From Serinicoccus hydrothermalis (GTDB taxonomy: Bacteria > Actinomycetota > Actinomycetes > Actinomycetales > Dermatophilaceae), in NCBI RefSeq assembly GCF_001685415.1, contig NZ_CP014989.1, positions 1,240,001 to 1,304,000 of the forward strand: a DNA stretch of 64,000 bases. The letters run 5' to 3'. The notes under the pieces are model-generated. The model did no database searches, was not told the DNA's origin, and saw only the letters and a list, made by a program, of their open reading frames with translations. Below, piece after piece: positions 1 to 64,000 of this stretch (position 1 is the first letter of the stretch; each line of letters starts with the position of its first letter). Made by a program: the position numbers and the translations under genes.

Positions 1-451
1 GCGTGCCGTCGACCTCGTAGGCGCGCATCATGTCGATCCGGCGCTGGTGCCGCTCGTCCCCGGAGAAGGGCGTGCCGAGGAAGGCCTCGACGATGGCCCG
101 CCCCTCCTCCTGGGTATGCATCCGCGCACCGATCGAGACGACCTGCGCGTCGTTGTGCTCGCGGCACAGGCGGGCAAGCTCGGGGTCGTAGGCCAGCGCG
201 GCACGGATGCCGGGGACCTTGTTGGCCGCCATCTGCTCGCCGTTGCCGGACCCGCCGAGGACGATCCCGAGCGAGTCCGGGTCCTCGGCCACGGCGGCGG
301 CGGCACGCAGCACGAAGACGGGGTAGTCGTCCTGGGCGTCGTAGTCCGCGGGCCCGTGGTCGACGACCTCGTGGCCCTGCTCGCCCAGCCAGGTGACCAG
401 GTCCCGCTGCATCTCGTAGGCGGCGTGGTCACCGCCGATGTGTACCCGCAC
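1..451 (-). CDS. rpiB: Ribose-5-phosphate isomerase B, 3' end outside window
   Basis: Interconverts ribose 5-phosphate and ribulose 5-phosphate in the cytosolic pentose phosphate pathway. About 150 residues are visible. The N-terminus reads VRVHIGGDHAAYEMQ, and a GGSGNGEQMAANK block follows, which matches the RpiB active-site loop; the Glu in that loop is the catalytic base in the mycobacterial enzyme. The start is a GTG at 451 with GAGGAGGG just upstream. It begins 12 bases after the stop of the DsbA-fold gene, so the two are probably co-transcribed. The C-terminus runs off the window. The same neighbour order (rpiB, Rv2466c, pepN) occurs in M. tuberculosis. Confidence 0.9.
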   Translation of the reverse strand, partial: MRVHIGGDHAAYEMQRDLVTWLGEQGHEVVDHGPADYDAQDDYPVFVLRAAAAVAEDPDSLGIVLGGSGNGEQMAANKVPGIRAALAYDPELARLCREHNDAQVVSIGARMHTQEEGRAIVEAFLGTPFSGDERHQRRIDMMRAYEVDGT

Positions 452-462
452 GGAGCCCTCCT

Positions 463-1122
463 CTAGCTGAAGTCCGGGCCCACGGAGCGGGTCCGCTTGA
501 TCTCGTAGAAGCCGGGGGTGCCGGCGACCAGCAGGCAGCCGTCCCAGAGCCGCCCGGCGGCCTCGCCCTTGGGCGCGGGGGTGACGACGGGGCCGAAGAA
601 GGCGACACCCTCGACGCCCACCACGGGCGTGCCCACGTCGTCCCCGACGAGGTCGATCGCCCGCTGGTGGCTGGCGCGCAGCGCCTCGTCGTGGTCCTCC
701 GAGGTGGCCGCCTGCGCCAGCGAGGCGTCGAGCCCCAGCTCCTCGATCACCTCGGGCGTGATGGCCTCGAGGTCCTCGCTGCCACGGCCGTCCAGGTGGA
801 TCCGCTGGCCATAGGCGTCGTACATCTTCTTGCGCAGCTCGTTGGCCTCCTGCGCGGGCAGGTCGGCGGTCGCCGCGATGATGGTGCGGACCGGCCCCCA
901 CGCACGGTCGAGCATCGCGCGGTAGTCCTCGTCCAGGTCGCGGCCCTCGTTGAGCACCGCCAGGCTCATGACCGACCAGGTGATCTCGAGGTCGCGCACC
1001 TCAGCCGCCTCCATCAGCCACCGGGACGTCATCCACGCCCAGGGGCACAGGGGGTCGAAGAACATCTCGGCGTGGGTGGTCTGGGTGGTCGCGGACGGGT
1101 CCGACGTGGTCTGGGCGCTCAT
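463..1122 (-). CDS. DsbA-fold mycothiol-dependent nitroreductase family (Rv2466c-like)
   Basis: A 219-residue thioredoxin/DsbA-fold protein of the Rv2466c family, which in mycobacteria is a mycothiol-dependent reductase. The family signature FFDPLCPWAWMTSRW lies at residues 21-35. The CxxC motif is reduced to C26-P-W-A29, so the resolving cysteine of Rv2466c (CPWC) is absent; a monothiol mechanism is an inference. Starts at ATG 1122, with a weak -10-like CACGAT six bases upstream. The stop is 12 bases before rpiB. It is divergent from pepN, the same arrangement as Rv2465c-Rv2467. Confidence 0.85.
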   Translation of the reverse strand: MSAQTTSDPSATTQTTHAEMFFDPLCPWAWMTSRWLMEAAEVRDLEITWSVMSLAVLNEGRDLDEDYRAMLDRAWGPVRTIIAATADLPAQEANELRKKMYDAYGQRIHLDGRGSEDLEAITPEVIEELGLDASLAQAATSEDHDEALRASHQRAIDLVGDDVGTPVVGVEGVAFFGPVVTPAPKGEAAGRLWDGCLLVAGTPGFYEIKRTRSVGPDFS

Positions 1123-1189
1123 GCGACCATCGTGTCACGGCATACCCTGGCCGTCAGTCCGGCCCGACCCTCGACGAGGAGACACCTGC

Positions 1190-3748
<2,559 letters not shown>

Positions 3749-3785
3749 GGCGGCGGCCCGCCGCCTCCACGGGAAGGATCAGCAC

Positions 3786-5021
3786 ATGGAGCAACCGCCA
3801 GCGGCCGCAGGGTCACCGCGCACTCCGGCGACCGCCCGGGCCGGGCGGGGCGCCCTGCTCGGCGCCGTCTTCCTCATGGCCACCAGCGCCATCGGGCCCG
3901 GGTTCATCACCCAGACCACGGTCTTCACCGCCGAGCTCGGTGCGGCCTTCGCCTTCGCGATCCTGGTCTCGGTGCTCGTGGACGTCGCGGTGCAGCTCAA
4001 CGTGTGGCGGGTCATCGGCGTCAGCGGGCTGCGGGCGCAGGACCTGGCCAACCGGGCGCTCCCGGGCGCGGGCTACCTGCTCGCGGCGCTGGTCGTCTTC
4101 GGCGGGTTCGTCTTCAACATCGGCAACATCGGCGGCACCGCGCTGGGCGCCAACGCCATGCTCGGGCTCGACCCGCGGATCGGCGGCGCCGCCTCCGCGC
4201 TGGTGGCCATCGTCATCTTCCTCAGCAAGCGCGCCGGGGTGGCCATGGACCGGATCGTGGTCGTCCTCGGGCTGGTGATGATCGTCATGGTCACCTGGGT
4301 GGCGATCACCTCCGACCCCCCGCTGGGCGAGGCGCTGCGGCAGACGGTGCGCCCGGACCGGGTGGACTTCCTGGTCATCGTCACCCTCATCGGCGGGACG
4401 GTCGGCGGCTACATCACGTATGCCGGGGCGCACCGGCTGGTGGACTCCGGGATCACCGGACCGGACCGGGTCCGGGAGATCAGCAGGGTCTCGGTCACCG
4501 GCATCCTGGTCGCGGGCGTCATGCGCGGGCTGCTCTTCCTGGCCGTGCTGGGCGTCGTGGCCGGGGGCGTCGCCCTGTCCGAGGAGAACCCTCCGGCCTC
4601 GGCCTTCGAGGCCGCGCTCGGCGAGGTCGGCCTCATCATCTTCGGGGTGATCCTCTGGGCTGCGGGCATCACCAGCGTGATCGGCGCCTCCTACACCTCG
4701 GTGTCCTTCCTCGCCACCTTCTCCGACTGGCTGCAGCGACGTCGGGGATGGGTGGTGGTCGCGTTCATCGCCCTGTCCACCGTGGTCTACGTCGCCCTGG
4801 GGCAGGCCCCTGTCACGCTGCTCATCCTCGCCGGAGCGCTCAACGGGCTGATCCTGCCGGTCGGCCTCGGCGTCATCGTGTGGGTGGCGCTGCGCCGCCG
4901 GGACCTGCTGCAGGGCTACCGCTACCCGCTCTGGCTGAGCCTGTGCGGTCTGGCAGTCTGGATCCTGACGCTCTATCTCGCGTGGCAGTCGCTCGGCGGG
5001 ATCGCCCAGCTGTGGGAGTGA
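3786..5021 (+). CDS. Nramp-family-like transporter of the 5-oxoprolinase operon
   Basis: A 411-residue polytopic membrane protein with roughly eleven hydrophobic segments, related to the Nramp/YcsG group. Its stop lies four bases before pxpA, and an Nramp-like gene beside pxpA/B/C homologues is also known in Bacillus (ycsG-ycsF). In the first membrane segment the metal-binding DPGN of true Nramp proteins is replaced by IGPGF, and I see no MPH motif in the sixth, so divalent metal transport is doubtful. Uptake of 5-oxoproline or a related compound is an inference from context only. ATG 3786 follows GGAAGG. Confidence 0.8.
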
Positions 5022-5025
5022 TGAC

Positions 5026-5802
5026 ATGACGCACATCGACCTCAACGCCGATCTCGGCGAGAGCTTCGGGCGCTGGACGCTGGGCGACGACGACGCCCTG
5101 CTCGAGGTCGTCACCAGCGCCAACGTCGCCTGCGGCTTCCACGCCGGCGACCCCGGCGTGCTCCGGCACGCCTGCGAGGGTGCGGCCGCCCGCGGGGTGG
5201 TCGTCGGCGCCCAGGTCGGCTACCGCGACCTGGCCGGCTTCGGCCGACGCTTCCTCGACCTGCCGCCCGCCGAGCTCACCGACGACGTGCTCTACCAGAT
5301 CGGTGCCCTCGAGGGCCTGGCCCGGGTGGCCGGGACCCGGGTGGCCTACGTCAAGCCGCACGGCGCCCTCTACAACGCGATCGTGCACCACGAGGAGCAG
5401 GCCGCCGCCGTGGTCGAGGCGGTCCGGTCCTACGACCCGACCCTGCCCGTGCTCGGCCTGCCGGGGTCCGCCTGGCTGCGGCTGGCGGAGGAGGCGGGGC
5501 TGCGCACGGTCCAGGAGGCCTTCGCCGACCGGGCCTACACGCCCGAGGGCACCCTGGTCTCACGCCGCGAGGCCGGCGCCGTGCTGGAGGACCCCGACGA
5601 GATCGCCGCCCGGTGCGTCCGGATCGCCACCGAGGGGACGGTCACCGCGGTGGACGGCACGGAGGTCGCGGTGGACGCCGCGTCGGTGTGCGTGCACGGC
5701 GACAGCCCCGGCGCCGTCCGGGTCGCCCGGGCCGTGCGCTCGGCGCTGGAGGCGGCCGGGGTGGAGCCCCGGCCCTTCGTCGGTGCCGGGCCGGGGGCCT
5801 GA
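5026..5802 (+). CDS. pxpA: 5-oxoprolinase subunit A (LamB/YcsF family)
   Basis: A 258-residue LamB/YcsF protein. With PxpB and PxpC it forms the ATP-dependent bacterial 5-oxoprolinase, converting pyroglutamate to glutamate. Diagnostic blocks are [15 protein letters not shown] at the N-terminus, [13 protein letters not shown] near residue 30, and [10 protein letters not shown] in the middle. Length matches the family. It follows the transporter by four bases and precedes pxpB by three, so all four genes look like one operon. Confidence 0.95.
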
Positions 5803-5805
5803 CCC

Positions 5806-6420
5806 ATGCGCTGCCTGCCGTGCGGGGAGGTCGGTCTCCTCGTGGAGCTCGACGACCTGCAGCAGGTGCTCGCCCTGCACGCCGCGCTGGAGCAGGACCC
5901 GCCCACCGGCGTCACCGACCTGGTCCCCGCCGCGCGGACGCTGCTCCTGCTCCTCGACCCGGCCCGTACCGACGTCGTGACCCTCGCCGACCAGGTCCGC
6001 TCGACCACGGTCCGCCCCGGTGCCGCACCGGAGGCCGGTGAGGTGGAGATCCCCGTGGTCTACGACGGGGAGGACCTGGCCGAGGTCGCCGAGCTCACCT
6101 CGCTGTCCACGCAGGAGGTGGTGGCCGCGCATACCGGGCAGGAGTGGACCGTCGCCTTCTGCGGCTTCGCCCCCGGCTTCGGCTACCTCGTCGGCGAGGA
6201 CCGGCGGCTGCACGTCCCGCGCCGCAGCACCCCGCGCAAGCGGGTCCCGGCCGGGGCGGTGGGCCTCGCGGGTGAGTTCGGCGGCGTCTACCCCCGCGAG
6301 TCGCCGGGCGGGTGGCAGCTCATCGGGCGCACCGACGCGACCCTCTGGGACGTCGACCGGGACCCGCCGGCCCTGCTCACGCCCGGGGTCCGCGTCCGCT
6401 TCGTGGAGGCGAGGTCGTGA
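5806..6420 (+). CDS. pxpB: 5-oxoprolinase subunit B (KipI family)
   Basis: A 204-residue KipI/allophanate-hydrolase-subunit-1 type protein, partner of PxpC in ATP-dependent 5-oxoproline hydrolysis. Visible hallmarks are FCGFAPGFGYL, RRSTPRKRVPAGAVGLAG and SPGGWQLIGRT in the C-terminal half. ATG 5806 lies three bases after the pxpA stop. Its TGA overlaps the GTG of pxpC, which implies translational coupling and fits a fixed subunit ratio. Confidence 0.93.
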   Translation: MRCLPCGEVGLLVELDDLQQVLALHAALEQDPPTGVTDLVPAARTLLLLLDPARTDVVTLADQVRSTTVRPGAAPEAGEVEIPVVYDGEDLAEVAELTSLSTQEVVAAHTGQEWTVAFCGFAPGFGYLVGEDRRLHVPRRSTPRKRVPAGAVGLAGEFGGVYPRESPGGWQLIGRTDATLWDVDRDPPALLTPGVRVRFVEARS

Positions 6421-7319
6421 GCAGCGGCGCCCAGGCACACGGCCTCGAGGTGCTCCGGGCAGGTCCGGGAGCCACGGTCCAGGACCTCGGCCGGCCGGGC
6501 CTCGCGCACCTCGGCGTCGGGCGCTCCGGCGCGGCGGACGTGCCCTCGCTGCGGCTGGCCAACCGGCTGCTCGGCAACGACGAGGGCGCGGCGGCGCTCG
6601 AGGTCACCGTGGGCGGGCTCGCGGTGCGCTGCACGGGTGGCGCCTTCGTCGCCCTCACCGGCGCCCCGTGCCCCCTCACCCTCGACGGGCGGGCGGCCGC
6701 CCCCGACACGGTCCTCTGGCTCCCCGACGGTGCCGAGCTCGAGCTGGGTATGCCGACCGTCGGGCTGCGCAGCTATCTCGCGGTCCGCGGGGGCGTGGAC
6801 GTCGAGCCGGTCCTCGGCTCCCGCTCGCGCGACACCCTGGCCGGGCTCGGGCCGGAGCCGCTCACGGAAGGCACGCAGCTCCCGGTCGGCCCGGCTCCGG
6901 ACGCCGAGCCGGTGGTCGACTCCGCGCCGCTGGCGCCGCCCACCGGCGGTGAGATCAGCCTGCGCGTCCGCCTGGGGCCACGGGAGGACTGGTTCGCGCC
7001 CGGTGCCGAGAAGGCCCTGCTGGGACAGGCATACCAGGTGAGCGCCGACTCCGACCGGGTCGGTGCGCGGCTCGAGGGCCCGGCGTTGGAGCGCGCAGAC
7101 GACGACCGGGAGCTGCCGAGCGAGGGGATGGTGCTGGGGAGCCTGCAGGTGCCGCCGTCCGGGCAGCCGACGATCTTCCTGGCCGACCACCCCGTGACCG
7201 GGGGTTACCCGGTCATCGGTGTGCTCGACCCGCGCGACGTCCCGGCCGCCGCGCAGGCCCGGCCCGGTCAGTCGGTGCGCTTCGTCCGCGCGCCCTCCGC
7301 CGCGTCCGGGAGCGGCTGA
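6417..7319 (+). CDS. pxpC: 5-oxoprolinase subunit C (KipA family)
   Basis: A 300-residue biotin-dependent carboxylase/KipA type protein. It begins VSSGAQAHGLEVLRAGPG, then shows TVQDLGRPG, a standard motif of the family, and ends around GGYPVIGVL before a short tail. GTG 6417 was chosen because it overlaps the pxpB stop (GTGA). The frame stays open upstream, but a start there would read into pxpB. Its last 52 bases overlap the 3' end of the convergent malQ. Confidence 0.93.
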   Translation: MSSGAQAHGLEVLRAGPGATVQDLGRPGLAHLGVGRSGAADVPSLRLANRLLGNDEGAAALEVTVGGLAVRCTGGAFVALTGAPCPLTLDGRAAAPDTVLWLPDGAELELGMPTVGLRSYLAVRGGVDVEPVLGSRSRDTLAGLGPEPLTEGTQLPVGPAPDAEPVVDSAPLAPPTGGEISLRVRLGPREDWFAPGAEKALLGQAYQVSADSDRVGARLEGPALERADDDRELPSEGMVLGSLQVPPSGQPTIFLADHPVTGGYPVIGVLDPRDVPAAAQARPGQSVRFVRAPSAASGSG

Positions 7320-9451
7320 CCCTCGTCCTGCCCGGAGGTGTCCACCGTGCGCGCGAGCCGGCGCGCCGAGCGCCACGTCACCCACTCCTCGAGCAGCACG
7401 GGCTTGCCGTCGGGCCCGGCGAGTGGGACCCGCCAGTTGGGGTACTCCTCGTCGGTGCCGGGCTGGTTGATGACCCGGGTGTCGCCGGTGAGGTCGCTCA
7501 CGCTGACGCCGAGGAGCTTCGCGGGCGTACGGGTGAGGAAGGCGTGCAGGGCCTGCACCTGCTCGGTGACGTCGGCGTCCTCGCCCAGCAGCCCGCGCCG
7601 CCGCAGGTCGGTCAGCACCTCGTCCCGCGAGCGCGCCTCCTCCGCCATTTCCTCCTCCAGCGGCCGGTCCAGCAGCCCCAGCCGGGAGCGCAGGTCGACG
7701 TGCACGCCCTCGAGGTAGCCGGCGGTGGGCGGCAGGTCGTGGGTGGTGACCGTGGCGAGGCACAGCTCGCGGTAGTCCTCGGGGTCCAGCAGCCGGCCGT
7801 CGCCCTCCCAGTCGCGCTCGAACCACAGGATCGAGGTGCCCATGACCCCGCGCTCGCGCAGGTAGTCGCGCACCCAGGGCTCGACCGTGCCCAGGTCCTC
7901 GCCGATGACGACGGCCCCGGCCCGGTGCGCCTCGAGCAGCAGGATGCCGATCATCGCCTCGTGGTCGTAGCGCACGTAGGTCCCCTGGAACGGCTCGGCG
8001 CCCTCGGGGATCCACCACAGCCGGAAGAGCCCGATGACGTGGTCCACCCGCAGGCCCCCGCTGTCCCGCAGCGCTGCCCGCACCATCTCGCGGTAGGGGG
8101 CATACCCGAGCTCGGCGAGCTTGTCCGGGCGCCACGGCGGCTGCGACCAGTCCTGGCCGAGCTGGTTGTACTGGTCCGCCGGCGCGCCGACCGTCACGCC
8201 GCGGGCGAGCGCGTCGCCCAGGCCCCACGCGTCGGCGCCGTCCGGGTGCACGCCGACGGCGAGGTCAGAGATCACCCCGAGCGACATCCCGGTGTCGAGC
8301 AGGTCGCGCTGCACCCGGGCGAGCTGCTCGTCGAGCACCCACTGCAGCCAGCAGTGGAAGTCCACCTCGGCCTCGTGCTCCTGGCGGTATGCCTCGACCG
8401 CCTCCCCGCGGGCGTCCTGCAGCTCCTGCGGCCACTCCCGCCACCAGGTGCCGTGCTCCTGGCTGATCGCGCACCAGGTCGCGAAGTCGACGAGGCCCTG
8501 GCCCTCCCGCTCGACGTAGGCCTCGAACGCGCGGGCGCGCCGCAGCGAGCGCGGCTGCGCGTGCACGAGGCGCAGCGCCGCCTCCTTCGCCGCCCACACC
8601 GGGTCGCGCTCGAGCGTGTCGAGGTCGAGGTAGCGCTGGGCGTCGTCGGCGTGCCACTCGAGGAGCTGGCGCTGCGCGGCGGAGAGGTAGCCCACCTCGG
8701 GCACGTCCTCCACCCGGAGGTAGATGGGGTTGACGAAGCGCCGGCTCGTGGGCAGGTAGGGCGAGGGCTCCATCTCGCCGACCGGCTCGGCCGCGTGCAG
8801 CGGGTTGACCAGGACGAAGTCCGCGCCCAGCCCGGCGGCCCAGGCGCCGGCGTCACCCAGGTCGGCGAGGTCGCCGATGCCCCAGGATGAGGAGGAGCGC
8901 ATCGCATACAGCTGGGTCATGAGGCCCCAGCCCTGCGCCCCCTCGGCAGCGAGACCCGGAGGCAGCCCCAGCCGCGGCGGCGTCACGACCAGCGGCATAC
9001 GGGCCCCCTGCCCACCGGCCTGTACGACCACCTCGTGCCAGCCGAGCGGCAGGTCGGAGGGGACCTCCAGCAGCAGCCGGCGCACCGTGACCCCGTCGAC
9101 CTCGCGCTCCTCAGGCTTGCCCCCACCCACGGCGAGCTGGTGCTCCGCGCCCTCCTCGGTCACCAGCTGCGCGCTCACGTCGTCGCCGGGAGCGACGTGC
9201 ATGGGCAACGTCGCGCTCTCGCCCCCCGCGATGACGAGCACCGGCGGCAGGGTGCGCCGCCACTCCCGCTCCTGGGCACGGTCCAGCTCGCGGTCGGCGA
9301 AGTCGCCGCTGACGTCGACCCCGAGCGCGGCCAGGACGGCGACGACCGTCTCGTCGGGGACCTCGGTGTGCCGGCCCTGCCAGTCCCAGAACTCGGTGGC
9401 GATGCCGTAGGCGGCCGCCAGGTGGGCGAGGGCGGGCGTGCGCTGCGTCAC
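7268..9451 (-). CDS. malQ: 4-alpha-glucanotransferase
   Basis: A 727-residue GH77 enzyme that disproportionates maltodextrins, acting in glycogen/maltose metabolism in the cytosol. Key features are the nucleophile region LRVDHVIGLFRLWWIPEG and the general-acid region VVIGEDLGTVEPWV. An N-terminal extension of about 150 residues is typical of actinobacterial MalQ. GTG 9451 was chosen: the protein then begins VTQRTPALAHLAAAYGI, and GAGAGG lies about eleven bases upstream. The end overlaps pxpC tail to tail by 52 bases, so the two transcripts should be partly antisense. Confidence 0.93.
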   Translation of the reverse strand: MTQRTPALAHLAAAYGIATEFWDWQGRHTEVPDETVVAVLAALGVDVSGDFADRELDRAQEREWRRTLPPVLVIAGGESATLPMHVAPGDDVSAQLVTEEGAEHQLAVGGGKPEEREVDGVTVRRLLLEVPSDLPLGWHEVVVQAGGQGARMPLVVTPPRLGLPPGLAAEGAQGWGLMTQLYAMRSSSSWGIGDLADLGDAGAWAAGLGADFVLVNPLHAAEPVGEMEPSPYLPTSRRFVNPIYLRVEDVPEVGYLSAAQRQLLEWHADDAQRYLDLDTLERDPVWAAKEAALRLVHAQPRSLRRARAFEAYVEREGQGLVDFATWCAISQEHGTWWREWPQELQDARGEAVEAYRQEHEAEVDFHCWLQWVLDEQLARVQRDLLDTGMSLGVISDLAVGVHPDGADAWGLGDALARGVTVGAPADQYNQLGQDWSQPPWRPDKLAELGYAPYREMVRAALRDSGGLRVDHVIGLFRLWWIPEGAEPFQGTYVRYDHEAMIGILLLEAHRAGAVVIGEDLGTVEPWVRDYLRERGVMGTSILWFERDWEGDGRLLDPEDYRELCLATVTTHDLPPTAGYLEGVHVDLRSRLGLLDRPLEEEMAEEARSRDEVLTDLRRRGLLGEDADVTEQVQALHAFLTRTPAKLLGVSVSDLTGDTRVINQPGTDEEYPNWRVPLAGPDGKPVLLEEWVTWRSARRLARTVDTSGQDEGQPLPDAAEGARTKRTD

Positions 9452-9519
9452 AGGGGTGCTGACCTCTCGGGCGGGGGGCGTGCGGGGCAAGTCTCTCAGG
9501 AGGTCGGCGCCACGCCACA

Positions 9520-10434
9520 ATGGCAGGCATGTTTGGTCTGGAACTGCCTTTCGACACCTGGGAGTCGACCCTGGACTGGCTCCTCGGTGCCCCCCTGCGC
9601 GTCGTCCTCATCCTGCTCTTCGCCGTGGCGGCCCGGTGGGCCGCCCACCGGGCGATCCGCGGGGTCGTGGAGGGCGCGGCGAAGCGCGCCGACGACCACG
9701 AGCGGTCCTCCCTCGAGCGCGCCTTCGACAGCGCCACCGGGGCCCGCAAGGAGCGTCGCCGGCAGCGCGCCCTGACCATGGGCTCGCTGCTGCGCAGCAT
9801 CGCGACGTTCCTCATCGCCACGGTGGCCCTGCTGACGATCATGGCCGAGCTGGGGATGCCGCTCGCGCCGCTGCTCACCAGCGCCGGCATCGGTGGTGTG
9901 GCCATCGGCTTCGGCGCGCAGTCCCTGGTCAAGGACTTCCTCTCCGGCATCTTCATGATCATCGAGGACCAGTACGGCGTCGGTGACCTCATCGACACCG
10001 GCGAGGCCGTCGGGACCGTCGAGGAGGTCACCCTGCGGGTCACCCGGCTGCGCGACCCCAGCGGTGTCGTGTGGTTCATCCGCAACGGGGAGATCATCCG
10101 GATCGGCAACAAGAGCCAGGGCTGGGCGGTGGCCACCATCGACATCCCGGTCGCCTACGACGAGGACCCGGCCCGCGTCATACCCCTGCTGCGGGACGTC
10201 GCGGCACAGGTGTATGCCGACCCGGACTGGTCCGAGAAGCTGCTCGAGGAGCCCTCGGTGGCCGGCGTCGAGTCGGTCTCCGGCGGGACGATGACGCTGC
10301 GCATCTTCGCGAAGACCCGGCCGGGCGAGCAGTGGGGCGTGCCCCGCGTGATCCGGGAGCGCGCCAAGGAGCGCTTCGACGACGAGGGCGTCCGCGGACC
10401 GCGGATCTCGCCCTTCGGGGACGCCCAGGTCTGA
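9520..10434 (+). CDS. Small-conductance mechanosensitive channel (MscS family)
   Basis: A 304-residue inner-membrane channel that releases solutes under hypo-osmotic stress. Three hydrophobic segments precede the pore-lining helix and the beta-domain motif GFGAQSLVKDFLSGIFMIIE, which is diagnostic for MscS. Then come a beta domain and an alpha/beta C-terminal domain. Two starts are possible, ATG 9520 and ATG 9529; neither has a well-spaced ribosome site, and an AGGAGG sits 18 bases before the first. Confidence 0.9.
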   Translation: MAGMFGLELPFDTWESTLDWLLGAPLRVVLILLFAVAARWAAHRAIRGVVEGAAKRADDHERSSLERAFDSATGARKERRRQRALTMGSLLRSIATFLIATVALLTIMAELGMPLAPLLTSAGIGGVAIGFGAQSLVKDFLSGIFMIIEDQYGVGDLIDTGEAVGTVEEVTLRVTRLRDPSGVVWFIRNGEIIRIGNKSQGWAVATIDIPVAYDEDPARVIPLLRDVAAQVYADPDWSEKLLEEPSVAGVESVSGGTMTLRIFAKTRPGEQWGVPRVIRERAKERFDDEGVRGPRISPFGDAQV

Positions 10435-10450
10435 GCGCCGCGTGCGGCGG

Positions 10451-10480
10451 TGACAACCCTTCCCGGCCCCTCGGTCGTCT
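10451..10480 (+). promoter_or_regulatory. Putative ECF-sigma-type promoter of the first sigma module
   Basis: TGACAACC is followed after 17 bases by CGTCT, the AAC/CGT pattern typical of ECF sigma promoters. It sits 23 bases before the sigma gene start, which suggests autoregulation. An AGGAGG ribosome site lies downstream. Confidence 0.45.
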
Positions 10481-10502
10481 GTCCGGGTCAGGAGGTGTCC
10501 GC

Positions 10503-11007
10503 ATGACGAGCGAGAGGTTCACCGAGTTCGTGCTGGCGCACGGCCAGGGGTTGCACCGCACCGCGGTGCTGCTGACACGAGACCCGCACACGGCGCACGA
10601 CCTGCTCCAGGAGGCGCTGCTCAAGGCGTGGCGCGCCTGGGGCAGGGTGACGGACAACCCCGAGGGGTATGTCCGCACGATCCTGCTGCGCGAGTTCCTC
10701 ACCGCGCGCCGCCGCCGCTGGCACGGGGAGGTGCCCACCGAGACGCTGCCCGAGCCCGCCACCGACCGTGGTCCCGACGCCGCGACCGGGCTGGACCTCG
10801 AGCGGGCGATCGGCACCCTGCCGCCGCAGCAGCGGGCGGTGGTGGTGCTGCGCTACTTCCACGACCCTGACGGTCGCCGACACCGCCCGGACCCTCGGCC
10901 TCGCCGAGGGCACGGTGAAGTCGCACCAGTCGCGCGCCCTGGCGGCGCTGCGGATCAGCGAGCACCTGGACGACGACCACGTCGCCAGCGAAGGGAGGGG
11001 GCACTGA
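10503..11007 (+). pseudogene. SigE-family ECF sigma factor with a one-base frameshift
   Basis: The reading frame from ATG 10503 gives a clear sigma region 2 (about residues 8-75; LLQEALLKAWRAW) and the start of region 4 (LPPQQRAVVVLRYFHD). The frame then breaks in the CCC run at 10865-10867. Removing one C restores LTVADTARTLGLAEGTVKS, a perfect region 4 helix-turn-helix, and a stop at 11007, giving 167 residues, normal for the family. The stop overlaps the ATG of the next gene. Uncorrected, the frame runs in phase into the next gene and would fuse region 2 to it. Either a true mutation or an assembly error; the sequence cannot decide. Confidence 0.8.
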
Positions 11008-12870
11008 TGGCTCCCACGACCGAAGACCTGCGCACCACGCTGCGGGCGATGGCGGACGAGCATCCCCCGCCCGCCCCCGCGGACCTGCTGGCCGAGCTGC
11101 GCGCGGAGCGGTCGGCGCGGCGCACCCGGCGCGGCTGGCTCGCCGCCGCCGGGGTCGCGGCCGCCGCTGCCGCCGCGGTCGTCGTCACCCAGGCCCTGCC
11201 GGGGCCGACGGCGACCGACCCCGGCGCGCGACGCCGACGTCAGCACCGGTTGGGAGCTCGTCGACGGCGAGCCCCCGGAGTATGCCGTCGGGCTGCACCT
11301 CCTCGAGTCCTCCGCGCTGGACCCCTCGGGGTCGGCGGACGTCCCCGCGACGGGGACGCAGGCCCAGCGGTACGCCGTGCTCTGGTGCGACACCGGGCCC
11401 GCGCTCGACGACCCGGCCGTGACTCCTCCCGGACTCACCCTCGACGTCGGGGAGGGCGGGCTTCTCCCGGTCCCCTGCCGCTCGAGCGACGGCTCCGGCG
11501 AGGGCGCCCCACCGGTGGCGCTGCCGCCGTCCGAGGACGGCTGGCAGGCCGCCTGGGAGGGTGACCTCCCGGCGGACGGCGACGCCGTGCTCGGGATCTA
11601 CGAGGAGGCCGCGCACGCCGACTACCCCTTCCCGGGGTGGCCCGACCCGCTGCCGCAGGCGCCGGACGTTGCCGACGGCGAGGTGAGCCTGGACCAGGAC
11701 ACCCCGCTGACCGGGCAGCAGATCTCAGGGCAGGAGGTCACCGTCATGGTGACCAGCACCGTCGCAGCAAACCTCGACGAGGACAGCACCGTGGAGCTGT
11801 GGACCTCGGTGCCCGGCCGGATCCAGGTCTGGCTCGACGGCACCCTGCTGACCGACGACGGCGACGACCTGCAGGAATGGCAGGTCGCCGACCCGGCGCT
11901 GCGTGACGGCTCCTTCAGCGCCTTCACCGCCGGGCAGCGGCTCACCCTTGCCGTGCCGCCGGAGCTGGCGCAGCGCGGCGAGCCGGTCCGGGTCAGCGCG
12001 GGCGCCAACCACGGCCAGCCCTGGCAGGTCCGGGTCACCGGCGCCGACGGACCGCGGGGCGCCGTGGACGCGGTGGCACCGGTGTCGCCCGACGCGCTGC
12101 CCGACGCTCTTGTCGAGTGGTCCGGCGGGATGCACCGCCTGGCCGCCTGGGAGCTGCCCACCGACGGCACCGTCGCGGAGCTCGAGCTGCCCGAGGCGGT
12201 GAGGGGCGAGCCGGTGACCTGGGTCGTCGCCTGCCCCGGTGTCGATCCCTCACCCATCGGCATGGCGACGATCACCGTCGACGACGGCCCGCGGTTGGAG
12301 CGTGCTTGCGCCGACCCGGAGTACGGGTTCGGGTTCGTGGGAACCCAGGTCGACCTGTCCGAGGTGCCCGAGGGGAGCAGCGTGCGCGTCGGCCTGCCGT
12401 CGCTGGACGAGGTGGACACGGGTCTGGTCGCGGCCTACGCGCCCGTGCCCTTCGAGGACTTCGACCACGCCGCAGGAGCGACGTCGGAGTGGGCCTTCTC
12501 GGCCGAGGCGATCCTGCGCGCCGAGCCCGAGGTCGTGGCCACGCTCACGCTGGCCGACCTCGACGCGGACGGCGTCGCCACGCTCGCGGTGCCAGAGGGC
12601 GCGTCGATCCTGCGGGCCACCTCGGAGGGGGTGGGTCGTCTGGAGGTCTCGCACGAGGAGCGCTCGCTGCTGGACCCCGGGGTCGTCTCGGCCTCGGCCC
12701 GGGAGGCCGGCGAGCAGTGGTGGACCGCCTGGACCGACCAGCCGTCGACCCAGCTCGTCGCCACGCACCTCGAGCGGTCCGTCTCCTCCGGTGACGAGCT
12801 GCGCATCGAGGTCGAGGGCTACGAGGGCGGCAGCCTCACCCTCGAGCTGCTCGCACCGGCGGATCGCTGA
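11007..12870 (+). pseudogene. Sigma-factor-linked membrane protein with large ectodomain, frameshifted
   Basis: Starts at ATG 11007 overlapping the sigma stop. A short cytosolic N-terminus is followed by one membrane helix at about residues 43-65. The frame is lost at the C run 11219-11222. One C too many restores a continuous protein of about 620 residues ending at 12870. The ectodomain contains LWCD, a later VPC cysteine, AVLGIYEE, DGTLLTDDGDD, HRLAAWELP, PFEDFDHAAG and WWTAWTD, all matched in the next gene. Position and topology suggest an anti-sigma or signal-sensing partner. I recognise no named domain. Like its neighbour, it is either mutated or mis-assembled. Confidence 0.7.
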
Positions 12871-12891
12871 GGTCTTTGCGAGACTGGACCC

Positions 12892-15228
12892 ATGGCAGGG
12901 AGGCCGACCGATACCGGGTCCGGCGCCGAGGAGCTCGTACGGGCAGGCGCCGGGCTCCACCGGCTCGCGGCGATGCTCACCGGCGACACGGCGAGCGCCA
13001 CCCGTCTGACGGGCCTCACCCTGGCCCAGGCGCCGCCGGACGCGGACGCCCAGGAGCTGCGCCGCCGTCTCGTCCGGACGTTCGTGCGCACCGCGCCCCG
13101 ACGCCGGGACAAGAGCCTCGCGGTCGGGACGGGCGACCCCGGCGACGTCGTCGCGCGGCTCTCCCCGCGAGCCCGTGCGGCGGCCGTGCTGCGCCTCGTC
13201 GAAGGGGCCAGCGTCGCCGACGTCGCCACGGCGCTGCGCATCGCCCCGGACAAGGTGGCCCGGCTCGTCCCGGACGAGGAGGGGGTCGACGTCGCGCTCG
13301 AGGCCCTGGCGCACCGCTACGCGCTGCCGGCTGAGCAGCTGGAGCGCGAGCTCGGGACCGCCGTGGCGCAGGCACCGCCGGAGCCGCCGTCGCGCGACCG
13401 GCGGTGGTGGTGGGTGGCGGCCGCGGCCGTGCCGCTCGCCGTGCTGGGCGGGTATGCGCTCTCCCTCGGCCGCGACGAGCCCGCCGGGACGGACGAGGCG
13501 GCACCGACGGGAGGGGGCTCCGCCCAGGTGGGCTCGGTGGACCTCACGGAGGCGGGCTTCGAGCTGGACGACGGCGAGCCGCCGCGCGGCGCGGCGGGGC
13601 TGACGAGGATGGACACGGTCGAGGTGAGCTCCGGGGAGAGCGCCGGCTTCGTCCTCAGCACCGTCGACGCCCGCTTCGGCGGGCAGGTCTCGTCCTTCGG
13701 CGTCCTGTGGTGCGACATGCCGCCCGCCGACGACCCGGCCCTCGAGCCGCCCGTCGGGGAGGTCACGGTGGGCGGGTCGACCCTGACCCTGCCCTGCGCC
13801 GGGACCAGCGGGGAGCCGGCGGTGGGGCTGGACCACGTCGTGGCCCTGCCCGCGAGCGGACGGGCGGAGATCCGCATCAGCGGAGACCTACCACCGGAGG
13901 GACGGGCGGTGCTGGGGGTCTACGGGCAGACCGACGACATCCCGGCCACCCCGCTCCCCCGGGGTGACCTCACGGCCGGGCTCCCGGTCCCCCCGGACGC
14001 GGTCGTCGTCGACGAGGCCGGGACGGCATCGCCCTACGGCTGGGGTGAGCGCGTCGTGCAGCCGGTGGAGCTCTCGGCGGACAGCACGATCAGGGTGTGG
14101 TCCGGGAGCACCGGTGCTGTCTCGGTCCTCGTCGACGGCATCACCGTCACCGACGACGGGGACCTCGAGGCGTGGGCGGGCGGCCGGCCCGACTGGCGGG
14201 ATCAGCAGCCCGACGTGCGGGACGGCCGGTGGATGGTCTACGTCCCCGGGACCGCCCGGGAGTTCCCGGTGCCCGAGGACCTGCTCCCCGGGGACGGCGA
14301 GCAGCGGTCCGTCGTCGTCGAGGCCGTGGCGGACAGCACCGACCACCTGCAGGTGGTGGCCACCGGGGCTGCGGCCGGGACGTCCGACCGCTCACCGGTG
14401 GCGCGGACCGATGCTCCTGACGCACCGGAGTACGTCTCGGGGCACCGCCTGGTGGCTGCCTGGGACCTGCCGATGGACGGGGTGGAGCGCGAGCTGCTCG
14501 AGCCGCCGGAGCGGGCGGACACCACCTGGGCGCTGCGCGTCCCCGAGCCCGAGGGAGCGCGCGGGGCCTGGCTGCCCTTCGTCACGGAGGGTGGCCTGCG
14601 CGACGGGGAGTGGCTCCGGACCCTGTGGACGGCCTACTCCGCCTCCGACGTCTCCAGCGCGTTCCAGGATCTCGGGTGGGGAGGAGACTGGGTCAAGCGG
14701 GAAGGCGGCAGAATCATCGAGAGCGACGAGTCCGGCCAGGAGGGGCCCACCGGGGAGCCGGACCTGCACGCGAGCGCACCGGCGTCACCCGGCCATCCCC
14801 CGGCACTGCTGCTGGCCTACGAGCCGGTGGCCTACGAGGACTTCGACTTCGCCGCGGCGCAGCTTCCCGCCACCAGCTGGCCACCGGACGAGGTGCCACC
14901 GTGGCCGGGCCTCTCCGACTCGCCGGTGGCGACGGTGACGAGCGAGGACCTCGGCGACGACGGACGGACGACGGTGACCGTCCCGAACAGCTATGAGCTC
15001 GGGGCGCGCATCGCCACGGAGGGCCAGGGCCGCATCCGCTTCCAGGTGGACGGAGGAACGGTCGACCAGCTGCAGGACACCCAGGGATGGTGGTCCAGCT
15101 GGACCGACCGCGAGGTCGTCTCCCAGGCTCCGCTCTTCATGGGGATCTACGAGCTCGACGGCGAGCTGGAGCTCACCATCACCGTCGAGGACTACGAGGA
15201 CGTCACCATCGAGCTCTTCCGCAACTGA
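12892..15228 (+). CDS. Fusion of degenerate sigma-like domain, membrane helix and ectodomain
   Basis: A 778-residue protein. Residues about 10-70 resemble a worn sigma region 2 (LHRLAAMLTGDTASATRLTG). About 84-128 resemble region 4 (RLSPRARAAAVLRLVEGASV, then an HTH-like VADVATALRIAPDKVARL). A membrane helix follows at about 172-192 (WWWVAAAAVPLAVLGG). The rest is outside the cell and parallels the preceding gene: LWCD, a later LPC cysteine, AVLGVYGQ, DGITVTDDGD, HRLVAAWDLP, YEDFDFAAA and WWSSWTD. The region 2 helices lack the usual acidic core-binding residues, so it may bind promoter DNA or the sigma factor without acting as a sigma. ECF proteins with membrane extensions are known; this ectodomain I do not recognise. 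It lies 22 bases after its paralogue. Confidence 0.75.
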   Translation: MAGRPTDTGSGAEELVRAGAGLHRLAAMLTGDTASATRLTGLTLAQAPPDADAQELRRRLVRTFVRTAPRRRDKSLAVGTGDPGDVVARLSPRARAAAVLRLVEGASVADVATALRIAPDKVARLVPDEEGVDVALEALAHRYALPAEQLERELGTAVAQAPPEPPSRDRRWWWVAAAAVPLAVLGGYALSLGRDEPAGTDEAAPTGGGSAQVGSVDLTEAGFELDDGEPPRGAAGLTRMDTVEVSSGESAGFVLSTVDARFGGQVSSFGVLWCDMPPADDPALEPPVGEVTVGGSTLTLPCAGTSGEPAVGLDHVVALPASGRAEIRISGDLPPEGRAVLGVYGQTDDIPATPLPRGDLTAGLPVPPDAVVVDEAGTASPYGWGERVVQPVELSADSTIRVWSGSTGAVSVLVDGITVTDDGDLEAWAGGRPDWRDQQPDVRDGRWMVYVPGTAREFPVPEDLLPGDGEQRSVVVEAVADSTDHLQVVATGAAAGTSDRSPVARTDAPDAPEYVSGHRLVAAWDLPMDGVERELLEPPERADTTWALRVPEPEGARGAWLPFVTEGGLRDGEWLRTLWTAYSASDVSSAFQDLGWGGDWVKREGGRIIESDESGQEGPTGEPDLHASAPASPGHPPALLLAYEPVAYEDFDFAAAQLPATSWPPDEVPPWPGLSDSPVATVTSEDLGDDGRTTVTVPNSYELGARIATEGQGRIRFQVDGGTVDQLQDTQGWWSSWTDREVVSQAPLFMGIYELDGELELTITVEDYEDVTIELFRN

Positions 15229-15241
15229 GCGGGCGCGTCGG

Positions 15242-17047
15242 TCAGTCGTCCTGCGAGAGGACCAGCGCGGCGTAGGGGCCGACGCTGACCAGCGCGCTGT
15301 CAGGCACACCGTCCCACGGCCGTGGCTCGGTGTCCGTGTCGTGGGCGTGCACCGCGCCGAGACAAGGACCGAAGGACGGTGCGTCGGTGTTGCAGCGGAC
15401 CCGCCACCGGCCGGCCCGCGGCAGCCCGAGACGCACGTCGCGGCGGGGGTGCGTCGTGAGGTTGACGACGACCACGACGTCGTCGCCCGGACCACCACGG
15501 TCCCACCGGTGGTAGGCGAGCAGCCCGTCGTCCGCGCGCAGGACGTGGGTATGCCTGCCACGCAGCCCCCGGGTGGTGCCGGCCACGTCGCGGCGCAGCA
15601 GGACCAGCTGCCGGACGAGGTGGAGGAAGCCGGCGCGGTCGTGGGCCTTGGACCAGTCGACCGGGCGGGTGTCGGTGAACCACCCGTCCTCCAGCACGTC
15701 CTGGCCCTGGAAGAGCATGGGGATCCCGGGGGAGGTCAGGGTGAGCGCCAGCCCGAGGGCGCTGCGGGTGCGGGAGTGCCAGGAGTCCGCCCGCCCGGGC
15801 ATGATCTGCTCGGGCACGCGGGCGCGGCCGTTGGCCACCTCGTCGTGCGACTCGGTGTAGACCACCCGCTCGTGCAGGGGACCGCCCTGCCCCAGGACCG
15901 CGGCGGCGACGGCCCGGACGTCGCGGGCGCCGTCGTCGACCGCCTCCAGCGCGGCCCGGACCGCGTGCACGAAACCGGCGTCCCACTGGCTGTGGAAGCC
16001 CAGCCCGCCCTCCTGCGGGGACTGGGTGACCGCGGGGTCGCGCTGCATGTCCTCGGCGACCAGCAGCTTCCACGGCTGGCGCGAGCGCAGGTCGGTGGTC
16101 AGCGCCGCGAGGTAGCGCTCGCCGGCCGCGATGTGGTGGGCGGGGTCGCGCACGTCGCCCCAGCGGGAGCGCACGAAGTTGGTGCCGTCGAGGCGCAGGC
16201 CGTCGACCCGGAAGTCCTCCAGCCACATGACGGCCGAGTCGCGCAGGAAGTTGCGCACCGCCTTGCGGTCGTAGTTGGGGCGGGTCGCCCCCCACGGGGT
16301 CAGCGCCCGTCGGTCGTTGTAGAAGAAGGCGCCGCCGTAGCGGCGGCGCCCGGCGGCGCCGTCGAAGCGCCACAGGTGGGGACCGTCCGGGCCCACGTGG
16401 TTGTGCACGACGTCCAGGAGCACCGCGATGCCGCGGGCGTGCGCCTCCCGCACGAAGCGCGCGAAGGCCCACGGCCCGCCGTAGCTGGACTCGATGGCAT
16501 ACAGCTGCGAGGGGTTGTAGCCCCAGCTCGTCCCGGAGGCGAACTCGAAGGGCGGCATCACCTCGACCGCGGTGACCCCGAGCCAGGCGAGGTGGTCGAG
16601 CCGGCCGATGGCGGTGTCGAAGGTGCCCGGGCCCTCGGCGGTGGCGGCGAAGGTCGGCACGTGCAGCTCGTAGACGACGAGGTCGTCCCACCCCGGCGCC
16701 CGGAAGTGCTCCCCGCCCCAGTCGATCCGCCGCGGGTCGAAGACGACCGACGCCCCGCGCGCACCGGTGACCTGTCGGGCGCACGGGTCCTGCCGCGAGA
16801 GGTAGGGGCCGCCGCGGCGCACGAGGAAGCGGTAGTGGGTGCCGGCGCCGGCCCCCGGCACGAAGGCGGACCAGGTGCCGGAACGGTGGTGGTCCTTCGC
16901 GAGGACGGTGCGCCGCCGCTGGTCCCAGCCGCAGAAGTCGCCCACGACGGCGACCTGCCGCGCCTGCGGTGCCCAGACGCGGAAGGTCACGCCGTCGTCG
17001 TGCGGGACCGCGCCCATACCGGGGTAGGACGAGGATCTGGCCGGCAC
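15242..17047 (-). CDS. GH13 alpha-glucan enzyme, branching-enzyme-like
   Basis: About 601 residues: an N-terminal CBM48-like domain (VTFRVWAPQARQVAVVGDF), a GH13 barrel and a C-terminal beta domain. The nucleophile is D287 in DGLRLDGTN, the acid/base E332 in VAEDM, and D402 in TESHDE. The blocks EVMPPFEFASGTSWGYNPSQ and LLDVVHNHVGPDG place it with glycogen-branching or TreZ-like enzymes; I favour branching-like because the NYDRKAVRNFLRDSAVMWLE region fits. It acts on cytosolic glucans. The start is uncertain: GTG 17047 or ATG 17017, neither with a ribosome site. Its stop lies 13 bases from the convergent fusion gene. Confidence 0.75.
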   Translation of the reverse strand: MPARSSSYPGMGAVPHDDGVTFRVWAPQARQVAVVGDFCGWDQRRRTVLAKDHHRSGTWSAFVPGAGAGTHYRFLVRRGGPYLSRQDPCARQVTGARGASVVFDPRRIDWGGEHFRAPGWDDLVVYELHVPTFAATAEGPGTFDTAIGRLDHLAWLGVTAVEVMPPFEFASGTSWGYNPSQLYAIESSYGGPWAFARFVREAHARGIAVLLDVVHNHVGPDGPHLWRFDGAAGRRRYGGAFFYNDRRALTPWGATRPNYDRKAVRNFLRDSAVMWLEDFRVDGLRLDGTNFVRSRWGDVRDPAHHIAAGERYLAALTTDLRSRQPWKLLVAEDMQRDPAVTQSPQEGGLGFHSQWDAGFVHAVRAALEAVDDGARDVRAVAAAVLGQGGPLHERVVYTESHDEVANGRARVPEQIMPGRADSWHSRTRSALGLALTLTSPGIPMLFQGQDVLEDGWFTDTRPVDWSKAHDRAGFLHLVRQLVLLRRDVAGTTRGLRGRHTHVLRADDGLLAYHRWDRGGPGDDVVVVVNLTTHPRRDVRLGLPRAGRWRVRCNTDAPSFGPCLGAVHAHDTDTEPRPWDGVPDSALVSVGPYAALVLSQDD

Positions 17048-17140
17048 GGGTCCGAGCCTAGGGGTCGGGACCGACAGCCCCGGAGGCGCGGCCCCGCCGC
17101 GGCGTCGTCCGGGGCCGTCCGCGTTTGGCACCATGGACGG

Positions 17141-17551
17141 GTGACCCAGCCCTCCCCCGACGTCCCCACCACCGTCTACGAGCGGGTCGGTGGCCACGAC
17201 ACCTTCGTCGCCCTGGTGCGCGAGTTCTACCGCGGCGTCGCCCAGGACCCGCCGCTGCGCGACCTCTACCCCGAGGAGGACCTCGGCCCGGCCGAGGTGC
17301 GGCTGCGGATGTTCCTCGAGCAGTACTGGGGCGGCCCCACGACCTACTCCGAGCAGCGGGGCCACCCCCGGCTGCGTATGCGCCACCACCCGTTCCGCGT
17401 CACTCCCGCGCAGCGGGACCGCTGGCTGCACCACATGAACGCCGCGCTCGACACCGTCAGCGACCGGATGAGCGCGCTGGACGAGCAGCAGATGCGCGCC
17501 TACATGGCCCACGCCGCCCAGGCCATGGTCAACACCCTCGCCGAGGACTGA
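17141..17551 (+). CDS. glbO: Group II truncated haemoglobin
   Basis: A 136-residue oxygen-binding globin of the GlbO/trHbO type. It begins VTQPSPDVPTTVYERVGG. The proximal haem His lies in RMRHHPFRVT, and the group II tryptophan is in DRWLHHMNAAL. In M. tuberculosis the gene (Rv2470) also sits beside an alpha-glucosidase (Rv2471). GTG 17141 is 93 bases from the divergent GH13 gene. A 22-base repeat array starts six bases after its stop. Confidence 0.92.
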   Translation: MTQPSPDVPTTVYERVGGHDTFVALVREFYRGVAQDPPLRDLYPEEDLGPAEVRLRMFLEQYWGGPTTYSEQRGHPRLRMRHHPFRVTPAQRDRWLHHMNAALDTVSDRMSALDEQQMRAYMAHAAQAMVNTLAED

Positions 17552-17556
17552 CCGAG

Positions 17557-17622
17557 CGACCGGCCGCACGGTTTGCGTCGACCGGCCGCACGGTTTGCGT
17601 GCACCGACCGCGCGGATTGCGT
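17557..17622 (+). repeat. Array A of a 22-base tandem repeat (3 units)
   Basis: Three 22-base units abut with no spacers. The unit starts CGACCGGCCGCACGG and ends TTTGCGT; units one and two are identical and the third is diverged. It lies between glbO and the next gene. The same unit occurs at 33371 and 51788, in the same orientation. Confidence 0.9.
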
Positions 17623-17641
17623 GGACGGGGGCGCGGCGACA

Positions 17642-17647
17642 TAGCGT
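17642..17647 (+). promoter_or_regulatory. -10 box of a leaderless alpha-glucosidase transcript
   Basis: TAGCGT lies eight bases before GTG 17656, and there is no ribosome site. This is the usual actinobacterial leaderless arrangement, and it decides the start of the downstream gene. Confidence 0.5.
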
Positions 17648-17655
17648 TGCCCAGC

Positions 17656-19398
17656 GTGACCGCCTCCCCCTCGATGCACGCCCCCACGACCCACGACGCG
17701 CCTTGGTGGCGCCACGCCGTGATCTACCAGGTCTACCCCCGCAGCTTCGCCGACCACGACGGCGACGGGGTCGGTGACCTCCCGGGCATCACCTCCCGGC
17801 TGCCCTACCTCGCCGAGCTGGGCGTGGACGCGATCTGGATCAGCCCGTTCTATCTCTCCCCCATGGCCGACGCGGGGTATGACGTCGCGGACTACCGCGA
17901 CATCGACCCCGTCTTCGGCACCCTGGACGACGCCGACAGCCTCATCGCCACGGCCCACGACCTGGGGCTGCGGGTGCTCGTCGACCTCGTGCCCAATCAC
18001 ACCAGCGACGAGCATGCGTGGTTCGAGCAGGCCCTGGCGGCCGCCCCGGGGAGCCCCGAGCGCGAGCGCTTCGTCTTCCGGGACGGCCGCGGCGACGGCA
18101 GCGAGCCGCCCAACAACTGGAAGAGCGTCTTCGGCGGGATCGCCTGGACCCGGGTGACCGAGGCCGACGGCGAGCCCGGCCAGTGGTACCTCCACCTCTT
18201 CGACACCAAGCAGCCCGACCTCAACTGGCACAACCCCGAGGTCGTCGAGGAGTTCCACGACATCCTGCGCTTCTGGCTGGACCGCGGCGTCGACGGCTTC
18301 CGGGTCGACGTCGCGCACTCGCTGGTCAAGGACCCGGAGCTGCCGGACTGGGAGCAGCGGGCCGTCATGGCCGGCGCCGACGACGAGCCGCTGGTGCACG
18401 GGGACCTGGGCCCGATGTGGGACCAGGACGGGGTGCACGAGGTCTACCGCGGGTGGCGCCGGGTGCTCGACTCCTACAACCCCGAGGGCGACCCGGCGCG
18501 CGACCGGATCCTGTGCGCCGAGGCCTGGCTGCCCACGCAGGAGCGCACGATGGCCTACGTCCGCGAGGACGAGATGCACCAGGCCTTCAACTTCCACTAC
18601 CTCCAGGCCGCGTGGCGCGCGACCGACCAGCGCCGGATCATCGAGACCTCCCTGGTCGCCGCCGAGGAGGTCGGGGCACCCACGACCTGGGTGCTCTCCA
18701 ACCACGACGTGGTGCGGCACGCCTCCCGGATGGGCCTGCCGGTCGGGTCGCCCCGGCCCAACGGCATCGGAGTCGACGACCCGCAGCCCAACGCCGTCCT
18801 CGGGCTGCGCCGGGCCCGCGCCGCGACCGCGATGATGCTCGCCCTGCCGGGGTCGGCCTACCTCTACAACGGCGAGGAGCTGGGTCTGCCGGACCACACG
18901 GCGCTGCCGGACGGCGTGCGCCAGGACCCCGCCTTCCACCGGACGCAGGGCGAGGAGACCGGCCGCGACGGGTGCCGCGTCCCGATGCCGTGGGTCGCCG
19001 ACCAGCCGTCCTTCGGCTTCGGGACCGGGGCAGACACCGAGCCCTGGCTCCCGCAGCCGCTGCTCTACGGCCCGCTGTCGGTCGACCGGCAGGAGGGCGT
19101 CGCCGGCTCCACCCTCGAGCTCTACCGCACCCTCCTGCGGCTGCGGCGCGAGCACGACCTCGGCGTCGGCGGGCTCGAGTGGGTCACCGACCTCGGGGGT
19201 ATGCCGTTGCCCGCCGAGGTCGTCGCGTTCACCAACGCCCGCGCCGACGGGCCGGCGGTCACCGTTGTCACCAACCTCGGCGACGAGCCGGTGATGGTCC
19301 CCCAGGACCGCGACGTGCTGGTCTGCAGCGGCTTCCTGCACACCGGCGCCGACGGCCAGCGGCTGCTGCAGCGGGACACGACCGTCTGGCTGGCATGA
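17656..19398 (+). CDS. aglA: Alpha-glucosidase (GH13)
   Basis: A 580-residue cytosolic GH13 enzyme that releases glucose from short alpha-glucosides. It opens with APWWRHAVIYQVYPRSFAD. The nucleophile is D218 in GFRVDVAH, the acid/base E289 in CAEAW, and D351 in SNHDVVR. Length and motifs match Rv2471 and related oligo-1,6-glucosidases. GTG 17656 fits a leaderless transcript; ATG 17674 is the alternative. The stop overlaps the ATG of a 91-residue gene. It may work with the nearby GH13 and MalQ enzymes on glycogen breakdown products. Confidence 0.9.
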   Translation: MTASPSMHAPTTHDAPWWRHAVIYQVYPRSFADHDGDGVGDLPGITSRLPYLAELGVDAIWISPFYLSPMADAGYDVADYRDIDPVFGTLDDADSLIATAHDLGLRVLVDLVPNHTSDEHAWFEQALAAAPGSPERERFVFRDGRGDGSEPPNNWKSVFGGIAWTRVTEADGEPGQWYLHLFDTKQPDLNWHNPEVVEEFHDILRFWLDRGVDGFRVDVAHSLVKDPELPDWEQRAVMAGADDEPLVHGDLGPMWDQDGVHEVYRGWRRVLDSYNPEGDPARDRILCAEAWLPTQERTMAYVREDEMHQAFNFHYLQAAWRATDQRRIIETSLVAAEEVGAPTTWVLSNHDVVRHASRMGLPVGSPRPNGIGVDDPQPNAVLGLRRARAATAMMLALPGSAYLYNGEELGLPDHTALPDGVRQDPAFHRTQGEETGRDGCRVPMPWVADQPSFGFGTGADTEPWLPQPLLYGPLSVDRQEGVAGSTLELYRTLLRLRREHDLGVGGLEWVTDLGGMPLPAEVVAFTNARADGPAVTVVTNLGDEPVMVPQDRDVLVCSGFLHTGADGQRLLQRDTTVWLA

Positions 19399-19670
19399 CC
19401 GTCGGACGGCAGGCCCGACGCGAGGAGCAGCTCCCCCGGCTCCGGCGGCAGTTCCCCGACGACGTCGGCCCCGCGGTCCAGGTCCTGGATCTGCTCGAGC
19501 TGGCCTGGCACGACTGCTACGGCGAGGTGGCGCCACCGGCCGCCGTCGTCGACGACGTGCTCACGGTGGCGGGCGGGACGCTGGCCGGGCTCGTCAACGC
19601 CGCCCATCTGGCGGTCATCGATCGCCGCGACCTGCGGATGTCGGCCCTGCGGGTCCGCCCCGAGGGCTGA
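19395..19670 (+). CDS. Hypothetical 91-residue protein coupled to alpha-glucosidase
   Basis: The ATG at 19395 overlaps the alpha-glucosidase stop (ATGA), so it is probably translated by coupling. It is basic at the N-terminus (TVGRQARREEQLPRLRRQF), then mostly helical (VQVLDLLELAWHDCYGEVA). No signal peptide, membrane segment or known domain is seen. It ends 76 bases before the second sigma gene. The function is unknown. Confidence 0.65.
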   Translation: MTVGRQARREEQLPRLRRQFPDDVGPAVQVLDLLELAWHDCYGEVAPPAAVVDDVLTVAGGTLAGLVNAAHLAVIDRRDLRMSALRVRPEG

Positions 19671-19686
19671 GTCGGCCGGCCGAGGC

Positions 19687-19710
19687 AACCGATCCGCACC
19701 CCCAGACGGT
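19687..19710 (+). promoter_or_regulatory. Putative ECF-sigma-type promoter of the second sigma module
   Basis: GCAACC, a 16-base gap, then CGGTT resembles the element before the first sigma module (AACC then CGTC). It lies 37 bases before ATG 19747 and suggests autoregulation. Confidence 0.4.
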
Positions 19711-19746
19711 TCACCCCAGGAGAGCACCCGAGCGGAGGGATGGACC

Positions 19747-20286
19747 ATGGTGCGTGAACCGGACGGTTTCCGCGAGTTCGTGACCGATCGCTCGCCGGCG
19801 CTGCTGCGCACGGCGTGGATGCTCACGGGTGACGCCCACCGTGCCGAGGACCTGCTGCAGACCGCCCTCACCCGCACCTGGCCGCACTGGAGCAGGATCC
19901 GGGAGCAGCATCCCGAGGCCTACGTCCGCAAGGTCATGGTGCGGACCAACGCCAGCTGGTGGTCCCGGCGGTGGCGCGGTGAGCGGCCGACGGAGGACCT
20001 GACCGCGGCCGCTGCGCGGTCCGGCGACGCCTCGTCGACCCGGGCCGAGGCCGCAGACCCGCAGCAGGGCATACCGGAGCGGATCGACCTCGCCCGCGCC
20101 CTGCGCGCGCTACCCGTCCGCCAGCGGCAGTGCGTGGTGCTGCGGCACTTCGACGACCTGTCCGTCGCCGAGACCGCCCGGCTCATGGGCTGCTCGGAGG
20201 GCACCGTGAAGAGTCAGACCGCCAAGGGGCTGGCGAGCCTGCGGACCGCCATCGAGCGGGAGGAGCGGGAGGAGAAGGTGCGATGA
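19747..20286 (+). CDS. SigE-family ECF sigma factor
   Basis: A 179-residue ECF sigma factor that would direct RNA polymerase to stress or envelope promoters. Region 2 spans about residues 10-75 (AEDLLQTALTRTWPHW). Region 4 spans about 119-168 (LPVRQRQCVVLRHFDDLSVA, then the HTH AETARLMGCSEGTVKSQ). ATG 19747 has GGAGGG eight bases upstream. The stop overlaps the start of a membrane protein gene (ATGA), a typical sigma/anti-sigma arrangement. Intact, unlike the sigma gene at 10503. Confidence 0.92.
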   Translation: MVREPDGFREFVTDRSPALLRTAWMLTGDAHRAEDLLQTALTRTWPHWSRIREQHPEAYVRKVMVRTNASWWSRRWRGERPTEDLTAAAARSGDASSTRAEAADPQQGIPERIDLARALRALPVRQRQCVVLRHFDDLSVAETARLMGCSEGTVKSQTAKGLASLRTAIEREEREEKVR

Positions 20287-21152
20287 CGACGACCGAGCAG
20301 ATCAGTCAGCAGCTCAAGGCGCTGCCACCGGTGATGGAGGAGCAGGACGACCGCTTCGCCCAGGTCGAGCGACGGGTCGGGCGCGCCCGGCGCCGGACGG
20401 CCGGCGCGACCGCCGCGGGCGTGCTCGCCCTCGTCCTCGCCGGATGGGGAGCGACCCAGGTGCTGCCCGGGGACGAGCAGCCGACCGGACCGGCGACGAC
20501 CGGTGGGTCCGGCAGCCCCGGCACCGAGTTCAGCAACCGCTCGCCGGGCACGATCCTCGGGTCGTCGGCGCTCGCCGAGGGCACGACCTTCACCGGCGCC
20601 GGCGTGCAGGAGGTGGACCTGTCCACGGTGGGGACGCCGGGAGGGACGGACGCCCTGCGGCTGCAGATCACGTGCGAAGACCCGGCCGAGGTGATGTGGC
20701 CGTTCCGGGCGACGGTCACCGGGTGTCGACAGGCATCAGACCCGGCGTCGCCCGCCGACGAGATCTTCCCGTTGTCCTTCCTCGTGCCGGTGGAGGACGC
20801 CGAGGAGCCGTTCTCCGTCCAGGTGACGGACGACGTCTCGTGGGAGCTCATGGCCGAGCCGGTCGAGGTGGACCAGATCCCCCTCGGCGTCAACGAGCGC
20901 GGGCAGACCTACGGCGTGGACACCCCGCTGGCGCGACCCGACCTGGTCGAGGTGCGCGGCTCGGACCTCGGGGGCGGCTACGTCGAGGCGGAGCAGCTCG
21001 AGGACCTCATCGGCGAGCCGCCGACGACCCTGTCCGGGCTCGAGGCGTGGGAGTCGGTCGAGCGGGAGCCGCTGGAGATCCCGACCTATGCCTCCGACGG
21101 CCTCACCGTCAAGGGCACCCTCGAGATCCAGGTGCCTGTCGATCCGCGCTGA
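20283..21152 (+). CDS. Putative anti-sigma or sensor membrane protein
   Basis: A 289-residue protein with a cytosolic N-terminus of about 38 residues (MTTTEQISQQLKALPPVMEE), one membrane helix at about 40-60, and an ectodomain of about 225 residues with two cysteines (ITCEDP and VTGCRQ). I recognise no named domain and see no zinc-finger motif. It is coupled to the sigma gene, so sigma control or signal sensing is the likely role; this is inference. The ectodomain is shorter than, and not clearly alike to, the pair at 11007 and 12892. A 62-base palindrome starts 22 bases after its stop. Confidence 0.75.
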   Translation: MTTTEQISQQLKALPPVMEEQDDRFAQVERRVGRARRRTAGATAAGVLALVLAGWGATQVLPGDEQPTGPATTGGSGSPGTEFSNRSPGTILGSSALAEGTTFTGAGVQEVDLSTVGTPGGTDALRLQITCEDPAEVMWPFRATVTGCRQASDPASPADEIFPLSFLVPVEDAEEPFSVQVTDDVSWELMAEPVEVDQIPLGVNERGQTYGVDTPLARPDLVEVRGSDLGGGYVEAEQLEDLIGEPPTTLSGLEAWESVEREPLEIPTYASDGLTVKGTLEIQVPVDPR

Positions 21153-21173
21153 GCCCGGCGCTGGAGTGAGCCT

Positions 21174-21235
21174 GTGCAGGAACGGTGTGTCACATCCGTC
21201 GCCCGGGCGACGGATGTGACGCACCGTTCCTGCAC
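21174..21235. terminator. 62-base near-perfect palindrome between convergent genes
   Basis: Two 31-base arms meet at CCCGGG with no loop. The only departure from full pairing is a G-U at the fifteenth base. Arms begin GTGCAGGAACGG and close with CCGTCGCCC. It lies between the sigma module and the convergent CNNM gene, so a two-way terminator is likely. No U tract follows. Confidence 0.75.
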
Positions 21236-21257
21236 CACAATCGGCAGGTATGCCCGC

Positions 21258-22580
21258 TCAGCCCGGCTCCGCGCCCTCACCCTCCGCAGGGGAGGGCTCT
21301 CGGCTGACCTCGACCTCGGTGATGCGCAGCCCGTCGAGCCCGACGACGGTGAGCCGCAGGTCGTCCACCTCGACCGTGTCGCCCTCCTCGGCCACCCTGC
21401 CCAGGAGGGCGAGCACGAGCCCGGCCACGGTCTCGTAGGAGCCGTGGGGCAGCGCGAGCCCGAGCGCGTCCTCGAGCTCCTCGACGATGAGGCTGCCCGA
21501 GACGACGGCGCGGCCGCCGGCCCGGACGAGCGAGTCCTCCGGGTCAGGGTCGGTGTCGTACTCGTCGTAGATCTCGCCCACGACCTCCTCGACCAGATCC
21601 TCGATGGTGACGATCCCCTCGGTGCCCCCGTGCTCGTCGACCACGAGCGCCAGGTGCTGCTGCTCGGCGCGCAGCAGGGCCAGCGTCGCGAGCACCGGCT
21701 TGGTCACCGGCAGCGCGGTGATGTCACGCAGGACCTCGCGCACCCGGCGCGTCTCCCGCTCCGCCTCGGGCAGCGTGAGCAGGTCGCGGATGTGCACGAA
21801 GCCGAGCACGTCGTCGACCCCGTCGCCGGTGACCGGGTAGCGGCTGTGCCCGCTCTCTCGGATCGGCCCGATGACCTGCGCGATCGTCGCGTCGGCCACG
21901 AGGAACTCCACGTCCGGGCGCGGCCGCAGCACGTCGCCGAGGGTCCGCTCGCCGGCCCGGAAGACGTCGGCGAGGATCTGCCGGCTGTAGGGCCGCAGGT
22001 CGCGGTTGTCCTCCACGGTCCGCCGCAGCTCCTCGATGGTCATCTGCTCGCTCGTCGCACTGGGGTCTCCCCCGAGCACCCGCACCATGAGGTTGGTCGA
22101 GACCGACAGGAACCAGATGACCGGCCGCAGCAGCGTCGCGAAGACGCCGAGCGGCGGCGCCAGCACCCGGGTGAAGCCGGCCGAGCGCTGCATCGCCAGC
22201 CGCTTGGGCGTCAGCTCGCCGAGGACGAGGGACAGGTAGGCGATGACCAGCGTCATCGCGACCAGCGCGAGCGGGTCGGCGACGGAACCGGGCACACCGA
22301 GCCGCTGCAGCCAGGCGGACACCGACGGCGAGATCGTCGCGCCGCCGAAGGCCGAGGAGAAGAAGCCCGCGACGGTGACCCCGACCTGGACTGCGGAGAG
22401 GAAGGTGTTGGGGTCGCGCACCAGCGCGGCGATACGCGCGCCCCGCTCGCCGGAGCGTTCGATGTCGTCGACCTGCGAGGGCCGCAACGACACGATCGCC
22501 ATCTCGGTCGCCGCGAAGACACCGCCGATGAGCACGAAGAGCAGCACCAGCGCGATGTTGGTGAGCAGCGCGGTGTCCAT
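21258..22580 (-). CDS. CNNM/CorC family protein (DUF21, CBS pair, CorC_HlyC)
   Basis: A 440-residue membrane protein. The DUF21 transmembrane domain fills about residues 1-190 (FAATEMAIVSLRPSQVDDIE; ELTPKRLAMQRS). A pair of CBS domains follows (to about 335; VVDEHGGTEGIVTIEDLVEE), then a C-terminal CorC_HlyC domain. Members export magnesium or related divalent cations; older records call them haemolysins. ATG 22580 lies four bases after the stop of the MFS gene, so both are probably in one transcript. Confidence 0.9.
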   Translation of the reverse strand: MDTALLTNIALVLLFVLIGGVFAATEMAIVSLRPSQVDDIERSGERGARIAALVRDPNTFLSAVQVGVTVAGFFSSAFGGATISPSVSAWLQRLGVPGSVADPLALVAMTLVIAYLSLVLGELTPKRLAMQRSAGFTRVLAPPLGVFATLLRPVIWFLSVSTNLMVRVLGGDPSATSEQMTIEELRRTVEDNRDLRPYSRQILADVFRAGERTLGDVLRPRPDVEFLVADATIAQVIGPIRESGHSRYPVTGDGVDDVLGFVHIRDLLTLPEAERETRRVREVLRDITALPVTKPVLATLALLRAEQQHLALVVDEHGGTEGIVTIEDLVEEVVGEIYDEYDTDPDPEDSLVRAGGRAVVSGSLIVEELEDALGLALPHGSYETVAGLVLALLGRVAEEGDTVEVDDLRLTVVGLDGLRITEVEVSREPSPAEGEGAEPG

Positions 22581-22584
22581 GCGC

Positions 22585-23847
22585 TCAGGGTATGCCGGTG
22601 AGCGCGTCGAGCTCGCGCGGCAGGTCGCGCATCCGCACCAGCGGCGAGAGCAGCACGGGCAGCGACGCGAGCAGCGCCAGCGTGCACAGGATCCACAGCG
22701 TGGGCACGATCCCGAGCCCCCGGCCGAGCACGCCGCCGAGGAAGGCGCCGATCGGCATCGGGCCCCACACGAGGAAGCGGATCGAGGCGTTCATGCGGCC
22801 GAGCAGCGGCTTGGGGCACAGCCGCTGGCGGAAGCTCACCTGGACGACGTTGTAGACGACGACCGCCCAGGAGATGAGCAGGTTGCCGGCCAGCAGCGTC
22901 GGCACCGGCGGCAGCACCGAGGCCAGCGGCACGCTGAGCAGCGCGATCCCGCCGAGCAGCGTGGAGATCGGGATCGAGCGGCCCTCGCCGACGAGGCGCC
23001 CGAAGCGTCCCGCGCTCACCGCGCCGAGGATGCCGCCGACCGCCCCCAGGGAGAGCACCAGCCCGAGGGTGGTCTCGGACAGGCCCAGGGTGGAGACGGC
23101 ATACAGGACGAAGAGCGCGAAGATGCCCGAGGAGGCGAGGTTGGTGAGCCCCGTGCAGGCGACGATGCGGCGCAGCAGCGGATGCCCGAGCACGAAGCCC
23201 AGGCCCTCCCGGATCTCGGTGACCAGCGGCCGGCGCGCCGCGGGGTCGGGCGCGGGCTCCTCGTGCCGGATCCGGCTGACGAAGAGCGAGGAGAGCCCCA
23301 TGCAGACCGAGGTGACCGCGATCGTCAGCGGCGAGCCGAGCCAGCGCACCATGAAGGAGGCGACCGCCGGCCCGACGACCATGGCGCTCTGCTGGCTGGC
23401 CTGCAGCTTGCCGTTGCCGTCGCCGATCTGGTCGGACTCCACGATCTCGGGCAGGTAGGACTGGTTGGCGACGTCGAAGAAGACCGTGATGCAGCCGACG
23501 CCGAAGGCCACGACGTAGACCTGCCACATCGTCAACGCGTCCAGCACCCAGGCGACCGGCAGGGTCAGCAGCAGCGCCGCCCGGGTGAGGTCCCCCAGCA
23601 CGAGCACCCTCTTCTTGCGCCAGCGGTCGACCCAGGCACCGGCGGGCAGGCCGATGAGCAGGAAGGCCAGCGACTCCAGCGCGGCGAGCAGGCCCATCTG
23701 GAACGCGTCGGCACCGAGCAGCTGCACCGCCATGAGCGGCATGGCGAAGCCCACGAACTGCGCGCCGAAGACGGAGACGGTGTCGCCCATCCACAGCTGC
23801 CGGAAGTCGTGGTGGCGCCAGAGGCTGCCGGGTCGGGGTGCGGTCAC
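22585..23847 (-). CDS. MFS efflux transporter (MFS_3 type)
   Basis: A 420-residue protein with about twelve membrane segments. It has the loop motif GAWVDRWRKKRVLVLGDLTR after segment two and a long central loop near residue 200. It resembles EntS/macrolide-efflux type exporters; the substrate cannot be read. GTG 23847 is preceded by CAGGAT at a leaderless distance. The divergent region holds a 26-base operator that overlaps the expected -35 sites of both directions, so the pump is probably controlled by the HTH protein at 24501. Confidence 0.85.
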   Translation of the reverse strand: MTAPRPGSLWRHHDFRQLWMGDTVSVFGAQFVGFAMPLMAVQLLGADAFQMGLLAALESLAFLLIGLPAGAWVDRWRKKRVLVLGDLTRAALLLTLPVAWVLDALTMWQVYVVAFGVGCITVFFDVANQSYLPEIVESDQIGDGNGKLQASQQSAMVVGPAVASFMVRWLGSPLTIAVTSVCMGLSSLFVSRIRHEEPAPDPAARRPLVTEIREGLGFVLGHPLLRRIVACTGLTNLASSGIFALFVLYAVSTLGLSETTLGLVLSLGAVGGILGAVSAGRFGRLVGEGRSIPISTLLGGIALLSVPLASVLPPVPTLLAGNLLISWAVVVYNVVQVSFRQRLCPKPLLGRMNASIRFLVWGPMPIGAFLGGVLGRGLGIVPTLWILCTLALLASLPVLLSPLVRMRDLPRELDALTGIP

Positions 23848-23864
23848 GCCGACGATCCTGCGGC

Positions 23865-23890
23865 AAGTGATTGGGTCCTGTCAATCACTT
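23865..23890. promoter_or_regulatory. Operator: perfect 9-8-9 inverted repeat
   Basis: AAGTGATTG and CAATCACTT are separated by eight bases, the only AT-rich patch in the divergent region. The -10 of the rightward gene (TAGGAT, 23896-23901) starts five bases after it. A winged-helix dimer, most likely the product of the gene at 24501, is the expected binder (inference). Confidence 0.75.
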
Positions 23891-23907
23891 TTGCGTAGGA
23901 TGCCGTC

Positions 23908-24504
23908 ATGGCGGCTGACGACTGGCTCTACCTCGTGACCGACATCGAGGTCGACGGCCCCTGGCCCGGCCCCAACTCGATGCGCTCCTTCGCCAGCGTG
24001 GCGGTGCGCGAGACCGGCGAGGAGGTCGACGCCTTCGAGGCCGTGCTCGAGCCGCTCCCCGGCGCCGCGCCCCACCCGGACACGCTCGCGTGGTTCCAGG
24101 GGCACCCCGAGGCGTGGGCCGCGGCCACCACCGACCCCGAGCCGGTGCCGGAGGTCATGTCCCGCTGGGTCGAGTGGGTGCGCTCGCTGCCCCGACCGCG
24201 CGCCTTCGCCGCCTCCCCCATCGCCTTCGACGGGACGTGGATGGACCACTACCTGCGGCGCTTCACCCGCTACGGCCTCACCCAGGGGCCCTACGAGACC
24301 GACACCCTCTTCGACCACGGGGCGCTGTGCCTGCGCAGCTACGCCGCCGCTGTCCTCGGCCGCCCCGTCGGCGAGATCTCGCCGCACACGCTGCCGCCGG
24401 AGTGGCTGGGCGAGGCGGGGCATACCCATCGCGCCATCGACGACGCCCGGGGGTATGCCCATCTCCTCGGCGAGCTCATGCGCCGCTCCGGGGCGGTCCG
24501 GTGA
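23908..24504 (+). CDS. DEDDh 3'-5' exonuclease-like protein
   Basis: A 198-residue protein of the exoribonuclease-like group. The first motif is TDIEVDG with PGPNSMRSFASVA, the second FDGTWMDHYL, and the third HTHRAIDDARGYA; these match the acidic and His positions of DEDDh nucleases. The substrate is unknown. ATG 23908 lies six bases after TAGGAT with no ribosome site, so the message is probably leaderless. Its stop overlaps the start of the HTH gene (GTGA). Confidence 0.75.
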   Translation: MAADDWLYLVTDIEVDGPWPGPNSMRSFASVAVRETGEEVDAFEAVLEPLPGAAPHPDTLAWFQGHPEAWAAATTDPEPVPEVMSRWVEWVRSLPRPRAFAASPIAFDGTWMDHYLRRFTRYGLTQGPYETDTLFDHGALCLRSYAAAVLGRPVGEISPHTLPPEWLGEAGHTHRAIDDARGYAHLLGELMRRSGAVR

Positions 24505-25052
24505 GCGCGGGCGGCGAGCGCCGGCGCGAGCCACGCCCCGGCGGCGAGCGCTTCGAGGCGAGCGAGGCGCAGGCCAGGGCCCTCGCCTCCGGGGTCCGGC
24601 TGCGGATCCTGCGCGTCACCCTGGACGAGCCGCTCACCAACCGCGAGATCGCCGGAGCGCTGGAGCTCAACCCCGCGACCTGCCTGCACCACGTCCGCAC
24701 CCTGGTCGACACCGGCTTCCTCGAGGCGCAGGAGCCGCGCCGCGGCCGCCGGGGCGCGCGCGAGATCCCCTACCGCGCCACCGGCCGCTCCTGGTATGCC
24801 GACACCCCGGTCACCGGCAACGGCATGGTCGAGGCCTTCGTCGCCGAGCTGGCGCAGGTGCCCGCGGACCGCACCGACGTCACGATGGCCCGGCTCGGGC
24901 TGCGGCTGCCCCCGGAGGAGCTGGCGGAGTTCCGCTCCCGGCTCGCGGCGCTGGTCACCGAGTTCCACGACCGCGGCCGCGACCCCTCCGCCGAGCCGTG
25001 GTCGCTCTTCCTCGTGCTGCACCCGGACACGAGCAGCCGTCCCCGCGACTGA
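24501..25052 (+). CDS. Winged-helix transcriptional regulator (ArsR-like)
   Basis: A 183-residue protein with a winged helix at about residues 25-95 (SGVRLRILRVTLDEPLTNRE, then LNPATCLHHVRTLVDTGF as recognition helix) and a C-terminal helical domain. GTG 24501 overlaps the preceding stop. It lacks the clustered Cys/His of metal-sensing ArsR members, so another ligand is likely. Probable repressor of its own operon and of the divergent MFS pump through the 23865 operator (inference). Confidence 0.8.
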   Translation: MSAGGERRREPRPGGERFEASEAQARALASGVRLRILRVTLDEPLTNREIAGALELNPATCLHHVRTLVDTGFLEAQEPRRGRRGAREIPYRATGRSWYADTPVTGNGMVEAFVAELAQVPADRTDVTMARLGLRLPPEELAEFRSRLAALVTEFHDRGRDPSAEPWSLFLVLHPDTSSRPRD

Positions 25053-25098
25053 CGGCATACCTGCGCCGTCGCGTGAGGTTGCCGGCCCACCCGGAGAC

Positions 25099-25788
25099 TC
25101 AGGGCCGCAGCACGACGTGCCCGGCGGCCGTCGAGACCCGCAGCCAGGGGCCGCTGCGGTGGACGGTCGCCGGCCGCCCAGCAGGTATGCCCGCCCCCTG
25201 CGGCCCGAGGAAGCCCAGGGCGTGCGCGGCCAGGGCGGCGCCGGCGGGCACGGCAGGCCGGTGCCCGGGCAGGTCGCGGCCCCACACCCGGGCGCGCAGG
25301 GCACCGACGGCGGCCGCACCGGAGCCCTCGGGCGCGCCCTCGGCCACCTCCGCGATCCCGGCGCGGGCGGCCTCCTGGAGGACCTCGGGGGCGACCTCGT
25401 CGACCTGCTCCCAACCGCCCATCGGCGGGGACTGCGCGGCCCACGGCGGGGCGACCGTCGTGGGCGGCACCGGCAGCACGGTCGAGACGTCACCGGTCGA
25501 GGCGCGTCGCGCGAAGCGGTCGGCCAGACCGCTCAGCGGCACGGTGGTGTCCAGCGCCTCCTGCCCCGGCTCCAGCCGCATCGTGCGCAGCCCGAGCACC
25601 AGCCCGGAGCGCAGCACCCCCTGGCCGGGGAGCACGCAGACCCAGGCGGCGAGCACCGCCGCCGCCCCGCCGCCCACCTGCAGCCGGATGGCGCCCTCCT
25701 CGTCGAGGAGCGCGGCCCGCCGGGCATACGTCGCCAGGTCGGCCAGGCCCTCCCCGTCGGGGAAGACCAGCGTGGCACCGCCGCTCAC
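25099..25788 (-). CDS. Hypothetical 229-residue protein coupled to thioesterase
   Basis: GTG 25788 overlaps the stop of the upstream thioesterase gene (GTGA). The product begins VSGGATLVFPDGEGLADLAT and contains a short hydrophobic stretch (AAAVLAAWVCVLPGQGV). It ends in a beta-rich tail with SGPWLRVSTAAGHVVLRP. No known domain is recognised and no signal peptide is seen. Coupling suggests a role linked to acyl-CoA metabolism (inference). Confidence 0.75.
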   Translation of the reverse strand: MSGGATLVFPDGEGLADLATYARRAALLDEEGAIRLQVGGGAAAVLAAWVCVLPGQGVLRSGLVLGLRTMRLEPGQEALDTTVPLSGLADRFARRASTGDVSTVLPVPPTTVAPPWAAQSPPMGGWEQVDEVAPEVLQEAARAGIAEVAEGAPEGSGAAAVGALRARVWGRDLPGHRPAVPAGAALAAHALGFLGPQGAGIPAGRPATVHRSGPWLRVSTAAGHVVLRP

Positions 25789-26282
25789 GACGCGGCCCCG
25801 CGCGCCCCTCCGCCGACCGCCCGGTCGCTGCGCAGCACGACGGCGGGGCCGCTCACCGCGGCCAACGCCTCCCGCTCCTCCGCGCCGAGCCGGCGCGGCC
25901 GCTGCTCGCGCAGGTCGTAGGCGACCAGCGTCACCCGGCCCCGCGCGTAGACCGTGTCGTCCCCCTCCGGCCCGGCGACGGCATACCCCAGCTCGAAGCT
26001 GGCCCCCGCGACGCCGCCGCACCAGACCGCGACCCGGGCGGGTGCGTAGGCGAACTCCATCGGCAGCAGGTAGTCGATCGCCTGCGACACCACGAGCATG
26101 CCCTCGTCGATGACGTCGCGCCCCTGCCCGAACCACTCCTTGAAGGCGTAGACGCGCGCCTCCTCGAGGAGCCGGAGGTACTGCACGTTGTTGACGTGGG
26201 CGTAGGCGTCGAGGTCGGACCAGCGCACGGTGATGCCGAAGACGGAGGCCGACCCGGGGACGTCGGGGAGGGAGGTGCTCAT
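25785..26282 (-). CDS. Acyl-CoA thioesterase, hotdog fold (YbgC/FadM type)
   Basis: A 165-residue single-hotdog thioesterase that hydrolyses acyl-CoA esters. The motif RWSDLDAYAHVNNVQYLRLLEE has the conserved Asp of the family (RxxDxDxxxHVNN). ATG 26282 has a weak -10 (CACAAT) six bases before it. The stop overlaps the downstream hypothetical gene. Similar pairs occur in other actinobacteria. Confidence 0.88.
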   Translation of the reverse strand: MSTSLPDVPGSASVFGITVRWSDLDAYAHVNNVQYLRLLEEARVYAFKEWFGQGRDVIDEGMLVVSQAIDYLLPMEFAYAPARVAVWCGGVAGASFELGYAVAGPEGDDTVYARGRVTLVAYDLREQRPRRLGAEEREALAAVSGPAVVLRSDRAVGGGARGAAS

Positions 26283-26302
26283 GCGGCCATTGTGTCGCGC
26301 CC

Positions 26303-27016
26303 TCACCCCTGGCCGCGGACGACGTCCACGTGCACGTGGTCGAGGTGGCGCAGCACCGGGTCGTCCGAGCTGCCGGGCACGCGGTAGTCCTGCCACCCGC
26401 GGCCGGACTCCCGCACCCCCCAGTAGTGGTCGTTGAAGATGACGTACTGCACCGACAGCTCCTCGGCGTGCGCGACCAGCCACTGGGCGAGCACCCACCC
26501 GCGGTCCAGGTTGTCCTCGGTCACCGGGCGGAAGAAGACGTCGACCGCGCGGCCGTCGTAGTGCGTGGAGTCCTCGCCGTGGCCGGAGTCGACCCCGCCC
26601 GGGGCATACCCGCCGGTGGGGAGGTCGCCGAAGGTCCCGCGGATCTCGTCGAGCACGGTCTGCGCCCGCGGCGTGAGGCCGCTGCCGGTCGGCTCCTGCG
26701 CCGTGACGTCGGGCGCGGCCGCCCGGCAGGTCAGCGCGGTGCCCTCCCGCGCCCCCCGGACCGCCTCGACCACTCCCGCGGGTATGCCCTCGCCCGCCTC
26801 CCCCGACCCGGCCGCGGCCGCGGTCGCCGCCTGCGCCTGCTCGCGGTCCAGCGGCACCCCCTCGCCGTCCAGGACGACGCCGCACGGGGCGGCGGCCTCC
26901 TCCACCCAGCCGGTCACCGGCCGCCAGGCGAGCGCGACCGCCGCGAGGAGCACCAGCACGACGCCGACCGTGACGACCGACCCGCCGCCGCGTCGACGCG
27001 GGCGCGGTGGAGGCAT
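26303..27016 (-). CDS. Membrane-anchored M15-like (ARB_07466-type) protein
   Basis: A 237-residue protein: a basic N-terminus (PPPRPRRRGGGS), a membrane helix at about residues 13-32, a linker rich in Ala and Gly with two cysteines, and an outer domain. That domain holds STHYDGRAVDVFF and HLDHVHVDV, the metal-ligand pattern of M15-type peptidases and the ARB_07466-like fold. A role in peptidoglycan cleavage outside the membrane is plausible but unproved. ATG 27016 is preceded by GGGGGT. Confidence 0.75.
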   Translation of the reverse strand: MPPPRPRRRGGGSVVTVGVVLVLLAAVALAWRPVTGWVEEAAAPCGVVLDGEGVPLDREQAQAATAAAAGSGEAGEGIPAGVVEAVRGAREGTALTCRAAAPDVTAQEPTGSGLTPRAQTVLDEIRGTFGDLPTGGYAPGGVDSGHGEDSTHYDGRAVDVFFRPVTEDNLDRGWVLAQWLVAHAEELSVQYVIFNDHYWGVRESGRGWQDYRVPGSSDDPVLRHLDHVHVDVVRGQG

Positions 27017-27079
27017 ACCCCCAGCGTGCCGGGAGAGGCTGGCACGCGCCTGGGAGGCGCCCGGCGTAGCGTGACGCGC

Positions 27080-28150
<1,071 letters not shown>

Positions 28151-28169
28151 GTCACTAGGCTTCCTCCTC

Positions 28170-29150
28170 GTGAGCGACGCACCCCTGGACCCTCCCGTCG
28201 ACTACCCGGTCGACGACCTGCTCGACGTGCTCGACCTGCGCCGGGAGGGGTCGACCACGATCCGGGTCGCCTCCCCCGAGGGCATGGGCGAGGACCTGGC
28301 CGACTCCCATGGCGACGTCTTCGTCGGCCGCAGCCAGCCGATGCCCCACGGCCGGGTCTTCGGCGGGCAGGTGCTCGCCCAGTGCCTCATCGCCGCCGGC
28401 CGCACCGTCGAGCCGGTCGAGGACGGGAGCGACCCCGAGCCGCTCCCGCGGCCCATCCACTCGATGCACGGCTACTTCCTGCGGCCCGGCGACGCGAACC
28501 GGCCGCTGCGCTTCCTCGTCGAGCGGATGCGCGACGGGCGCAGCTTCAGCGCCCGCCGGGTGCACGCCGTGCAGGACGGTCGCATCCTCATGTCGATCAT
28601 CATGAGCTTCCAGGAGGCCGCCGGGGGGCTGGAGCACCAGCTGGCCATGCCACAGGTGGTCGGCCCCGAGGAGCTGCGCTCGGACCGGGAGATCCTCGAG
28701 CAGGTCGAGCACCCGGTGGCGCAGAAGACCGCCCGCCAGCGACCGGTGGAGCTGCGGCACGTCGAGCCGCTGCTGCTCGGCCCCGGCGAGCCCGGGCCGA
28801 GCGAGCAGGCGGTCTGGATGCGCATCTCCCGTCCGCTGCCCGACGACCCCCTGCTGCACGCGGCGATCCTGGCCTACGCCTCGGACTACGTCCTGCTCGA
28901 ACCGGTGCTGCGGCGCCACGGCATCGGCTGGGGCGACCCGCGGCTGCGCCCGGCGAGCCTGGACCACTCGATGTGGTTCCACCGCCCCGCGCGGGTGGAC
29001 GAGTGGGTGCTCTACACCCAGTCCTCGCCCTCGGCCAGCAGCGGCCGGGGCCTCGGGACGGGCCACATGTTCGCCGCGGACGGCACGCTGCTCGCCACCG
29101 TCGGGCAGGAAGGGATGGTGCGGCTCCGGTCCTCGGAGGAGCCCTCCTGA
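28170..29150 (+). CDS. tesB: Acyl-CoA thioesterase II
   Basis: A 326-residue double-hotdog TesB thioesterase that frees fatty acids from acyl-CoA. The N-terminal domain has GRVFGGQVLAQCLIAAG and SMHGYFLRPGD; the C-terminal domain has LLHAAILAYASDYVLLEPVL with the catalytic Asp, and LDHSMWFHRP. GTG 28170 sits eight bases after TAGGCT (28156-28161), which points to a leaderless message. It follows the reductase by 19 bases but has its own promoter. Confidence 0.92.
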   Translation: MSDAPLDPPVDYPVDDLLDVLDLRREGSTTIRVASPEGMGEDLADSHGDVFVGRSQPMPHGRVFGGQVLAQCLIAAGRTVEPVEDGSDPEPLPRPIHSMHGYFLRPGDANRPLRFLVERMRDGRSFSARRVHAVQDGRILMSIIMSFQEAAGGLEHQLAMPQVVGPEELRSDREILEQVEHPVAQKTARQRPVELRHVEPLLLGPGEPGPSEQAVWMRISRPLPDDPLLHAAILAYASDYVLLEPVLRRHGIGWGDPRLRPASLDHSMWFHRPARVDEWVLYTQSSPSASSGRGLGTGHMFAADGTLLATVGQEGMVRLRSSEEPS

Positions 29151-29166
29151 TTGCCGCCACGTCAGG

Positions 29167-29182
29167 GTAACGATCCGGTTAC
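29167..29182. promoter_or_regulatory. Inverted repeat upstream of the secreted protease
   Basis: GTAAC and GTTAC are separated by six bases, in the 177-base gap before the protease. A possible regulator site; no binder is suggested by the neighbourhood. Confidence 0.35.
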
Positions 29183-29238
29183 GACGGCATCTCGGAGAGA
29201 TCTCCCTGTAGACACCCTGGGAGCGCCGGACAATACTG

Positions 29239-29255
29239 CCAGGGGTCACCCCTGG
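29239..29255. promoter_or_regulatory. 17-base palindrome upstream of the secreted protease
   Basis: CCAGGGGT and ACCCCTGG flank a single C, a perfect inverted repeat 72 bases before the GTG. It may be an operator or a leader hairpin. I could not place a convincing -10/-35 pair beside it. Confidence 0.45.
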
Positions 29256-29327
29256 GGATCTCTCGGCTTCTCGACGACGTGGAGCCGTCCAGCGGCGACG
29301 TCCACCGTTCCGAACAAAGGACATACA

Positions 29328-32300
29328 GTGCATCAGCCATCTGCACGCCGGAGGACGCGCCTGCTGGCGCTCGCCGGCGCGGGTGCTGTCATCGCGCCGT
29401 TGGCCCTGGTAGCCCCCTCAGCGTGGGCCAACCCGGACCTGACGGTCAACGAGGACGGCACCTATATCGTCATGCTCGCGGACAGCTCCCTGGCCGCCTA
29501 CGACGGGGGCGTCCAGGGCATCCCCGCCACCAAGCCGGCCGAGGGCGAGAAGCTCAGCACCACGACCGCCGCCGCCGAGGACTACACCGCCTACCTCGAC
29601 CGGCAGCAGAACGCCGTGCTGGACTCCGTGGGCCTGGACCGCGCCGACGCCGTCTACACCTACTCCACCGCGTTCAACGGCTTCACCGCCGACCTCACCG
29701 GCTCCCAGGTGTCCGCCCTGCGCAAGGACCCGAAGGTCGCCGCGGTGTGGGAGAACGAGGTCCGCTACACCGACACCATCACCACCCCGGACTACCTCGG
29801 GCTGACCGGTGACGACGGCGTCTGGAACACCCAGTTCGGCGGCGACGCCAACGCGGGTTCCGGCATCGTGGTCGGCATCATCGACACCGGCTTCTGGCCG
29901 GAGAACCCCAGCTTCGCCGCCCTGCCGGGCGACCCGGAGCCGCCCGCCGACTGGAACGGTGAGTGCGTCGAGGGCGACTCGGCCGACCCGGCCGACAACG
30001 TGACCTGCAACAGCAAGGTCATCGGTGCCCGCTTCTACCCGGACACCAACGACACGAGCTTCGACTTCGAGTCCCCGCGCGACACCAACGGGCACGGCAG
30101 CCACGTCGGCGGCACCTCGGCGGGCAACGTCGACGTCCCCATGGAGATCAACGGCGTCGAGCTCGGCGAGGGCAGCGGTATGGCCCCGGCCGCCCACCTG
30201 GCCTTCTACAAGGCCCTCTGGCAGACCGAGGACGGCAACGGCTCCGGTACGAGCGCCGGCCTCGTCGCCGCGATCGACGACGCGGTCGCCGACGGCGTCG
30301 ACGTCATCAACTACTCCGTCTCCGGGTCCTCGGACTACGTCGTCACCGCGGACGAGCTGGCCTTCCTCGACGCCGCGAACGCCGGCGTCTTCGTCTCGAC
30401 CTCGGCCGGCAACTCCGGCGACACGGTCGGCGAGAGCTCGGTCGCGCACAACTCGCCGTGGACGATGACGGTCGCGGCCTCCACGCACGACCGCACCAAC
30501 TCGGCCGAGGTCGAGCTGGGTGGCGGTGCCCCGGTGACCCGCATCTCGGGCACCAACCGCTACGACACCGCGGCGCAGATCGCGGCGGCCTATCCCGAGG
30601 GCGTGGACACCGTCTACATCGCCACCGGCAACCAGTTCGCCGACGCCCTCTCGGGTGCCGCGGCCGCCTCGCAGGGCCTCGTCCCCGCGAACGGTCTCGA
30701 CCAGCCCGCCGTCGCCCCCGACGGCTCGCCGGCCCCGGTGCTCCTCACCAAGGTCGACGAGATCCCCTCCGCCACCATGGAGGCGCTGGAGTCGATCGAC
30801 CCGGACAACATCGTCGTGCTCGGCGGTGAGGTCGCGGTCTCCGACGACGTCGAGGACGCGCTGGGCGACTACGGCACGGTGACCCGCGTCGCGGGCGCCA
30901 ACCGCTACGAGACCGCCGCGCTCGTCGCCGAGCAGTACGGCGAGGTGGACCACGTCTACGTCGCCACCGGTCAGGACGAGGCCTTCCCGGACGCGCTGTC
31001 CGGCTCGGCGCTCGCCGGCAGCGAGGGCGTGCCCGTCCTGCTGACCAAGAGCGACATGGTCCCCGGCGCCGTCTCCGACGCGCTCGAGGCCATGGGTGAC
31101 CCCGAGGTGCACGTCATCGGTGGGTCGGCCGCGGTGAGCGAGGACGTCTTCGAGGACCTCGGCGGCTCCGAGCGGCTGTCCGGCACGGACCGCTACGGCA
31201 CCTCCGTCGCCGTCGCCGAGCAGTTCGGCTACGACGCGGACAACCCGGCCCCGGTCGTGCACACCGCGACCGGTCGGGACTACCCGGACGCACTGGCGGG
31301 GTCGGCGCTGGCTGGCTTCCAGGGCGTCCCGGTGGTGCTGAGCCGCCCCGACGGGCTGCCCAACGTCGTCCGCGACGGGATGGTGGCCCTGGCCCCCGAG
31401 TCCGCCGTCATCCTCGGTGGTGAGGGTGCGCTCAACGACGACGTCCGGACTGAGATCGAGGCGCTCTTCGAGGACAGCTCGCAGACCTACCCGGGCATCA
31501 GCTCCGGTATGGGCGTGGGCCCGGCCCCGCTGGTGAACTCGGTCGACATCGTGGCGGCCGACTCGACCGTCGCCGATGCGGAGCTCTGCCTGCCCGGCTC
31601 GCTCGACGCGGCCGGAGCGGCCGACAACATCGTCATCTGCACCCGCGGCACCAACGCCCGGGTGGAGAAGAGCGAGACCGTCGCCGAGGCCGGTGGCATC
31701 GGCATGGTCCTGGCCAACAACAACAACGAGGAGTCGCTCAACGGTGACTTCCACTCCGTCCCCACGATCCACGTCGACGGCACCACCGGCGACGCGATCA
31801 AGGCCTACGAGGCTTCCGACCCCAACCCGACGGCCACCATCTCGGCGACCGGCGAGGGCCCGGAGCTCACCTACCCGGAGATGGCCGGCTTCAGCTCCTA
31901 CGGTCCGGCCTCGGCCGGCGGCGGAGACCTGCTCAAGCCGGACATCACCGCCCCGGGTGTCGACGTCATCGCCGCGGTCTCCCCGGCCGGTAACGGCGGG
32001 AACAACTTCGACAGCTACTCCGGCACCTCCATGTCCGCCCCGCACATCGCCGGCCTGGCCGCGCTGATGATGCAGGACAACCCGGAGTGGAGCCCGATGG
32101 CGGTCAAGTCCTCGATGATGACGACGGCCGACCCGACCAACTCCGAGGGCGAGCTCATCAACTACGCGGGTGCGCCCGCGAGCCCGCTCCACTACGGGTC
32201 GGGTGAGGTCGAGCCGGGTGCTGCCTACGGCACGCCGCTGGTCTACGACTCCGACGTCATCGACTGGATCGGGTACGCCTGCTCCATCGGCCAGTGGCAG

Positions 32301-33269
32301 CTCATCGGTGGCGCTGCGGACTGCGCAGACCTCGGTGAGAGCGACCCGAGCGACCTCAACTACCCGAGCATCGCCATCGGCGACCTGGGTGGTACGCAGA
32401 CGATCACCCGCACGGTGACCGACGCGAGCGGCGAGGGCGGCACCTTCACCGCCGAGGTCGAGGCTCCCCCGGGGATCGACGCGGTCGTCGAGCCCTCGAC
32501 GATCACCGTCGAGCCCGGTGGCACGGCGACCTTCGAGGTCACCTTCACCACGACCGACGCCGAGCTGGGCGAGTGGACCTTCGGGTCGCTGACCTGGACC
32601 GGCCCGGGCGAGGACGTCCGCAGCCCCATCGCGATCAACCCGGTCGCCATGGGCGCCCCGGCCGAGATCCGCGGCGAGGGCACCGAGGGCTCGGAGACCT
32701 TCGAGGTCACCCCGGGCTTCAGCGGCGAGCTGACCTCGGTCGTCCACGGCCTCATGGCCTCGGACGTCACCGACCTGGACGTCACCTCTGACGGCCCGGC
32801 CGGTGGCGACGGCATCGCCGACGCGGTGGTGCCGGTCACGGTGCCCGAGGGCACCTCGGCCATCCGGGTCGAGGTCGTCGAGTCGGAGTGGACGCCGGAC
32901 GGCCTCGACCTCGACCTCTACCTCGCGGACAGCGAGGGGAACGTCGTGGGTCAGTCCGCCGCCGGCGGGTCCGACGAGTCGGTCACGACGGTGGCGCCCG
33001 CCCCGGGCGACTACCTCGTGGCGATCGACTTCTGGAGCGGCGCCGAGGGCGAGGTCGCCAGCGGTCCGCTGCACGTCTTCATGCCGTCCGCGGACGAGGG
33101 CAACATGACCGTCACGCCGTCCCCGGTCGCGGTGACCGCCGGCGTGCCGCTCGACCTGACCGCCGCGTGGACCGGGCTCGACGCCGCCACCCGCTACCTG
33201 GGTGTCATCGGCTACAGCACCGGCGGCGAGGAGGTCGCCTCCACCCTGGTCTCGGTCAACACGCCGTGA
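29328..33269 (+). CDS. Secreted subtilisin-like protease with inserted cell-wall-binding repeats
   Basis: A 1313-residue S8 serine protease. A signal peptide (about 1-37; RRRTRLLALAGAG, ending SAWA) is followed by an I9-type propeptide (about 45-140). The catalytic residues are D186 (IIDTGFW), H256 (NGHGSHVGG) and S901 (GTSMSAPHIAG). Three CWB2-type repeats begin near 405, 520 and 616 (RISGTNRYDTA, RVAGANRYETA, RLSGTDRYGTS) and are inserted inside the catalytic domain, before a PA domain (about 740-850). Fn3-like and pre-peptidase-like domains close the protein. It is probably exported and held on the cell wall. GTG 29328 follows AAAGGAC. A strong terminator follows. Confidence 0.92.
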   Translation: MHQPSARRRTRLLALAGAGAVIAPLALVAPSAWANPDLTVNEDGTYIVMLADSSLAAYDGGVQGIPATKPAEGEKLSTTTAAAEDYTAYLDRQQNAVLDSVGLDRADAVYTYSTAFNGFTADLTGSQVSALRKDPKVAAVWENEVRYTDTITTPDYLGLTGDDGVWNTQFGGDANAGSGIVVGIIDTGFWPENPSFAALPGDPEPPADWNGECVEGDSADPADNVTCNSKVIGARFYPDTNDTSFDFESPRDTNGHGSHVGGTSAGNVDVPMEINGVELGEGSGMAPAAHLAFYKALWQTEDGNGSGTSAGLVAAIDDAVADGVDVINYSVSGSSDYVVTADELAFLDAANAGVFVSTSAGNSGDTVGESSVAHNSPWTMTVAASTHDRTNSAEVELGGGAPVTRISGTNRYDTAAQIAAAYPEGVDTVYIATGNQFADALSGAAAASQGLVPANGLDQPAVAPDGSPAPVLLTKVDEIPSATMEALESIDPDNIVVLGGEVAVSDDVEDALGDYGTVTRVAGANRYETAALVAEQYGEVDHVYVATGQDEAFPDALSGSALAGSEGVPVLLTKSDMVPGAVSDALEAMGDPEVHVIGGSAAVSEDVFEDLGGSERLSGTDRYGTSVAVAEQFGYDADNPAPVVHTATGRDYPDALAGSALAGFQGVPVVLSRPDGLPNVVRDGMVALAPESAVILGGEGALNDDVRTEIEALFEDSSQTYPGISSGMGVGPAPLVNSVDIVAADSTVADAELCLPGSLDAAGAADNIVICTRGTNARVEKSETVAEAGGIGMVLANNNNEESLNGDFHSVPTIHVDGTTGDAIKAYEASDPNPTATISATGEGPELTYPEMAGFSSYGPASAGGGDLLKPDITAPGVDVIAAVSPAGNGGNNFDSYSGTSMSAPHIAGLAALMMQDNPEWSPMAVKSSMMTTADPTNSEGELINYAGAPASPLHYGSGEVEPGAAYGTPLVYDSDVIDWIGYACSIGQWQLIGGAADCADLGESDPSDLNYPSIAIGDLGGTQTITRTVTDASGEGGTFTAEVEAPPGIDAVVEPSTITVEPGGTATFEVTFTTTDAELGEWTFGSLTWTGPGEDVRSPIAINPVAMGAPAEIRGEGTEGSETFEVTPGFSGELTSVVHGLMASDVTDLDVTSDGPAGGDGIADAVVPVTVPEGTSAIRVEVVESEWTPDGLDLDLYLADSEGNVVGQSAAGGSDESVTTVAPAPGDYLVAIDFWSGAEGEVASGPLHVFMPSADEGNMTVTPSPVAVTAGVPLDLTAAWTGLDAATRYLGVIGYSTGGEEVASTLVSVNTP

Positions 33270-33310
33270 CCCACGGTCGGCCAAGCTGAGCCCGGCCGAC
33301 CCGGCGCCTC

Positions 33311-33345
33311 GGGCCCGTCCCCTCCCTCACGGAGGGGGCGGGCCC
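33311..33345 (+). terminator. Rho-independent-type hairpin after the protease
   Basis: A 15-base stem (GGGCCCGTCCCCTCC with GGAGGGGGCGGGCCC, one G-U pair) and a five-base loop, 41 bases after the stop. It lacks a clear U tract, which is common at this GC content. Confidence 0.75.
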
Positions 33346-33370
33346 GACGCATGTCCCTCAGGCCCCTCCC

Positions 33371-33458
33371 CGACCGGCCGCACGGTTTGTCTCGACCGGC
33401 CGCACGGTTTGCGTCGACCGGCCGCGCACTTTGCGCAGACCGGCCGCACGGTATGCCT
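33371..33458 (+). repeat. Array B of the 22-base tandem repeat (4 units)
   Basis: Four abutting 22-base units of the CGACCGGCCGCACGG...TTTGCGT family. The second is the consensus; the others differ by a few bases. The last unit ends on the stop codon of the convergent GH15 gene. It follows the protease terminator. Confidence 0.9.
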
Positions 33459-35290
33459 CAGCCGGACTCTCCCCGCACGTGCGCGATCGCGTCCGCGGCC
33501 CGCACCAGCCCGAGGTGGCTGAAGGCCTGGGGGTAGTTGCCGAGCATCCGGCGGGAGGCGGGGTCGTACTCCTCGGCCAGCAGGTCGAGCGGCGCCCCGG
33601 CGTCGACGCAGGCCTGCATGAGCCGCTCGGCGTCCTCGATCCGGCCGGTGCGGGCATACTGCTCGACCAGCCAGAAGGTGCAGATGAGGAAGGGCGCCTC
33701 GGCCCCTCTCAGACCGTCCATGTTGTGCTGCTCGCCCATGCGGTAGCGGTGCAGGAAGCCCTGGTCGTCGACGAGCTCGCGCTCCAGCCGCTCGACCGTG
33801 GCGAGCATGCGCGGGTCGTCGTAGTCGCAGAAGCCGGTGTGCGGGATCTGCAGCAGCGAGGCGTCGACCTCGTCCGCGCCGTAGGTCTGCCGGAACGCGC
33901 CGCCCGGGCCCACCCCTTGCTCGTCGATCTCGGCCCGCACCCGGTCGCGCAGCGTGCGCCAGTGCTCCACGTCGCCGCTCAGGTCGTGCTCCTCGACGGC
34001 CTTGATCCCCTGGTCGAAGGCGGCCCAGACCATGACCCGCCCGTGGGTGAAGAAGTGCTTGTCGCCCCGCATCTCCCAGATGCCGTGGTCGGGGTCGTGC
34101 AGCCGCTCCGCCTGGGTGTCGAGCATCATCTTCTGGATCCCCCAGCTGTAGGAGCCCTCGGGGATGCCGGCACGGCGCAGGTCCGCCAGGGCGAGCATGA
34201 CCTCGCCGATGACGTCGGCCTGGTACTGGTCGGCGGCACCGTTGCCGATGCGGACCGGGCGGGAGTCGGCATACCCCCGCAGGTTCGGGAGCTCGCGCTC
34301 GAGCAGGTCGCGCTCGCCGGCGAGGCCGTACATGATGCGCAGCTGGTTGGAGTGGCCGGCGATCGCCCGCAGCAGCCAGTCCTTCCACGCCTGCGCACCG
34401 CCGTCGAGACCGTGCAGGACCATCGCCTGCAGGGTGAGGGCGGAGTCGCGCAGCCAGGTGTAGCGGTAGTCCCAGTTGCGCTCGCCGCCCGGGTTCTCCG
34501 GCAGCGACGTGGTCGCCGCCGCGACGATGCCGCCGGTGTCCTTGTGCGTGAGCGCGCGCAGGACGGTCAGCGATCGCGTGACCTGCCGGGCCCAGGGACC
34601 GGTCGCCTCGATCTGCCCGCTCCAGGAGCACCAGTCGTCGATGGTCTCCTCGAGCACGGCGTCGACGTCGATCCGGCTCGGGAGCGGCTTCCACGACGCC
34701 TGGCCGGTGAGGACCCAGCACAGCTCCTCCCCCTCGGCGAGGGTATGCCGGGCGCGGTGCGCGTCCTCCTCGGGCACCGGCTCGGGGAGCGGGCCGTGCA
34801 GGATGAGCCGCGAGGGTCCGCCGACCGCGGTGAGCACCTCCTCGACCGCGCCGTCCTCCTCCTCGATCTCGGTCCGGTGCACCCACGGCCGCACGGTGGC
34901 GTAGTCGAAGCGCATGATCAGCTCGTGCTCGATCTCGACGGTCCCCGAGGTGCACCGCACGACCCGGACGATGTCGGAGCGGCCGTCGACGTGCGGCATG
35001 AAGGTCGTCACCTCGGCGGAGCCCTCCGGCCCCTGCCACACGGTGCGGAAGACGAAGGTGCCCTCGACGTAGTCCCGCTTCTCGACGTGCCCGCCGACGA
35101 CACGGACCAGCCAGCGCCCGTCCTGCTCGGTCCCGAGCAGCGCGGCGAAGACCGAGGGCGAGTCGAAGCGGGGCAGGCACAGCCAGTCCACGCTGCCCTC
35201 CGGGGAGATGAGCGCGGCGGTGCGCATGTCGCCGACCACCGCGTAGTCGCCGATGGGCACGTCAGGGGTGGGGTTCTCCGCCGCAGTCAT
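33458..35290 (-). CDS. GH15 glucoamylase/trehalase-like hydrolase
   Basis: A 610-residue GH15 enzyme with an N-terminal beta-sandwich (PIGDYAVVGDMRTAALISPE; VDWLCLPRFDSPSVFAALLG) and an (alpha/alpha)6 barrel. The barrel shows GGERNWDYRYTWLRDSA and, near the end, LLAEEYDPASRRMLGNYPQA with the acidic catalytic pair. Mycobacterial relatives are trehalases; the glucan substrate cannot be fixed from sequence. ATG 35290 has GAGGGT just before it and GAGACT at a leaderless distance. It is divergent from the small membrane gene at 35460. Confidence 0.9.
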   Translation of the reverse strand: MTAAENPTPDVPIGDYAVVGDMRTAALISPEGSVDWLCLPRFDSPSVFAALLGTEQDGRWLVRVVGGHVEKRDYVEGTFVFRTVWQGPEGSAEVTTFMPHVDGRSDIVRVVRCTSGTVEIEHELIMRFDYATVRPWVHRTEIEEEDGAVEEVLTAVGGPSRLILHGPLPEPVPEEDAHRARHTLAEGEELCWVLTGQASWKPLPSRIDVDAVLEETIDDWCSWSGQIEATGPWARQVTRSLTVLRALTHKDTGGIVAAATTSLPENPGGERNWDYRYTWLRDSALTLQAMVLHGLDGGAQAWKDWLLRAIAGHSNQLRIMYGLAGERDLLERELPNLRGYADSRPVRIGNGAADQYQADVIGEVMLALADLRRAGIPEGSYSWGIQKMMLDTQAERLHDPDHGIWEMRGDKHFFTHGRVMVWAAFDQGIKAVEEHDLSGDVEHWRTLRDRVRAEIDEQGVGPGGAFRQTYGADEVDASLLQIPHTGFCDYDDPRMLATVERLERELVDDQGFLHRYRMGEQHNMDGLRGAEAPFLICTFWLVEQYARTGRIEDAERLMQACVDAGAPLDLLAEEYDPASRRMLGNYPQAFSHLGLVRAADAIAHVRGESG

Positions 35291-35459
35291 ACCCTCGAGT
35301 CTCGCAGCAGACCCCTGCGACGCGCCGCCCGGCCCGGCCCGGTCGCGAGGGTCCCGACCACGACGCACACCTGCCGCACAGGTGGGGCGTGCACCATGGT
35401 GGTGGGCGGCCCACCGTGACGCCGCCCGTCCGTGACGGCCGAGCGAGAGGACACCGGCG

Positions 35460-35654
35460 ATGTGGTGGCACGACCTGCTGTGGGGGATGTGGAACGGGCT
35501 GACCGCCTGGGTGGTCCTCATCGCGCACGTCTTCGGCGCCTGGGAGCAGTTCCCCTTCTACAACAGCGAGCGCGCCGGCAACTGGTACGACCTCGGCTTC
35601 CTCCTCGGGGCCGGCTCCCCGCTGCTGGGGATGCTCCGCGCGCGCTCAGGCTGA
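35460..35654 (+). CDS. Small hypothetical membrane protein
   Basis: A 64-residue protein, MWWHDLLWGMWNGLTAWVVL onward, with one or two membrane segments and a conserved-looking WEQFPFYNSERAGNWYDLGF block. GAGAGGAC lies about eight bases before ATG 35460. Similar small proteins occur widely in bacteria without a known role. Its last nine bases overlap the end of the convergent pseudouridine synthase. Confidence 0.75.
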   Translation: MWWHDLLWGMWNGLTAWVVLIAHVFGAWEQFPFYNSERAGNWYDLGFLLGAGSPLLGMLRARSG

Positions 35655-36578
35655 GCCGACGCCGACGCCGACGACGGGTAGGGCCCGCCGGGAGGAGAAG
35701 CTGCGCTCCCGGCCGCTGACCGGGTCGACGAAGGACACCTGCGCGGCCAACAGCTGCAGCGGCGTGCTGAAGTCACCCGGGTCGACGGCGCGGACCGTGG
35801 GGTAGAGCGGGTCTCCGTCGACGGGTATGCCCAGGGTCGCCAGGTGCAGCCGCAGCTGGTGGGTACGGCCGGTCAGCGGCGTGAGCCGGTAGTGACCGCG
35901 CCCGCCGCGTCGACCGAGCAGCTCGACGCGGGTGGTCGCGTTGGGTTCGCCGTCGACCACGCGCGCCTGCAGCGTCCCGCGCTCCTTGACGATGCGGTTG
36001 CTCAGGGTCAGCGGCAGGTCCAGCCGGTCCGAGGTGGGGGCGAGGGCCTCGTAGGTCTTGCGCAGCCCACCGGCCTCGACCATCCGCTGGTATGCCCCGC
36101 GCACCTGCGCCCGGGTCGTGAGCAGCAGGACGCCGCTGGTCAGCCGGTCGAGGCGGTGCACCGGCACGATCTCCGGCAGGCCCAGCTCCCGGCGCAGCCG
36201 CACCACCACGGTCTCGGCGACGTGCGCTCCCCGCGGCATCGTCGCGAGGAAGGGCGGCTTGTCCACGACGAGCAGGCCGGTGCTCTCGTCGTGCTCGAGG
36301 ATCTCGATGTCGACGGGGACGGGGACCTCGTCCGGCAGGTCGCGGTAGAGGTGGACCACGCCGCCCGGACGGTATGCCGTCCCCCGATCGACTTGCGTGC
36401 CGTCCGCGAGGCGGATCTCGCCCACGGCGAGACGGCGGGCGATGCCGTCCTCGTCGCCGGTGCGCTCGAGGAGGAAGGCGACCACGGTGCGCCAGGTGCC
36501 CTCGTCGGGCATCCGGACGCGCGCCGCCCCCAGCCCGTCGCGCGGCGGCAACGGCGGCTGGGGGCGGCGGCGGGGCAT
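35646..36578 (-). CDS. RluA-family RNA pseudouridine synthase
   Basis: A 310-residue enzyme that converts uridine to pseudouridine in rRNA or tRNA. The catalytic Asp lies in VHRLDRLTSGVLLLTT. Other blocks are LLVVDKPPFLATMPRG and LTPLTGRTHQLRLHLATLGI. ATG 36578 was chosen because the N-terminus (PRRRPQPPLPPRDGLGAARV) matches the usual actinobacterial start of this family; ATG 36512 is less likely. It follows ettA by 35 bases on the same strand. Confidence 0.9.
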   Translation of the reverse strand: MPRRRPQPPLPPRDGLGAARVRMPDEGTWRTVVAFLLERTGDEDGIARRLAVGEIRLADGTQVDRGTAYRPGGVVHLYRDLPDEVPVPVDIEILEHDESTGLLVVDKPPFLATMPRGAHVAETVVVRLRRELGLPEIVPVHRLDRLTSGVLLLTTRAQVRGAYQRMVEAGGLRKTYEALAPTSDRLDLPLTLSNRIVKERGTLQARVVDGEPNATTRVELLGRRGGRGHYRLTPLTGRTHQLRLHLATLGIPVDGDPLYPTVRAVDPGDFSTPLQLLAAQVSFVDPVSGRERSFSSRRALPVVGVGVGSA

Positions 36579-36613
36579 ACCGTGCGGTCGCCCGGGAGTC
36601 CGGTCGCTCCCGC

Positions 36614-38296
<1,683 letters not shown>

Positions 38297-38347
38297 GACG
38301 CCAGGGTATAAGGGCTCCCGCGTCGTCTCCGAATCTCGCGGCCCGCC

Positions 38348-38884
38348 TCAGGCGCTGCGGGCGAGCGCCGCGTCGGCCTGCTGGTCGTCCTGGACCACGC
38401 CGTCCTCGTCCACGGCGATGTCCGGCTCGGGCTCGCCGTCGGCTCGCCGGTCCACCGCTCCGACGAGATCGTTCTGCGGCGAGGGGTCGTAGTCCGCAGA
38501 CCGGTCGCCGTCGTAGCTGACCCATCCCTTGCTGAAGCGGCTCACGCCGAGGGACACGTCGTGACCGAGGCTGTCCACGTCGACCACCAGCCGGGCCCCC
38601 GCGGAGCTCTCCGTCTGCCACTCGTGGAGGGTGACGCGCCCGTGGGCGATCACCGGGTCGCCCTTCTTGAAGCTGGCGAGCGCGGTGGCACCCTTCGGGC
38701 CGAAGGCGAGCAGATCGACATAGGTCGTGTCGGAGGTGACCCAGGCCTCCTGCGTACGGTCGAACTTGCGCCGGTTGACCGCGATCGGCACGACGGCGAA
38801 GTCGTTGCCGCTCTCCTTGCCGACCCTGCGCTCCGGGTCGCGGGTCACGTTGCCCGAGACGGTGATCGTGGGTTCGTTCATCAT
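38348..38884 (-). CDS. ssb: Single-stranded DNA-binding protein
   Basis: A 178-residue OB-fold protein (about residues 1-115; ITVSGNVTRDPERRVGKESG, WVTSDTTYVDLLAFGPKG) with an acidic, disordered C-terminus. It ends in ALARSA and not the usual DDDIPF tip, so it is probably a secondary SSB and not the main replication one; Rv2478c is the syntenic counterpart. The first of two adjacent ATG codons (38884) has AGGAGG ten bases upstream. It precedes ettA on the same strand. Confidence 0.88.
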   Translation of the reverse strand: MMNEPTITVSGNVTRDPERRVGKESGNDFAVVPIAVNRRKFDRTQEAWVTSDTTYVDLLAFGPKGATALASFKKGDPVIAHGRVTLHEWQTESSAGARLVVDVDSLGHDVSLGVSRFSKGWVSYDGDRSADYDPSPQNDLVGAVDRRADGEPEPDIAVDEDGVVQDDQQADAALARSA

Positions 38885-39088
38885 GGTGCGTTCCCCTCCT
38901 GGTCGTCGCGCCCACGGATGCGGGCGTGCTCCCACCCTGCCCCCGACGGCGGACCGGGACCAGCGGCATACCCGGATCTGTGGACGAGCAGGCTCGCCGT
39001 CGCAGGGGTGTGGACGAACGAACGGAGGCAAGGTATGTCCGGTCGGCGGCCGGGAACCGTGCGAGCGGACGGAAGGGGTGTCCGGTCG

Positions 39089-39120
39089 CGGGGATGCCCT
39101 CAGGCGGGGATGCCCTCAGG
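39089..39120 (+). repeat. Tandem duplication, 2 x 16 bases
   Basis: CGGGGATGCCCTCAGG occurs twice in a row. The second copy contains the stop codon of the GTPase gene at 39116. The rest of the 231-base gap before ssb shows no feature I can support. Confidence 0.7.
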
Positions 39121-40753
39121 CGGCGGCCTGCTCCAGCAGCGCGCGGGTCTTCTCGTGCCGGTCCAGGACCGTCATGACCGGCTTGCGGACGTGCCGGTAG
39201 GACACCTCGTCGATGGCGTCGTCCAGCACGTGCGCGACCTGCCGTCGGCGCCGCGCCGCCCCGACGCCGCCCGCGACCCGGCCGACCAGCGCGACCAGGA
39301 GCCCGGCCAGCACTCCCCCGGCGAGCAGGGCCAGCGGGATCGGCACCGGGCCCCAGAAGGGTGCGTCCACCGGCAGCTGGAGCCAGCCGAGCACCATGAG
39401 CAGCACGAGCCAGAGCAGCCCGACGACCGCGGTCGCGGCCAGGAGCAGCTGGAGCACGCCGAGCAGCGACCACCAGAACGGCGTGCGCGTCCGCAGCGGC
39501 ACCCCCACGACGGCCTGGTCGAGCGCGTCGGACAGGGTGTCCTCCTGCGGGCTGGCCGCCTCGAGGACGGCGTCGGCCCAGCGCTGCGGCAGCGCCCCGC
39601 CGACGTTCTCGCCGAGCTGGCGGGTGGCGAGCTGCACGTTGGCGCGGGCCGCCGGGGTGGGGCTGGGCAGCGAGGAGCGGCCGAGCACCGCGCGCACGTC
39701 GGACGGCGCGATGCCGGCGCGGCCCGGCGAGTCGTCGCCCAGCCGGAGCCGGCGCAGCGGGTCCGGCCGCAGCCCGGCGACCCAGCGGGTGAAGGGCCAC
39801 CCGGTGCGCGCCACGGCCCGGCGGCGGTAGTCGCGGTCCACCGCGTCGAGCACCACGGGGACGCCGGAGGCGACGGTGAGCGCGTGGTGCAGCCGCCGGT
39901 CCGCCTCCTGGCCGAGCTCGGGGGTCTGCCCGGCCACGCCGCGCTCGTGCACCCGCTCGGCGCTGGAGCGCAGGTCGGCGACGAGGCGCGCCTCGGCGGC
40001 GTTGCGGGCGCCGACGACCTCGCCGATCCGGTCCCGCAGGTCGGGTATGCCCCGCTGGGTCCGCGCCGAGGTGAGGACGATCTCGTGCCGGCCGGCCCCG
40101 TCCGCCTCGACCAGCCGGCGCAGGTCGGCGGCGACCTGCTCGACCTCGCCGTCCCCGCGGATCCGGTCGACCTGGTTGAGCACGACGAGCATCACCGCGT
40201 CGTGGTGCCGCAGCGGCCGGAGGTAGTCGTCGTGGAGGCGCGCGTCGGCATACTTCTGCGGGTCGGCCACCCAGACGAAGACGTCGGCCCGCTCCAGGAT
40301 CCGGTCCGCCTCGACCCGGTGCCGCAGCTCGCGGGAGTCGAAGTCGGGCAGGTCCACGAGGACCAGCCCGTCCAGGCCCGCGTTGTCCTGCGTCATCGTC
40401 ACGTGGTGCCGGTTGGCGACCCCGAGCCAGTCGAGCAGCTCGGAGGCGTCCTCCTCACCCCAGACCGCGGCACCCGCCTCCGCGGTGGTGGGGCGGCGCG
40501 GGCTGATCGTCGAGACGTCCTCGCCGGTGAGGGCGTTGAACAGGCTGGACTTGCCCGACCCGGTCGCGCCCGCGAGCGCGACGACGGTCCGCCCGCCGGC
40601 GATGGCCCAGCGCTCCCCGACCCGGCCGAGCACCTGCCGGGCGGCGTCGGACGACTCCGGCTCCAGCTCGGGCCCGCCCACCTCCAGCGCGGTCGACAGC
40701 CGCTCCGAACGCTCGACGACGCTCTGCGTGGTGCTCCCCTTGCCCCTCCGCAT
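39116..40753 (-). CDS. Membrane-associated dynamin-like/YfjP-type GTPase
   Basis: A 545-residue protein. The GTPase domain is N-terminal: the P-loop GATGSGKSSLFNAL is near residue 62, G3 is DLPDFDS and G4 is NQVD. A helical middle part is followed by two strongly hydrophobic segments near residues 425-490 and a basic C-terminus. ATG 40753 overlaps the stop of the upstream dynamin-like gene (ATGA), so the two form a coupled pair, like the dynAB pair described in Streptomyces sporulation septation. A shared membrane-remodelling role is inference. Confidence 0.85.
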   Translation of the reverse strand: MRRGKGSTTQSVVERSERLSTALEVGGPELEPESSDAARQVLGRVGERWAIAGGRTVVALAGATGSGKSSLFNALTGEDVSTISPRRPTTAEAGAAVWGEEDASELLDWLGVANRHHVTMTQDNAGLDGLVLVDLPDFDSRELRHRVEADRILERADVFVWVADPQKYADARLHDDYLRPLRHHDAVMLVVLNQVDRIRGDGEVEQVAADLRRLVEADGAGRHEIVLTSARTQRGIPDLRDRIGEVVGARNAAEARLVADLRSSAERVHERGVAGQTPELGQEADRRLHHALTVASGVPVVLDAVDRDYRRRAVARTGWPFTRWVAGLRPDPLRRLRLGDDSPGRAGIAPSDVRAVLGRSSLPSPTPAARANVQLATRQLGENVGGALPQRWADAVLEAASPQEDTLSDALDQAVVGVPLRTRTPFWWSLLGVLQLLLAATAVVGLLWLVLLMVLGWLQLPVDAPFWGPVPIPLALLAGGVLAGLLVALVGRVAGGVGAARRRRQVAHVLDDAIDEVSYRHVRKPVMTVLDRHEKTRALLEQAAA

Positions 40754-42456
40754 CAGCGGGTCTCCTCGACCTGCGCGGCGGCCGCCTCCAGCTCGCGGAT
40801 CGGCTCCGGCGACACCGGGACCGAGCGCTGCAGCACGCCGTCGAAGCGTCCGGCCTCCGCGGCATACAGCGCGCGGACCTTGTCGACGAGGTCGTCGCGG
40901 GCGCGGGCCGCCATCCGCCGGACCGCCTCGTCCCCGAAGACCGCCTCGAGCAGACGCTGCGCCAGCACGGCCGACCCGGCGCCGACCGCGACCTCGGCCC
41001 CGGTCGGGATGAAGGCGGTGGCGCTGAAGACCACGACCATGAGCAGCACGCCGAGCCCGTTGACCCCGAAGGCGAGGTAGCGCGCGGTGGTGCGCCGCGA
41101 GCCCGCCTCCTCCCGGACCATCTCGAGGATGTCGCGCTGCCAGTCGCGGATGAGCCGCTCCACCTGCTCGGTGAAGTCGGGCGAGGCCTTGCCGAGCCCG
41201 GGGTGCTCCTCGACGAGGCGCCGGCCCCCGGGCGCCTGCTTCCAGGCGCGGGCCGCGGTGCTGGCCGCGACCTGGCCGTGCGAGGTGATGAGCGCGGCGG
41301 CACCGGTCTGCAGCGCCTCCCCCAACGGCTCGGAGGTGAGCTCCTTGCCGGTGAAGAACGAGGTCAGCCGGTCGCGCACGCGCCCGACGCCCGCCTCGAT
41401 CGAGCGGAAGAACTCCCCGGTGCCGACCAGCTCGTGCCAGCGGGCGAGGACCTCCCCGCGCAGCAGCGAGCCGTCCCGCACCCCTTCACCGACCGACTCC
41501 AGCGCGTCCCGGTATGCCTGCTCCGGCGCCTCCTGGAGCGCACCCAGCGCCTCGACCTGGTCCCGCCCCGCGTCCGCGAGCGCGTGCGCCCGCGCGTCGA
41601 GCGAGCCGAGGGTCCCGGAGAGGGTGCGGCGGATGACGACCGCGCGGGCGCGGGCGTCGCTCGCCAGCGAGTGCAGCCAGCCGCGCAGCCGCTCGCTGTG
41701 CCGCCCGGGGATGCGGCCGTCCTCGAGGTCGACCTCGGGGACGGTGAAGATGGGCGACTTCCCCAGGCCCTGCTCGCGCAACATGGTCGCCAGGTGCACC
41801 CGGACCTGCTCCATGGCCTCCGGCGGCACCCGGTTGAGCACGATCGCCACCGAGGTGCCGCGCTCGCTGGCCTCGCGCAGCAGCCCCCACGGGACGGCGT
41901 CGGCATACCGGGACGCGGTGGTGACGAAGAGCCACAGGTCGGCGGCCGAGAGAAGCTGCTTGGACAGCTGCCGGTTGGCCGCGACGACGGAGTCGATGTC
42001 GGGGGCGTCGAGCAGCGCGAGCCCGGCCGGCAGCGCCTCCGCGGCGACCAGCCGGACCGCCCCGGGGTCCTCGACCTCGGCGGCCTCCCCGCCCACCCGT
42101 GCCAGCCCGGGCAGCACCCGGGTGCCGGTGAACCAGCGCGCGTCGTCGGGGTGGTGCACGAGGACCGAGGCGCGGGTGGTCGGGCGCAGCACCCCGGCGC
42201 GGCTGACCTCCTGGCCGACGACAGTGTTGACCAGCGTCGACTTCCCCGCGCCGGTGGAGCCGCCGACGACCGCGAGCAGCGGGGCGTCGAGGGAGCGCAG
42301 CCGCGGCAGGACGTAGTCGTCGAGCTGCTGCTCCATCTCGCGGCGGGCCGTGCGGGCCTCCTGGACGCCGTCCAGGTCGAGCGGGAGGGCGACCTCCCCG
42401 GCGCCGGCGCGCAGCCTCTCGACGGCAGCGAGCAGCGCAGCGGGGTCCGTGGTCAC
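40753..42456 (-). CDS. Dynamin-family GTPase, partner of the gene at 39116
   Basis: A 567-residue protein with the P-loop GGSTGAGKSTLVNTVVG near residue 52, G3 DAPDIDS and G4 NRVP. A long helical region follows, then a hydrophobic pair near residues 475-510 (YLAFGVNGLGVLLMVVVFSA) and a helical tail. This is the architecture of bacterial dynamin-like proteins that act on the membrane. GTG 42456 was chosen for the N-terminus VTTDPAALLAAVERLRAG. The stop overlaps the next GTPase. Confidence 0.85.
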   Translation of the reverse strand: MTTDPAALLAAVERLRAGAGEVALPLDLDGVQEARTARREMEQQLDDYVLPRLRSLDAPLLAVVGGSTGAGKSTLVNTVVGQEVSRAGVLRPTTRASVLVHHPDDARWFTGTRVLPGLARVGGEAAEVEDPGAVRLVAAEALPAGLALLDAPDIDSVVAANRQLSKQLLSAADLWLFVTTASRYADAVPWGLLREASERGTSVAIVLNRVPPEAMEQVRVHLATMLREQGLGKSPIFTVPEVDLEDGRIPGRHSERLRGWLHSLASDARARAVVIRRTLSGTLGSLDARAHALADAGRDQVEALGALQEAPEQAYRDALESVGEGVRDGSLLRGEVLARWHELVGTGEFFRSIEAGVGRVRDRLTSFFTGKELTSEPLGEALQTGAAALITSHGQVAASTAARAWKQAPGGRRLVEEHPGLGKASPDFTEQVERLIRDWQRDILEMVREEAGSRRTTARYLAFGVNGLGVLLMVVVFSATAFIPTGAEVAVGAGSAVLAQRLLEAVFGDEAVRRMAARARDDLVDKVRALYAAEAGRFDGVLQRSVPVSPEPIRELEAAAAQVEETR

Positions 42457-42509
42457 GGGCCTAGTGTGGCCCTCGCGCCGCCACCGGCCAAGACGAACCG
42501 CCGGGCCGC

Positions 42510-43652
42510 TCAGCTGCGCGTGGCGTCGGCGTGCGCGAGCAGCGCCCTGGACTCGCCGAGGAAGCGCTCGGCGTGCTCGCCGAACCACTCCTCGACCTCG
42601 CCGAACTGCCGCACGAAGGCCTCGCGGTCGCCCGTGCGCAGCAGCTCGATGGCTCGTGCGTAGCGCTCGTGGTAGCGCTCGACGAGCTCCAGCGCGTCCG
42701 AGGAGCCGGTGATGATGTCGAAGTAGAGCTCGGCGTCCTGGGCGAAGAGCCGGCCGACCATGATGAGCTCGAGCCGGTAGATCGGGGAGGACAGCGCCAG
42801 GAGGGTGTCGAGGTCGCGGTCCTCGTGCGCCAGGTGCCAGCCGTAGGCGAAGGTCGAGAAGTGGCGCAGCGCCTGGATGAGACCCATCGCGTGGTCGTGC
42901 TCGTCGGCGTCGACCTCGTGCACCCGGGCGCCCCAGAGCCGGATCTGCTCGACCAGCCAGGTGCTGGCCTGCGGCTCGCGCCCGGGGACGGCGGCCACGA
43001 CCTGCTTGGCGAAGCTGTCGACGTCCGGGCCGAACATCGGGTGCAGCCCCAGCACCGGTCCCGGGTGGGTCTCGAGCATCGCCCGCATGACCTCGCGCTT
43101 GGTGGAGGTCAGGTCGGCGAGCAGGCAGTCGGCGGGCAGCGGCGGCAGCCCGCGCACGACGTCGAGGGTGTCGGCGATCGGCACCGAGACGAGCACCACC
43201 CCCGCCCCGTCGACCGCCTCGGCCACCTGCTCGGGGGTGTCGTCGCGCTCGACGACGCGCACGTCATACCCGGACAGCGCGAACATCCGCCCCCACAGCG
43301 CGCCCATCCGCCCCGCCCCGCCGACGACCACGACCGGGCCGAGGTCGGGTGCCTGCCGGGTGAAGCCCATGTTCTTCTCGTGGGTGTATGCCTCGCGCAT
43401 GCACCGGCGCAGCACATCCTCGACGAGGTCGGGCGGCAGGCCGCGCTCGGCGGCGCGCTCGCGCTTCGTGGCGATCATCGCGCGTTCCCGCGCGGGGTCG
43501 TAGATCGGCAGCCCGTGCCGCCCCTTGACCTCCCCCACCTGGGAGACGAGCTCCAGCCGGCGCGCGAGCAGCTCCATCACCTGGGCGTCGACGTCGTCGA
43601 TCTGGTCCCGCAGCGGCGCCAGGGCCTCCTGCGCCCCCGAGGGTGTGCTCAT
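42510..43652 (-). CDS. tyrA: Bifunctional chorismate mutase/prephenate dehydrogenase (T-protein)
   Basis: A 380-residue fusion that makes 4-hydroxyphenylpyruvate for tyrosine synthesis. Residues about 8-100 are an AroQ chorismate mutase ([20 protein letters not shown]). About 100-380 are prephenate dehydrogenase ([18 protein letters not shown] as NAD site; [24 protein letters not shown]). It closely matches the E. coli TyrA sequence as I recall it. Actinobacteria usually carry a single-domain TyrA, so this is an unusual form and a transfer candidate. ATG 43652 lies eight bases after TAGGAT. Confidence 0.93.
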
Positions 43653-43679
43653 GGCGACCGATCCTAGAGGAGCGCGCAC

Positions 43680-43685
43680 TAGACT
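43680..43685 (+). promoter_or_regulatory. -10 box of tRNA-Arg
   Basis: TAGACT lies eleven bases before the mature tRNA 5' end. No clear -35 is seen. Confidence 0.55.
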
Positions 43686-43696
43686 GGGACGCTCCG

Positions 43697-43769
43697 GCCC
43701 CCGTAGCTCAATGGATAGAGCAACGGCCTTCTAATCCGTCGGTTGCGCGTTCGAGTCGCGCCGGGGGCA
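43697..43769 (+). tRNA. tRNA-Arg (TCT)
   Basis: A 73-base cloverleaf. The acceptor arm GCCCCCG pairs with CGGGGGC. The D arm is GCTCAATGGATAGAGC, the anticodon loop CTTCTAA has anticodon TCT, and the T arm has GTTCGAGTC. The CCA end is not encoded. One C-U mismatch closes the anticodon stem, which is common in this tRNA. Confidence 0.95.
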
Positions 43770-43861
43770 CCGATCGGACGGTGCCGGGTCCGGCACGACC
43801 GGGTCGTCGCCCGGGGCCCGTCCAGGTCGCACACCCCGGCGCGATCGGGGACGCTGGAGGC

Positions 43862-44092
43862 ATGAGCAAGCACACCCTCACCATCAGCCTGGAGGCCGAC
43901 ATCACCGACGAGGACGCCCTCGTGGAGTCGGTCGAGCAGGACACCCCTGACGACTCGCTGTCCCCGCACGACATCCGCGAGGAGGAGCGCGCCGCCTCCA
44001 GCCTGGTGGCGGGCGTCTCCAAGGCCCTCAAGGACCTCTCGGTCCCCGGGGTCGAGATCAGCCAGCCCAAGGTCGAGGCCCGCGACGCCTGA
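43862..44092 (+). CDS. Small acidic hypothetical protein
   Basis: A 76-residue protein, MSKHTLTISLEADITDEDAL onward, acidic in the middle (VEQDTPDDSLSPHDIREEE), with no membrane segment or signal peptide. ATG 43862 follows GCTGGAGG. It lies between tRNA-Arg and the convergent prsW. The family and role are unknown. Confidence 0.65.
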   Translation: MSKHTLTISLEADITDEDALVESVEQDTPDDSLSPHDIREEERAASSLVAGVSKALKDLSVPGVEISQPKVEARDA

Positions 44093-44101
44093 GGAGGACG
44101 C

Positions 44102-45331
44102 TCAGGCCTGGGGCACGAAGACCCGCCGGTGCGCGGTGACGGCGTCGAGGATCCGCTTCTCGCGCGCCTGCCACACCGGGTCCGGGCCGCCGGAGATCAG
44201 GTGCTTGCGTACCATCGCCAGCTCCCCGCTCTCGTCCTGGAAGGCCTCCATCGCCTTCTCGGCCTGCTTGCCCCCGACGCCGCCGGCCCAGCGGCGCGCC
44301 CGGCGACGCTCGCCGGGGCTGGCGAGCATGGCGACCTCGGCGGGGGTGTACCACCCGGCCATGCCGTAGGTCGTGAGCGCGTCGCGCATGAGCCGGGACT
44401 CGCGGTTGCGGGCCCAGCGCAGAAGCAGCAGGAAGGCGATGAAGAGCGGGACCTGGACGACGAGGAAGAGCACGAGGTAGTACTCCGAGGCGGCGACCGC
44501 GCTGTAGTTGAACAGCGCGTGCAGGAAGACCGCGCACGCCAGACCGACGAGCACGACCCAGGCGGAGCTGGCCCGGCGACGGTGGGCGACCAGCCCGAGC
44601 GCCAGGCCGGTGCAGACGGTGAACATCGGGTGGGCGAACGGGCTGACCAGGCAGCGCATGATGAACAGCCCGACCAGCCCGGGGGCGCCGGCCTCGAGGA
44701 AGGTCTGCCCGAGGTAGAGGATGTTCTCGACGAAGGCGAAGCCCGCGGCGACGATCCCGGCATACACGATGCCGTCGGTGACACCGTTGAACTCCCGCCT
44801 GGCGAAGAGGAAGATCAGCAGCACGCCGAGTCCCTTGGCGACCTCCTCGGTGAGCGGGGCCACCAGGACTGCGCCCGCGACGAGCGGGTCGGCCCCGGTG
44901 CCCGCGAGGACCGCCACGCCGATCTCGTTGAGCAGCAGCGCCGCGAGCGTGGAGATCAGCGCGCCCCAGAGGAAGGCGAACCACAGCAGGCGCGCGGGCT
45001 CGGCCTCGAGCCGGTCGACCCAGATGAAGAGGGGTATGACGATGCCCAGCGCGAGCGAGGCGCTCAGCATGCCGAGGATCGCGGCCTGCAGCCCGACCGC
45101 CGTGGTGACGATGAGGGTCATGGCCAGCGCGGCCAGCCCGAAGACGCTCACCACCGCGCTCCAGAGCAGCACGCGACGGATGACCGGGCGCCGCGTGGCG
45201 TTGGGCGGCGTCGGCCCCTGCGGCTGCTGGAAGGACATCACCTGGTGCCAGTCCCCGGACGTGCCGGGGGCGCCGCTGCCGGCGGAGGAGCCGGGCAGGG
45301 AGCTGCTCGGCGGAGTGGGCTGGAAGAGCAT
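44102..45331 (-). CDS. prsW: PrsW-family intramembrane metalloprotease
   Basis: A 409-residue membrane protein of the PrsW (M82) family, some of which cleave anti-sigma factors. About nine hydrophobic segments are seen. Family motifs are LTEEVAKGLGV (EExxK), AFVENILYLGQ, FAHPMFT and FLHALFN. A Pro/Ser-rich cytosolic N-terminus (about 1-50) and a charged C-terminal tail flank the core. ATG 45331 is seven bases after TAGCCT, so leaderless; a second ATG at 45238 (MSFQQPQ) is possible. A link to the sigma modules of this window is speculative. Confidence 0.88.
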   Translation of the reverse strand: MLFQPTPPSSSLPGSSAGSGAPGTSGDWHQVMSFQQPQGPTPPNATRRPVIRRVLLWSAVVSVFGLAALAMTLIVTTAVGLQAAILGMLSASLALGIVIPLFIWVDRLEAEPARLLWFAFLWGALISTLAALLLNEIGVAVLAGTGADPLVAGAVLVAPLTEEVAKGLGVLLIFLFARREFNGVTDGIVYAGIVAAGFAFVENILYLGQTFLEAGAPGLVGLFIMRCLVSPFAHPMFTVCTGLALGLVAHRRRASSAWVVLVGLACAVFLHALFNYSAVAASEYYLVLFLVVQVPLFIAFLLLLRWARNRESRLMRDALTTYGMAGWYTPAEVAMLASPGERRRARRWAGGVGGKQAEKAMEAFQDESGELAMVRKHLISGGPDPVWQAREKRILDAVTAHRRVFVPQA

Positions 45332-45338
45332 GGGCCTG

Positions 45339-45366
45339 AGGCTACCGGGACACGAGCGCCTACCCT
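45339..45366. promoter_or_regulatory. Back-to-back leaderless promoters of prsW and orn
   Basis: The 42 bases between the two start codons hold TAGCCT (minus strand, 45344-45339) and TACCCT (plus strand, 45361-45366). Each lies exactly seven bases before its start codon. Confidence 0.6.
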
Positions 45367-45373
45367 GGATGCC

Positions 45374-45985
45374 GTGAGTGGTGAGCGGATCGTCTGGATC
45401 GACTGCGAGATGACCGGCCTGGACACGGTCGCGGACGCGCTGGTGGAGGTGGCCTGCCTCGTCACCGACTCCGAGCTGACCGTGCTCGGTGACGGCGTCG
45501 ACGTGGTGATCCGGCCGCCGGACGAGGCGCTGGAGCAGATGGGCGACTTCGTGCGCACGATGCACACCGACTCCGGGCTCCTCCCGCTGCTGGAGAGCGG
45601 CATCACCCTGGAGGAGGCGCAGCGCCAGGTCCTGGAGTATGTCCGTGCGCACGTCCCGGAGGCGCGCAAGGCGCCGCTGGGCGGCAACACGGTGAGCACC
45701 GACCGTGCCTTCATCGCGCGCGACATGCCCGAGCTGGACGCGCACCTGCACTACCGGATCGTCGACGTCTCCTCGATCAAGGAGCTGGCCAAGCGGTGGT
45801 ACCCCCGCGCCTACTACATGGCCCCCGCCAAGACCGGCGGCCACCGTGCGCTCGGCGACATCCGGGACAGCATCGCCGAGCTGCGCTACTACCGCGAGGC
45901 GCTCTTCCGCGAGCTGCCCGGGCTGGACTCGACCACGCTCAAGGAGATCGCGGCGCGGCACACCGAGGGCGCGGCGCCGGCCTGA
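45374..45985 (+). CDS. orn: Oligoribonuclease
   Basis: A 203-residue DEDDh exonuclease that finishes RNA decay by degrading 2-5-mers and pGpG. The motifs are VWIDCEMTGLD, the middle Asp in NTVSTDRAFIARDMP, and HRALGDIRDSIAELRYY. GTG 45374 lies seven bases after TACCCT, which decides a leaderless start. The gene is followed at once by a strong terminator and a tRNA-His on the other strand. It corresponds to Rv2511. Confidence 0.96.
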   Translation: MSGERIVWIDCEMTGLDTVADALVEVACLVTDSELTVLGDGVDVVIRPPDEALEQMGDFVRTMHTDSGLLPLLESGITLEEAQRQVLEYVRAHVPEARKAPLGGNTVSTDRAFIARDMPELDAHLHYRIVDVSSIKELAKRWYPRAYYMAPAKTGGHRALGDIRDSIAELRYYREALFRELPGLDSTTLKEIAARHTEGAAPA

Positions 45986-46020
45986 TCGGTCGGCCGATCG
46001 GCATACGCCCCGAGCACGAC

Positions 46021-46050
46021 GAAGGCCCCGGCACGATTGCCGGGGCCTTC
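46021..46050 (+). terminator. Intrinsic terminator after orn
   Basis: A perfect 13-base stem (GAAGGCCCCGGCA with TGCCGGGGCCTTC) closes a CGAT loop, followed by TCTC. It lies 36 bases after the orn stop and seven bases before the 3' end of tRNA-His. Confidence 0.88.
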
Positions 46051-46056
46051 TCTCGG

Positions 46057-46130
46057 GGTGAGCGACGGGGTTTGAACCCGCGACCCTCGCGACCACAACG
46101 CGATGCTCTACCTGCTGAGCTACGCCCACC
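46057..46130 (-). tRNA. tRNA-His (GTG)
   Basis: A 74-base cloverleaf including the G-1 at 46130 that pairs with the discriminator C, a mark of tRNA-His. The acceptor arm GTGGGCG pairs with CGCTCAC (one G-U). The anticodon loop TTGTGGT carries GTG, and the T arm has GTTCAAACC. CCA is not encoded. Confidence 0.95.
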
Positions 46131-46232
46131 ATGCTGCCTGCGGGCGAGCCCGGGCAACGCCGACCATCGTAGCGCCTCCGGGGTGTGCCCGAGAAACGCG
46201 GCGGTCAGCAGGAGCGTGGACGCGGGGACGGC

Positions 46233-47258
46233 TCAACGCCGCGAGGGCTCGCGACCCTCCAGCCCGGTCTCCTCCCCCGCCGCCTCGAGGTCCGCGGCGG
46301 CCTGCATGCGGGTCTCCCGCGCCTCGCGGACCACCTCGGCCTGCTTGGCCTCCTTCTTCTCCGTGCCCTCCACGTCGCGCGGCGGCAGCAGGATCTCGTC
46401 CTCGGCCGCCATCCCGGCGGCGAGCTCCTTGCCGCGCTCGATCTCGGCGTCGAGCTCGGCCCCCATGACCAGCGAGGTGTTGATGAGCCAGACCATGAGC
46501 AGCAGGATGATGACACCACCGAGGGCGCCGTAGGTGGCGTTGTAGCTGCCGGCGTTCATGGCGTAGACGAAGAAACCCGCCCCGGCCAGGATCGCCATGA
46601 TGACGGCGAGGATCGCGCCCGGCGCGAGCAGGCGGAACTTGGGCTGCCGGACGTTGGGGGTGCCCCAGTAGAGCAGGCTGACGATGGTCATGAGGATGAC
46701 GAGGATGACCGGCCACTTGGCGATGTTCCAGACCGTGGTGGCGGTCTCGTCGAGGCCGACGAGACCGAAGACCGCCTCGGACAGGGTGCCCGAGAGGGTC
46801 ACCGACAGCACGATCGTCATGAGCAGGAGCATCACCAGCACGGTGAGCGCGAGCAGCCAGGGCCGCAGCTTCCAGATCGGCCGGCCCTCCTCGACCCCGT
46901 AGACGGTGTTCATCATCCGGCTGAAGGCGTTGACATAGTTCGACGCCGACCACAGCGAGCCGAGCAGACCGATGATGAGCAGCACGCCGGCGCCGCCCGC
47001 GCCGCTCATGCTGGCGAGGTACTCCTGCACCGTGGAGATCGTGGACTCCTGCATCCCGAGGTCGCTGCCCAGGTCGGAGATGGCCTCGCTCGTCGCGTCG
47101 CCCTGGCCGATGAAGGTCAGCGAGGTCGAGATCGCGAGGATCATCGGGAAGATCGACATCATCGAGTAGTAGGTCAGCGCGGCAGCGAGGTCGGTGCCCT
47201 TGTCGCCGGTGAACTCGGCCAGGGTCCGCTTGCCCACGACCTTCCAGTCGGTCTTCAT
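46233..47258 (-). CDS. YihY/BrkB-family membrane protein
   Basis: A 341-residue protein with six membrane segments. Marks of the family are DLAAALTYYSMMSIFPMILA near residue 22, LWSASNYVNAFSRMMNTVYG in the middle, and GGVIILLLMVWLINTSLVMG in the last segment, followed by GAELDAEIERGK and a long charged tail of about 60 residues. The function in bacteria is not settled; older records call it ribonuclease BN or virulence factor BrkB. ATG 47258 follows GAGAGGG. Confidence 0.9.
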   Translation of the reverse strand: MKTDWKVVGKRTLAEFTGDKGTDLAAALTYYSMMSIFPMILAISTSLTFIGQGDATSEAISDLGSDLGMQESTISTVQEYLASMSGAGGAGVLLIIGLLGSLWSASNYVNAFSRMMNTVYGVEEGRPIWKLRPWLLALTVLVMLLLMTIVLSVTLSGTLSEAVFGLVGLDETATTVWNIAKWPVILVILMTIVSLLYWGTPNVRQPKFRLLAPGAILAVIMAILAGAGFFVYAMNAGSYNATYGALGGVIILLLMVWLINTSLVMGAELDAEIERGKELAAGMAAEDEILLPPRDVEGTEKKEAKQAEVVREARETRMQAAADLEAAGEETGLEGREPSRR

Positions 47259-47408
47259 CGCGCCCTCTCGTGCGTGCTGTCGGTGACGTCGGCCAGTCTG
47301 GCACGCGGGTCCGACAGGGGCAGGGCGGCGCGACCCCGTGCGGGCGTGCACGGTCAGGGCGGCGCCGGTCGGCCAGGTCTGTCGGTGCCGAGATCTAGGC
47401 TCCTGCTC

Positions 47409-48059
47409 ATGAGTATGACGATCGCCGAGACCCCCGGCCTGTCCGCTCCGATGCGCTCGGCCCTGGCGGAGGCCGGCTTCACCACCCTGGCCGACCTCGA
47501 CGGGCAGTCGCGCACGGCGCTCCTCCACCTGCACGGGGTCGGGAAGGTCGGGCTGACTCGCCTCCAGGAGGCGATGGAGCAGGAGGGGCTCGCGCTGGAC
47601 GGCGGGCACGCCTCGTGGACGGCCACGGATCGCGGGGAGGCGCCGCTCGCGGCGGGCAGATCGGCGGAGGCGAAGACCGCGCCGTCGGGCGACTCGGCGC
47701 GCGAGTGGATCGCACAGCTGCCCTGGCCGCGCCGGGTCGAGCAGGGGCTGCGCCTGCTGGAGATCTTCGAGGACGTGACCGGCGCGCCACCGCGGATGTG
47801 GGGCCCGTCGATCGTCGGGTTCGGGGAGGCGCACTACCAGTACGCCACCGGCCGCGAGGGCGACACCATGCGCGTCGGATTCTCCCCGCGCAAGGGCGCG
47901 ATCACGCTCTACGGCCTGCAGTCCTACGGCTCGCACGAGGACCTGGTCGACGCTCTCGGGACGACGAAGCTGGGCAAGGGCTGCATCTACGTCAACCAGC
48001 TGGAGGACGTCGACGAGACCGCCCTGCGCCGGCTGGTCGCCGCCGCCTGGGCGGGCTGA
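47409..48059 (+). CDS. DUF1801 protein with N-terminal helix-hairpin-helix
   Basis: A 216-residue protein. The N-terminal 60 residues look like a helix-hairpin-helix module (LSAPMRSALAEAGFTTLADL; LHGVGKVGLTRLQEAM). The C-terminal half is DUF1801 (WGPSIVGFGEAHYQYATGRE; MRVGFSPRKGAITLYGL; LGKGCIYVNQLEDVD). The function is unknown; an HhH module would suggest nucleic-acid contact. TAGGCT lies seven bases before ATG 47409, so leaderless. A hairpin and a tRNA-Lys follow. Confidence 0.85.
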   Translation: MSMTIAETPGLSAPMRSALAEAGFTTLADLDGQSRTALLHLHGVGKVGLTRLQEAMEQEGLALDGGHASWTATDRGEAPLAAGRSAEAKTAPSGDSAREWIAQLPWPRRVEQGLRLLEIFEDVTGAPPRMWGPSIVGFGEAHYQYATGREGDTMRVGFSPRKGAITLYGLQSYGSHEDLVDALGTTKLGKGCIYVNQLEDVDETALRRLVAAAWAG

Positions 48060-48081
48060 GGACATACCTCCGGGGATGCGA

Positions 48082-48112
48082 AGAGCGCCCCGGCGTGATG
48101 CCGAGGCGCTCT
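48082..48112 (+). terminator. Hairpin terminator after the DUF1801 gene
   Basis: AGAGCGCC pairs with GGCGCTCT, then one mismatch, then CGGC with GCCG around a GTGAT loop. It lies 22 bases after the stop and nine before tRNA-Lys, and could serve both strands. Confidence 0.75.
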
Positions 48113-48120
48113 CGATGCGG

Positions 48121-48193
<73 letters not shown>

Positions 48194-48273
48194 GCAACAG
48201 CGAAGAACTTTACCACCGGGTCGGGCCGGCGACGAAATCGGCGCCTCGTCTGTTCGCGCGCCCGGCCCCGCAC

Positions 48274-48325
48274 GAATTCGACCTCTCGAATCGTCGCCAT
48301 GGCGACGTTTCGAGTGGTCGAATTC
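48274..48325. terminator. 52-base near-perfect palindrome after the Nudix-kinase gene
   Basis: Two 26-base arms centred on CCATGG, with only two T-T mismatches. Arms begin GAATTCGACC and close on CGTCGCC. It starts six bases past the stop codon of the minus-strand gene at 48332, so it may end that transcript. It is AT-richer than its surroundings. Confidence 0.7.
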
Positions 48326-48331
48326 CGGCAG

Positions 48332-49447
48332 TCAGGGGCTGGTGGGGTTGGTGGGGCTCGACGGGTCGGTGCTCGTGGGGGTAATGGGCTTGTCGGGAGT
48401 GGTGTCGATGACCAGGTCGGCGCGCTCGCGCGGCCGGTCGGCGTCGAAGACCTGCTGCTCCTGGGCGGCCCAGCGCTCCCAGTGCGGCCGGAAGGTCTCG
48501 CCGTCCCGGGCGATCCCGCGCCGCATGCGCAGCCCGTCCTCGGCCTCGACCCAGACGCGGACCGCCGCGTGCTCCGCGGCCGGTCCGACGCTGGAGCCGC
48601 ACCCCTCGACCACGAGCACCCCGCCCGGCTCCACCTCGACGGGCACCGGCTCGGGCGCCCAGCCGTCGGCGTGCCAGTCCCAGCGCCGGTATGCCGCCCG
48701 CTCGCCGCGCGAGAGCGGCTCCAGCACCTGCTCGGCCAGCAGCCCCGAGGCCTGCGCGAGCCCGTCCCAGCCGGGGTAGAGGTCGTCCATGTGGAGCAGG
48801 GGCGCCCCGAGGTCACGGGCCAGCGCCCGCGCCAGCACGGTCTTGCCCGAGCCGCTCGGCCCGTCGACCGCCACGACCGTGACCGCGTCGCCCGACGCGG
48901 GCGCCGTCCGCCCCTCGCCGCCCCGCGCCCGGTCGACCAGCTCGCGCAGGCGGGCGACCTCGCGGTCGTCGACCACCCCGAAGCCGAGGGCCTGGTCCGG
49001 CAGTCCGGCACCGCCGGCAGCCCGCCAGGCGGTGTCGACCAGGCTGAGGCAGGGCAGGGTCTCCAGCTCCTCCAGCGGCACCCACCGGACGTCGTCGCTG
49101 CTGCCGTCGGTCTCGACCGTCAGCCGGCCCCCAACCACCTCGGCGGTGAAGACGATCCGCACCGCCTGCCAGACGGTCTGCCCCGCCGGGTCGAGGTCGT
49201 CCAGGCCGCTCCACGCGTCGGTGGTGAGGACGCCGGTGAGGCGCACGGCATACCCGCTCTCCTCGTGCACCTCGCGCACCGCCGCCTGCTCCGGCGTCTC
49301 CCCCGGCTCGATCCCGCCGCCGACGAGGGTCCACCCGGGGCGTGCCACCCGACCGTCGGGGAGCGTCATCCCGCGCCACCGGCTCAGCAGCACCGCGCCG
49401 TCGCGCTCGATCCAGGCATAGCACCCCACCCGCGTCCGCACGTCCAC
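48332..49447 (-). CDS. Nudix hydrolase fused to a uridine-kinase-like P-loop domain
   Basis: A 371-residue two-domain protein. The N-terminal half (about 1-150) is a Nudix domain with the box GGGIEPGETPEQAAVREVHE followed by ESGY. The C-terminal half (about 190-345) is a P-loop kinase with GPSGSGKTVLARAL and a uridine-kinase-like LLHMDDLYPGWDGL. The tail is rich in Thr, Pro and Ser. The joint suggests nucleotide clean-up or a phosphorylation step on one metabolite, but no substrate can be named. GTG 49447 lies six bases after TACAGT on the minus strand. Confidence 0.82.
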   Translation of the reverse strand: MDVRTRVGCYAWIERDGAVLLSRWRGMTLPDGRVARPGWTLVGGGIEPGETPEQAAVREVHEESGYAVRLTGVLTTDAWSGLDDLDPAGQTVWQAVRIVFTAEVVGGRLTVETDGSSDDVRWVPLEELETLPCLSLVDTAWRAAGGAGLPDQALGFGVVDDREVARLRELVDRARGGEGRTAPASGDAVTVVAVDGPSGSGKTVLARALARDLGAPLLHMDDLYPGWDGLAQASGLLAEQVLEPLSRGERAAYRRWDWHADGWAPEPVPVEVEPGGVLVVEGCGSSVGPAAEHAAVRVWVEAEDGLRMRRGIARDGETFRPHWERWAAQEQQVFDADRPRERADLVIDTTPDKPITPTSTDPSSPTNPTSP

Positions 49448-49516
49448 CGCGCCACTGTATGCGCCCGCCGACGCCCACCCGGCCCGCCGACCTGACCCAT
49501 ACGTCAGGATGGACCC

Positions 49517-50569
49517 ATGCGCGCCCTGATCAAGCCCAGCGCCGGGCCGGGACTCGAGCTCGCCGACGTGCCCGAGCCGCCGCCCGGGCCGGGCGAGGTC
49601 AAGATCCGGGTGCTGCGGGCCGGGCTCTGCGGCACCGACCTGCACATCGAGGCCTGGGACGACTGGGCCGCCTCCATGCTCGAGCCGCCGCTGGTCGTCG
49701 GCCACGAGTTCTACGGCGAGATCGTCGAGCTCGGCGAGGGGGTCCCGACCGACGAGCGCTACGGCCTGCAGGTCGGGCAGCGGTGCTCGGTCGAGGGCCA
49801 CGTCGTCTGCGGCGTCTGCCGCAACTGCCGCGCCGGCCGGCGCCACATGTGCGTGCGCACCTCCAACCTCGGGGTCAACCGCGACGGCTGCTTCGCCGAC
49901 TTCGTCGTCGTGCCGCACAGCAACGTCTGGGTGCAGCCCGAGCTCATCGACCCCGACCTCGGCGCCGTCTTCGACCCGCTCGGCAACGCCGTGCACACCG
50001 CGCTGTCCTTCCCGCTCGAGGGTGAGGACGTGCTCATCACCGGCGCCGGACCGATCGGCGTCATGGCCGCGGCGATCGCCCGGCACGCCGGCGCGCGATA
50101 TGTCGTGGTCACCGATGTCTCGGAGTCGCGGCTGCAGCTGGCGCGCAGCGTCGGCGCGGACCTCGGCGTCGACGTCTCCCGCGAGCGCATCGCCGCGGCG
50201 CAGGAGCGGCTCGGGATGACCGAGGGCTTCGACGTCGTCCTGGAGATGTCCGGCAACCCGCGGGCGATGGCCGAGCTCATCGACAACTGCACGCACGGCG
50301 CCAAGGTGGCGATGCTCGGCATACCCGCCGAGCCGTTCGCCATCGACTGGGGCAAGGTGATCTCGCACATGATCACCCTCAAGGGGATCTACGGCCGCGA
50401 GATGTACGAGACGTGGTACAAGATGACCGCCATGCTGCAGACCTCCGGGCTGCTGCGCGACCGCGTGCGGTCGGTCATCACCGACCGCTTCCCCGCGGAC
50501 CGGTGGCAGGACGCCTTCGCCGCCGCCCGCTCGGGTCAGGGCGGCAAGGTCATCATGGACTGGAGCTAG
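49517..50569 (+). CDS. tdh: L-threonine 3-dehydrogenase
   Basis: A 350-residue zinc alcohol-dehydrogenase-type enzyme that oxidises threonine to 2-amino-3-ketobutyrate with NAD+. The catalytic zinc region is [15 protein letters not shown] and [12 protein letters not shown]; the structural zinc site is [15 protein letters not shown]; the NAD site is [12 protein letters not shown]. It is followed ten bases later by kbl, the next enzyme in the pathway, so the pair forms a threonine-to-glycine operon. Confidence 0.94.
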
Positions 50570-50579
50570 GAGCGAGACG

Positions 50580-51773
<1,194 letters not shown>

Positions 51774-51787
51774 GGTGCCCCCTCCCT

Positions 51788-51853
51788 CGACCGGCCGCAC
51801 GGTCTGCGTCGACCGGCCGCACGGTTTGCGTCGACCGGCCGCACGGTTTGCGT
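51788..51853 (+). repeat. Array C of the 22-base tandem repeat (3 units)
   Basis: Three abutting units, the last two identical to the consensus. It fills most of the gap between kbl and the next gene and ends seven bases before ATG 51861, so it forms that gene's leader. Same orientation as arrays A and B. Confidence 0.92.
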
Positions 51854-51860
51854 GGCATAC

Positions 51861-52331
51861 ATGAGTGAGGGGGAGGCCCGGCGGATCGTGCGGGCCGAGG
51901 CGCGGCGCCTGAGCCTCCTGCTGGTGCTCTCGGTCCTCCTCGTCCTCGGGCTCTACCTCGGCTTCCAGGTCGGGCTGCTCGACCGGCCGCTCGCCGAGTC
52001 CCTCAGGTTCGGCATCCCGCTGCTCGCCGGGATCGGGCTGGTGCAGTACCTCTTCCTCGGGCCGGTCTGGATCCGGCGACCGGGGTCTGCGCTGGTCGGG
52101 ACGACGGTCGAGCGGGTGAGCACGTCGGGGGATCGCGACGACGCGATCGTGCTGACCAGGGACGACGTCACCGTGCGGGTCGGGCTGCCCCGCGGCACGT
52201 CCGGGTTCCGCCGCGGTGACACGGTCCTGGTGTGCCCGCGGCTGGACTACGGAAACGCCATGGGTCTGGTCGTCCCGGAGCACGTGAGCAGCACCCGGCC
52301 CGTCCTCACGGTGCGCGGCAGCGCCGTCTGA
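51861..52331 (+). CDS. Hypothetical two-helix membrane protein
   Basis: A 156-residue protein: a charged N-terminus (MSEGEARRIVRAEARR), two membrane helices at about residues 17-35 and 48-68, then a soluble beta-rich domain of about 85 residues (VGTTVERVSTSGDRDDAIVL). ATG 51861 was chosen; a GTG at 51852 in the same frame falls inside the repeat array. No ribosome site is seen because the array occupies its leader. The family is unknown. Confidence 0.7.
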   Translation: MSEGEARRIVRAEARRLSLLLVLSVLLVLGLYLGFQVGLLDRPLAESLRFGIPLLAGIGLVQYLFLGPVWIRRPGSALVGTTVERVSTSGDRDDAIVLTRDDVTVRVGLPRGTSGFRRGDTVLVCPRLDYGNAMGLVVPEHVSSTRPVLTVRGSAV

Positions 52332-52410
52332 TCCGCCGCGGCCGGGCATACCCCGTCGCCCGAGGCCTCCCGCCCCCGATCTCGGGCGCACCAGCCTGCC
52401 GGCTCAGCGA

Positions 52411-52479
52411 ACCTGGGCAAGGTTGTGCACCTGAAGCAGCATTCTCGACGGCGCCTCCCGTGCACAACCTTGCCCAGGT
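52411..52479. terminator. 20-base inverted repeat with a 29-base loop
   Basis: ACCTGGGCAAGGTTGTGCAC at 52411-52430 is perfectly repeated in reverse complement at 52460-52479. It lies between two plus-strand genes and ends 17 bases before the copper operator. Terminator or small mobile-type repeat are both possible. Confidence 0.6.
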
Positions 52480-52496
52480 CGGGTCGTGGTTGACTG

Positions 52497-52517
52497 ATAC
52501 CCCCTAGGGGTATAGAT
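52497..52517 (+). promoter_or_regulatory. CsoR-like copper operator overlapping a -10 box
   Basis: ATACCCC and GGGGTAT form a perfect inverted repeat around CTA (52497-52513), the GC-tract palindrome typical of CsoR/RcnR-family operators. The right arm runs into TATAGAT, the probable -10, eight bases before ATG 52526. A bound repressor would block this promoter. No csoR gene is in the window. Confidence 0.7.
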
Positions 52518-52525
52518 TCGACAGC

Positions 52526-54523
52526 ATGGAGCAGCACCAGGGCCACGATGACCATGTCGGGCAGTTCCGCCGGCTCTTCTGGATCATGCTCGTCCTCGCG
52601 GTGCCCACGGTGCTCGCGAGCGGCGCCTTCGCGCACCTCGTGGGCTACCACCTGCCCGACGTGCCGGGCCTGACCTGGATCTCCCCGCTGCTCGGCACGG
52701 TGATGTATGCCTGGGGCGGGCGCCCGTTCCTCACCGGCGCCGTCTCGGAGCTCCGGTCGCGCCAGCCGGGGATGATGCTGCTCATCGGCACGGCGATCAC
52801 CGTCGCCTTCCTCGCCTCGTGGGGCGCGACGCTCGGTCTGCTCGACGCCAGCCTCGACTTCTGGTGGGAGCTGGCCCTGCTCGTCGTCATCATGCTCCTC
52901 GGCCACTGGATCGAGATGCGCTCGCTCGCCGCCACCAGCTCGGCGCTGGACAGCCTGGCCGCGCTGCTCCCGGACGAGGCGGAGCGGGTCGAGGGCGACA
53001 CCACGGTCACGGTCTCCCCCGCCGAGCTCGAGGTCGGCGACGTCGTCCTGGTGCGGCCCGGCGCCTCGGTGCCGGCGGACGGCCGGATCGTCGACGGGTC
53101 CGCGAGCATGGACGAGTCCATGGTCACCGGCGAGTCCACCCCGGTGCGCCGCGAGCAGGGCGACGACGTCGTGGCCGGCACCGTGGCCACCGACTCCGGG
53201 CTGCGGGTCGAGGTCACCGCCACCGGCGACGAGACGACCCTGGCCGGCATCCAGCGGCTCGTGTCCGACGCCCAGGAGTCCTCGACCCGGACCCAGCGGC
53301 TCGCGGACCGCGCGGCCGGGTGGTTGTTCTGGTTCGCGCTGACCGCGGCGGTCATCACCGCGATGGTCTGGTCCTCCCTCGGTATGCCCGACTCGGCCGT
53401 CGTGCGGGCGATCACCGTCCTCGTCATCGCCTGCCCGCACGCGCTGGGCCTGGCGATCCCGCTGGTGGTCTCGATCGCCACCGAGCGCGCGGCCCGGGCC
53501 GGGGTGCTCGTCACCGACCGGCTGGCGCTGGAGTCCATGCGCACCATCGACACGGTGCTCTTCGACAAGACCGGCACGCTGACCGAGGGCGAGCCCACGG
53601 TGACGGCCGTCGAGCCGGCCGAGGGGCACGACGAGGACGAGGTGCTCCGGCTCGCGGCGGCCGCCGAGTCGGACAGCGAGCACCCGCTGGCCCGCGCGAT
53701 CCAGGGCGCGGCGGAGGAGAAGGACCTCGAGGTGCCCGCCGCCGACGACTTCAGCTCCTCCCCCGCCGTCGGCGTGCGCGCCAGGGTCGAGACCGCGACG
53801 GTGCAGGTCGGCGGCCCCTCCCTCCTCGAGCAGGAGAGCCTGTCCGAGCTGCCGGTCGCCGACTCCTGGCGCGAGGAGGGCGCGATCATCCTGCACGTCG
53901 TGCGCGACGGTGAGGTGATCGGTGCGCTCCGGCTGGCCGACGGCATACGCCCCGAGTCACGCGAGGCGGTGGACGCGCTGCACGCGGACGGGGTGGACGT
54001 GGTGATGATCACGGGCGACGCCCAGGCCGTCGCCGACGAGGTCGCCCGGCAGCTCGGCATCGACCGGGTCTTCGCCGGGGTGCGGCCGCAGGACAAGTCC
54101 GACAAGGTGGCCGAGCTGCAGCAGGAGGGCCGCAGGGTGGCCATGGTCGGCGACGGGGTCAACGACGCCCCGGCCCTGGCCCAGGCCGACGTCGGCCTGG
54201 CGATCGGGGCCGGCACCGACGTCGCGATCGGGTCGGCCGGCGTGGTGCTGGCGAGCTCCGACCCCCGCTCGGTCCTGTCGGTGCGCCAGCTGTCGCGCGC
54301 GAGCTACCGCAAGATGACCCAGAACCTCTGGTGGGCCGCCGGCTACAACCTCGTCTCGGTGCCGCTCGCGGCCGGGGTCCTGGCACCGATCGGCTTCGTG
54401 CTCCCCATGAGCGTCGGCGCCCTGCTCATGTCCGCCTCGACCGTGGTCGTGGCGCTCAACGCCCAGCTGCTGCGCCGCCTCGACCTCACCCCCGGCGCGG
54501 GCACCACCCAGGACCGGGCCTGA
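52526..54523 (+). CDS. copB: Copper-exporting P1B-type ATPase (CopB-like)
   Basis: A 665-residue heavy-metal pump. The N-terminus is short and His-rich (MEQHQGHDDH), with no CxxC metal-binding domain. The membrane metal site is C303-P-H305, the CPH form of the P1B-3/CopB class. The phosphorylated residue is D347 in DKTGT; TGES and GDGVNDAPALAQADVG are also present. It exports copper or silver across the inner membrane. TATAGAT eight bases upstream suggests a leaderless message under copper control. Confidence 0.92.
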   Translation: MEQHQGHDDHVGQFRRLFWIMLVLAVPTVLASGAFAHLVGYHLPDVPGLTWISPLLGTVMYAWGGRPFLTGAVSELRSRQPGMMLLIGTAITVAFLASWGATLGLLDASLDFWWELALLVVIMLLGHWIEMRSLAATSSALDSLAALLPDEAERVEGDTTVTVSPAELEVGDVVLVRPGASVPADGRIVDGSASMDESMVTGESTPVRREQGDDVVAGTVATDSGLRVEVTATGDETTLAGIQRLVSDAQESSTRTQRLADRAAGWLFWFALTAAVITAMVWSSLGMPDSAVVRAITVLVIACPHALGLAIPLVVSIATERAARAGVLVTDRLALESMRTIDTVLFDKTGTLTEGEPTVTAVEPAEGHDEDEVLRLAAAAESDSEHPLARAIQGAAEEKDLEVPAADDFSSSPAVGVRARVETATVQVGGPSLLEQESLSELPVADSWREEGAIILHVVRDGEVIGALRLADGIRPESREAVDALHADGVDVVMITGDAQAVADEVARQLGIDRVFAGVRPQDKSDKVAELQQEGRRVAMVGDGVNDAPALAQADVGLAIGAGTDVAIGSAGVVLASSDPRSVLSVRQLSRASYRKMTQNLWWAAGYNLVSVPLAAGVLAPIGFVLPMSVGALLMSASTVVVALNAQLLRRLDLTPGAGTTQDRA

Positions 54524-54550
54524 GCTGCACGGGGGCGGGCGGCAGATCCC

Positions 54551-54829
54551 TCAGCTGCGGTTGAAGATGCGGCGCAGGCCGCCGAGCGTGACGGCGACGA
54601 CGGCGACGCCCCCGAGCACGGTCGCGAGGCGGTCGTAGCGGGGGTTGCCCTCGCTGTCCATCGTCGCGTCGTTGACCTTGCCCTTGAGCGAGGCGATCGC
54701 GTTGGCCTTGATCGTGTCCGGGCTGACCCGGTAGGTCAGCTCGTCGACGGTGCGGGCGAGCCGGCTGCGGGTCGCCGAGATGTCGGCCTCGATCTCCTTG
54801 ACGGAGCGGGAAGGCTGCTTGTTGGCCAT
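54551..54829 (-). CDS. DUF3618 protein
   Basis: A 92-residue protein: EIEADISATRSRLARTVDEL is the DUF3618 signature, followed by a C-terminal hydrophobic segment (LGGVAVVAVTLGGL) that would anchor it in the membrane. In M. tuberculosis Rv2520c is also next to bcp (Rv2521). The role is unknown. ATG 54829 is divergent from bcp, 88 bases away. Confidence 0.9.
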   Translation of the reverse strand: MANKQPSRSVKEIEADISATRSRLARTVDELTYRVSPDTIKANAIASLKGKVNDATMDSEGNPRYDRLATVLGGVAVVAVTLGGLRRIFNRS

Positions 54830-54917
54830 GTGCGGGAGTCCTCGGGTCGAAGTCGTGGTGCGGTCTGCAGAGACGATAACTTAGGCCCTCCCTGTTGGTG
54901 ACGTCGAAAGGACCTCC

Positions 54918-55400
54918 GTGCCCCGTCTCGAGCCCGGTCAGCCCGCCCCCACCTGGACCCTCCCCACCGCCGATGGCGGCGAGCTCAGCCTCTCCGACCT
55001 CGCCGGGCGCAAGGTCATCCTCTACGTCTACCCCGCGGCGATGACCCCGGGCTGCACCACGCAGGCCTGCGACTTCCGCGACAACGAGGCGGTCTTCACC
55101 CGGGAGGGGTATGCCGTCGTCGGCGTCTCCCCGGACCCGGTCGACAAGCTCGCGACGTTCGCCGACCAGGAGTCGCTGGGCTTCCCGCTCGTCTCCGACG
55201 AGGACAAGGAGATGCTCACCGCCTACGGCGCCTACGGCGAGAAGCAGAACTACGGCAAGACGGTCGTCGGCGTCATCCGCTCGACCTTCGTCCTCGACGA
55301 GGAGGGCGTGGTCGAGGTCGCGAAGTACAACGTGCGCGCCAAGGGCCACGTCACCTCCCTGGCCAAGCAGCTCGGCGTGGAGCTGCCCGGAGCCGGCTGA
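54918..55400 (+). CDS. bcp: Thiol peroxidase of the BCP family
   Basis: A 160-residue peroxiredoxin that reduces hydroperoxides. The peroxidatic cysteine is C46 in TPGCTTQACDFRD and a resolving cysteine C51 lies five residues on, the atypical two-Cys arrangement of many BCPs. GTG 54918 has AAAGGA eight bases upstream. It corresponds to Rv2521. A tRNA-Leu lies on the other strand just downstream. Confidence 0.94.
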   Translation: MPRLEPGQPAPTWTLPTADGGELSLSDLAGRKVILYVYPAAMTPGCTTQACDFRDNEAVFTREGYAVVGVSPDPVDKLATFADQESLGFPLVSDEDKEMLTAYGAYGEKQNYGKTVVGVIRSTFVLDEEGVVEVAKYNVRAKGHVTSLAKQLGVELPGAG

Positions 55401-55425
55401 GGGCATACCTGCGACGAGAGATCGG

Positions 55426-55507
55426 TGCGCTCGGCGGGACTCGAACCCGCACACCCGGAGGCACAGGAACCTAAATCCTGCGTGTCTACCAGTTCCACCA
55501 CGAGCGC
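55426..55507 (-). tRNA. tRNA-Leu (TAG)
   Basis: An 82-base class II tRNA: acceptor GCGCTCG with CGAGCGC and discriminator A, D arm GGTGGAACTGGTAGACAC, anticodon stem CAGGA with loop TTTAGGT (TAG), a long variable arm, and T arm GTTCGAGTC. CCA is not encoded. Confidence 0.95.
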
Positions 55508-55519
55508 GGAGGGACCAGC

Positions 55520-56470
55520 CTAGCCAGCGGCGTCGGTGACCGCGTGCAGCCCTGCCTCGGGTATGCCCGGGGTCAGCACCCGCCAGCCGCGCCCCCACGA
55601 GCGGGTCTCGGCGAGCACGGTGTCGACGAGGTCGCCCGTCGTGAGGCAGAGCACGGTCGGGCCGGCCCCGGACACGACCGCGGCGTGCCCGAGGGTCCGC
55701 AGCGTGTCGACGGCGCCCATGGTGACCGGGTAGGCCTCGCGCCGCTGCTCCTGGTGCAGCCAGTCGCTCGTGGCGTCCAGGAGCAGCGTCGGCTCGCTGG
55801 TCAGGGCGTGCACGAGCAGCGCCGCCCGCCCCGCCTGCCGCACGGCGTCCTGGCGGGGGACCGTGGGCGTCAGCACCGCACGGGCGGTGGCGGTGTCCAG
55901 CCGCTGCCCCTCCGGCAGCAGCACCACCGGCACGACGTCCGGGTGCAGCGGCGGCCGGGCGGTCCGGACCACCTGGGCGGCCGGCATCCAGGAGACCGTG
56001 AGCCCGCCGTAGACGGAGGCCGAGGAGTTGTCGGGGTGCCCCTCGGCGACGCCGGCGTGGGTGTTGATCAGGCCCAGGTCGGCCTCGGTCAGCGCCCCCT
56101 CGCGCACCAGCGCGAAGCCCAGCCCGAGGCCGCCCACGATCGCGGTCGCCGAGCTGCCCAGGCCGGCGGCCATGGGGATGGTGTTGGCGCAGGTCAGCCG
56201 CAGGCCGTAGCCCGAGAGCCAGTCGACGCCGCACGCCTGCAGCGCCTCGCGCAGCCGGGTCGCGACGAGGTGCCGCTCGTCCGCGGGCAGGTCGCCCGCC
56301 CCCTCGCCCGCGAGCACGAGCTCCAGGGCGCCGGGCTCGGGGAGGACCTCGACGGCATACTCGTCCCAGATGCCGAGGGCGAGCCCGATGCTGTCGAAGC
56401 CGGGCCCGAGGTTGGCGCTGCTGGCGGGCACCCGCACCCGGGCGGTCGCGCCGGGCGTCAGCGGCGCCAT
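55520..56470 (-). CDS. thrB: Homoserine kinase
   Basis: A 316-residue GHMP kinase that phosphorylates homoserine for threonine synthesis. Motifs are VPASSANLGPGFDSIGLALG at the N-terminus, the ATP loop PMAAGLGSSATAIVGGL, and the late VVSGAGPTVLCL. ATG 56470 overlaps the thrC stop (ATGA), so thrC-thrB are coupled. No hom gene is seen upstream of thrC, unlike the usual hom-thrC-thrB order. Confidence 0.95.
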   Translation of the reverse strand: MAPLTPGATARVRVPASSANLGPGFDSIGLALGIWDEYAVEVLPEPGALELVLAGEGAGDLPADERHLVATRLREALQACGVDWLSGYGLRLTCANTIPMAAGLGSSATAIVGGLGLGFALVREGALTEADLGLINTHAGVAEGHPDNSSASVYGGLTVSWMPAAQVVRTARPPLHPDVVPVVLLPEGQRLDTATARAVLTPTVPRQDAVRQAGRAALLVHALTSEPTLLLDATSDWLHQEQRREAYPVTMGAVDTLRTLGHAAVVSGAGPTVLCLTTGDLVDTVLAETRSWGRGWRVLTPGIPEAGLHAVTDAAG

Positions 56471-57564
56471 CACCCCAGCCCGAGGGCGTCGGCGACGCTC
56501 ACGACGTCGACCGAGACGCGCACCGGGTCGATGTCGCTGCCGTCGGCGCCCTTGAGCGCCCACTGCGGGTCCTTGAGCCCGTGCCCGGTGACCGTGCAGA
56601 CGATCGTGGCCCCGGCCGGGACGTGCCCGGCGGCGTGCCGCTTGAGCAGCCCGGCGACCGAGGCGGCCGACGCGGGCTCGACGAAGATCCCCTCGCGCGA
56701 GGACAGCAGCCGGTGCGCGGCGAGGATCTCCTCGTCCGTCACCGCCTCGATGACACCGCCCGACTCGTCGCGGGCGGCCTCGGCCTGCTCCCACGAGGCC
56801 GGGTTGCCGATGCGGATCGCGGTGGCGATGGTCTCCGGGTCACCGACCGGGTGGCCCTGCACGATCGGCGCCGCCCCGGCGGCCTGGAAGCCCCACATCT
56901 GCGGCCGGTGCGAGGCCGGGGCCTCGCCGCCGGCACCGGGGGCGCCGGGATCGGCATACTCGCCGTAACCCTTCCAGTAGGCGGTGATGTTGCCCGCGTT
57001 GCCGACCGGCAGGCAGTGGATGTCGGGGGCGTCGCCGAGCGCGTCCACGACCTCGAAGGCCGCGGTCTTCTGCCCCTCGATGCGGGCCGGGTTGACCGAG
57101 TTGACGAGCTCGACGGGGTAGGCCTCGGCCAGCTTGCGGGCCACCGTCAGGCAGTCGTCGAAGTTGCCCTGCACCTGGATGAGGGTCGCGCCGCCGGCGA
57201 TCGCCTGGCTCAGCTTGCCGATGGCGATCTTGCCCTCGGGCACGAGCACGCCGCACTCCATGCCCGCCTTGGTGGCGTAGGCGGCCGCGCTCGCGCTGGT
57301 GTTGCCCGTCGAGGCGCAGATGACGGCCTTGGCCCCCTGCCGCGCGGCGTCGCTGATGGCCGCGGTCATGCCGCGGTCCTTGAAGGAGCCGGTGGGGTTG
57401 AGGCCCTCGTACTTCACGTGGACCTGCGCGCCCACGAGCTCGCTGAGGTGCTCGGCGGGGATGAGCGGCGTCCCGCCCTCGCGCAGGGTCACGACCTGCT
57501 CGGTGATCGAGGCGGGCAGGCGGTCGGCATACTCGGCGATCACGCCGCGCCACTGGTGGGCCAT
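56470..57564 (-). CDS. thrC: Threonine synthase
   Basis: A 364-residue PLP enzyme that makes threonine from O-phosphohomoserine. The PLP lysine lies in [11 protein letters not shown] and the phosphate loop in [28 protein letters not shown] and VTGHGLKDP are further marks. It is the short actinobacterial form. The stop overlaps thrB. No leader peptide or riboswitch was found in the 62 bases between it and rdgB, whose gene lies downstream in the window but upstream in neither transcript sense. Confidence 0.95.
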
Positions 57565-57626
57565 GGGTCGTCAGTTCCTTCGTGCTTGACCACGGGTCAG
57601 GGACCAAGGGTATGGGGTGGGTCCCG

Positions 57627-58259
57627 TCAGTCGAGCAGCGCCTCGACGTCCTGGGCCAGGGCGCTGAAGGCCTCGCCCCGGTGGGAGATCGCGTGCTTCT
57701 CCGCAGCGGTGTGCTCGGCCAGGGTGCGGCCGTCGGGCCGGACGAGCAGCGGGTCGTAGCCGAAGCCGTTCGTGCCGCGCGGCTCGCGGCCCAGCACGCC
57801 CCGGCAGCTGCCCTCGCGCACGACCTCCTCGCCCCCCGGCAGCACCAGCGCGGCGGCGCAGACGAACCCCGCACCGCGGTGCTCTTCGGGGACGTCGGCC
57901 AGCTGGGCCAGGAGCAGGTCGTTGTTGGCCTCGTCCTTGCTGCGGCCGGTGGCCTCCCCCAACGGGCCGGACCAGCGCGCGGAGAAGATCCCCGGCGCCC
58001 CGCCCAGGACGTCGACCGCCAGGCCGGAGTCGTCGGCGAGGGCGGGCACGCCGGTGGAGGACGCGGCATACCGGGCCTTGAGCAGGGCGTTCTGCGCGAA
58101 GGTGACGCCGGACTCGACGACGTCCTCGAGATCCGGGAAGGCGTCCAGCCCGACGAGCTCGAGCCCGGTCCGCCCCAGCACGTCGGCGAGGATGTCGCGC
58201 AGCTCGCCGACCTTGCCGGGGTTGCGCGTGGCGAGCACCAGCCGACGGTCGGTCACCAC
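57627..58259 (-). CDS. rdgB: Non-canonical purine NTP pyrophosphatase (RdgB/HAM1)
   Basis: A 210-residue enzyme that hydrolyses dITP, ITP and XTP to keep them out of DNA and RNA. The N-terminus has [16 protein letters not shown]; other marks are [20 protein letters not shown] and [10 protein letters not shown]. The GTG start at 58259 lies inside the last bases of rph (7-base overlap), so the pair is coupled, an arrangement common in actinobacteria. Confidence 0.95.
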
Positions 58260-59047
58260 GTGGGCGGGCCCTGGTCCACGTCGGCCCCGGCCTCGTGCGA
58301 GTCCGACCCGCCCATGTCGTCGGCGCCGAAGGCGGCGGCCTGGCGGGCGGTGAGCTCGGCGCAGCCCTCGGCGGCCAGGTCGAGCAGCGCGTCGAGCAGC
58401 TCCCGGTCGAAGGGCACGCCCTCGGCGGTGCCCTGCACCTCGATGAAGCGCCCGTCGCCGGTCATGACGACGTTCATGTCGGTCTCGGCGGTCGAGTCCT
58501 CCGGGTAGTCCAGGTCCAGCACCGGCTCGCCGTCGACCACGCCGACGCTGACGGCCGCGACCGAGCCGGTGATCGGCTCCGCCTTCTTGGCGATGAGCCC
58601 CTGCTCGCGGGCCTGCTCGACGGCGTCGACGAGCGCGACGTAGGCACCGGTGATCGCGGCGGTGCGGGTGCCACCGTCGGCCTGCAGCACGTCGCAGTCG
58701 AGCTGGATGGTGTTCTCCCCCAACGACTTCAGGTCGACGACGGCGCGCAGCGAGCGCCCGATGAGCCGGCTGATCTCGTGGGTGCGGCCGCCGAGCCGGC
58801 CCTTGACCGACTCGCGGTCGGAGCGGGTGTGGGTGGAGCGCGGGAGCATGGCGTACTCCGCGGTGGTCCAGCCCAGGCCGCTGCCCTTGCGCCAGCGCGG
58901 CACGCCGGCGGTGAAGGACGCGGCGCAGAGCACCCGGGTCCTCCCGAACTCCACGAGCACGCTGCCCTCGGCGTGGTCGAGCCAGTTGCGGGTGATCCGG
59001 ATCTCGCGGAGCTGGTCGGCGCTGCGGCCGTCATGGCGTGAGGTCAT
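58253..59047 (-). CDS. rph: Ribonuclease PH
   Basis: A 264-residue phosphorolytic 3'-5' exoribonuclease that trims tRNA precursors. Marks are [39 protein letters not shown] and [23 protein letters not shown] 59047 is seven bases after TACCCT (59060-59055, minus strand), so the message is leaderless. Its end overlaps rdgB. A short acidic tail follows the conserved core. Confidence 0.95.
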
Positions 59048-59065
59048 GGCAGCCAGGGTATGCGC

Positions 59066-59863
59066 TCAGCCGTTGCGCTCGTCCCGCCAGTCCAGCCAGG
59101 CCTGCAGCTCGTCCAGCGGGTGGTCCGGCCCGCTCGTGGAGACGGTGAAGAGCCGGGCCCCCTCGGCATACAGGGCGTCGGCGGTCTCGCCGGGCGCCTG
59201 CTGCACCGAGCCGCCCCCGACGGACACCTCGATCTCGTCGACGTCGCGCCCGACCGCCTCGCCGTGCTCGCGCAGCACGCCCAGCTTGTGCCGCAGCGTC
59301 TCGGCGTCGCTGAAGGAGTGCCAGATGGTCGCGTGCTCGGCGACGATCCGCAGCGTCTTCTTCTCGCCCCCACCGCCGATCATCACCGGTATCTCGCGGG
59401 TCGGCGGCGGGTTGAGCCGGGCCCAGCGGTCGCGGATGCGCGGCATCGCGGCCGCCAGGTCGTCCAGCCGCGAGCCCGCCGTCCCGAAGTCGTAGCCGTA
59501 CTCGGTGTAGTCGCGCTCGAACCAGCCCGACCCGATGCCCAGGACCAGCCGCCCGTCGCTGATGTTGTCGACCGTCCGCGCCATGTCGGCCAGCAGGTCC
59601 GGGTTGCGGTAGGAGTTGCAGGTCACGAGCGCCCCGATCTCGACCCGCGAGGTCTGCTCGGCCCAGGCGCCCAGGGTGGTCCAGCACTCGAAGTGCAGCC
59701 CGTCCGGCTCGCCGGTGAGCGGGAAGAAGTGGTCCCAGGTGGTCACCATGTCGACCCCCGCGTCCTCCAGCCGGGCGAGGGTGTCCCGGATCTTCGGGTA
59801 TGCCGCGTGCTGGGGCTGGAGCTGCACGCCGAGTCGGACCGGTCGGTCGGGGGTCTTCGCCAT
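59066..59863 (-). CDS. LLM-class F420-dependent oxidoreductase
   Basis: A 265-residue luciferase-like TIM-barrel protein. It begins VRLGVQLQPQHAAYPKIRDT and has TTWDHFFPL, ALVTCNSYRNPDLLADMART and GIGSGWFERDYTEYGYDFG, the pattern of actinobacterial F420-binding members. The substrate is unknown. ATG 59863 was chosen because the preceding codons do not match the family start. It lies 18 bases before rph on the same strand. Confidence 0.9.
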   Translation of the reverse strand: MAKTPDRPVRLGVQLQPQHAAYPKIRDTLARLEDAGVDMVTTWDHFFPLTGEPDGLHFECWTTLGAWAEQTSRVEIGALVTCNSYRNPDLLADMARTVDNISDGRLVLGIGSGWFERDYTEYGYDFGTAGSRLDDLAAAMPRIRDRWARLNPPPTREIPVMIGGGGEKKTLRIVAEHATIWHSFSDAETLRHKLGVLREHGEAVGRDVDEIEVSVGGGSVQQAPGETADALYAEGARLFTVSTSGPDHPLDELQAWLDWRDERNG

Positions 59864-59897
59864 GCGGCCCAGCGTGGCACGGCATACCGTCGGCCGC

Positions 59898-60179
59898 ATG
59901 GCAGGCGAGAACACCCAGGACGACCCCGGCCCGAGCGTCAAGGACCCGGAGATGTACGAGTCGCTGCGCGAGGACGGCGCGAGCAAGGAGAAGGCCGCGC
60001 GGATCTCCAACGCGGCCGCGGCGAGCTCGCGCTCCGACGTCGGCGAGCGCGGCGGCGAGGCCTCGGACTACGAGGACCGCACCGTCGAGGAGCTGCGCGA
60101 GCGGGCGGCCGAGCTGGACGTCGAGGGTCGCTCCTCGATGACCAAGGACGAGCTCATCGAGGCGCTGCGCGACCACTGA
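59898..60179 (+). CDS. Small Rho-N/SAP-like domain protein
   Basis: A 93-residue acidic, hydrophilic protein. The C-terminal 35 residues (TVEELRERAAELDVEGRSSM then TKDELIEALRDH) form a Rho-termination-factor N-terminal/SAP-like fold; the N-terminal part has a KEKAARISNAAAAS segment common to these small actinobacterial proteins. Nucleic-acid contact is plausible but untested. TACCGT lies seven bases before ATG 59898, so leaderless. Confidence 0.82.
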   Translation: MAGENTQDDPGPSVKDPEMYESLREDGASKEKAARISNAAAASSRSDVGERGGEASDYEDRTVEELRERAAELDVEGRSSMTKDELIEALRDH

Positions 60180-60191
60180 CCCGGGCCGGCC

Positions 60192-60905
60192 TCAGCGCCG
60201 CCCGGCCCGCGTGAGGTCGACGGTGAACCACGGCAGCAGCGCCTGGGTCAGCGGTCCGATCGCGACGGCATACACCACGGTGCCGAGCCCGACGACGCCC
60301 CCCAGCAGCCAGCCGAGCGCGATGACGGTGACCTCGATGCCGGTGCGCACCAGCCGCAGCGACCACCCGGTGCGCCGCGCCAGGCCCGTCATGAGCCCAT
60401 CGCGGGGACCCGGCCCGAGCTGGGCACCGATGTACATCGCGCTCGCCACCCCGTTGAGCAGCACGCCCGCGGCCATGAGCGCGCCGCGCTGGAGCCAGCC
60501 CTCCCCCGGCGCGATCAGCCACAGCGTCGCATCGGCCGCCACGCCGACGAGCAGCGCGTTGGCGATCGTGCCCAGGCCCGGCGGCTGCCGCAGCGGGATC
60601 CACAGGAGCAGCACGAGCACCGACACGACGATGATGATGACGCCGAGGCTGAGCGGCACCTGCCGCGCGACCCCCTGGTGCAGCACGTCCCACGGCATGT
60701 TGCCCAGCACCCCGCGCACCATGAGGCCGATCGAGGCGCCGTAGAGCGTCAGCCCGACGAGCAGCTGCAGGACCCGTCGGCCGAGCCGGCCGGCGCGCAG
60801 CTGCTCGACCGGACCGAGCGCCGCGAGCTGCCGGCGCGGGTCGGCCGCGCGGCGCCGGGCGCCGGCCACGGTCCGGGAGTTCTCCACATGGGTGAGGATG
60901 CTCAT
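60192..60905 (-). CDS. YczE-type membrane protein
   Basis: A 237-residue protein with about five membrane segments (LLVGLTLYGASIGLMVRGVL; VIIIVVSVLVLLLWIPLRQP) and the family block LNGVASAMYIGAQLGPGPRD. YczE proteins sit beside MocR-type regulators in many bacteria, and here a MocR gene is divergent, 106 bases away, with two matching operators between. The transported substrate is unknown. ATG 60905 was chosen; no strong ribosome site precedes it. Confidence 0.85.
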   Translation of the reverse strand: MSILTHVENSRTVAGARRRAADPRRQLAALGPVEQLRAGRLGRRVLQLLVGLTLYGASIGLMVRGVLGNMPWDVLHQGVARQVPLSLGVIIIVVSVLVLLLWIPLRQPPGLGTIANALLVGVAADATLWLIAPGEGWLQRGALMAAGVLLNGVASAMYIGAQLGPGPRDGLMTGLARRTGWSLRLVRTGIEVTVIALGWLLGGVVGLGTVVYAVAIGPLTQALLPWFTVDLTRAGRR

Positions 60906-60925
60906 ATCGTCATGGTGCGCGCAAC

Positions 60926-60946
60926 TGGCTACGCGGTCCATAGCCA
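60926..60946. promoter_or_regulatory. Operator O1 of the yczE/MocR divergent region
   Basis: TGGCTA and TAGCCA separated by nine bases. It shares its half-sites with O2, centred 44 bases away. Confidence 0.65.
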
Positions 60947-60969
60947 CTTCGGAGGCAGTGGACACAGAT

Positions 60970-60990
60970 TGGCTATGGACGAGATAGCCA
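60970..60990. promoter_or_regulatory. Operator O2 of the yczE/MocR divergent region
   Basis: TGGCTAT and ATAGCCA form a perfect inverted repeat with seven bases between. The centre is 44 bases from O1, about four helical turns, so a dimeric regulator could bind both on one face of the DNA. Confidence 0.7.
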
Positions 60991-61011
60991 CCTGGGCGCC
61001 ACAGTGGAGGT

Positions 61012-62487
61012 ATGCCTCGTGTCCTCACCGCCCGCACCGTCGCCGACCTCGTGGCGCCGGCCCTGACTGCGGAGTCGTCCGACCCGACCTACGGGCGCCT
61101 CACCGAGGCGCTGCGGCACCTCATCGCCGACGGACGGCTGCCCGAGGGCAGCCGGCTCCCCTCCGAGCGCGACCTGCCGGGCCCGCTCGGTCTCAGCCGC
61201 ACCACGGTGACCCGTGCCTACACCGAGCTGCGCGCCCAGGGATACCTGCGCACCCGCCGCGGCTCGGGGAGCGTCGTCCAGGTGCCCGACGTGCCGGGCG
61301 GGCGGATCGACCACCTCCTGACGCCCTCGGCCCTCAGCGACGGCGCCATCGACCTGACCTGCACCGCTGCCGGGGCGCCGGGCGGCACCTCGGAGGCATA
61401 CGAGCAGGCCCTGGAGGAACTCGCCGCCTATCTGCCCGGCACCGGCTACTACCCCGGGGGTGTGCCCGTCCTCCGCGAGGTCGTCGCCGCCAGGTACTCG
61501 GCACGCGGTCTGGCCACGACGCCGGACCAGGTCATCGTCGCGCCCGGTGCCCTGGCCGGCGTGGCGATCGCCGCCCGGGGACTGCTCCCCCAGCGCGAAC
61601 GGGTGCTCGTCGAGACCCCCACCTATCCCAACGCGATCGCCACCCTCGAGGGCGCCGGTGCGCGCATCGTGGCCCACCCGATCGACCACGAGCGCGACGA
61701 CTGGGACGTCGGTGGCCTGGGGCGGGCGCTGCGCCAGAGCGGTGCCCGGGTGGCCTACCTCATCCCCGACTTCCACAACCCGACCGGCGCCCTCATGCCG
61801 AGCCATCAGCGGGCGGAGGTCGGCCGGATGCTGCGTGCCGCGTCGGTCGTACCGATCATCGATGAGTCCATCGTCGACCTTCCGCTGGACGGACAGCCGG
61901 TGCCCGAGCCGCTGGGCCGGCACGTCCCGGACGCGATCACCGTCGGCAGCGTGAGCAAGTGGCTCTGGGGCGGCCTCCGAGTCGGCTGGCTGCGGGTGCC
62001 CCGCGGCCGCGCCGAGGACATGGCGGCGAGCCGGCTCAAGCTGGACCTGGGCGTGCCGGTGCTCGAGCAGCTGGTCGCCGCCCGGATGCTGCAGGCGTCG
62101 GACGAGATCCTGCCGCAGCAGCACGCCCGGCTGCTGGAGGGCCGCGAGATCCTGCTGGCCGGCCTGCGCGAGTACCTGCCGGAGTGGCGGGTGCGGGTGC
62201 CCAAGGGTGGCATGGCCCTGTGGTGCGCCCTGCCTCACTCGGGGTCGACCGCGCTGGCGACCGCGGCACGGGCGTACGACGTCGCGCTCGCCTCCGGCCC
62301 GAACTTCGCCGCGGGCGGTGGGCTCGACGGATGGGTCAGGCTCCCCTACGTGCTCGGCCGGGACCAGCTCGAGCAGGTCGCCCCTCGCCTCGCCCAGGCA
62401 TGGGCGGACGTGCAGGCGGGCCACGTCACCCTCGCACGGGAAGAGCGGGGAGGTCGTCAGTCGGTCGCGCGTCGCATCATCGCCTGA
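61012..62487 (+). CDS. MocR-family regulator (GntR winged helix plus aminotransferase fold)
   Basis: A 491-residue protein. A GntR winged helix occupies about residues 25-95 (LPEGSRLPSERDLPGPLGLS; SRTTVTRAYTELRAQGYLRT) and a fold-type I PLP domain about 115-480 (IPDFHNPTGALM; SVSKWLWGGLRVGWL with the PLP Lys). It probably senses a PLP-linked ligand and controls the divergent yczE through O1 and O2, like the YczR group of Bacillales. ATG 61012 is preceded by GGAGG at close spacing. Confidence 0.92.
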   Translation: MPRVLTARTVADLVAPALTAESSDPTYGRLTEALRHLIADGRLPEGSRLPSERDLPGPLGLSRTTVTRAYTELRAQGYLRTRRGSGSVVQVPDVPGGRIDHLLTPSALSDGAIDLTCTAAGAPGGTSEAYEQALEELAAYLPGTGYYPGGVPVLREVVAARYSARGLATTPDQVIVAPGALAGVAIAARGLLPQRERVLVETPTYPNAIATLEGAGARIVAHPIDHERDDWDVGGLGRALRQSGARVAYLIPDFHNPTGALMPSHQRAEVGRMLRAASVVPIIDESIVDLPLDGQPVPEPLGRHVPDAITVGSVSKWLWGGLRVGWLRVPRGRAEDMAASRLKLDLGVPVLEQLVAARMLQASDEILPQQHARLLEGREILLAGLREYLPEWRVRVPKGGMALWCALPHSGSTALATAARAYDVALASGPNFAAGGGLDGWVRLPYVLGRDQLEQVAPRLAQAWADVQAGHVTLAREERGGRQSVARRIIA

Positions 62488-62531
62488 CGGTGGCCTCACC
62501 GCCGCCAGACGAGCGCCCCCTGCCGGACGAG

Positions 62532-62537
62532 ATAGAC
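62532..62537 (+). promoter_or_regulatory. Putative -10 box of the terminal MFS gene
   Basis: TAGACT in the 140-base gap after the MocR gene; transcription from it would give a leader of about 85 bases. Confidence 0.35.
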
Positions 62538-62627
62538 TGGAGGCGATTGACCAGGGTTCTGCGCGCCGGGTGGCTGGGACGGCGCGCGCGTCCGTCCCAG
62601 CACGGACCGATGCGAGAGGCATACCCC

Positions 62628-63905
62628 GTGTCACCCGTCCAGTCCTACCGCCAGCTCTTCGCGCTCACCGGCCCGGTATACGTCCTGGTCGCCTTCGTCG
62701 CGCGGCTCCCGCTGGCCATGTCCCAGATCGCCGCGCTGCTCGCCGTCTCCGGCGCCACCGGCTCCTACGCCGCCGGCGGCATGACCGCGGGTGCGCTCGC
62801 CGTCGCCAACGCCGTCGGCTCCCCGGTCGCCGGGGCGCTCACCGACCGGGTGGGGCAACGCCCGGTGCTCGTGACCCAGAGCGTGCTCGGGACCCTCGGC
62901 CTGCTGGCGCTGGCCGTCCTCACGCTCGGCGCCGGACCCGGCGAGCCGTGGTGGCCGCTGCCCGTCGTGGCCGCGCTCGCCGGGGTCTTCCTGCCGCAGG
63001 TGGGCACCATGGCCCGGGTCCGGTGGCGGCCGATCAGCGCCACCGGCCGACGGGGCGCCGAGCCGCGGCTCATGGATGCCGCCTTCTCCTACGAGGGCGC
63101 GGCGGACGAGGCGTCCTTCGTCCTCGGCCCGGCGGTCGTCGGCGTCATCGTCGCGATCGCCGCACCGGTGACCTCGCTCGTCGTCGCGGCCCTGCTCCTC
63201 GGCGCCTTCGGCACGTGGTTCGCCCTGCACCCGACAGTCACCCTCGTCGGCAGGGACACCGGCTCGCGCGCCGGCCGCGGCCGTCTGGTCACGCCGGCCC
63301 TGCTCGTGCTCGCGGGCGTCCAGCTGAGCATCGGCATGATCTTCGGGTCCATCCAGACCGGCACGTCGGTGCTCGCGACCCAGGCCGGGGCGCCCGGCCT
63401 CACCGGCCTGCTCCACGCCCTGCTCGGCGTCGGCAGCGTCCTGGCGGGGCTGGCCGTCGTGGCCCTGCCGGAGCACGTCGGGCACGTGCGCCGCCTGCGG
63501 ATCTTCACCAGCGCCCTGGTCGTGCTCGCGCTGCCGCTGCTGCTGGTCGGCTCACTGACCGCGCTGGCCGTGGCGCTGCTGGCCCTCGGCGTGGCCATTG
63601 CGCCGTCGATGATCACGACCTTCACGCTGGCCGAGCGCAATACCCCCGTGCGCCGGCTCGGTGGGGCGATGACCACGCTGGCGGCCACGACCGGCACCGG
63701 GTATGCCCTGGGCGCCGCCCTCGCGGGCCGCTTCGCCGACCTGGGCGGGCACCGTCCCGCCTTCGCCGTCACCATCGCCGCGACGCTGCTCGCCACGACC
63801 CTTGCCTGGACCGGGGCCGGTGCGGTGCGACGCGCCCTCGGTGCCGCCCGTCAGCCCGAGGCGAAGGACCAGGAGGCCCCGTCGCCGGTCGCTGCGACGA
63901 GCTAG
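62628..63905 (+). CDS. MFS transporter
   Basis: A 425-residue protein with about twelve membrane segments, beginning VSPVQSYRQLFALTGPVYVL. The loop after segment two is GALTDRVGQRPVLVTQSVLG. The central loop is short, and MDAAFSYEGAADEASFVLGP precedes segment five. The substrate is unknown. GTG 62628 was chosen because GAGAGG lies eight bases upstream; ATG 62610 is the alternative. It follows the MocR gene on the same strand but has its own candidate -10. Confidence 0.82.
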   Translation: MSPVQSYRQLFALTGPVYVLVAFVARLPLAMSQIAALLAVSGATGSYAAGGMTAGALAVANAVGSPVAGALTDRVGQRPVLVTQSVLGTLGLLALAVLTLGAGPGEPWWPLPVVAALAGVFLPQVGTMARVRWRPISATGRRGAEPRLMDAAFSYEGAADEASFVLGPAVVGVIVAIAAPVTSLVVAALLLGAFGTWFALHPTVTLVGRDTGSRAGRGRLVTPALLVLAGVQLSIGMIFGSIQTGTSVLATQAGAPGLTGLLHALLGVGSVLAGLAVVALPEHVGHVRRLRIFTSALVVLALPLLLVGSLTALAVALLALGVAIAPSMITTFTLAERNTPVRRLGGAMTTLAATTGTGYALGAALAGRFADLGGHRPAFAVTIAATLLATTLAWTGAGAVRRALGAARQPEAKDQEAPSPVAATS

Positions 63906-63908
63906 GGG

Positions 63909-64000
63909 TCAGGCGACGCGGAAGTCGACCGTGTGCCAGCCCGAGGCCCCGTTCGGTGCGGGCGGGGCCGTCTCCTCGGTCTGGGTCTCGCCGTCGGCGT
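63909..64000 (-). CDS. C-terminal end of a probable molybdopterin oxidoreductase
   Basis: The last 29 codons of a minus-strand gene that enters from beyond the window. They read DGETQTEETAPPAPNGASG then WHTVDFRVA and stop. This resembles the final strand of the dimerisation domain in sulfite-oxidase-type molybdopterin enzymes (DG..QT....P.P.GA.GWH). The identity is tentative because only the tail is visible. It converges on the MFS gene, three bases away. Confidence 0.5.
   Translation of the reverse strand, partial: ADGETQTEETAPPAPNGASGWHTVDFRVA

Follow-up and report, generated by a model that had tools for sequence, protein, structure and literature searches.

A gene in the window analysed here (the whole 64,000-nt stretch of Serinicoccus hydrothermalis DNA) encodes a protein that joins a sigma-like domain to one membrane helix and a large ectodomain, and the question raised by this locus is what a sigma-derived domain does once it has become tied to the membrane. 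The first-pass annotation had proposed a sigma-like domain, a membrane tether and an ectodomain, and all three were upheld by profile comparisons, an AlphaFold model and a hydropathy scan (Table 1). In the predicted topology, the motif RDRRWWW stands directly before the transmembrane (TM) helix, as expected for a positive-inside arrangement. The segment between the sigma-like part and the membrane is predicted to form helices at residues 132-142 and 147-160, and the AlphaFold model of the ectodomain reached a pLDDT of 84.8 and a pTM of 0.83.

Table 1. Features of the window discussed in the text
Feature	Positions	Strand	Basis or remark
ECF-type promoter motif GACAACC-N15-GTCGTC	10452..10479	+	upstream of separate sigma gene
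Separate SigE-family ECF sigma gene	10503..11007	+	frame broken near 10866 in assembly
Membrane partner of separate sigma, paralogous ectodomain	11007..12870	+	frame broken near 11215-11240
Extended -10-like element TGnnAnnnT	12877..12885	+	ends 6 nt upstream of start codon; leaderless-type promoter motif
Fused gene (pseudo-sigma, partner segment, TM, ectodomain)	12892..15228	+	ORF translation, 778 aa
Sigma2-like helices, residues 10-67	12919..13092	+	AlphaFold model, alignment; region 2.2 Gln and Trp gone in 20/20 aligned copies
Sigma4-like HTH, residues 83-125	13138..13266	+	alignment, selection, model; modelled recognition helix 119-125, seven residues
Segment homologous to N-terminus of neighbouring membrane partner, residues 126-165	13267..13386	+	profile alignment
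Single TM helix, residues 175-193	13414..13470	+	hydropathy scan
All-beta ectodomain, two homologous halves	13480..15225	+	model and alignment; about 585 aa
Intact SigE-family sigma	19747..20286	+	TIGR02983, 178 bits
Membrane partner of sigma at 19747	20280..21152	+	ORF list, neighbourhood

Single-sequence searches of the fused protein gave weak matches (Sigma70_r4_2, E 0.028; 15.8 bits against TIGR02983, below its curated cut-off of 141.55). A profile built from 20 orthologous N-domains of the genus matched M. tuberculosis SigE (E 5e-10, profile positions 2-127) and SigL (E 3e-7), as well as a profile of 24 SigE-family sigmas (E 1.4e-16, positions 1-128), and the alignments with SigE and with the SigE-family profile end halfway through the recognition helix of the ordinary sigma. 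The sigma-like helices proposed for residues 1-160 are present in the AlphaFold model of the N-domain (pLDDT 83) at residues 10-67 and 83-125, where they match sigma structures. Their predicted arrangement is compact; it resembles that seen in PhyR/NepR and sigma/anti-sigma complexes, differs from that of sigmas bound to RNA polymerase, and corresponds to the PhyR-like sigma fold. In addition, PhyR chains, recognised as such from structure titles, made up 9 of the 28 matches of the genus profile, whereas none was found among the best 60 of 65 matches of an ordinary-sigma profile; true sigmas ranked first in both cases.

Downstream of the SigE-family sigma genes of the genus, and overlapping them, lies a gene for a one-TM protein with some 40-55 residues in the cytoplasm and a large ectodomain. 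A hydropathy filter for such partner genes was passed at 16 of 17 parsed loci and at two of four further fetched loci, the other two (L110 and L120) having a similarly placed frame just below it. We infer that these partner proteins are anti-sigmas. Such a pair, a SigE-family ECF sigma (TIGR02983) and its adjacent one-TM partner, is the parent of both halves of the fused protein, in which a sigma-derived N-terminus and a membrane partner are found in one chain. The fused sigma domains formed one clade in a tree of 44 rows (support 100/100), and so did the fused ectodomains in a tree of 28 rows (99/99), beside the ectodomain of the separate partner from the same locus. Alignment of residues 126-165 with the N-terminus of the partner gave an hhalign score of 18.9, reached by none of 300 column shuffles, vs 9.5 for the sigma tail, reached by 10 of 300; the partner match is a short stretch with an hhalign probability of only 26%. 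Since this segment fits the partner start better than the sigma tail, the fusion most likely cut off the end of the recognition helix together with the sigma tail, and the remainder of the sigma was then joined to the first residues of the partner. These trees and alignments indicate one origin within the genus, in which a SigE-type ECF sigma gene and the neighbouring gene for its one-TM partner were joined in frame, and place the joint (about residue 125-127) inside the sigma4 recognition helix.

Comparison of 20 fused copies with 24 ordinary sigmas revealed that Gln36, Trp46, Glu76, Thr137 and Lys139, present in all the ordinary sigmas, are absent from every fused copy, and that Ser140, equally fixed in the ordinary sigmas, occurs in a single one; Gly136 is found in 1/20 copies, and Val138 is kept in 15/20. 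We take Gln36 to correspond to the region 2.2 Gln with which sigma70 contacts the clamp, and the GTVKS residues are presumably the -35 contacts. Other near-fixed sigma positions are also altered (Phe9, Ala102, Pro107, Asp121 and Leu122), and some of the losses (F9, P107, D121 and L122) lie outside the presumed contacts. The spacing between sigma2 and sigma4 went from 39-52 residues in ordinary sigmas to 23-33 in fused copies, with disjoint ranges. Ala21, Ala31, Arg71, Arg111 and Leu116 are invariant in both sets, Leu17 and Leu34 are present in 20/20 fused copies and 23/24 ordinary sigmas, and a further set of residues is typical of the fused copies (D82 in 20/20, G84 in 18/20, D85 in 19/20, P127 in 18/19 and G131 in 19/20). 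Values of omega for the sigma2-like and HTH parts were below 1 in 13/13 pairs; between the window and L034, the N-domain had an omega of 0.27, the intact sigma at 19747 one of 0.20 and mscS one of 0.21. These substitution patterns indicate that the N-domain is under purifying selection and that the fused gene is not decaying. The sigma half had been described as worn, and residues have indeed been lost, chiefly at presumed contact positions, but selection on the domain does not fit degradation. Its residues, the length of its linker and the predicted length of its recognition helix indicate that this domain has probably lost its sigma function and that the fused protein is probably unable to act as a sigma any more.

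As the fold is kept and the polymerase and DNA contacts have been dropped, sigma mimicry by protein binding, of the type described for PhyR (PMC12148442), is the simplest function, and we tentatively favour, at somewhat less than an even chance, a membrane-held sigma mimic that signals by binding protein rather than by acting as a sigma. PhyR, an alphaproteobacterial anti-anti-sigma whose sigma-like domain binds NepR, has a receiver domain (PMC12148442). The fused protein resembles it in the predicted compact sigma2/sigma4 fold and in the sequence-profile and fold matches of its N-domain, and differs in having a TM helix and an all-beta ectodomain instead of a C-terminal receiver domain, and in being tethered and including a partner-derived segment in its own polypeptide. 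In its cytoplasmic half, two partner-derived helices would come after a compact sigma2/sigma4 unit, on which they may pack, and this half might be a relic of a sigma/anti-sigma complex, complete within one chain. Because the mimic is membrane-held and the partner segment belongs to the same polypeptide, a signal received by the ectodomain could switch it between open and closed states. Such a signal, perceived by a weakly carbohydrate-binding-like domain, would shift the balance between pseudo-sigma and partner helices, and the module would then bind or release sigmas or their partners within the same SigE-type network in a PhyR/NepR-like manner. We infer protein binding, target and signal on these grounds; the sigma at 19747 and its partner are possible members of such a network in trans, and the four other SigE-family sigmas of this genome above the TIGR02983 cut-off are possible targets.

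Outside this genus but within the family, further fusions were found in six genomes of g28, three of g33, three of g121 and one of g6. In the tree, ordinary sigmas surround the g33 and g6 fusions (support 100/92 and 100/94), and the supported tree branches require at least three changes; support for the relation between g1 and g121 (83/96) is too low to settle it. A single origin for all 33 fused rows was also considered, and the one-clade tree was rejected (p-AU 2e-12). Glu76 has been lost in all 33 fused rows, and Gln36, kept in 30/30 ordinary sigmas, in 6/6 fusions of g28, 3/3 of g33, 2/3 of g121 and 0/1 of g6, while Trp46 is retained in the g28, g33 and g6 fusions. Linkers are short in g33 (16) and g121 (22-27), and measure 26-47 in g28 and 41 in g6. 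With a profile of 12 rows from these genera, eight PhyR chains appeared among the best 60 of 63 matches (3n0r at 2.3e-6), true sigmas again ranking first. The g28 and g33 ectodomains showed no detectable relation to the genus ectodomain, and those of L138 (g6) and of L137 and L133 (g121) are shorter and distantly related to one half of it. As far as sequences can tell, the fusions of other genera are of separate origin, most with the same loss of Gln and shift towards PhyR. The g6 fusion (L138; G545, 225 onward) has nearly intact sigma residues, including the Gln, the Trp and GTVRS, and is possibly an intermediate or an IutY-like active form. A broader proposal, which we regard as conceivable but rather doubtful, is that fused ECF sigma/anti-sigma pairs repeatedly become one-protein transmembrane anti-anti-sigma switches that lose contact with RNA polymerase and promoter and sequester or release the partners of the remaining SigE-type sigmas on an external ligand. 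Sigma/anti-sigma fusions are already known, as sigmas activated by cleavage; what is new here, and of interest chiefly for its recurrence, is that lineages of separate origin drop sigma-essential residues after fusion yet keep the fold. If true, this would show how a transcription factor can turn into a membrane signalling protein, would point to a class of envelope sensors likely to be annotated as weak sigma matches or hypothetical proteins, and would provide a set of natural replicates for the question of why a tethered sigma domain is retained.

The first-pass annotation had suggested a membrane-held regulator that reads a surface signal directly. A membrane one-component regulator of the ToxR/CadC type, with the sigma4-derived HTH binding DNA from the membrane with a new specificity, would have the layout of the fused protein (cytoplasmic HTH, one TM helix, ectodomain), and is consistent with the purifying selection on the HTH, with the spacing between Arg111 and Val138, fixed at 26 residues in all 44 fused and ordinary rows, with a sigma-like part of net positive charge in 18 of the 19 copies counted, and with a Lys or Arg at recognition-helix residue 121 in 18/20 copies. 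However, direct DNA binding is disfavoured because the predicted recognition helix, shortened by the fusion joint, has only seven residues, because its outward positions are unusually variable (mean entropy of 2.05 bits vs 1.30 for the rest of the HTH, a level found in 10 of 10,000 random position sets), and because of the shift towards PhyR. ToxR/CadC-type membrane regulators have a winged-helix DNA-binding domain of the OmpR kind; no OmpR-type row was present among the domain matches listed for the fused protein, whose domain is sigma-derived. We thus retain the membrane-held part of the suggestion and consider DNA binding by the HTH unlikely.

A comparably low probability is assigned to the ectodomain being the working part, in envelope or sugar binding, with the pseudo-sigma as a folded cytoplasmic anchor. 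The ectodomain makes up three quarters of the protein, contains two Cys that are invariant in 28/28 aligned rows, and gives weak CBM-like matches. It also seems exchangeable, since the two parts of the window copy group differently, the cytoplasmic part with L034/L039 (support 99/99) and the ectodomain with the L031 clade (100/99, in a tree without the L039 ectodomain). The identity switch, at about residue 190-200 (13460-13500), coincides with the outer edge of the TM helix and appears to resemble recombination, by which the window copy would have swapped its ectodomain. On the other hand, omega was lower for the HTH than for the ectodomain in 11 of 13 pairs (which are not independent), a constraint unneeded for a mere anchor, and the same Gln has been lost in separately arisen fusions that carry other ectodomains. 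The ectodomain encoded next door, previously called a near-duplicate, turned out to be a paralogue with about 30% identity. A second, divergent fused paralogue (L046/F046 and L048/F048) ends early, without the last part of the ectodomain.

It is very improbable that the protein is still a sigma, freed by regulated proteolysis like IutY or the ECF52 protein SCO4117. In the published descriptions, IutY of Pseudomonas putida (ECF243) combines a cytosolic ECF sigma domain and a membrane anti-sigma part in one polypeptide (PMC5411451; PMC8999054), the same layout as in the fused protein. Cleavage of IutY by Prc and RseP yields an active sigma. The ECF48, ECF52 and ECF53 groups, as presented in PMC8999054, are actinobacterial sigmas with a C-terminal TM extension, a zinc-finger domain and an expected proteolytic release, SCO4117 of Streptomyces coelicolor having an extracytoplasmic carbohydrate-binding domain; the sigma-derived part and TM extension are shared by the fused protein, and the g6 fusion L138 retains the Gln, the Trp and GTVRS. 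In contrast, the fused protein has no Cys in residues 1-174, its sigma part is inactive as judged by residues, its presumed RNA polymerase and promoter contacts are gone, with the Gln, the Trp, the Thr and Lys of GTVKS and the linker length lost in 20/20 genus copies, and the joint cuts the recognition helix, which is shortened in the model. It also differs from ordinary SigE-family ECF sigmas and their one-TM partners, which are separate genes with intact sigma residues. A relic of a chance fusion drifting to a pseudogene is no less improbable and is disfavoured, for although L039 (3′ end) and L043 (5′ end) are broken in their assemblies, the G017 copy is split between contigs and F046/F048 are cut short at the end of the ectodomain, the frames of the other copies are open, omega remains below 1, the fused-specific residues are conserved, and the extended -10 motif is present in nearly all of 21 copies.

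The locus order in the window and its nearest kin is mscS, SigE-type sigma, one-TM partner, fused gene and treZ/aglA, some members being missing in other genomes. The separate sigma gene noted beside the fused gene is present, but it is frameshifted in the assembly, as is its partner, and because of these apparent frameshifts no intact sigma is encoded at 10503. Both breaks (10503-11240) fall within about 400 bp and may be genuine or due to sequencing error. The N-domain profile detected 22 fused copies in 17 of 31 genus genomes (all with E 1.6e-41 or better; best non-fused sequence, E 1.8e-16), a count in which the 192-nt N-terminal end of the split G017 copy (E 7.7e-19), located on another contig, is not a separate entry. 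The separate sigma has orthologues, sharing at least 57% identity along most of its length (next best full-length match, 51%), in 8/31 genomes, after exclusion of a 57% partial match in G021 that is an orthologue of the sigma at 19747. Among the 17 genomes with a fused gene, the separate sigma is intact in two (G001 and G026) and either interrupted or not found in the remaining 15: by a frameshift in the genome studied here (G000), by a TAG codon in G013, and not found in 13. Four genomes (G004, G006, G009 and G018) have it without a fused copy. Since it is missing from most genomes with the fused gene, the fused protein cannot depend on that sigma everywhere. In L041 (G013), at about 13239-13688, the in-frame TAG lies between the two halves of the orthologous sigma gene. 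Tandem repeats of about 50 bp were observed between mscS and the fused gene in L031, L032, L033 and L037. Elsewhere in the window, a tRNA-Thr called by ARAGORN at 8508-8604 (-) lies within the coding sequence of the ORF at 7268-9520 and is probably false.

The fused gene is predicted to have its own leaderless-type promoter. Upstream of the fused copies, T-7 is found in 21/21, A-11 and G-14 in 20/21 each, and T-15 in 16/21, and this extended -10 element would start transcription at or adjoining the start codon, as in leaderless mRNAs. The motif given for leaderless actinobacterial mRNAs in PMC3898074 is TANNNT, with a T before the A, whereas the fused-gene motif mostly has C or G at that position. 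The ECF-type motif GACAACC-N15-GTCGTC precedes the separate sigma gene in all five same-locus copies.
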